Virus record (IMG/VR): IMGVR_UViG_3300009545_000053
Span: 1-26,436 of that record
Reading direction: 5' to 3' (one strand)
DNA from: a virus
DNA length: 26,436 nucleotides
Below, piece after piece: positions 1-26,436 of this stretch. Within the stretch, counting starts at the first letter, position 1. Every line of letters starts with the position of its first letter. The translations under genes and the position numbers were made by a program. The notes below the pieces were generated by a model. The model ran no database searches and was not told the DNA's origin. It saw only the letters and a list, made by a program, of their open reading frames with translations.

Positions 1-2831
1 AAATTGCGGTTGTCTACCAGCCGTTGTCCCCCAGCGGTTCTGCTATTGCTCAGCAGTTCCCGCCGCAGGATAACCCTAACTACGGCTGCCCTGACTCCGG
101 TTTCGAGCCGATGCCCGTGGGTAGTGCCGTGGTGCCCGTCGACACGGGCACGGCTTATCAGATCGAACACACTCTTCCTGCTTATTCTTTCGGCACCGCT
201 TACTACAGTGCTGTGGCTCAGTACGACGACACTCAGTCGATCACTCAGCAGCACCACATCGCCTATGACCTGTATCAGAAGGGCGCAGAGGCTCCGCAGG
301 ATACAGTCACTCAATTGATCTTCCCCTGCAGCTCGGCCGCGCTGGGAGCGGATGCTACGGTGTTGCTGAACGGCACGGTGGTGTCGAATGCCTTTGCTCT
401 TCAAGCTCTTCAGGCTTCCGGCGGGTACTATCTTCGCCTGGACGGCACCCCGGTGGCCCAGGCAGGCTACGGCCCTTATGTCACTTGTCGTTTCGATCTG
501 TACAACACGACGGGCCTGGGTCAGTACAACATTCTGGACTATGCCAACTCTCGCATCGTTCGCATAGGCCTTAGATACACGGCTTGGAAAGACGACTCCT
601 CCACCACGGCGGTGCCCGTGGGAGAGGGTCTCCAGGTCACGTACGGGCTGGCGGTCGGCAACCCGGTCCAGATTTATCAGACAGAGCTGGGCGCATGGCT
701 GGTGCCTGACTATCAGCGCTCTGCCACAGAGCAGATTCGCTGGCTGGGCGAGACCAACCCCATGCCCAAGATTCCCAACAGCACCAGCTTTTACGGGGGT
801 TCCAGCAACGTCTGGTTCCGGACTCCTCCGGATGCCGGCACTTCTTGGTCTTACACCGACGTCTTGAATTTAGCTCAGGACCCCACGTCAGTGAATCCCA
901 ACGGCACCGACTCTTTCACCTTCTGGGGGCTGGCCGGTGCGGACTTCTCCCAGACCTCGGTTTACCTGGACAAGGTCGAGCTGATCGTTGAGGTGGCTCC
1001 TGAGCGTCGCCTGGGCAACGCGATCCACAATGTAGCGACCACTCCTCAGTACTCCTTCAGCCCTCTCGGGGCTGCTCAGTACAGCCCCGGCAGAGCCTCT
1101 ATTGTTACGCTGAGAGCGGTGAATAATCAGGCCAACATCCTGGTGGTGTCAGGCTCTCCGAACGATTATGTTCTCTCAGCTCGAGAAGCCTTGCCTGCAT
1201 CCTCTTCGGACTACTACCCGGCCCTGGCTACGGCCCCTGCGGCTCCTGCCGTGGGTGGCATTCTGCTGTCCACTCTATCGCCCAACATTCCTTACAACCT
1301 GCCTCAGGCAAACGGCATTCAGTTGTTTACTCCATCAGAGGCTGTAGGACCCTCGCTGGAGTTCTTGGGCTATACGCAGCCACGCAACATGAGTCCTAAC
1401 CAGCGGCCCTTGGTGCAACGCACGGTGGTTGACGGGGTGTTCGCGGATAGCGGCACTCTCATGACTCAGTATGAGTTGAGCTTTGGGGCCCTGGATCAGG
1501 GCAACTTCTTGTCGGCCGGAAGCTTCTTCCCGGTCTTCAGAAGCATGGCTCCTCTAAACGCCCTGAAGGTATACACAGGGCACCTACAGACTCAGCGTAT
1601 TTACACTAATCTCGGATCTGCCTATACCCGTATTCGGATTGTTTGCAAGCCGGATCCTTTGACAACTCTTCCCTTGGTATTCAAGGTGAACGGTGGGGCT
1701 ACCACCAATATCAACGTCTCTGACTTTGCTGCCGGTGAAGATATCGGCAATGGCTGGAGGGCCGTAAGCGTTCCCATCGGGACCGGCTCTACGGCGGGTA
1801 CAGGTGCGCCGACCATTTTGGAGTTCAGCTCTTCCACCCCATCAACCGCCCCCTGGCAGGTAGCCGCAGTCATCTCGGTGGGACCCTCCATCACTACCTC
1901 TTTCGAGCCCTTCGCTCAAAACAGCGCACAGGGCGTCTACGCCTACGCGGCTATTCTGGAGTGTGCTCTACCGGTTCCGACAGCAACTCTGACCTCCAGC
2001 ACTTTGTCCATCACTCCTCCGGTGCACAGCAACTGCATTATCAATTCGATGAATGTGCCGGTCGTCAACCTGACCAACGGTGCCTCTTTCAACCGCATGG
2101 TAGTGGAGCGTTCGCTGGGTAATACCGGTCCATGGGAAGTTGCCTATCGCCTGACAGGAACCACGGACTCCAGCCACGTTCTTGACTACGAAGTGCCCTG
2201 GGATGCTCCTCAGCTCGACGGCACTTTGCTTGTCTACTACAGGGTTACCGGTTATCGAGATTCAGATCGTACTTCAACTTCTGCAATCTTCGGACCCTGG
2301 GGCGGTACGTCTGTGGCTCCCGGTGCAGCCTTCGGACTGGCCTCCAATGAGCTGGGCGCGATCATCATGTATGTGCCCGAGGACTCCGGCAACCTGCAAT
2401 TGACCTGGACGGCTTTGAATCCTGTGCAGGTTATTCCATTGCACATGCAGGATTACCAGTACTCCTTGCGCATTCCAGAGAACCGAGGACTCTCGGTCAG
2501 CACGAATGTCCTGGTCAATCAGTTCCAGGCCTGTCTGCTGCCTACCTCGAGCGGCTACGCAGCCTACGTGGCTGAGATGCTCTCCTATTACCAGGAGAAG
2601 ATCGGCTCGGGAGCCTATTCGATGACTCCTAGGCCGTACGAGGTCTCTCTGCTGCCTGTCTTCAACAGCACGTTCGGATGGACCTTGAAGCTGCCCGGAG
2701 GCCATACTCGTCGAGTAACCGTGACGGACGTGGGCTCCATGACTATCACCACCGCAAACGGCCTTTACATGTCGTCCATTACACTGACAGATGTGACTCC
2801 GCTTTCCGCCGACCCGTATTCGGAGCTGTAA
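1..2831 (+). CDS. Minor tail protein, 5' truncated by window edge
   Basis: The frame is open from base 3 through the TAA at 2829-2831, so the window shows about 943 codons of a longer gene. The first in-frame start-like codon (TTG at 24) has no convincing ribosome site, and reading is open before it, so it is not taken as the start. The protein is rich in Ser, Thr, Gly, Tyr and Asn, with no catalytic motif or membrane segment, and reads as repeated beta-sandwich material (carbohydrate-binding or fibronectin-like folds by inference). Its size and its place upstream of fibre-like, hub-like and lysis genes fit a large minor tail or baseplate protein. The stop overlaps the next start (TAATG), so the two are probably translationally coupled. 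The role is inferred from context; the exact tail part is unknown. Confidence 0.75.
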   Translation, partial: IAVVYQPLSPSGSAIAQQFPPQDNPNYGCPDSGFEPMPVGSAVVPVDTGTAYQIEHTLPAYSFGTAYYSAVAQYDDTQSITQQHHIAYDLYQKGAEAPQDTVTQLIFPCSSAALGADATVLLNGTVVSNAFALQALQASGGYYLRLDGTPVAQAGYGPYVTCRFDLYNTTGLGQYNILDYANSRIVRIGLRYTAWKDDSSTTAVPVGEGLQVTYGLAVGNPVQIYQTELGAWLVPDYQRSATEQIRWLGETNPMPKIPNSTSFYGGSSNVWFRTPPDAGTSWSYTDVLNLAQDPTSVNPNGTDSFTFWGLAGADFSQTSVYLDKVELIVEVAPERRLGNAIHNVATTPQYSFSPLGAAQYSPGRASIVTLRAVNNQANILVVSGSPNDYVLSAREALPASSSDYYPALATAPAAPAVGGILLSTLSPNIPYNLPQANGIQLFTPSEAVGPSLEFLGYTQPRNMSPNQRPLVQRTVVDGVFADSGTLMTQYELSFGALDQGNFLSAGSFFPVFRSMAPLNALKVYTGHLQTQRIYTNLGSAYTRIRIVCKPDPLTTLPLVFKVNGGATTNINVSDFAAGEDIGNGWRAVSVPIGTGSTAGTGAPTILEFSSSTPSTAPWQVAAVISVGPSITTSFEPFAQNSAQGVYAYAAILECALPVPTATLTSSTLSITPPVHSNCIINSMNVPVVNLTNGASFNRMVVERSLGNTGPWEVAYRLTGTTDSSHVLDYEVPWDAPQLDGTLLVYYRVTGYRDSDRTSTSAIFGPWGGTSVAPGAAFGLASNELGAIIMYVPEDSGNLQLTWTALNPVQVIPLHMQDYQYSLRIPENRGLSVSTNVLVNQFQACLLPTSSGYAAYVAEMLSYYQEKIGSGAYSMTPRPYEVSLLPVFNSTFGWTLKLPGGHTRRVTVTDVGSMTITTANGLYMSSITLTDVTPLSADPYSEL

Positions 2832-4630
2832 TGGCCACGAACTATCCCACCAGCATCGACAGCTTTACCAACCCTGGCGCAGGAGATCCGCAAAATAGCC
2901 CAGGGGCACTGAACCACGCCACGCAGCATGACAACATCAACGATTCCGTGGCAGCTATTGAGACTTACGTCGGCGTCACCGGTTCAGGAGTCGCGGGGAC
3001 TGTCACCAAGAAATTGAATGACGTTATTTCTGCACAGTCCACGGATGCCACAAACATCTCGACCAACACCACGGACATCACCGGACTGAAGGCGGCCAAC
3101 CCGCGCGTTGTCGGTGATGGTCAGATTTTCATTCCCGCAGGAGCCTCCACAGGCACCGCGATCAACAATGCTATGGCTACCCTGTCGGCTGGAGGTTGCA
3201 TCATCCTGGGTGCTGGATCTCATACCCTGGATGTTCAGGTTCAATTCTCCTCCAGCGTGGAGATCCGTGGCGTCTCCCGCATGGGCACCATCCTGAACTG
3301 GAATACCTCTACATTCGCTACAGCCATGAAGATGGTGGACACCACCAACCGGAGAATCAATCTTAGGGATTTCACCATGTTCTGCTCCAACCCCGGAGCA
3401 GGCTGCGCTATCGATATGACTTATTTCATTGACTCCACGCTGGACAATTTATTTATCGGCACTAACAATACGGTCAGCCCCCTGGTCGGCATTGATGCCT
3501 CCAATGGTGGCGGTGGCATCACTTACTACAATGTCATCAGCAACTGTCGAGTGACCGCTTCCGGGGTAAATCCTATTGGTATCAAATTCGGCAATGGATC
3601 GAACTCCAACACCGTGGCCTACACTCGCGTTCTCAGCATTGCTACCGGTACGGGCTCCGGAGTCCAGATCACCGGCACGGCCACCAGCTCCATCCTCCTG
3701 GACCACGTCGATATCGAAAGCAACCCGAACACGATTGCATTTGATATCGGAGCCAATGCTACAGACGTTATGATCTTCGAGCCGTACGTGGAAGGTATGA
3801 ACACAGGTCTGAAGGTGGCCTCGGGAGCTTCCTTCGTCAAGGTGTTCGGAGGCAAGTTCCAGGGAAACACCACCGATATCTCGGACCTGGGTGGCAATGC
3901 TCTATCTCTTCAGAACGTGCGCTCCAAGGCAGGCAACGTGGCCGTTGGCATGCGTAACAACCCCACAGGTGCTGCCATTACTTTCACAGGCTCTGGGTCT
4001 CTCACCGAGGCCCAAATCCAGGGGGCTTACGCTCTGCGCGTGCGCTGCATCGGAGGTGGCGGAGGCGGCGGAGGGGCCGCTACCGCTACAGGAACTACAG
4101 CAGCACACGGAGGAGGCGGTGCAGGCGGTTCCTTTGCAGAATCTACCATCGCCACAAGCACTATCACCTTCCCAGTAACGGTAACTGTGGGGGCTTCCGG
4201 TACAGGAGGAACAGCCGGTGCAAACGCCGGAGGTGCTGGCGGCGACTCCAGCTTTGGTGCCCTGGTCATCGGTAAGGGTGGAGCAGGTGGCGCTGGTGGA
4301 ACCGCGCTAGCGGTAGGAGTATCCGCCGCAGGATCGGTGGCCACGACCGGAGGAACTGGACAGATCCTTCAAGACGGCGCACCCGGAGAGCCTGGATTTG
4401 TGGTGACCGGCTCCACTCCATTCTCTTCCATGGGAGGTTTTGGAGGCGCTGCTGGGTCCGGTGCAGGAGGAGCTTACGGTAACACCGGAAACGGAACAAA
4501 CGCAGGACGAAACGCCACTGCTAACCAGGGGGCCGGAGGGTCCGGAGGGTGCACCGTTAACTCAGGTGCTCAGGTTGCCGGCGGTAATGGCGGCTCCGGG
4601 ATCGTTATCGTTGAACTACTATTCGGATAG
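2831..4630 (+). CDS. Tail fibre / receptor-binding protein with beta-helix and glycine-rich tip
   Basis: 599 aa from the ATG at 2831, chosen because it overlaps the previous stop and because its N-terminus matches the next gene product. Residues 1-65 form a module (MATN-P-T, QH-NIND-VAA-E--VGV) also present at the start of the 4640 gene, probably a shared attachment domain. Residues about 95-400 have the repetitive N/G/T-rich pattern of a right-handed beta-helix (pectate-lyase-like), common in fibres and tailspikes. From about residue 407 to the end the protein is extremely rich in glycine (GGGGAGG-type runs) and ends in a hydrophobic GSGIVIVELLFG, as in glycine-rich phage adhesin tips. No active site could be identified. 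Host-surface binding is inferred from architecture. Confidence 0.8.
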   Translation: MATNYPTSIDSFTNPGAGDPQNSPGALNHATQHDNINDSVAAIETYVGVTGSGVAGTVTKKLNDVISAQSTDATNISTNTTDITGLKAANPRVVGDGQIFIPAGASTGTAINNAMATLSAGGCIILGAGSHTLDVQVQFSSSVEIRGVSRMGTILNWNTSTFATAMKMVDTTNRRINLRDFTMFCSNPGAGCAIDMTYFIDSTLDNLFIGTNNTVSPLVGIDASNGGGGITYYNVISNCRVTASGVNPIGIKFGNGSNSNTVAYTRVLSIATGTGSGVQITGTATSSILLDHVDIESNPNTIAFDIGANATDVMIFEPYVEGMNTGLKVASGASFVKVFGGKFQGNTTDISDLGGNALSLQNVRSKAGNVAVGMRNNPTGAAITFTGSGSLTEAQIQGAYALRVRCIGGGGGGGGAATATGTTAAHGGGGAGGSFAESTIATSTITFPVTVTVGASGTGGTAGANAGGAGGDSSFGALVIGKGGAGGAGGTALAVGVSAAGSVATTGGTGQILQDGAPGEPGFVVTGSTPFSSMGGFGGAAGSGAGGAYGNTGNGTNAGRNATANQGAGGSGGCTVNSGAQVAGGNGGSGIVIVELLFG

Positions 4631-4639
4631 GATCAACTA

Positions 4640-5383
4640 ATGGCGACCAACTTTCCGACAGGCCTGGATACCTTCGTGGATCCGTCCGCCGTCGACAACC
4701 TGGATAGCGCTACCCCTGGTCTGAAGCACCATACTCAGCATACCAATATCAATGACGCAGTGGCGGCTCTTGAGGCTAAAGTTGGCGTCGACTCCTCCGC
4801 AGTAACCACCAGTCTCGACTATAAAATCAACCATATCTCGGCTTCGGCTCCATATACCTATGACCCAGGTGTTGGTTCCAGCGGCACGAACGCGGGCAGC
4901 TCAAACTATAAGGGTGTACTATTCACTCCCTCCTCCAATATGTCTCTTACCGAGATTACTGTTCAACTTGCAGGTTTGAGTGCCTCGGCTACTTATCAGG
5001 CTTTTGTTGTAACCCTGGTCTCAAATGCTCCAGGGGCCACGACAGTGGCCACAATCGTTGGGTCTACTACCCTACTGACCATGAACGTCAGCAATGCCGG
5101 TGTTACCGCAGGTAAAGTAACCATGGCTTTTGCATCTCCTCTGGCTCTGACCGGGGGAACTACCTATGCCTTCATGCCGGGCTCTCCCTCCCAGGCAGGT
5201 AACATGGTAGGACAGCAGTACTACAATGCAGGCTTCAACGGAAACATCACTCTGGCCAATCCTCCGGGAGTTCTGGGGGACTGGGTGGCTATTGGAGTTA
5301 CCCCAATTATTGTAGGGTCTGCGGCCAGCGTTGTTTCTGCGGCGGTTTCTCGTCCTTCTGTCGGGTTCACCGCTAAGCTCTAA
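4640..5383 (+). CDS. Second tail fibre-like protein, paralogous N-terminus
   Basis: 247 aa, starting 9 bases after the previous stop with a weak AGGA ribosome site. Residues 1-65 align with the N-terminus of the 2831 gene product (MATN-P-T start, TQH-NINDAVAALE-KVGV core), so the two probably dock at the same tail site or arose by duplication. Residues about 75-225 form an unrelated, small beta-sandwich-like domain rich in T, S, V and A, without the beta-helix or glycine-rich tip. It could be a carbohydrate-binding domain or a shorter alternative fibre. Function is inferred from the shared module and position only. Confidence 0.7.
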   Translation: MATNFPTGLDTFVDPSAVDNLDSATPGLKHHTQHTNINDAVAALEAKVGVDSSAVTTSLDYKINHISASAPYTYDPGVGSSGTNAGSSNYKGVLFTPSSNMSLTEITVQLAGLSASATYQAFVVTLVSNAPGATTVATIVGSTTLLTMNVSNAGVTAGKVTMAFASPLALTGGTTYAFMPGSPSQAGNMVGQQYYNAGFNGNITLANPPGVLGDWVAIGVTPIIVGSAASVVSAAVSRPSVGFTAKL

Positions 5384-5421
5384 TCTCGCTGAAATCTCTA
5401 TTTATGGATTGGAGGGCTTAG

Positions 5422-6648
5422 ATGGTTAACTATGATCAGGCGGCTACAACCTACGACAGCTCTCTTTATCTTTATGATGGAGGGCTTACGACAATTCCCC
5501 CACCCCCCAACCCCTTTGCCGCAGGCTTTCCCGCCCGTCCCGGAATTGGCTGGGAGTTCTATGGGATCAAACCTTCCGGCGTGGCCTATCAGTTGCACTT
5601 CACCACCACCGGTGACTACACCTATGACTGCACGCGCTCGATCACTCGAGCCATCACCGGCTTCGTTCTGGTGCCGGAAGAGTTCGATAAAGTAGACCTA
5701 GTACGGGACAAGGTCCAGGCTTACCTGGCCGTAGACGGTGTGCTGTGCTCGATGGGGGTCTTCCGATTCACTGAATCAAGCCGTCAGGTGGATGCTGTTC
5801 GGATCACTAACCCGCTCTCGATCGCAGGGGGCTTCGGTGTTACATACGGTAATACCAATATCCCTTACAGCTATGCTGGACCTTATGCCAACAACTTTCT
5901 GACGCAGCCGACTTATGGTGCGGCTGATCTGCACAATGTCACCCTCTCGGATATCACCACAGACCTGGTCCGCAATACCGGTAATGCCGAAACCTTGCGT
6001 ACGGGCTTCGACCCCTCTCAGGAGATGCAGCGCATTCTTCTTCAGGACGGTGTCCCCTACGGCATCGCAGGCTCAGCGTCCCCCAGCCGTAACGATGTGA
6101 CCTGGGACGGAACCACCACGGACCTGGAGAAGATTCAGCAGCTCGCCGTCCTGGCCGGGCACCGCAACCCGTGGATGGATAACAACGGTATTGTGCGATC
6201 GGTTTCAGCCGACACTACCAGCGTTGACATCATCGACCTGGACGACCTGAAGCCCACAGCCGAGAGCCTGGTTATTACTGAGTCCTTCTTGACTGCTCCC
6301 AACCGTATCATTGTCAATGACAACTCTTCCGCTGACCGAACTATTCAAGGGCAGTGGGATGCTCCGGCCAGTGCTCCACACTCCTACGCCAACCTCGGCT
6401 ATTGGCGTACTCAGGTGGAGGATGTGCAGGGCCTGGGCTCCAATGAGCACGCTCAGCAGGTCGCTCAGGCTCTCGGAGAGGCTGCTACGGCACGTAAACT
6501 GGACTGTGAGATCAAGCCTACTTGTGCTCTGGACGGTCCCCAGTTGGTCAGCTTTCAGGGAGCCCTTTGGATGTGCGTGGCCTGGTCCATCAGCACTTCC
6601 CCCAACACCACCATGTCCGTCACCTTTCAGGAAGTACTCACCTCATGA
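5422..6648 (+). CDS. Minor tail protein, hub-like
   Basis: 408 aa. The ATG at 5422 is preceded by a clear GGAGGG at 5411-5416. The N-terminal part holds a Pro-rich stretch (residues about 24-36) followed by an alternating beta pattern with a segment like those in phage tail hub or distal tail proteins (DLVRDKVQAYL, then a G-F-RFTESSR strand). The C-terminal half includes LEKIQQLAVLAGHRNPWMD and an NRIIVNDNSS segment typical of multi-domain hub proteins of siphoviruses of actinobacteria. No enzymatic motif is visible. It overlaps the next gene by 4 bases (ATGA). A baseplate hub role is inferred from position and pattern; minor tail protein is the safer name. Confidence 0.7.
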   Translation: MVNYDQAATTYDSSLYLYDGGLTTIPPPPNPFAAGFPARPGIGWEFYGIKPSGVAYQLHFTTTGDYTYDCTRSITRAITGFVLVPEEFDKVDLVRDKVQAYLAVDGVLCSMGVFRFTESSRQVDAVRITNPLSIAGGFGVTYGNTNIPYSYAGPYANNFLTQPTYGAADLHNVTLSDITTDLVRNTGNAETLRTGFDPSQEMQRILLQDGVPYGIAGSASPSRNDVTWDGTTTDLEKIQQLAVLAGHRNPWMDNNGIVRSVSADTTSVDIIDLDDLKPTAESLVITESFLTAPNRIIVNDNSSADRTIQGQWDAPASAPHSYANLGYWRTQVEDVQGLGSNEHAQQVAQALGEAATARKLDCEIKPTCALDGPQLVSFQGALWMCVAWSISTSPNTTMSVTFQEVLTS

Positions 6649-7343
6649 GTGATCCGATAACTCAGGTAGCCAAGGCGATCAAGGCTGTGGACGCCAAGGC
6701 CGTGGTGGTGCGCACGGGCACTTCCCTGTCCGGAACGACCGGTGTACAGAACAGCTTCACTGTGGCTCTGGATGGAGACCCTTCCGGAACTCCGGTGACT
6801 GCCGTTTCCGCAGACGGTCTCATTCCTCAGGGAGTTCGGGTTTTGCTTCTGGCCTATCCCACGCGAGGCCTCGTGGCCCTGGGCAGACTGGATGGAAGCG
6901 CCGCGTTCAATCGTCTCAGCGCTACTTCGCTGACGGTGCCCAACATGAGAGCTGTGCAGTACACCAACGCAGGTCCGGCTTCTTTATTCTCGACCACCTA
7001 TATAACTCTGGGCACGGGCATTACTTTCCCCTACCCTCCCAGCGGCATGATTGTGATCTCCATAAGCGCCCGGTTGAACATTAGTGCTGCCGGGGCCAAC
7101 CGCCTTCTTATGGCTGCTCAAATTCGTACTACTAATGGGGCCGGTGCAATCACTCACGCCTTCAATGATGCAGAAGCTGTTGAATGCTCCAGCACTACTC
7201 TCGAGGCCTTCGGTCGTACGTTTATCGCTACCGGACTTCCTACCAGCGGGACCGGTTGGATTGAGGTGGGTGGTAGAGTTACTAATGCCGCCATTACCGG
7301 CACCTTTGAAAATGTTATAGCTGTGGTTCAACCTCAACCTTAG
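6645..7343 (+). CDS. Tail-associated protein with OB-fold-like N-terminus
   Basis: 232 aa. The start is the ATG at 6645 in the ATGA overlap with the preceding tail gene; the same frame is open further upstream, but only inside that gene. Residues about 20-85 show the strand pattern of an OB-fold as in phage spike or baseplate proteins: a valine-rich first strand, a GTPVTAVSADGLIPQGVRVLL stretch (shown in part), then GLVALGRL. The rest is beta-rich and could form a jelly-roll head domain that contacts the host. No catalytic residues were recognised. Translational coupling with the hub-like gene supports a structural role in the tail tip. Confidence 0.6.
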   Translation: MSDPITQVAKAIKAVDAKAVVVRTGTSLSGTTGVQNSFTVALDGDPSGTPVTAVSADGLIPQGVRVLLLAYPTRGLVALGRLDGSAAFNRLSATSLTVPNMRAVQYTNAGPASLFSTTYITLGTGITFPYPPSGMIVISISARLNISAAGANRLLMAAQIRTTNGAGAITHAFNDAEAVECSSTTLEAFGRTFIATGLPTSGTGWIEVGGRVTNAAITGTFENVIAVVQPQP

Positions 7344-7351
7344 GAAAAGCT

Positions 7352-7447
7352 GTGGCCAGTACCCCAACTCCCACGAACCCGGTTAATACCGTTAGCACTG
7401 TCCCCACTCCGAAGCAGCTTGTCAAGCTGGTTCCGACGAAGCCGTAA
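7352..7447 (+). CDS. 31-aa Pro/Thr-rich small ORF
   Basis: A GTG at 7352 follows an AGGAAAA ribosome site at 7342-7348 and gives VASTPTPTNPVN... ending LVPTKP, 31 residues, with TAA at 7445-7447. It fills the otherwise empty gap between the last tail gene and endolysin, and its stop is part of the TAAGGAAAT ribosome site for the endolysin. Composition is dominated by Pro, Thr and Val with four lysines and no cysteine. It may be a real micro-gene or only a leader that couples translation into endolysin. No function can be assigned. Confidence 0.4.
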   Translation: MASTPTPTNPVNTVSTVPTPKQLVKLVPTKP

Positions 7448-7455
7448 GGAAATAA

Positions 7456-8388
7456 ATGATGTCTGAGCCGATGGACGCAGATACCCAGGTGAGAATCTTC
7501 AAGGACGCCGGCCTGAAGGTGGTCGAGCGCAAGGGTTGGCGCACCCACAATCGCGCTGGGCACGGTGCCTACGGACCTCTCAATGGTGTCATCATGCACC
7601 ACACGGGTTCGGACAGCAGCGCGGCCTCGATGGAGGCTTATCTCTACGATGGGGACAGTGAGCGAAACCTTCCAGGTCCGCTGTGCCAGTGGTCCATTCG
7701 TACGGATGGCACGATCGTCATGATCGGCAACGGCCGGGCTAATCACGCGGGTGAGGGTTCCGGCACTGTGCTGGCCCACGTCATTGCTGAGGACTACTCG
7801 GGCGATCTCCGGCCGGGCCCCGATGACACTGATGGCAACGCCCACTTCATGGGCTTCGAGACTCAGTACAGCGGTGGCCACGTTCCTGTGAAGGCCCAGT
7901 ATGACGCCATGGTCAAGGCCGCAGCGGCAGTGTGCAAGCACTATGGCTGGAGCGCCAAGAGCGTGATCGGCCACAAGGAGTGGACATCCCGCAAGAATGA
8001 CCCCGGCCACGTCGACATGAGCGACTTCCGTAAGGACGTGCAGGCTATCCTGGACTACACCAAACCGGTCCCTGCGCCTGCACCGGCTCCCAAGCCGAAG
8101 CCCAAGCCCGTGGATCCTGCATTCACCAAGGCGCTCAGTTCCAAGGTAGCTCCGGGTGGCCATGACCCGCAGGTTGCAGACCTGCAACGTCTCCTGACGC
8201 TGGTCGGCTATGGCCCTATCCCCGGCACGCCGCCCTACACGCAGTTCTACGGGGCCAACACCGAGGAGGCTGTGGCTCGCTTTCATGCGGCCAATCCTCA
8301 GTACGCCTCTCGCTCACACGACGTGGCGATCGGTCCTCGAGGCTATGCTGCCCTACAGAAGCTGGCCCTGGCCGCTAAGAGGGGCTAA
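7456..8388 (+). CDS. Endolysin, N-acetylmuramoyl-L-alanine amidase (Amidase_2)
   Basis: 310 aa from ATG 7456 (a second ATG is at 7459; AAGGAAA lies just upstream). Residues about 20-200 are an Amidase_2/PGRP-type zinc amidase that cleaves the bond between muramic acid and the stem peptide. H48-H49-T is the first metal-ligand strand, and GH173KEW followed by K180-N-D182-PGH supplies the second histidine, the catalytic lysine position and the aspartate ligand. A Pro/Ala/Lys linker spans 204-219. Residues 230-305 resemble a peptidoglycan-binding helical domain (VADLQRLLTLVGYG, EEAVARFHAAN). There is no signal peptide, so export should depend on a holin. The putative holin lies about 1.1 kb away on the other strand. 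Confidence 0.93.
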   Translation: MMSEPMDADTQVRIFKDAGLKVVERKGWRTHNRAGHGAYGPLNGVIMHHTGSDSSAASMEAYLYDGDSERNLPGPLCQWSIRTDGTIVMIGNGRANHAGEGSGTVLAHVIAEDYSGDLRPGPDDTDGNAHFMGFETQYSGGHVPVKAQYDAMVKAAAAVCKHYGWSAKSVIGHKEWTSRKNDPGHVDMSDFRKDVQAILDYTKPVPAPAPAPKPKPKPVDPAFTKALSSKVAPGGHDPQVADLQRLLTLVGYGPIPGTPPYTQFYGANTEEAVARFHAANPQYASRSHDVAIGPRGYAALQKLALAAKRG

Positions 8389-8534
8389 ACCTCGGTCGGT
8401 AGGTACTGCTTACGAAGTGCGAAGATGAGGCTGGAAAGAGCGGTTCCAGCCTCTCCGCAGCACCAGCAGATACTTTCCGAAATAGACTCGTCCAGCCATT
8501 TGACTTGACAGTCCTTGCAGGTCCAAGTGATCAT
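8385..8534 (-). CDS. 49-aa zinc-ribbon microprotein
   Basis: On the minus strand an ATG at 8534 overlaps the stop of the metallophosphoesterase gene (ATGA) and gives 49 aa ending with TAG at 8385-8387. Cysteines form two pairs, C6-x2-C9 and C23-x2-C26 (CWCC), a likely zinc ribbon. The C-terminal 20 residues are helical and hydrophobic or basic. The 3' end overlaps the last codon and stop of the convergent endolysin gene by 4 bases. The 4-base overlap and the paired CxxC motifs argue that it is real. The function is unknown; it may be a DNA- or protein-binding accessory to the phosphoesterase. Confidence 0.6.
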   Translation of the reverse strand: MITWTCKDCQVKWLDESISESICWCCGEAGTALSSLIFALRKQYLPTEV

Positions 8535-9379
8535 TTGATCCCCTGCGCCTTTTGCCATGAGTCCAGCGTGCGGCCCTCATAGCGGCGACAGAGATAGTCA
8601 AGGCTGACAAACAGAGGGTCGAAGCTACCCCCACGAACTTCGTTCAGAACCAGTACGCCGCGCCAGTGGTCGTTGCCCTGTGGGCCTAGATATTCCTCAT
8701 GGTGAGCGTAGGCGGCCCCGGCGATGATGCGGTGGATCGAGCGCATGCCGCCGTTCTCATTGCGCGTATAACGCACTGCGTAGTCCAGCGTCTGCTGGTG
8801 ACCGGTGATCATGGAGTGTCCCAGCTTCTGAAGCTGCAAGCTGGCTTGACCGCCCATCGGACGCCCTGTCATCGGCGTCACGGCGTAGTGCGTATAGCCC
8901 ACCCCGTCGAGCCATAGAATGTCCAGGAAGTTGTGGACGGTCCAGCCTGACCGCCAGTAATCGAGATGTTGGAGATCCAGGACGCCCTCCAGCCGTACGG
9001 GGTCGGAATCCACTGCACGGGTAACCCGGTGCTCATGGTTTCCCAGCGTGATGTGTCGTTCGGGCCACCACTGCACATGCTTGGTCTTCTTCCTTGTCCT
9101 GTTGAGGTCCTCCAGGGGCTTATTCAAGGCCGCCCAGCCGGCGTTAGCTGCCTTCACGTCCTCGATATAGCGGCGACCCTCGAGCTGCTTGGAGCCAGGG
9201 CGATCATAAGAGGAGAGGCTGGGGAAGTCGGCATGGTCTCCCAGATGGATGATCTTGATGTTCGGTCGGTCCCTGAACTCATCTACGATGTACTGTCCTA
9301 TCCAGCTCATCGGACGCAGGTTCACGCCGGGCTTGACCTGAGTATCAGGTATGACTATGTGGCGGGCGTACGGTTGCAC
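8531..9379 (-). CDS. Calcineurin-like metallophosphoesterase
   Basis: 282 aa from the GTG at 9379, chosen because GGGAGG lies 4 bases upstream; an in-frame TTG at 9400 lacks a ribosome site. Motifs of the binuclear-metal phosphoesterase fold appear in order: IPDTQ (residues 10-14), LGDHAD (46-51), GNHEH (113-117), a lone His (YTHY, about 164) and TGHQQ (192-196), where most relatives have GHxH. The substrate cannot be told; phage members are usually annotated as DNA or nucleotide phosphoesterases or RNA phosphatases. It lies on the minus strand between endolysin and holin genes, behind a 12-bp inverted repeat that may limit read-through into it. Confidence 0.85.
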   Translation of the reverse strand: MQPYARHIVIPDTQVKPGVNLRPMSWIGQYIVDEFRDRPNIKIIHLGDHADFPSLSSYDRPGSKQLEGRRYIEDVKAANAGWAALNKPLEDLNRTRKKTKHVQWWPERHITLGNHEHRVTRAVDSDPVRLEGVLDLQHLDYWRSGWTVHNFLDILWLDGVGYTHYAVTPMTGRPMGGQASLQLQKLGHSMITGHQQTLDYAVRYTRNENGGMRSIHRIIAGAAYAHHEEYLGPQGNDHWRGVLVLNEVRGGSFDPLFVSLDYLCRRYEGRTLDSWQKAQGIK

Positions 9380-9406
9380 CGGGCCTCCCGTTGGCAACAA
9401 AGACTT

Positions 9407-9437
9407 GTCCCTGGACCTATCGTACAGGTCCAGGGAC
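9407..9437. terminator. Perfect 12-bp inverted repeat, likely bidirectional terminator
   Basis: GTCCCTGGACCT (9407-9418) and AGGTCCAGGGAC (9426-9437) are exact reverse complements around a 7-base loop. It sits 20 bases past the stop of the minus-strand holin gene and just upstream of the phosphoesterase start. Neither side has a strong T run (minus side AAGTCTTTG, plus side GTTTGTG), so it may be a weak terminator, an attenuator or a transcript-stabilising hairpin. Confidence 0.65.
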
Positions 9438-9456
9438 GTTTGTGCTGGTCAGGGTA

Positions 9457-9717
9457 TTAGCCTACTTCCGGCGTGACGTCCACGGTATGGAGATCAGCGT
9501 TCAGGGACGCAGAGTCCTTATCGCCCAGCTTGGAGGCCAGTGCGGCCTTCAGAACCGCAGCCGCTGCAATGACGCCGGCTGCCGCAGCCTTCTTGGCGAA
9601 GTCCAGGTTGAAAGAGTCAGTAGCGCCCTGAAGAACCCAGAGACCGGCGAAGGCCTCGACAAACGTGGCAGCTACCCGCTCAGAGGTATCTTTGAACCAA
9701 GTCTTGGTGAAGCTCAT
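9457..9717 (-). CDS. Putative holin, r1t-like family
   Basis: 86 aa from ATG 9717 with AAGGAG six bases upstream. The N-terminal WFKDTSERVAATFVEAFAG followed by a weakly hydrophobic segment, then a second Ala-rich segment (AAAAGVIAAAAVLKAALASKLGD in part) and a DKDSASLN tail, is the pattern of the small r1t-type holins of phages of Gram-positive and actinobacterial hosts. Such proteins form membrane lesions that release endolysin. It is transcribed opposite to endolysin, divergently from the small membrane genes at 9828. Family assignment is by pattern memory only. Confidence 0.75.
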   Translation of the reverse strand: MSFTKTWFKDTSERVAATFVEAFAGLWVLQGATDSFNLDFAKKAAAAGVIAAAAVLKAALASKLGDKDSASLNADLHTVDVTPEVG

Positions 9718-9740
9718 CTTTGCTCCTTGTTGGCATGAAC

Positions 9741-9768
9741 TAGACGTATCAGGCTATATCGGTACAAT
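9741..9768 (+). promoter_or_regulatory. Candidate promoter for the small membrane-protein operon
   Basis: TAGACG (9741-9746), a 16-base spacer and TACAAT (9763-9768) resemble -35 and -10 boxes in the divergent gap between the holin gene and the 9828 gene. The same -10 hexamer and spacer length occur at 12804-12831 on the minus strand. The predicted RNA would start near 9775 and carry a leader of about 50 bases. Confidence 0.4.
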
Positions 9769-9794
9769 TGTATTCCATGAGTGCGTTCTGTTTG

Positions 9795-9821
9795 GAGGGT
9801 ACGCCCTCGTTCCCGAGGGAG
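9795..9821 (+). promoter_or_regulatory. Mutually exclusive hairpins over the ribosome site of the 9828 gene
   Basis: GAGGG (9795-9799), CCCTC(G) (9804-9809) and (C)GAGGG (9814-9819) are arranged so that the middle block can pair with either flank. Pairing with the right flank (6 bp, TTCC loop) buries the GAGGGAG ribosome site (9815-9821) of the ATG at 9828. Pairing with the left flank frees it. This is the layout of a simple on/off translation switch; function is inferred. Confidence 0.4.
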
Positions 9822-9827
9822 CACCCC

Positions 9828-10040
9828 ATGAACGAAAAAATCAAGCTAGTGCTAACTACCATAGTAGCAACGGGTTGGCTTGTGAATCTTCTTGCTCCAA
9901 TTTTCGTCCATTCTTACCAGAGTTCTCTCACTGCCAATGCGCCGCTCCTCCTGATCCTAGGGAGCCTCTTCCAGAGTAACCGGAAGAAGAAATCCAAGAA
10001 AGATCGGGAAGGGCCTTATCGTGAGGATTACCTCCCATGA
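9828..10040 (+). CDS. Small membrane protein, two transmembrane segments
   Basis: 70 aa from ATG 9828, chosen because GAGGGAG lies 6 bases upstream; the frame is open to 9768 but those upstream ATGs lack ribosome sites. Hydrophobic segments cover residues about 6-27 and 33-48, followed by a strongly basic tail (SNRKKKSKKDR) expected to face the cytoplasm. Size and hairpin topology match small class II holins, and the gene lies next to a holin gene, so a second holin or antiholin is possible. It could also be a superinfection-exclusion protein. Its stop overlaps the next start (ATGA). Confidence 0.65.
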   Translation: MNEKIKLVLTTIVATGWLVNLLAPIFVHSYQSSLTANAPLLLILGSLFQSNRKKKSKKDREGPYREDYLP

Positions 10041-10171
10041 TTTATTACCTGGTAAACTCTCTCGGCTGGTTCGGCCTCGGAGTTTATATCCAAAGAACCT
10101 GGGAATATTTTGTTGAGGAGGGTACTCGTGCGAGAACTACTAAGACGAATAAACCGGTGGCTGACCGCTAA
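10037..10171 (+). CDS. 44-aa hydrophobic small protein
   Basis: ATG 10037 lies in the ATGA overlap with the preceding gene and gives 44 aa to TAA at 10169-10171. Residues 1-20 (MIYYLVNSLGWFGLGVYIQR) are aromatic and hydrophobic, the rest charged. The last 44 bases overlap the start of the 10128 gene in another frame. No family was recognised. Tight overlaps on both sides make coupled translation of the three genes likely and support this being real. Confidence 0.55.
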   Translation: MIYYLVNSLGWFGLGVYIQRTWEYFVEEGTRARTTKTNKPVADR

Positions 10172-10538
10172 CTTTGGCTGGCTGGTCATGGCTTTGGCCG
10201 TAATATTCGGGGGTGTTTACGCCGCTGAAGTTCATCACGAACATATTCGAGCCCACCAAGAATCAGTAAGAGCAGCTTGCCAGGCTGAATACAACCACGC
10301 TTTCGCCACTCAATTGACTGAACGTTCTCGATTGTCTGCGGCAGTTTCTGAGGCTCAAACCCATATTTTGAGTGATATTGGCAAGGCTCTGTCTGCGCCA
10401 CCGGCCAAGAGTGAGAAAGAAGAGAAGTCCCGAGTGAAGGCTTTCCTGAAGCTGTTCTCGGACTTCGACAAGAACACTGATCAAATCTCCAAGGATCGAG
10501 AGGCCACCCCTTTGCCGCCCATTCCAAACTGCGGCTGA
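10128..10538 (+). CDS. Membrane-anchored protein in the lysis region
   Basis: 136 aa. The GTG at 10128 is preceded by GAGGAGGG (10115-10122), a near-perfect ribosome site; the earlier TTG at 10110 has none. A basic N-terminus (VRELLRRINRW) leads into one transmembrane segment (about residues 15-34), then a mostly helical, charged domain with an SEKEEKSRVK stretch and a Pro-rich C-terminus ending PIPNCG. The topology resembles an inner-membrane spanin, but a monoderm host would not need one, so that name is not used. It ends 2 bases before the convergent polymerase gene, with no clear terminator between. Confidence 0.6.
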   Translation: MRELLRRINRWLTANFGWLVMALAVIFGGVYAAEVHHEHIRAHQESVRAACQAEYNHAFATQLTERSRLSAAVSEAQTHILSDIGKALSAPPAKSEKEEKSRVKAFLKLFSDFDKNTDQISKDREATPLPPIPNCG

Positions 10539-10540
10539 AC

Positions 10541-12571
10541 CTACTTGGTCCAGTTCTTACCAATTGAAATATCCGCTACCAGCGGGCAATCAAACTTGAC
10601 TCCGAGCGCCGCGATATCATCGAGAACGCGGCGCTCCATAGCGTCTCGTACTATGGCCGCAGCCTCTTCGGCGCGGTCTTCAGGAACCTCACAGATAACA
10701 GCGTCATGAACAACGGCCACCGGCTTGATCCAGTCCGTCTGATCAATCTCCCAGACCGCCAGCATCATAAGATCGTTGGCGAAGGACTGGACCGGGCTGT
10801 TAATGGCCTGACGCTGAGCCCGGCCCTGAAGGTATTGGTCCTCGCTCCAAGCGTCCGGAAGATGGCGGATACGCCCCAGAGGACTGACCACGTAGCCCTG
10901 CTGGCGCACAAGCTTGCGCTGTTGCTGGTGCCAAGCACTCATGCCTTCCCAGGTCGAGAAGAAGGTCTGACGGATCTGCTCCGCTTCCTCAATCGTGAAC
11001 TCGACCTGATAGCTGGTCTGAGCGTATGTAACGAACTTCTCTGCGCCCATGCCGAAGAGGAAGCCGAAGTTTGCGGCCTTCGCCTTCTGGCGCATCTCTG
11101 AGGTGACTTCACTCACGTCACATTGAGCTGCGATAGCAGCCATGACGGTGTGTAGGTCTGCGCCCTGACGGTATGCCTCCAGCATGGGCTCACAGCGGGC
11201 CAGGAAGGCCGCTACGCGGAGTTCAACCTGGCTGTAGTCTGCCGACACCAGGACGTGGCCAGGAGCGGCGCAGAACGCCTTCCTGGCGCTTCTGGCGACC
11301 TGCTGAAGGTTGGGCTTGCTGCAGGACAGCCGGCCCGTCACAGGGGCGTCTGAGGTCTCTCTCGGCGTGGTGGCGTAGTTGTAGCTGGCCCGGATGCGAC
11401 CGTCTGCCTGGGCCTCGTTCAGCCAGGACTGGATGTAGGCGCTCTCAGTCATCGCCACGCGCATCTCGCGCAGCTTGCCGGCTACCTCGGCACCCTCATG
11501 GGCCTGCCTGTCGAGCACTTCCTTGGACCATTGCGGCCGGCCCTTAGGAGTACGTGCTGCCACGCGGAGTTCGCCCACGGCGCACATTAGCTGAGCCCAG
11601 CACAGGAACCACTTAGAGCCTGCAGACCATGAACATTCTGCGCTATCCAAGTATGCCCGCGCAGTTTCTAACTCTTCAGTCATGCGGACAGCGCCCATCT
11701 CGATCTGCTCTTGGGCGTCCAGCGTGCGCTTTTGAAGCCATTCCTCTGCCAGTTGTATAACGGAAGCATTATCCTTTAGCCGGGTCAAACACCAGTCACG
11801 ATCCAGAGCGAAGCCATTCTCCTCAATCGCACTGAGCGCACACACAGTGCGCTTACCGATCAGGCTATAGTATTCGCCCAGTCGCACAGAGTTACGGGCG
11901 TCCGGGTCGTGTTGAGCCTCGTCCTGCAGGCCATAGTCGGTACCCCATAGATCCAGCTGTTTATCATGAAGCTGATAAAGTCTATAGGTCCAGTAGGTAT
12001 CCTCGGCGCAGTACTCCGTCATGCGGTAGTACTCTTCGCGCTCGGCCAGCTTGCGCCCGTCCGGATTGGCGCGTTCGTCTGCCTCAAGGTCTTTCCAGGA
12101 GAAGTCCAGCCAGGGCTTGGCTCCCAGGTCGCGCACGGCGCGAGGCTTGAGACCGGCAGAGAAGTTCTCGTCCAGAATGTGGCTGGTCAGTGCGGTATCG
12201 CACAGAAGCTGGCCGTAGAGGTTGACCCCGGTGTGGACCTTGATCCAGGTCAGATCGAACGAGGCGTTGTGCGCGATCAGCGGTGTGTGCCGGAGCGTAT
12301 CAGCCAGATACGCTAGCGCACTCCTCCACTGTCGATTAAGTCCTGAATCCGGATGACTCAGGCCTATGGCGGCAGTCTGAATGACAGTAGACCCTACTGG
12401 AATCCAAGTCACGCTGGCGCACACTACGCGAGCATCAGGACCAAAAGGAGACAACTGAGTTGTCTCCAGGTCAACTGCTACAGTAGGGCCCAGTTTGCGC
12501 AATTCGACGCACAGACGTTTCAAGTCCGGCCCATCCACAACGTGGATAAGCCGGGCTTTTTCGAATGTCAC
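10541..12571 (-). CDS. polA: Family A DNA polymerase with 3'-5' exonuclease domain
   Basis: 676 aa, GTG start at 12571 in a GTGA overlap with the upstream microgene. The proofreading exonuclease domain shows DLETT (34-38), HNASFD (101-106) and Y187-x3-D191. The polymerase domain shows motif A DYSQVELR (445-452), motif B R494-x3-K498-x3-F502 in RQKAKAANFGFLFG, and motif C VHDAV (621-625). Phe at 502 corresponds to the Phe762 type of E. coli Pol I. There is no 5'-3' exonuclease domain, as usual for phage replicative PolA. It is the last gene of the minus-strand replication operon, so it is translated from a long polycistronic RNA or from the internal promoter near 12804. Confidence 0.97.
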   Translation of the reverse strand: MTFEKARLIHVVDGPDLKRLCVELRKLGPTVAVDLETTQLSPFGPDARVVCASVTWIPVGSTVIQTAAIGLSHPDSGLNRQWRSALAYLADTLRHTPLIAHNASFDLTWIKVHTGVNLYGQLLCDTALTSHILDENFSAGLKPRAVRDLGAKPWLDFSWKDLEADERANPDGRKLAEREEYYRMTEYCAEDTYWTYRLYQLHDKQLDLWGTDYGLQDEAQHDPDARNSVRLGEYYSLIGKRTVCALSAIEENGFALDRDWCLTRLKDNASVIQLAEEWLQKRTLDAQEQIEMGAVRMTEELETARAYLDSAECSWSAGSKWFLCWAQLMCAVGELRVAARTPKGRPQWSKEVLDRQAHEGAEVAGKLREMRVAMTESAYIQSWLNEAQADGRIRASYNYATTPRETSDAPVTGRLSCSKPNLQQVARSARKAFCAAPGHVLVSADYSQVELRVAAFLARCEPMLEAYRQGADLHTVMAAIAAQCDVSEVTSEMRQKAKAANFGFLFGMGAEKFVTYAQTSYQVEFTIEEAEQIRQTFFSTWEGMSAWHQQQRKLVRQQGYVVSPLGRIRHLPDAWSEDQYLQGRAQRQAINSPVQSFANDLMMLAVWEIDQTDWIKPVAVVHDAVICEVPEDRAEEAAAIVRDAMERRVLDDIAALGVKFDCPLVADISIGKNWTK

Positions 12572-12702
12572 TTGCCGTTGCGGGACTGGCTGCCGCGAGC
12601 AATAGGCTTATCCGCCTGCTTGCCCGATCCAGTGGTTTGACCGGTGGCTTTGCCGTATTTAGCCTGCTGAGCTTTGAGGTTTTTGCCTCGGGTCAGTCCC
12701 AC
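12568..12702 (-). CDS. 44-aa basic microprotein
   Basis: A GTG at 12702 opens a frame of 44 codons to TGA at 12568-12570. It overlaps the stop of the preceding zinc microgene by 10 bases and the GTG of the polymerase gene by 4 bases (GTGA). The protein is very basic and Gly/Gln-rich (begins VGLTRGKNLKAQQAKYGKAT, ends GSQSRNGK) and is probably disordered with nucleic-acid affinity. The overlaps on both sides and an AAGGAA ribosome site upstream support it. No homologue was recognised. Confidence 0.5.
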   Translation of the reverse strand: MGLTRGKNLKAQQAKYGKATGQTTGSGKQADKPIARGSQSRNGK

Positions 12703-12797
12703 TCCTCTTCCTTCCATTCCCAGCAACACGATTCAGCCAAAGACTGAACCACGTATTGCTTTCCGCAAACTGTACAGACCAGCTTAGAGGGGGCCAT
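12693..12797 (-). CDS. 34-aa zinc-binding-like microprotein
   Basis: ATG at 12797 gives MAPSKLVCTVCGKQYVVQSL and then AESCCWEWKEEEWD, 34 aa. C8-x2-C11 and C24-C25 make a plausible half zinc ribbon; the acidic, Trp-rich tail is unusual. There is no good ribosome site, but a TACAAT box ends 6 bases before the ATG, so the mRNA may be leaderless. It precedes the basic microgene and polA. Function unknown. Confidence 0.5.
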   Translation of the reverse strand: MAPSKLVCTVCGKQYVVQSLAESCCWEWKEEEWD

Positions 12798-12803
12798 AGG
12801 CCT

Positions 12804-12831
12804 ATTGTACTCGTTACTCGGAATCGGCCAA
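12804..12831 (-). promoter_or_regulatory. Candidate internal promoter driving microgenes and polA
   Basis: On the minus strand TTGGCC (12831-12826), a 16-base spacer and TACAAT (12809-12804) lie within the 3' end of the membrane gene. The first base after a 6-base gap is the A of the ATG at 12797, so a start site about 7 bases below the -10 would give a leaderless transcript. The box matches the one proposed at 9741-9768. Confidence 0.35.
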
Positions 12832-13041
12832 GTGCCAGAGACCGCCAACGACGTAGACGAGGAGAACAGCCTGGAAGCTGGCCGCGAATCCCAGCGCAGG
12901 CACGACAGCCCAGTCATCGTGGATGATGTCAAGAGCATTCATGACGAGCCAGCCCAGAAGAAACCACAGGCTGACAATCAGAAGAACGGCCCCGAGAACA
13001 AGGTAGAACGGATTTTTTGCACGAACGGTGATCTTCGCCAC
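12814..13041 (-). CDS. Small membrane protein, two transmembrane segments
   Basis: 75 aa from a GTG at 13041, preceded by GGGAG and one base after the stop of the deaminase gene. Hydrophobic segments span residues about 11-36 and 46-69 with a short polar link (DIIHDD) between. No family was recognised. A membrane protein inside a replication operon may tether the replisome or act on the host; this is inference. Confidence 0.6.
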   Translation of the reverse strand: MAKITVRAKNPFYLVLGAVLLIVSLWFLLGWLVMNALDIIHDDWAVVPALGFAASFQAVLLVYVVGGLWHLADSE

Positions 13042-13042
13042 T

Positions 13043-13495
13043 TTACTCTCCCACCACTACGCGGGCTACTCCCGCTGCTGTGATTAGTCTAGCGCACTCA
13101 TGACATGGTTCGCGGGTGATATACAGCGTCCCGCCGAGAGCGCGATCGCGTCCAGCGTACAGCAGGCAGTTAGCCTCGGCGTGAATCGCCACGCAGTTCT
13201 CGTAGGACGAGCCGGGTTGGACGCCTGGACACTTTCGCACGTCAATGAAGCCGGGGCATTTCCTGTTACCGCACACCGGTCCCTCCATGCTGGAGAAGGT
13301 ATGCAGCCAGTGCTGCCCTCGCGGGCAAGATTCGCAGCCTGCCTGCCCCGCAGGAGCGCCATTGTAGCCAGTCGCCACTACTCTGTTGCCGGCATCGAGC
13401 AGGACGGCCCCGACCTGAGAGCGCTTGCAGTCACTACGCAGCGCCACAGTGCGAGCCAGCGAGGCTCCGTATTGGTCCCACGAAAGCCTAGGCAT
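13043..13495 (-). CDS. Deoxycytidylate (dCMP) deaminase
   Basis: 150 aa, ATG at 13495 overlapping the end of the helicase gene by 8 bases. The zinc catalytic site is H105-A-E107 with PC131-x2-C134, the signature of dCMP/cytidine deaminases; length and the early KRSQVGAVLLD strand fit the dCMP type. It converts dCMP to dUMP, feeding dTMP synthesis. An insertion between residues 54 and 101 contains extra cysteines (C54, C57, C75, C80, C89, C101), suggesting a second structural zinc as in some phage dCMP deaminases. A nucleotide-supply role fits its place beside polymerase and helicase genes. Confidence 0.92.
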   Translation of the reverse strand: MPRLSWDQYGASLARTVALRSDCKRSQVGAVLLDAGNRVVATGYNGAPAGQAGCESCPRGQHWLHTFSSMEGPVCGNRKCPGFIDVRKCPGVQPGSSYENCVAIHAEANCLLYAGRDRALGGTLYITREPCHECARLITAAGVARVVVGE

Positions 13496-14948
13496 TATCC
13501 CTCAAGTAGTCTAGGAGTCCGCGCTCCAAGTCGGTGCGCTCCAAGTGCGAACGCCTTACCACTTCGTCCACGGTACCACGCGCTAGAAGCCAGTGGTAGA
13601 AAACCGGAGAAGTTTGACCCGGGCGATCCAGCCGACCCATCGCCTGCAAAATGTCCTCACGCTGCTCAGTGAGTGACAGCATGACAGCATGAGATGCCGT
13701 GACCAGTTCGTTGATGCCGAGAGAAATAGTCCGCCACTGAGCGATGATCACGATCTTGTCCGCCGAATCACTGGCAAACTCTCGCCGAATCGCTAGACGC
13801 TGGGCGTCAGGAGTCGAACCAGTAATCAAGCGAGCTACGTCTCCGAGTCGCTCTTTGAGAGCTTCAATTTCTGCGAGTGCCCAGCCGAATACCACGATGC
13901 GATTTTGGCTCTCCAGTAGTCCAGAGATGAGATCGACAGCAGTGTCAAGACGACTACTGCCCAGCCAATGAACGTCACCGGTTTCGTCCTCCTTGGCAAA
14001 GCCGCACGTCAGTTGACGCAGACGCAGGCGGTTGATGAGCATAGACGGAGTGGACATCAGCTCCCCGTTGGAGAGCGCCAGAACCATTTCCTTTTTGACC
14101 TTGTCGTAGGCGCGCTGTTCTCGCTCCGAGAGTCGTACCGGCACGTCGACGTGGGTGACCGGTGGAAGATCAAGGCATTCTTCTTTGCGCAGAGCATGAC
14201 TGCGTTCCGCCATTCTGTTTTCAAGCCAGTCGAGGTTGCGCCAGCCGGTGATTTGCTTGCCGGCCCAGCCCCCCATGATCGCTACCTTCGCCTCGAACTG
14301 GCTGTAGGTCATCGGCTTCGAGCCGGTCCAGAAGATCGTGGGATCGAGGATCTTGAACTGGCTGTAGATATCCAGCGGACTGTGCGGCATCGGTGTACCG
14401 GACAGCAGTATGCGGCGTTTCACCAGCGGTGCTATACGGTGTAGCAGACGCGCTACGTTGCTGCTGTTCCCCTTCGCTCGCTGTGATTCGTCACAGACCA
14501 GGACATGGGGGGCGAACTTCTTCACGGCGTTCAGCCAATGGTCAGAGTCCAGCTTGCTACCGCGCGCGCGTCGACTGGACAGCGCCTCGTAGTTGACGAC
14601 GCGGATCGTGACGCCAGTCCCTCGCGGAACGGAGCCTGCGTCTGCCAGGGCTGTCTGCTTCTGCTGGATCGAGCCCTGCAACGCCCAGATATTCCAGTCA
14701 CATGACTGGCTGCCCCACTGATTGACCTGTAGCTCCCAGGTATCCACGACAGACTTGGGCGCACAGACCAGCACCCGGATCTCCGTATCAAAGTGATACG
14801 CCAACATCCCTAGGTAGTCGATAACGCAGCGGGTCTTGCCGGTACCCACGTCATAGAACAGGCCAAAGACCCCGTTGTGCTTCATGAGGCGACGAACCCC
14901 CTCCGCTTGGTGGCGATAGGGGGCGGGCTCGCGGAACTTGAAGGTCAC
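13488..14948 (-). CDS. SNF2-type superfamily 2 DNA helicase/ATPase
   Basis: 486 aa, GTG at 14948 in a GTGA overlap with the upstream small gene. Helicase motifs appear in order: motif I DVGTGKT (33-39), motif II DESQ (153-156) in place of DEAH, motif III SGTPMP (183-188), and motif VI QAMGRLDRPGQ (435-445), where the R-x-DR-x-GQ form is typical of SNF2-like enzymes. It should couple ATP hydrolysis to translocation on duplex DNA, probably in replication restart, branch migration or clearing bound proteins. No extra nuclease or methyltransferase domain is fused. Confidence 0.93.
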   Translation of the reverse strand: MTFKFREPAPYRHQAEGVRRLMKHNGVFGLFYDVGTGKTRCVIDYLGMLAYHFDTEIRVLVCAPKSVVDTWELQVNQWGSQSCDWNIWALQGSIQQKQTALADAGSVPRGTGVTIRVVNYEALSSRRARGSKLDSDHWLNAVKKFAPHVLVCDESQRAKGNSSNVARLLHRIAPLVKRRILLSGTPMPHSPLDIYSQFKILDPTIFWTGSKPMTYSQFEAKVAIMGGWAGKQITGWRNLDWLENRMAERSHALRKEECLDLPPVTHVDVPVRLSEREQRAYDKVKKEMVLALSNGELMSTPSMLINRLRLRQLTCGFAKEDETGDVHWLGSSRLDTAVDLISGLLESQNRIVVFGWALAEIEALKERLGDVARLITGSTPDAQRLAIRREFASDSADKIVIIAQWRTISLGINELVTASHAVMLSLTEQREDILQAMGRLDRPGQTSPVFYHWLLARGTVDEVVRRSHLERTDLERGLLDYLRDNA

Positions 14949-15088
14949 TCGACTTCTTTCAACACACTCTGAATAGAGTAGTAGGCTTCACTGAAGGACC
15001 GGGCAGAAGCCAGTATCCTTCTAATTTTGTCAAGACTCTCTTCCATCTGGTCTATGTAAGCGTCTCGCACGTCATAGATTTCACTCAT
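14945..15088 (-). CDS. 47-aa helical small protein
   Basis: ATG at 15088 overlaps the end of the zinc-finger gene by 8 bases, and its TGA overlaps the helicase GTG (GTGA). The product (starts MSEIYDVRDAYIDQMEESLD, ends QSVLKEVE) is a charged amphipathic helix, perhaps a coiled coil. The double overlap makes a real gene likely. No family was recognised; a binding partner of the adjacent helicase is possible. Confidence 0.6.
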   Translation of the reverse strand: MSEIYDVRDAYIDQMEESLDKIRRILASARSFSEAYYSIQSVLKEVE

Positions 15089-15539
15089 CGTCCTGACTCA
15101 TCTCTTCCTTCTGCTCTCGGGACTCCTGCTTGTAGCGCCAGCCCCCTTTGGGGTTGCCGTGCTTGGGAGCCTCGCGACTATCCAACCAGGGTCGCCCCGG
15201 ATCCTCCAGCGGAGCGATGCCCATCGCCTTGCGCATGGCATTGTCCAGCTTGAACTTCTCGAGCCATCGTTCCTTGTGGTATGGCTTCGGATCGCGCATC
15301 GGCGGCGGCCCTGTGCAGATCCGCTTGGGCATCGCTCCACAGCGAGGGCACTTTACCATGAGGACAGACGTGTCCGGGACCGTAGGCGGCGGGGTCTGGC
15401 GCAGCGAGGCGATGCTGTAGCGACTCATATGAACCGTCTCCAGAACGAAGCCAAGCTCCGTACACTTCACCCCGGGAATCGCCAAGCACTGAGGGCACTT
15501 CTCCAGGAGCGGTCGAATAGGCTTCTTGGGCTTAGCCAC
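15081..15539 (-). CDS. Tandem CCCH zinc-finger protein
   Basis: 152 aa from a GTG at 15539 that overlaps the end of the methyltransferase-like gene by 8 bases; the frame extends to 15644 but only inside that gene. Two copies of a zinc-finger unit are seen: C15-P-x-C18, C26, H37-x2-R40 and C64-P-x-C67, C75, H88-x2-R. This CPxC...PxxxC...HxxR unit is common in small proteins of actinobacteria and their phages and is thought to bind nucleic acid. The C-terminal third is rich in K, R, E and Q and probably disordered. The specific role in the operon is unknown. Confidence 0.75.
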   Translation of the reverse strand: MAKPKKPIRPLLEKCPQCLAIPGVKCTELGFVLETVHMSRYSIASLRQTPPPTVPDTSVLMVKCPRCGAMPKRICTGPPPMRDPKPYHKERWLEKFKLDNAMRKAMGIAPLEDPGRPWLDSREAPKHGNPKGGWRYKQESREQKEEMSQDDE

Positions 15540-16137
15540 CCCACGCCACCGCCATAGCGTTAGCCACGCCCTCGAATGTCTGAGCGCGCAGCTTAGCCGA
15601 TCGAGCGCCTCCGACGCCCTTGAAGACCCGGGTGCCGTCGCCAACGTAAATGCCGCTGCCGCTGTGCCAAGGCATCACGGGCTGGTCGTAGCTATCGATC
15701 TTGTGCGTGGGCTCCAGCTTCGGAAGACCTCGCAACCAAAGACAGGTCTTCTTCTTCCAAGGGTCTCCGAACATCCAGGGATCGATGATCTGATCCGGCT
15801 TACGGAAGAGACGAGACATGACTCCAACAGGGTTCTCCACGGCTACTCGCGGAGCATTGGCGTGGTAGCAATCCAGGAAGAAGCGAGAGGCAGAAGCCAT
15901 GCGTCCATCAGCCTCTTTGATCTTGAGGTTGTGGGCATTGGACGCGGCCAGGTCTGTACAAGGAGGAAACGCGATTACTAAGTCCCAGGAGTCCTGCAAA
16001 ACTACACGAACGTCTTCCTGCAAATGCGGCCCGGGGCGCTCGGTCAGCAACAGGTCACAGGAGATAGCGTCATGACCCCGAGCGATGAAAGCGTCTCGAA
16101 CTCGACCGCTGTATTCGCAGGCAACAAGAACACGCAC
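15532..16137 (-). CDS. Short C5-cytosine-methyltransferase-like protein
   Basis: 201 aa, GTG at 16137 with GGGGGA upstream. The N-terminus (MRVLVACEYSGRVRDAF) occupies the place of the SAM-binding motif I, D28 may correspond to motif II, AFPPCT (56-61) resembles the catalytic PPC loop of motif IV, and ENPVG (101-105) resembles motif VI. The target-recognition domain and the late QxRxR and C-terminal motifs are absent, so the protein is about half the length of a normal C5 enzyme. It may be a minimal modification enzyme, a relative with another substrate, or a decoy. Location between replication genes suggests action on phage DNA or nucleotides. Confidence 0.65.
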   Translation of the reverse strand: MRVLVACEYSGRVRDAFIARGHDAISCDLLLTERPGPHLQEDVRVVLQDSWDLVIAFPPCTDLAASNAHNLKIKEADGRMASASRFFLDCYHANAPRVAVENPVGVMSRLFRKPDQIIDPWMFGDPWKKKTCLWLRGLPKLEPTHKIDSYDQPVMPWHSGSGIYVGDGTRVFKGVGGARSAKLRAQTFEGVANAMAVAWGG

Positions 16138-16139
16138 CG

Positions 16140-16433
16140 TTATTCCCCCGCTACGTACTCGTCCAGCATGTCGCTGGCATTGAGCAGGGCAGCAGCCAAC
16201 TGGCGAGCCATAGCCGCGCTATAGAAGTGACTGACCTCGGTGAAGTGATCCTCATTCATGTCACAGCGACCACGATAGGCACTGACCACAACGTGGATAG
16301 CAGGGGTGCCTTCATCCCCTGGATCGTCTCCGGCCAGCATAGTCTCACAGCCGTGGATCCAGAGAGGGTTGTCGTCCATGTCCAGCAGAGTAGGCTCCAG
16401 GGCCTCTTCCACATCTTCCTCGTGACTACTCAC
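16140..16433 (-). CDS. Conserved-looking acidic protein of unknown function
   Basis: 97 aa from a GTG at 16433 with GAGGAG seven bases upstream, overlapping the end of the ATPase gene by 8 bases; an ATG at 16466 lies deeper in that gene without such a site. The protein is acidic, with an N-terminal HEEDVEEALEP stretch, a central strand region (AIHVVVSAYRG) and a helical C-terminus (SAAMARQLAAALLNASDMLDE). No motif was recognised. Its place in the replication operon is the only hint of function. Confidence 0.65.
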   Translation of the reverse strand: MSSHEEDVEEALEPTLLDMDDNPLWIHGCETMLAGDDPGDEGTPAIHVVVSAYRGRCDMNEDHFTEVSHFYSAAMARQLAAALLNASDMLDEYVAGE

Positions 16434-17811
16434 CGGTCTGCTCCTCATCGTCTCTGTCACCAGCATAGCCGTTCACGACAAAACCCGTGCGCTGCCAGAG
16501 GGGGTGCCGTTGTCGGTTGTGCGCGAGCACCTGAATCTTTCCGCCCTCGAGCAGACACTCCCAGGCCAGGTCGAAGTTACTATAGGCCCTGGTCCGGGGC
16601 TTGCCATCAGGATCCACGAAGGTTTCGGAGTGTGTGTTCTTACGATCAGAAGGGGCCACATGCCGAGAGAGCTGACTCTTGGAGACTGGCTCGTTGTAGT
16701 TGTCCATGTACTTGAGGATGTTCCCGCCCACGCGGCGACAGATCTCATCGGCCTTGGCGTTGTCCTTCTGAGCGTCAGAGATACCGAACTCCGATCCACG
16801 CTGGATGGCGTTCTCGCGCATCTCTTCATAAGCTCCACCGGCGGCCCAGGCCCTGGTCTCATTGGAGACGGCCATTACAGTGCCTGCCGCTTCCCACCAG
16901 TCGGTGGTGATCTTCAAAGACTTGTCGCACAGGATCGTCAATGCCGCTGCAACTTTTAGTTGACACAATAACAAATGACCATCTAGCCCGTCGCTGCGGC
17001 CTACCTGCTTCTCCCAGTTGGCACGGTGTACGGCATCCCAGGCTTCCGGACAGACAGTCAGCTCGTAGTGATTGTCCGGGAAGCGAGGCATGTCGATCGC
17101 TAGGCTCTGCGTGGTGGAGAAGTAGTGACCCGGCTCAGGCTCGGGCATGTTCGGATCGATTGCCGGCATCCAGACGAATCTCTGAGGGCTGCCTGATCCA
17201 TCCTCACGGAACAGCACCTGCGACCTACGGGGCTGGACACCACAGATCATGGTCAGTCGGTAACTGTCGCCCGCCACGAAACGATCCCGGTCCACCGAGG
17301 CGTTGGACTGGCCCAGGTCGCCGCCACTCCAGGCCGATCGCAGCACGGACTGAATCGTAGAACCATCGCGGGAACCCAGCTCGCCTAGCGTGGTGATCTC
17401 GTCCACGTTGAACACAATGCCCAGGCGCAGATTGCGCACAAGGGGCTTAGGCCCACGACCTACTGCGTTGGGGTCCGGCTCGAGGAAGACCATGGCCAGG
17501 CCTTCCCCTGATCCTAAATTCTTGGTCTCTGCCTCGTTCGGGATGGTGATGTAGCGGCGGCTGGCCGCGATGGCCCCGCTCTTCCCAGCTCCGGAAGGGC
17601 CGGTGATTGCTACGAAAAAGTTCAGGCTGGCCGGGGCGTTGATGATAGGTGGGATCATGATCTGCGGCGGCGCAGCAGACAGCACACGCGCCATCGTCAC
17701 ACCCAGCAGCGCCCACGGCACGATCATGCGTGAGTCCGCGATGGCCTTGATCTGCTTCAGTACTTCATGCCGGTCCCAGAACTCCTGGTAGGGCGATAGA
17801 TCAACACTCAC
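16426..17811 (-). CDS. DUF3987-like replicative ATPase/helicase
   Basis: 461 aa, GTG at 17811 in a GTGA overlap with the PrimPol gene. Walker A is GPSGAGKS (71-78) and a Walker B-like strand is GIVFNVDE (131-138); a VQPRRSQ strand further on may be a sensor. The C-terminal region (about 365-440) looks like a winged helix (KSQLSRHVAPSD, then TRAYSNFDLAWECLLEGGKI). This is the arrangement of the DUF3987 helicase-like proteins that follow PrimPol genes in phages and plasmids, so it is probably the helicase partner of the upstream primase. Family name is by pattern; a RepA- or D5-type relationship is not excluded. Confidence 0.8.
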   Translation of the reverse strand: MSVDLSPYQEFWDRHEVLKQIKAIADSRMIVPWALLGVTMARVLSAAPPQIMIPPIINAPASLNFFVAITGPSGAGKSGAIAASRRYITIPNEAETKNLGSGEGLAMVFLEPDPNAVGRGPKPLVRNLRLGIVFNVDEITTLGELGSRDGSTIQSVLRSAWSGGDLGQSNASVDRDRFVAGDSYRLTMICGVQPRRSQVLFREDGSGSPQRFVWMPAIDPNMPEPEPGHYFSTTQSLAIDMPRFPDNHYELTVCPEAWDAVHRANWEKQVGRSDGLDGHLLLCQLKVAAALTILCDKSLKITTDWWEAAGTVMAVSNETRAWAAGGAYEEMRENAIQRGSEFGISDAQKDNAKADEICRRVGGNILKYMDNYNEPVSKSQLSRHVAPSDRKNTHSETFVDPDGKPRTRAYSNFDLAWECLLEGGKIQVLAHNRQRHPLWQRTGFVVNGYAGDRDDEEQTGE

Positions 17812-18695
17812 TGAGCGATCCCTCGAATGTTATTGACCCCACGGTTGATTCCGGAGGCGATGGTAGCTCTGGTCTCTCCGTCACGTAGACCTGCGTCGCG
17901 CGCCGTTTCCTTCAGCAGATCAATCGCTGCGCCCTCGCCTAGGAAGCCCAGCTCAACGCACTCACCGGCCACGCAAGAGGCCTGGAAGAGGTAGTTGTTG
18001 CGGTTGCCGCCGCCCATCGGGAAGGTGTTCATGAACCAGTAGAACAGGTTCAGCGTAGCGGTACGGTCGGTCATGCGCTCAATGGACGGAGCGCGTCGTT
18101 CCGGGCGAGACACGATCGCTTCTAACAGAGCCGGATGAATCGGAGCCATGGTGCGGTCCCCCGGCGCATGGTTAGGGTGCCAGGAGTAGACTCCCGCGCA
18201 GCTCCTCTTCTGACTGGGAGGAGACACCACGTAACCTCCGTCGCCCTTGATGTCCACTCCCACAGTGCCCTGGGGCTGGCCGTTGCGGATCTCGATACCC
18301 TCGGGTAGTGCGTAGTAGAAGTGCAGGCCATCACCGCCGGTGTGCGCGGTCCAGGTGCTGCGCAGCAAGCCCTCGTCTCGCCATCGATTGAATGTGTCGG
18401 TTCCGTCGTGAGTGCCGTGCTTGTCGAAGTCCACCACCACGAAGCCACGGCCGGTGCGGATGCCGATGAGGGCTGTTTCGGGCCAGCGGATCTCCCGCCA
18501 CTTGTCAGCTCCGGCAGCCCGGTAGTACGAGTGACAGTAGTCACACTTACACTTCTCCATGGCCTCGGGAGTGGGGCAGGTGTTGCCCCCGCTGCGAGAG
18601 CAGTTATCGCAGTTGGCCAGGGGCTTGCCGCCCGGCCCCAGAGGGAACACATCAAACCAGTCGGTGAGGCGCAGAGCTTCGTTGAGCAGAGACAC
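17808..18695 (-). CDS. Bifunctional DNA primase/polymerase (PrimPol) with zinc insertion
   Basis: 295 aa. GTG at 18695 with a strong GGAGG five bases upstream is clearly the operon start. The archaeo-eukaryotic primase core is shown by VVVDFDKH (86-93, acidic pair D89/D91), GDGLHFYY (121-128, with H125) and VDIKGDGGYVVSPPS (147-161). Between strands near the N-terminus six cysteines (C29, C32, C40, C49, C51, C54) form a zinc-finger insertion. The C-terminal helical region (about 210-295) resembles the PriCT type. It should make primers and perhaps extend them at the phage origin. As first gene of the minus operon it is likely controlled from the 18696-19001 region. Confidence 0.92.
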   Translation of the reverse strand: MSLLNEALRLTDWFDVFPLGPGGKPLANCDNCSRSGGNTCPTPEAMEKCKCDYCHSYYRAAGADKWREIRWPETALIGIRTGRGFVVVDFDKHGTHDGTDTFNRWRDEGLLRSTWTAHTGGDGLHFYYALPEGIEIRNGQPQGTVGVDIKGDGGYVVSPPSQKRSCAGVYSWHPNHAPGDRTMAPIHPALLEAIVSRPERRAPSIERMTDRTATLNLFYWFMNTFPMGGGNRNNYLFQASCVAGECVELGFLGEGAAIDLLKETARDAGLRDGETRATIASGINRGVNNIRGIAQ

Positions 18696-19001
18696 TCGGT
18701 CCTCCGGACATGAGTGAGGCGGAAGCCTCAGGTTAGCAGGTCTGTAGTCCCAGTCAACCCGGTCTGAGCGTGAGCGTGAATCCGAGTCGGGATCGAGTTG
18801 CGACTATGAGTCGGGGAGGTGGCCTGTGTATCGGGATAAAAATCGTGCTGTAAGCGTGAGGACTCTATATAACGGTATCTCTATATCACTCTCTGTAATT
18901 ATTATAAGTACATATGACTACTGTCTGTTACTCTCGGGACTGTTTCACGCACAGGCCATCTCCCCGACTCACGAATCGCGATTGGCCTCCTCCTGAAGCT
19001 C
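18696..19001. other. Divergent control region, candidate origin
   Basis: No gene was found in these 306 bases between the primase and the secreted-protein gene. They contain a hairpin TGAGGC-GGAA-GCCTCA (18715-18730), GAGCGT-type short repeats near 18766-18777, and an AT-rich stretch (about 18835-18930). Within that stretch CTCTATAT occurs twice 16 bases apart (18863-18870, 18879-18886) and a perfect minus-strand TATAAT lies at 18906-18901. The TATAAT is a plausible -10 for the replication operon, but no good -35 was found. AT-rich DNA with direct repeats next to a primase gene is also what a replication origin can look like. Confidence 0.5.
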
Positions 19002-19032
19002 TTGACAAGCACTGCATGGTTCGTAGTAAGGT
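19002..19032 (+). promoter_or_regulatory. Candidate promoter of the secreted-protein gene
   Basis: A perfect TTGACA (19002-19007) is followed after 19 bases by TAAGGT (19027-19032), matching the TAnnnT -10 form of actinobacteria. A start about 7 bases further would fall on the ATG at 19039, giving a leaderless mRNA; alternatively the AAGG in the same hexamer could serve as a ribosome site. Confidence 0.5.
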
Positions 19033-19038
19033 CTGTCC

Positions 19039-19767
19039 ATGAAGCGATACCTCCTTCCACTGGTCGTGGCTCTCGGCATGATGAGCGCTGCGCCTGCTGA
19101 GGCGGCTTCGCTGAAGGAAACCAACGCGTGGGCCACGCCCAACCTGTCGGCCGGCTTCACGCCGCAGGGAATGACGATGCTGGGTAATCACGTGGTGATG
19201 GCTGAGTACAAGCCCGGTTTCAACACTCGCCTGGTAGAACTGGACCTGAACGGTAAGATCCTGGGCCAGGTTTCGATCGCTCCCACCCACGCCGGTGGGA
19301 TCGCCGTGGTGGGCAAGTGGCTCTACGTTCAGAACGCGGATACGCCGAACCACGACACCGTTCGTCGCTACCGGGTGGCGGACCTGAAGCTCACCAAGCA
19401 CCCGACCTACGTCAAAGCGCGGGGGTTGCAGGAACTGGCTCCATGGCAGTTCGCCTCATTCATGACGGCGGACGATGATCAGCTTCTGGCCGGTCACCAC
19501 GGCATGGGTGAAGGTTCGAGAATGTATCGGTTCGATGTCGATCAGAAAACGGGCTTACTTAGCGCCCTGGACTACGTCATCGTTCCGGACAACACTCAAG
19601 GCGTTGCTCCCGGAGGTGTCTTCACGTCCGGGGGCGGTCGCCTGACCGTAGGCTCGACTGTGTACTCAATCCCCAGCCATGCTGAGGGCGTGGTTGTGGT
19701 GGACAAGACTGCATACGTTGCCTTCGAGGGCAAAGCTAAGTACGTCCTTCGTTACCAACTACCTTAG
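19039..19767 (+). CDS. Secreted protein with propeller-like repeats
   Basis: 242 aa. A Sec signal peptide is clear: MKRY, a hydrophobic core (LLPLVVALGMM) and a probable cut in AEAAS near residue 22-23. The mature part has repeated short strands of the type LGNHVVMAEY, GKWLYVQNAD, DDQLLAGHHG and DKTAYVAFEG, each followed by a turn, as in beta-propeller or related repeat folds. No catalytic motif or wall anchor is visible. It has its own promoter, stands first after the divergent region and is not needed for any visible phage pathway, so it may be a cargo gene acting outside the host cell. Function unknown. Confidence 0.75.
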   Translation: MKRYLLPLVVALGMMSAAPAEAASLKETNAWATPNLSAGFTPQGMTMLGNHVVMAEYKPGFNTRLVELDLNGKILGQVSIAPTHAGGIAVVGKWLYVQNADTPNHDTVRRYRVADLKLTKHPTYVKARGLQELAPWQFASFMTADDDQLLAGHHGMGEGSRMYRFDVDQKTGLLSALDYVIVPDNTQGVAPGGVFTSGGGRLTVGSTVYSIPSHAEGVVVVDKTAYVAFEGKAKYVLRYQLP

Positions 19768-19780
19768 GAGATCTGTTGCT

Positions 19781-19966
19781 ATGTACGAGTCCGAGTGCCC
19801 GTGGTCGGGCAAGCGCGGTTACTGGAGTCGTACTGCGGCCGAGTCCGAGATGCGCCGGCTGCGCCGCAACGGCGTACGCCAGGGTAAACGCCTGATCCGC
19901 AGCTATCGCTGCGACAGTTGCTCCCACTGGCATCTCACGTCTGAACCGTCTACGAAGGAGAAGTAA
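19781..19966 (+). CDS. 61-aa zinc-ribbon-like protein
   Basis: ATG at 19781 with AGGAG ten bases upstream; the same frame runs further up only as a shadow of the secreted gene. C6, C44, C47 and H51 are well placed for a zinc site, separated by a basic helix (EMRRLRRNGVRQGKRLIR). The YRCDSCSHWHLT ending is a pattern frequent in small phage proteins of actinobacteria. Nucleic-acid binding is likely; nothing more can be said. Confidence 0.7.
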   Translation: MYESECPWSGKRGYWSRTAAESEMRRLRRNGVRQGKRLIRSYRCDSCSHWHLTSEPSTKEK

Positions 19967-19967
19967 G

Positions 19968-20474
19968 ATGAAGCAGTCGCAAGCCGAAGCCCTCTGGTCC
20001 TCGCTTCGCGAGTCGTTCGTTAATGCCGAGAAGGTGCTCATCCAGATCATCGAGGCGAAGGCGTGGGAGCCCCTGGGCTACGACACGTTTGGCCAGGCCT
20101 GGGCAGATCGCATGGCTGGCGTGCGGCTGGCTGGTGCGCTGACCGCAAACGTGGTCTATGCCCTGTTGGATGAGGGCATGAAGGCGCAGAAGATCGTGGC
20201 GCTGGCAGGCGTGGGGCCGACCGTGGTGTATTTGCTGGCACGGCAGAAGAATAATGGGGTACCTGTCGAGATGGCCAAACTTCAGGATACTGTTGTTCGA
20301 GCGCACACTCGGGTCAAGCCTTCGGCTCCTGCCTTCTTGCACTTGGAACTGAACCACGGAGAATTAGCTAGCCTCAAAGCTTTGTGTGCAGCTAAGGGAG
20401 TGGATTTGAATAGTGAGGCTCTGAAGGCCGTACGTGTTCACTTCTCTCGGCTGGAGCGGAGCCGATCCAAGTGA
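19968..20474 (+). CDS. Putative DNA-binding protein of unknown function
   Basis: 168 aa. ATG 19968 follows the preceding stop by one base with AAGGAG upstream. The N-terminal half is helical (AEALWSSLRESFVNAEKVLIQI, in part; GYDTFGQAWADRM). KAQKIVALAGVGPTVVYLLAR at about 85-105 resembles a helix-turn-helix, and the C-terminus holds a second helical domain ending in RLERSRSK. Codon use drifts to lower GC after about 20245. It overlaps the next gene by 4 bases (GTGA). Function unknown; a regulatory or partition-like role is possible. Confidence 0.65.
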   Translation: MKQSQAEALWSSLRESFVNAEKVLIQIIEAKAWEPLGYDTFGQAWADRMAGVRLAGALTANVVYALLDEGMKAQKIVALAGVGPTVVYLLARQKNNGVPVEMAKLQDTVVRAHTRVKPSAPAFLHLELNHGELASLKALCAAKGVDLNSEALKAVRVHFSRLERSRSK

Positions 20475-20923
20475 CTGTTTCTGCAAAAGGTAAAGAAAAG
20501 AAGTGTACAGGCGGTAGAAACAAAGGAGCTACGCCAGGCTGCTCCTGTGACTGGTGCGAGGTCAAGAGAGTTAATTCCAGAATTAGGACACAAAAGTACC
20601 GATCGGCTAATGTAGATAAGATAGCCACTTACAGTCGGACTAGGTGGGCGAACTTATCTCCAGAAGAAAAATATCGTATCGGTCAGCTAAGAAAGACAGC
20701 TCCAAGCGTTCAACAGTCGGGGCATTTATATGCCTTCAGAAAGAAGGTGAAAGATAGTAAAATACGTGAGCTATCGACTAGGCGTGGGGAGCCTTGGACC
20801 CTGTACGAAGACTCTGTGGTTTTTTCCGGGCTGCCGTACGCAGAGGTAGCCTTTAAGCTGGGACGTAGCCGACAGGCTGTAGAGACTAGGGCAAGAAACC
20901 TACGTGCAGCCGGGCTATATTAG
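20471..20923 (+). CDS. Zinc-knuckle plus helix-turn-helix DNA-binding protein
   Basis: 150 aa, GTG at 20471 in a GTGA overlap. The N-terminus has C12 and a GCSCDWC cluster, like the HGT-GY-CRC--C domain found beside HNH endonucleases and in many small proteins of actinobacteria. The C-terminus (PWTLYEDSVVFSGLPYAEVA and then FKLGRSRQAVETRARNL) looks like a Myb/sigma-like helix-turn-helix. The gene is visibly richer in A and T than its neighbours, especially 20570-20770, suggesting recent arrival. It may be a homing-associated or regulatory DNA-binding protein; no nuclease motif is present. Confidence 0.6.
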   Translation: MTVSAKGKEKKCTGGRNKGATPGCSCDWCEVKRVNSRIRTQKYRSANVDKIATYSRTRWANLSPEEKYRIGQLRKTAPSVQQSGHLYAFRKKVKDSKIRELSTRRGEPWTLYEDSVVFSGLPYAEVAFKLGRSRQAVETRARNLRAAGLY

Positions 20924-20939
20924 TTTGTGCTACACTCTG

Positions 20940-20952
20940 AGTAGTAACTACT
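20940..20952. repeat. Inverted repeat upstream of the 20966 gene, possible operator
   Basis: AGTAGT-A-ACTACT is a perfect dyad 13 bases long, ending 4 bases before the AGGAG ribosome site of the gene at 20966. It is short enough to arise by chance. Its place just ahead of a helix-turn-helix gene suggests an operator, perhaps autoregulatory. Confidence 0.3.
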
Positions 20953-20965
20953 ACAAGGAGAGACG

Positions 20966-21211
20966 ATGGACAACGTCATTACTTTGAGCGAGGCTGCCCA
21001 CCAGGCAGACCGCTCCAAGGCTTGCATCCGCCGCTGGATCGCTGAGGGCTGGCTGACTGAAACGACTCAGTTGCCCGGTCGCAATGGTCAGTGGCTCCTG
21101 GACCGATCCGAGTTCAATGGCAAGCTGCCCCACATCCTTGAGACGATGGACGCTCGAAAGGGCGGTCAAGGGAAGAAAGAGCCGGATGCTTTCGGCCAGC
21201 CGCGCGATTAG
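20966..21211 (+). CDS. Helix-turn-helix protein, excisionase/MerR-like
   Basis: 81 aa, ATG 20966 with AAGGAG six bases upstream. Residues 5-52 (ITLSEAAHQADRSKACIRRW, then IAEGWLTETTQLPGRNGQWL) match the pattern of small winged helix-turn-helix proteins of the excisionase/HTH_17 type: an alpha-turn-alpha followed by a G-R-NG-W hairpin. The C-terminus is polar (KGGQGKKEPD). With no integrase in view it is more likely a transcription regulator than an excisionase. Confidence 0.75.
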   Translation: MDNVITLSEAAHQADRSKACIRRWIAEGWLTETTQLPGRNGQWLLDRSEFNGKLPHILETMDARKGGQGKKEPDAFGQPRD

Positions 21212-21223
21212 GGAAAGCTGAAG

Positions 21224-21379
21224 ATGACCGAAGAAATCGAATGTCTCAATTCTGTCTGTAAAAAGACGGTAGAGGTGACTGAAGAGTTGATAGCTTCAGG
21301 CAAAGAGACAGTCGTAAAAACTAAAACCGAATATGCGGTTTCAGTTCCTGTGCCAGAGGAGGAGAGAAGTGAGAAATGA
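21224..21379 (+). CDS. 51-aa charged small protein
   Basis: ATG 21224 begins 13 bases after the previous stop, with GGGAAAG upstream, and runs to TGA 21377-21379. The protein starts MTEEIECLNSVCKKTVEVTE and is rich in E, K, V and T, with one C-x4-C pair. Its end overlaps the next gene by 11 bases and contains that gene's GAGGAGGAG ribosome site. No family was recognised. Confidence 0.5.
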   Translation: MTEEIECLNSVCKKTVEVTEELIASGKETVVKTKTEYAVSVPVPEEERSEK

Positions 21380-21596
21380 TGGTTCTCTCAAGCAAGACCA
21401 TCCTCTGAACCGACCAGGGTTTCCTCAAACGGTGCAGTACAGCCAACGACACCGAGCCTGGGTATACGTGGACTCAGTGGCCCAGTATCGTTTCGACAAC
21501 AAGATAGGCCAGGACCATCCTGATAACGTCGGGGATTGTCCTATCTACTGGGAGTACCTGATCCCTGGTGAGGACTATTCAAAGGCGCGCTCTTGA
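21369..21596 (+). CDS. 75-aa protein of unknown function
   Basis: GTG 21369 is preferred because GAGGAGGAG lies 4-5 bases upstream; the frame itself is open from 21333. The product is rich in aromatic and acidic residues (RHRAWVYVDSVAQYRFDNKIG, in part; DCPIYWEYLIPGEDYSK), suggesting a small beta-rich domain. It overlaps the nuclease gene by 4 bases (TTGA region: TTG at 21593, TGA at 21594-21596). Function unknown; coupling hints at a link to the nuclease. Confidence 0.6.
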   Translation: MRNDGSLKQDHPLNRPGFPQTVQYSQRHRAWVYVDSVAQYRFDNKIGQDHPDNVGDCPIYWEYLIPGEDYSKARS

Positions 21597-22705
21597 GATA
21601 TTCATATTCCAGCCTCGGAACCCTGGCCCAGTGCGAGCGCCGATTCTCCCTGCGCTATCGCGAGGGGCTGCGCCCTGCCGGCCCCAAGCCTTGGGCCCTT
21701 CTCCGGGGAAGCGCTTGGCATGCAGTCATGCAGGCCCAGTCGCTGAACGTGGGCCAGTACTGGGGCTCACTCCTGCAGGAGATGCCCGAGCAGATCGAGG
21801 TCATCGATGGCGTCTGGGCCGAGCCCACTATTGACAGCATCATTGATGCCTTGAAAGAGTGGGAGATCGCGCAGGAGTCCGAATACCTGGACGCCATGCG
21901 TGAGGAGTACGGCGACCTGCTCTCGGCCCGCATGTGGGATCTGTGGATCCGGTTCAATCACAGTGGGAACGTGGACAAGGACTTCGGCCGACCGCTGTTG
22001 GTCGAGCTGGACTGGACTCGTACGCTGCCCAACGGGCTCGAAGCTACGGGTCGGGCAGATCTGGTGTATCTCGATCCCGAGACTGATCAGGTTGTGGTGC
22101 GAGATTGGAAGCTCAACCAGTCCTGGCCTCAAACGCCCTCTGCCATCGAAGACTTGATCAACTCGCAGAACCACTTCAATGCATGGGGCGTGGCCGATGT
22201 GCTGCGTAATTTGTCGGGTGACAAGGAGCTGGTGCCGAGCGCGGTCGAGTACGCCCGCGCCCGGTTCAAGAAACCGGCTACTCCGGCCATGACCAAAGGC
22301 ACCAAAAACGCACCGCCCAGGCTGGCCAAGTCCACGACAGATTTCGACGCCTACACCTACCGGGAGTGGTGCCGCGAGCAGGAGCTGGTGATGGACCAGA
22401 CGGTCTACGATGAGCTTGCCGGTCAACGAGACAAGTGGTTTCGCTTTACACGGAAGCCGCTCCTGTATTCTGTGTATTCACAACATGTCATCAGCGCCTC
22501 TAAGCAGGCAGCCAGGGCTGAGACAATCACTACAGAAGACAGCATCCCTGTGTACGGAAGTCACTGTGCCTTTTGTGAATATGCTACACTCTGTCGTACA
22601 GATCTAGTTGGAGGCAGAGTTCCTTATGATGAGATTGTCTTTGCTGACTACGGACTTCGTCGTAGCTCTAGACGAGAGATTCCGAAAGAAGGTTCAGCAA
22701 ACTGA
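21593..22705 (+). CDS. Cas4/RecB-like PD-(D/E)XK nuclease with Fe-S cysteines, recoded 3' end
   Basis: 370 aa, TTG start at 21593 overlapping the previous stop. Nuclease motifs: G39SAWH43, GRAD156LVY, D171-W-K173, and QNHFNAWG from 192. Four cysteines, C14 plus C325-x2-C328-x5-C334, have the spacing of the Fe-S cluster in Cas4 and AddB-type nucleases. It should process DNA ends for recombination with the Sak4-like ATPase downstream. From about codon 274 codon use shifts to lower GC. The last 36 codons after C334 are a recoded duplicate of a remnant found at 23179-23277, and the HNH gene starts inside them in another frame. The C-terminal 12 residues differ from the remnant. Confidence 0.9.
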   Translation: MRYSYSSLGTLAQCERRFSLRYREGLRPAGPKPWALLRGSAWHAVMQAQSLNVGQYWGSLLQEMPEQIEVIDGVWAEPTIDSIIDALKEWEIAQESEYLDAMREEYGDLLSARMWDLWIRFNHSGNVDKDFGRPLLVELDWTRTLPNGLEATGRADLVYLDPETDQVVVRDWKLNQSWPQTPSAIEDLINSQNHFNAWGVADVLRNLSGDKELVPSAVEYARARFKKPATPAMTKGTKNAPPRLAKSTTDFDAYTYREWCREQELVMDQTVYDELAGQRDKWFRFTRKPLLYSVYSQHVISASKQAARAETITTEDSIPVYGSHCAFCEYATLCRTDLVGGRVPYDEIVFADYGLRRSSRREIPKEGSAN

Positions 22706-23177
22706 AGGCTGTTGGCTATGGGCGGGTAAACCTAGTCACGGTTACGGTAGGTTCAGCTTCACCTGGCAAGGAGAATACGTAACGGTGGGTGCCCACCAGT
22801 GGGCGCATTTTGTTCACACAGGAATAGATGCTGCAGGACTGGGGTTGGATGTTGATCACCGGTGTCATGATCCCAAAAAGTGTAGGGGTGGGGAGAGCTG
22901 CCTACATAGACTTTGTGTTCGAGGCGATCATCTAAGATCAGTTCCTCGGGGAGAAAACGTTAGTGCTCACCGTTCTTCAATCGGTCAAGCTCAGAGAGAA
23001 CGAGCAGCCAAGATCACTCACTGCCCTCATGGTCACCTGTATTCAGGGGATAATCTCAGACTAAGTAAAACTGGTGGAAAGATTTGCGTAGCTTGTCAAC
23101 GAGCCGCTGTCAACAAGTGGGCGGCACGAGACCGAGAGATAAATGGTTCGCGCTGGAAGAGAGACGAACGGGTGTAG
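22626..23177 (+). CDS. HNH homing endonuclease
   Basis: 183 aa. ATG 22626 (a second ATG is at 22629) is preceded by GGAGG at 22610-22614, inside the 3' end of the nuclease gene; 80 bases are dual-coding. The HNH fold is shown by GC29WLW, AHQW, VDH78, the C80/C86/C92/C97 zinc cysteines, H102-L and GEN111. A C-terminal CPHGHLYSGDNL (from C133) with C154-x2-C157 is the extra zinc module typical of HNH homing enzymes. The gene is richer in A and T than its neighbours. It ends one base before the displaced 3' fragment of the nuclease gene, so it is a free-standing mobile gene, not an intron or intein passenger. Confidence 0.92.
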   Translation: MMRLSLLTTDFVVALDERFRKKVQQTEGCWLWAGKPSHGYGRFSFTWQGEYVTVGAHQWAHFVHTGIDAAGLGLDVDHRCHDPKKCRGGESCLHRLCVRGDHLRSVPRGENVSAHRSSIGQAQRERAAKITHCPHGHLYSGDNLRLSKTGGKICVACQRAAVNKWAARDREINGSRWKRDERV

Positions 23178-23178
23178 T

Positions 23179-23277
23179 CTGTGCCGGGCAGATCTGGTGG
23201 GTGGGCGACAGCCCTACGATGAGGTCGTTCTGGTGGACTACGGGCTGCGCAAACGAGCGGAGAATGCGGTACACTAG
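23179..23277 (+). pseudogene. Displaced native 3' end of the Cas4/RecB-like nuclease gene
   Basis: Reading CTG TGC CGG from 23179 gives LCRADLVGGRQPYDEVVLVD, then YGLRKRAENAVH and TAG at 23275-23277. It aligns with residues 333-356 of the intact nuclease upstream (LCRTDLVGGRVPYDEIVFAD then YGLR): 19 of 24 residues are identical, while nearly every shared codon differs at the third base. It has GC-rich codons like the 5' part of the nuclease gene and no start or ribosome site. It is therefore the original gene end, cut off when the HNH element arrived. The following bases to 23398 hold no gene, only the leader of the next one. Confidence 0.9.
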
Positions 23278-23398
23278 AGTCTGCAGCTCGGTTCCTAGAG
23301 TGTCTGAGCAGCACCCGAAGAATGGCACGTGGTCTGCCTTGCTCCGTTCTACCTAATTTAATAGTCCTTATGATCAAAAGTCCGAGGAGACTGATCAC

Positions 23399-24253
23399 GT
23401 GACTGCACCTTCTTTTGCAGAGCCGTCTTTGCCCACTTCTTCTAACTCCCTGACCATCGCAGGTCTTAGCGTCATGCCTGCATCGTCTACTCGCCCAGAC
23501 GCCATGAAAGTTCTAATCCACGGTTTGCCGGGGAGTGGAAAAACGACCCTTGCCTCGTCTATTGCGGCGCAAGGCAAGACTCTATTTGTGGATCTGATTG
23601 GTGAACGAGGTACCATGTCTTTTCGTGGAGCCCCTTACGAGAAGAACATCGACGTGGTTAGACCTAAGTCTGTAGTGGAACTAACCGGGATTCAGCGCTA
23701 CTTGGCCAAGGGAGACCATGACTACACTGCCGTGGTATTGGACTCTATCTCGGCCGCGCAAAACTCAGCGATGAGATTTCAACTGAACTACGATGAAGAC
23801 ACAGTGACCGAGATCCGTAAAGGTCGGCAGACCGCCGATCAGCGGACCTGGGGAGTGGTGGGAGAGATCATGACTGATATCTCCCTGTTCTGGATGGCCT
23901 TGGCGGAGAGCCAGCGTAAGAAGCCCATTCACGTTATATTCACCAGCCAGACCAAGATGAAAACAGGGGTGGACGGGGAGGCCAAGCTTTATCCAGATGT
24001 ATCCCCCAAATCCCTGGCCGCTGCCATGGCGGCCCCGGACTACGTTTTCTATACCGACGTGGTAGAGGATCTTCTGGATGATGGTTCCGCAGCCATGAAG
24101 CACGTTGTAAGGGTTCTTCCAGACCCCAACTATGCTATCAAAGCCAGGATCCCTGAAGCTTTGCAGAGTAAGATTCCCCCGGTGTTGGGGATGGACGGCA
24201 AGCGCCCGTCCTTGACTACTCTCGGTCAGGTGCTGGGCAAGATCAGTAAGTAA
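23399..24253 (+). CDS. Sak4-like RecA-fold ATPase (single-strand annealing/recombination)
   Basis: 284 aa, GTG at 23399 with GAGGAG (23384-23389) upstream. Walker A is GLPGSGKTT (42-50) and the Walker B strand AVVLDS (111-116), followed by a long helical segment and VIFTSQTKMKTG (about 180-191). The organisation, size and lack of other domains fit phage nucleotide-binding proteins of the AAA_24/Sak4 type, which are RecA-like core proteins acting with a phage ssDNA-binding protein. The next gene looks like such a partner, and an exonuclease-like gene lies upstream, forming a recombination set. Confidence 0.85.
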   Translation: MTAPSFAEPSLPTSSNSLTIAGLSVMPASSTRPDAMKVLIHGLPGSGKTTLASSIAAQGKTLFVDLIGERGTMSFRGAPYEKNIDVVRPKSVVELTGIQRYLAKGDHDYTAVVLDSISAAQNSAMRFQLNYDEDTVTEIRKGRQTADQRTWGVVGEIMTDISLFWMALAESQRKKPIHVIFTSQTKMKTGVDGEAKLYPDVSPKSLAAAMAAPDYVFYTDVVEDLLDDGSAAMKHVVRVLPDPNYAIKARIPEALQSKIPPVLGMDGKRPSLTTLGQVLGKISK

Positions 24254-24284
24254 TTCAACTAACCAAACGTCCTTGGAGGACAAG

Positions 24285-24860
24285 GTGGCTCAAGACACTC
24301 TCTTCATCCCGTTCAGCGAGTGGGATGAGGCGGACAAGAAGACGGCAGCGCTGCTGCCCGAGGGTGAGTACACCCTCAAGGTGGTCTCTGCGGAGATCGT
24401 CAAGATCAAGACCGGCCCGAACGAGGGCACTCCCGGCATCGAGGTCTGGTTCCAGCCGACCGATCCGGCTTTCGCGGACCAGTACATCGTGGACCGCTTC
24501 TACACCATGAAGTCCACGCTGTGGCGCTTCTCCGGTTTCCTGCGGGCCGTCGGTCTGAAGGTCACTCAGAATGACATGAGCTTGCCGGTCAAGCAGCTCA
24601 TCGGCAAGCGCGTCACTGCGACGCTCAAGGACGGAGACGAGTTCAAGGGCTCGCGCAAGTCCGAGGTGTCGGCGTACGCACCGGTGCCGAAGACTGCGCC
24701 CATGAAGGGCTCTGGCCTGACCGAGGACACGGCTCTCGTGGACGAGGAGATTGCTCTCAAGGAAATCGACACGGCTACTGCTGACGCTATTCTCGGCGGC
24801 GGCGGTTCCGGCTACACGGTGGAAGACCCGTGGGCGATGGACGAGTCGATCAGTCTGTAA
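24285..24860 (+). CDS. DUF669-like single-stranded-DNA-binding protein
   Basis: 191 aa from GTG 24285, chosen for the GGAGG at 24273-24277; the frame is open from 24273 but starts within the ribosome site. The N-terminal 120 residues show the strand pattern LPEGEYTLKVVSAEI, GTPGIEVWFQ, RFYTMKSTLWRFSGFLRAVG (as separate blocks) seen in DUF669-type phage proteins, which are proposed ssDNA-binding proteins. A flexible middle (KTAPMKGSG) and a GGGGSG stretch precede an acidic tail (DPWAMDESISL) like the partner-binding tip of SSBs. It is directly downstream of the Sak4-like gene and followed by a strong terminator. Confidence 0.8.
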   Translation: MAQDTLFIPFSEWDEADKKTAALLPEGEYTLKVVSAEIVKIKTGPNEGTPGIEVWFQPTDPAFADQYIVDRFYTMKSTLWRFSGFLRAVGLKVTQNDMSLPVKQLIGKRVTATLKDGDEFKGSRKSEVSAYAPVPKTAPMKGSGLTEDTALVDEEIALKEIDTATADAILGGGGSGYTVEDPWAMDESISL

Positions 24861-24878
24861 GATAGAAGACGGCACTGG

Positions 24879-24927
24879 CCCCCGAGGATACTCCACCGCC
24901 CGGTGGAACCCTCGGGGGTCTCTTCGT
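24879..24927 (+). terminator. Strong nested-stem terminator
   Basis: CCCCCGAGG (24879-24887) pairs with CCTCGGGGG (24910-24918), and inside it TCCACC (24892-24897) pairs with GGTGGA (24902-24907) around GCCC. TCTCTTCG follows. It closes the recombination operon after the ssDNA-binding protein gene and lies just ahead of the VRR-NUC gene, whose ribosome site starts 12 bases later. Confidence 0.85.
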
Positions 24928-24938
24928 AGGGAGAGAGT

Positions 24939-25310
24939 ATGAGCCGAACCACTCCGGAATCGCTGGTCGTAGCTGCCATCGTCAAGGCTATCTACGCCCA
25001 ATATCCCGATGCCCATGTGGTCAAGATCCATGGCAGCCTGTACCAGGCCAGCGGCTTCCCTGACCTGTTGGCCTTCGTCAACGGACGGGCTTATGGTCTG
25101 GAGGTCAAGCGTCAGCGCAACGGAGAAAGTGCTCAGCGTGCACGCAACCGATCCACGCCACTGCAGAAGCTGACGATCGCCAAGCTACGTAAGGCAGGGA
25201 TTACAGCAGATACCGTGTTGTCTCCCAGTGAGGCACTCGCCGTCATCCAAGGTGGTCACAAGTTTCTGGATAACTCCGACTTACCAAACCTCTTGACGAG
25301 CGAGCAGTAG
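24939..25310 (+). CDS. VRR-NUC domain nuclease
   Basis: 123 aa, ATG 24939 with GGGAGAGAG upstream. The compact nuclease core reads ESLVVAAIVKAI, VKIHGSLYQASGFPDLLAF (ligand D42 in the FPDLL turn), then Y-GLEVKRQ with E55 and K57, and TPLQ near residue 73. These are the D, ExK and Q elements of the VRR-NUC group of PD-(D/E)XK enzymes, known as structure-specific nucleases such as Holliday-junction or flap resolvases. The C-terminal 25 residues are polar. It completes the recombination set but is separated from it by the terminator, so it may be expressed by read-through or separately. Confidence 0.88.
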   Translation: MSRTTPESLVVAAIVKAIYAQYPDAHVVKIHGSLYQASGFPDLLAFVNGRAYGLEVKRQRNGESAQRARNRSTPLQKLTIAKLRKAGITADTVLSPSEALAVIQGGHKFLDNSDLPNLLTSEQ

Positions 25311-25363
25311 TTCTGTAAGGTTTTACCTGACGGCACAAAGGGTGCCTCGACAAAAGGGGACAG

Positions 25364-26056
25364 ATGAACATCACCACGAAGAGCGGCTTGGCAGTCGCCT
25401 TCCTCATCACTTCGCCGATCGCCACTGCGGCGGCGGCTTCTGCTACCAACCACACTGACCCGTGTCCCGGCCAGCACATTCAGGTTTGGGCCGAGGTCGG
25501 TACTCATGGCGCTGGGCAGGCCACGGATCACTTTGTGTGCGCCTCTGACCTGCCCGCCGGTCCTAAGGGGGACAAGGGTGATACGGGTGCGACTGGCGCT
25601 ACTGGTGCTCAGGGACCGGAAGGCCCTCAGGGTCCTGCAGGTGCCCCCGGTAAGGACGGCGCTGCGGGTGCTGACGGTCAGACCGGGCCGGCCGGTCCCG
25701 CTGGGGCCAACGGTGAGACTGGTCCTGCTGGCCCCGCCGGTCCTACTGGACCCCAGGGTGAGGCGGGAACTGACGGCGTTGCAGGCGCGCAGGGACTGCC
25801 TGGCGTCGACGGTAAGGATGGCCTGGCCGGTGCGGTAGGCGCACAGGGCCCCGCCGGGGAGAACGGTAAGGACGGCAAGCCGGGCATTAATAAGACGGTC
25901 ATCATTCATGCTGATGGGACGCAGCAGGTCGTGGACGGTTTGCCGCACACCGGCGCTTCGACCGGCGAGGCTTTGCTGATCGGCGGGATCGGTGCGGCTG
26001 TCGTTCTGGCCGGTGCCGGTACTGTTCTCTACACTCGACGTAATCGTTCCGTCTAG
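25364..26056 (+). CDS. Secreted collagen-like protein with LPHTG wall-sorting signal
   Basis: 230 aa, ATG 25364 with AAGGGGA upstream. Order of parts: signal peptide 1-25 (MNITTKSGLAVAFLITSPIA then TAAAASA); a short globular piece with two cysteines (C34, C59); 36 uninterrupted Gly-X-Y triplets at 66-173, rich in GPA and GKD; a linker (INKTVIIHADGTQQVVDG); LPHTG at 193-197; a hydrophobic segment (about 204-224); and a basic end (RRNRSV). Signal peptide plus LPxTG, membrane span and positive tail is the sortase-anchored wall-protein layout, so it should be displayed on the host wall rather than built into the virion. Its role is unknown: adhesion, superinfection exclusion or decoy are options. 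Confidence 0.9.
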   Translation: MNITTKSGLAVAFLITSPIATAAAASATNHTDPCPGQHIQVWAEVGTHGAGQATDHFVCASDLPAGPKGDKGDTGATGATGAQGPEGPQGPAGAPGKDGAAGADGQTGPAGPAGANGETGPAGPAGPTGPQGEAGTDGVAGAQGLPGVDGKDGLAGAVGAQGPAGENGKDGKPGINKTVIIHADGTQQVVDGLPHTGASTGEALLIGGIGAAVVLAGAGTVLYTRRNRSV

Positions 26057-26063
26057 TTGAGCT

Positions 26064-26108
26064 GCCTCTGAGTGCTTGCATACCAATAGAACGCCGGCGC
26101 TCAGAGGC
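26064..26108 (+). terminator. Inverted repeat after the collagen-like gene
   Basis: GCCTCTGAGTGC (26064-26075) pairs with GCGCTCAGAGGC (26097-26108), 12 bp with one G-U pair, around a 21-base loop. It lies 8 bases after the stop. No T run follows at once (TCCTCAG), so it may terminate weakly or stabilise the mRNA 3' end. Confidence 0.55.
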
Positions 26109-26175
26109 TCCTCAGTTAGACAGAACTTTATGGGGATTTTAGATAAACCAGATAAACCTAGGTAAGAAGGATAAG

Positions 26176-26319
26176 ATGATCACTCTTCCGGAAGAGAAGC
26201 TAGTGCAGCTTCGCATGTGGGCTATTGATAGAATGATGAACGAAGACACACGGTTGCCTCCTGAGGAAGCAGTAGAGCAGGCGGAGTTGTTGGTCAAGTT
26301 CGTGCTTGGTGAGTCATGA
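26176..26319 (+). CDS. 47-aa helical small protein
   Basis: ATG 26176 follows AAGGA at 26167-26171 and runs to TGA 26317-26319. The product (MITLPEEKLVQLRMWAIDRM, then MNEDTRLPPEEAVEQAELLV and a short end) is a charged two-helix protein with no cysteine. Its stop overlaps the next start (ATGA). No family was recognised. Confidence 0.6.
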   Translation: MITLPEEKLVQLRMWAIDRMMNEDTRLPPEEAVEQAELLVKFVLGES

Positions 26320-26436
26320 GCGATCTGGATTTGGACGCGCTGGAGCGCCGAACCGCTGCCGGGCGCTGGGTCCCGCTGGATGTGTTCGAGCAGCTAGCCC
26401 TGATAGCGGAGTTGCGGGCCTGCCGCACCGAACGGG
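26316..26436 (+). CDS. Small protein, 3' truncated by window edge
   Basis: ATG 26316 in an ATGA overlap opens a frame that is still open at the window end, 40 codons seen. The start MSDLDLDALERRTAAGRWVP then LDVFEQLALIAELRACRTER has the pattern of short phage proteins of actinobacteria that continue into coiled coil. Function unknown. Confidence 0.6.
   Translation, partial: MSDLDLDALERRTAAGRWVPLDVFEQLALIAELRACRTER

Follow-up and report, generated by a model that had tools for sequence, protein, structure and literature searches.

We analyzed a window of 26436 bases, the whole of the metagenome-derived IMG/VR virus record IMGVR_UViG_3300009545_000053, and found that its Cas4-like PD-(D/E)XK exonuclease gene carries a foreign, in-frame 3' end joined to an HNH endonuclease gene, beyond which the native end of the same gene lies as a presumably unused fragment. 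We consider it likely (probability roughly 0.8) that an intron-less homing cassette, made up of the HNH gene and the adjoining divergent host-gene end, invaded the exonuclease gene as one unit. The phage routes known so far are introns, inteins, intergenic sites, and split genes. If true, our reading would answer how homing genes that have neither intron nor intein enter conserved genes without killing them, namely by bringing along their own copy of the interrupted end.

Two ends of one exonuclease gene

The window also contains tail, DNA polymerase, helicase, and primase genes. Its exonuclease gene (21593-22705, plus strand) is intact, as the original prediction from this DNA had stated, with an open reading frame of 370 amino acids, and the HNH gene (22626-23177, plus strand; phrog_826 HNH endonuclease, 3e-29) lies in another frame. 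The exonuclease combines a PDDEXK_1 domain (PF12705, 5e-19; phrog_1218 exonuclease) with the C-terminal cysteine cluster of Cas4-like PD-(D/E)XK exonucleases; C14, C325, C328, and C334 were invariant in an alignment of five homologues, and they likely form the FeS site. PDB sequence searches returned nothing useful. The next gene downstream (23399-24253, plus strand) encodes a Sak4-like recombinase (phrog_124 Sak4-like ssDNA annealing protein, 4e-24).

After the HNH stop codon, a fragment (23176-23277, plus strand) encodes SLCRADLVGGRQPYDEVVLVDYGLRKRAENAVH followed by a stop, a second version of the exonuclease end running from codon 332 to the stop codon. Exonuclease residues 331-363 match 23176-23274 with 58% amino acid identity in a 33-residue alignment (E 3.6e-8 in a search of the loci compared here, as seen with the identical L002). 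In the flank test described below, this pair scored 50 bits, where pairs of different loci attain 40 bits at a rate of about 0.1 per 181 loci. Distant exonuclease homologues have a single C-terminal end each.

The one known close relative of the window at which the HNH gene is missing, L003 (IMGVR_UViG_3300046012_000400), encodes an 84% identical exonuclease with one continuous copy of the gene end. Its gene aligns to window positions 21629-22578 (77.9%) and then, adjacent in L003, to 23176-23278 (81.6%). The native 5' part, codons 1-272 (21593-22408, plus strand), has 82% DNA identity to L003 and a GC3 of 0.78; the fragment after the HNH gene likewise has 82% DNA identity to L003 (4994-5096), and its GC of 0.61 resembles that of the 5' part. 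Among residue-identical codons, those shared with L003 numbered 16 of 26 in the displaced fragment vs 3 of 22 in the end in use. Because L003 aligns to both flanks and codon sharing is so unequal, the fragment at 23176-23277 is identified as the gene's original end, whereas the one now in use is foreign. The native origin that the original prediction had assigned to the fragment was thus borne out, as was its expectation that this end joins the 5' part directly in an HNH-less relative; the junction, which it had placed at codon 333/334, instead falls at codon 332 (23176). It had also named the presence of both copies in an HNH-less relative as evidence against itself, and we found a single copy in L003.

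Two other features of L003 may be recorded here. It carries a different HNH gene (6873-7307; HNH_3, 1.5e-12) between a DUF669 gene and the next nuclease-like gene, where the window has none (24860-24939), and we detected no displaced gene end on either side of this gene. A collagen-like Gly-X-Y repeat protein of the window (25364-26056), with a sortase-like C-terminal LPHTG motif (LPHTGASTGEALLIGG...), has a homologue in L003 at 7734-8714.

The foreign 3' end (22409-22705, plus strand) is in frame with the native 5' part, and its left boundary is uncertain, at about 22336-22571. Across this boundary, identity to L003 falls from 82% to about 61-62% and GC3 from 0.78 to 0.40; the changepoint of GC3 within the gene was at 22409 (support 22400-22571) and that of identity to L003 at 22372 (support 22336-22387, permutation p 0.0005). 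Divergence therefore starts near 22409, about 180 bases upstream of 22589, where the original prediction had it begin. The right border is sharp, with alignment to L003 resuming at 23176, the first base of codon 332. Between these borders, low GC3 is common to the whole block 22409-23175 (0.40 in the gene end and 0.43 in the HNH gene), and this shared composition marks the gene end and the HNH gene as a joint foreign block of about 765 bases, of which the gene end accounts for about 300. Of the native gene, about 180 bases before codon 332 were replaced, and the remainder was displaced.

Part of the foreign end (22586-22681, plus strand) duplicates the displaced native end in a local alignment to 23176-23271. 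Over the first 24 codons, nucleotide identity is 65%, 18 of 24 residues agree (19 of 24 when counted from one codon further on, as in the original prediction), and only 5 of 19 residue-identical codons are the same. The foreign end supplies three of the putative FeS-site cysteines (C325, C328, and C334). Its donor was sought in several ways: DNA searches of the phage collection with the locus or the foreign block gave no match, tblastn of the nuclease in that collection gave distant relatives only, prokaryote genomes yielded no relative, and a further viral scan found only L002 and L003.

The HNH gene starts inside this foreign end, likely at ATG 22626 (or 22629), and its first 80 bases overlap the nuclease end. 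Its product belongs to the actinophage-type family described by phrog_826; the Pfam HNH_3 profile gave E 0.035, under that profile's cut-off. The conserved D-H...H...N residues and zinc-finger cysteines are present, with D76, H77, C79, C96, H101, N110, C132, H136, and C156 invariant in alignment A3; a nine-protein HNH alignment proved too heterogeneous to serve as a search query. A Shine-Dalgarno-like GGAGG (22610-22614, plus strand), which may serve the HNH gene, lies 12 to 16 bases ahead of ATG 22626, within codons of the foreign end that specify Val-Gly-Gly. These codons read GTTGGAGGC in the foreign end, vs GTGGGTGGG in the native fragment and GTGGGCGGT in L003, both of which lack GGAGG. 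Since the HNH gene has its putative ribosome-binding site and its start within the foreign end, it presumably depends on that end in order to move, and the joint transfer of both would thereby be explained. At the other border, the HNH stop codon TAG (23175-23177, plus strand) is formed by the junction itself, with T from the element and AG from native codon 332 (AGT).

Recurrence among phage HNH loci

In a general flank test, translated flanking sequences from 181 HNH regions were compared among themselves, and nine loci scored at least 25 bits, vs 0.8 expected from pairs of different loci. At 28 bits or more, 8 of 181 HNH regions and 4 of 411 control genes gave matches; the control matches inspected were mostly tandem paralogues and not displaced gene ends, but this general test is only moderately specific because control genes also match. 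A stricter test, anchored at the start or stop codon that adjoins the HNH gene, covered 236 non-redundant HNH loci and gave seven 5' pairs scoring at least 36 (six without L279, which was added by hand) vs 0.0 expected, and three 3' pairs scoring at least 45 (L194, L223, and L225) vs 0.17 expected. Taken together, a flanking copy of a host-gene end occurs at about 10 loci (4%), including the window, which was found by the general test, where well under one is expected. Short scars escape both tests, and the counts leave out L279, L150, L257, and L260, and also weak matches of less than 25 bits. These comparisons show that the displaced-end arrangement recurs around phage HNH genes. The HNH proteins of the compared cases are only 27-53% identical, and the end-swap events are therefore mostly independent.

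Swaps of 3' ends were found in the window, L223, L194, and, more weakly, L225. The host gene in L223 is another Cas4-type exonuclease (PF12705, 1e-19), and its displaced end is fused to the HNH reading frame and takes up the sequence two codons past the last FeS cysteine; the host gene in L194 is a Holliday junction resolvase gene (phrog_2002). Mirror-image swaps of 5' ends were found in Brevibacterium phage Cantare, L177, L178, L202, L141 with L220, and L189 with L098, and also in L279. In Cantare, a cultured phage whose swapped 5' end belongs to a ParB-like gene, the two versions at gene 77 are MHDRSVVEEYDT... before the HNH gene and MHERSVVEEYDT... after it, and in L177 the flanking copies are MRTAARVDANQPEIVKALRGIGASIL and MRTAARVDKNQAEIVSALRRIGASVL. 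Empty-site alleles, as expected of homing endonucleases, occur in relatives of two cases, namely L003 for the window and L282 for L279. Relative to L282, the flank preceding the HNH gene of L279 is 90.9% identical and is followed by 31 stranded bases from the beginning of the next gene (90%); after the HNH gene, a new gene start is 64% identical up to about 4482, beyond which identity is 90%. As judged from these identities, this pair polarizes the mirror image: the HNH gene, foreign end, and native gene are on one side and the native scar on the other. In L189 (= L098), a 12-codon start, MRWGLIARAEDR / MRWGLIARGEDR, flanks the HNH gene (843-878 and 1430-1474), and the downstream copy stops after 14 codons, possibly as a decayed 5' swap or through a sequencing error.

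Some superficially similar loci were set apart. L087 (1930-3433; the same contig as, or a near copy of, L226 and L228) scored in the flank test but was rejected as an end swap; it has two tandem HNH genes with a duplicated leader upstream of each (MSERMNAANIHP / MSERMDARNTHP), which is a tandem duplication of the homing gene. In L045 (also L247), a short repeat of a gene start (MTLIFVDCEG / ISLIFVDCEG; 2441-2470 and 2899-2928) flanks an HNH gene and remains under the counting threshold. In L132 (reverse strand; 4069-4113 and 4601-4645), adjacent non-HNH genes have a common 15-residue start (MTTEQMDWIDDQANAR / MTTEQMDWLDDQRNAR) and are probably tandem paralogues.

We lean toward the broader view that phages hold a widespread class of intron-less homing cassettes, each an HNH gene with an adjoining 5' or 3' host-gene end, that would enter coding sequences near gene ends, keep the gene unbroken by bringing in a foreign end, and leave the native end as a scar. 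Such carried-in ends would be a hidden source of gene mosaicism and enzyme resistance, and trees and annotations of replication and recombination genes could be misled by them. Because stranded ends would be datable scars that show the side of the cut, the target of an uncharacterized HNH gene could be read from sequence.

Proposed course of events and alternatives

The anatomy described above is directly visible in the alignments, and from it the following course can be proposed. The HNH enzyme would cut near codon 331/332 of an allele lacking its gene, at the point where the last FeS cysteine is encoded, and the break would be repaired from a divergent donor, whereby the donor gene end and the HNH gene would be copied in. 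The left crossover would lie about 180 bases ahead of the break, within homologous coding sequence, and the right crossover at the break itself, leaving the native end stranded; in later rounds of homing, this scar would act as the right homology arm, the second of the two. The foreign end would keep the nuclease whole, and the hybrid nuclease would work. A carrier should resist its own enzyme because the foreign end does not have the native target sequence, and the broken target would also protect it. The foreign end could, however, have arrived by recombination that the HNH enzyme did not start.

The strongest alternative, although an unlikely one, takes this last possibility further and regards the locus as ordinary mosaic recombination between two phages, in which a crossover within the exonuclease gene, together with an illegitimate junction at codon 332, happened to bring in a neighboring HNH gene as a passenger whose enzyme has no role. 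Phage genomes are mosaic, HNH genes do occur at exchange boundaries (PMC10448857), and HNH activity is deduced here from sequence. Nevertheless, displaced ends occur beside HNH genes far above expectation in the anchored tests, always with the HNH gene between both copies, and two separate Cas4-type exonucleases, those of the window and L223, were struck at the last FeS cysteine.

Less probable still is the strong form of the original prediction, according to which selection for synonymous differences protected the copy from being cut by the enzyme. In its favor, the native fragment uses another codon at 14 of 19 residue-identical positions, and codon agreement of the foreign end with L003 was below random (14 of 69 vs 22.9 expected from random draws from HNH codon usage, p 0.006), although codon-usage differences may be the cause. 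Agreement with the actual native fragment, by contrast, was as random (5 of 19 vs 6.4 expected from random draws, p 0.32). The replacement is the diverged end of a homologue: about one quarter of residues differ in the overlap, the C-terminal tail is different, and the divergence starts about 180 bases upstream of the duplicated part. Because divergence extends that far and includes amino acid changes, a distant homologue accounts for it without selection for recoding. What stands of the original prediction is that the element brought a replacement of working length, and not that this replacement was synonymously recoded. Self-immunization of the carrier, as read from the loss of the native target sequence, is plausible, and it would follow from either origin.

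The remaining alternatives are all very improbable. A group I or II intron or an intein could carry the HNH gene, with the gene end as an intron-internal extension and codon 331 spliced onto the downstream fragment; HNH genes often reside in introns, and the stranded open frame would restore the native protein. However, no Rfam intron family, and hence no recognizable intron RNA, was found in the region at lax or strict thresholds, and an intron has no need of an extension homologous to its downstream exon, as is present here. The nuclease frame itself needs no splicing, which agrees with the earlier claim that the gene differs from intron- or intein-borne homing genes. In-place tandem duplication of the gene end, followed by divergence and later HNH insertion between the copies, would explain why they lie side by side, but the divergent block begins about 180 bases before the duplicated part and has a GC3 like that of the HNH gene, and L003 has one copy. 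An assembly chimera of two phages is conceivable for a metagenome-derived record, but the same junctions recur in a second assembly, L002, which repeats the whole arrangement with 2 differences in 8844 bases (it may come from a related sample), and the mirror arrangement exists in the cultured phage Cantare.

Comparison with known systems

Like the HNH genes at phage recombination boundaries (PMC10448857), the window endonuclease adjoins a sharp change in identity; the relevant passages of that source do not mention displaced gene ends, whereas the window has one. In T-even phages, free-standing homing endonuclease genes (seg and mob; intronless homing) lie between genes or split genes in two (PMC2988022). 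The window cassette resembles them in being phage-borne, in having no intron or intein, in a frame that overlaps the upstream gene, as is often seen there (mobA, mobC, segC, and segF), and, presumably, in the co-conversion of flanks. However, no case of a displaced gene end next to a foreign substitute appears in the T-even review, and it places cleavage sites hundreds of bases or more from the gene, whereas the putative site in the window is the junction itself. Similar to MobE in nrdA of phage Aeh1 and MobA in T4 gene 60 (PMC2988022), the window HNH gene lies within replication-related coding sequence; in those cases the host gene is split and its product works as two chains, whereas in the window the carried-in end keeps one chain. 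No phage precedent for displaced gene ends at HNH genes was found in the literature searched, coverage of which was incomplete (few subscription journals), and this absence is therefore weak evidence of novelty.

The closest counterpart is found outside phages, and the strategy is consequently not new to biology. Mobile ORFs with a foreign C-terminus are known from fungal mitochondria, in atp6, atp9, cox2, and nad3 of Glomus (PMC3630166), and the same order of parts was described in atp6 of Allomyces macrogynus (Paquin et al. 1994, as cited in PMC3630166). In both fungi and the window, a native gene core, an in-frame foreign end, an endonuclease ORF, and a displaced native end follow in order; the foreign end of the window (22409-22705) lies in frame upstream of the endonuclease ORF, and the displaced end is closer to relatives than the end in use (82% vs about 62% to L003). 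Similarly, the two ends of Glomus atp6 have 63.5% of bases and 91% of residues in common, the native one being nearer to a relative (PMC3630166). In the fungal case, transcription was shown for the hybrid only (PMC3630166), whereas the window hybrid is known from its DNA. The fungal cases were described at 3' ends, whereas phage cases also swap 5' ends, and these mirror cases widen the fungal scheme. The fungal ORFs encode LAGLIDADG or GIY-YIG enzymes in mitochondria, whereas the window encodes an HNH enzyme in a phage; for this reason, we describe the window cassette as one that works like the fungal mobile ORFs rather than as a member of them.
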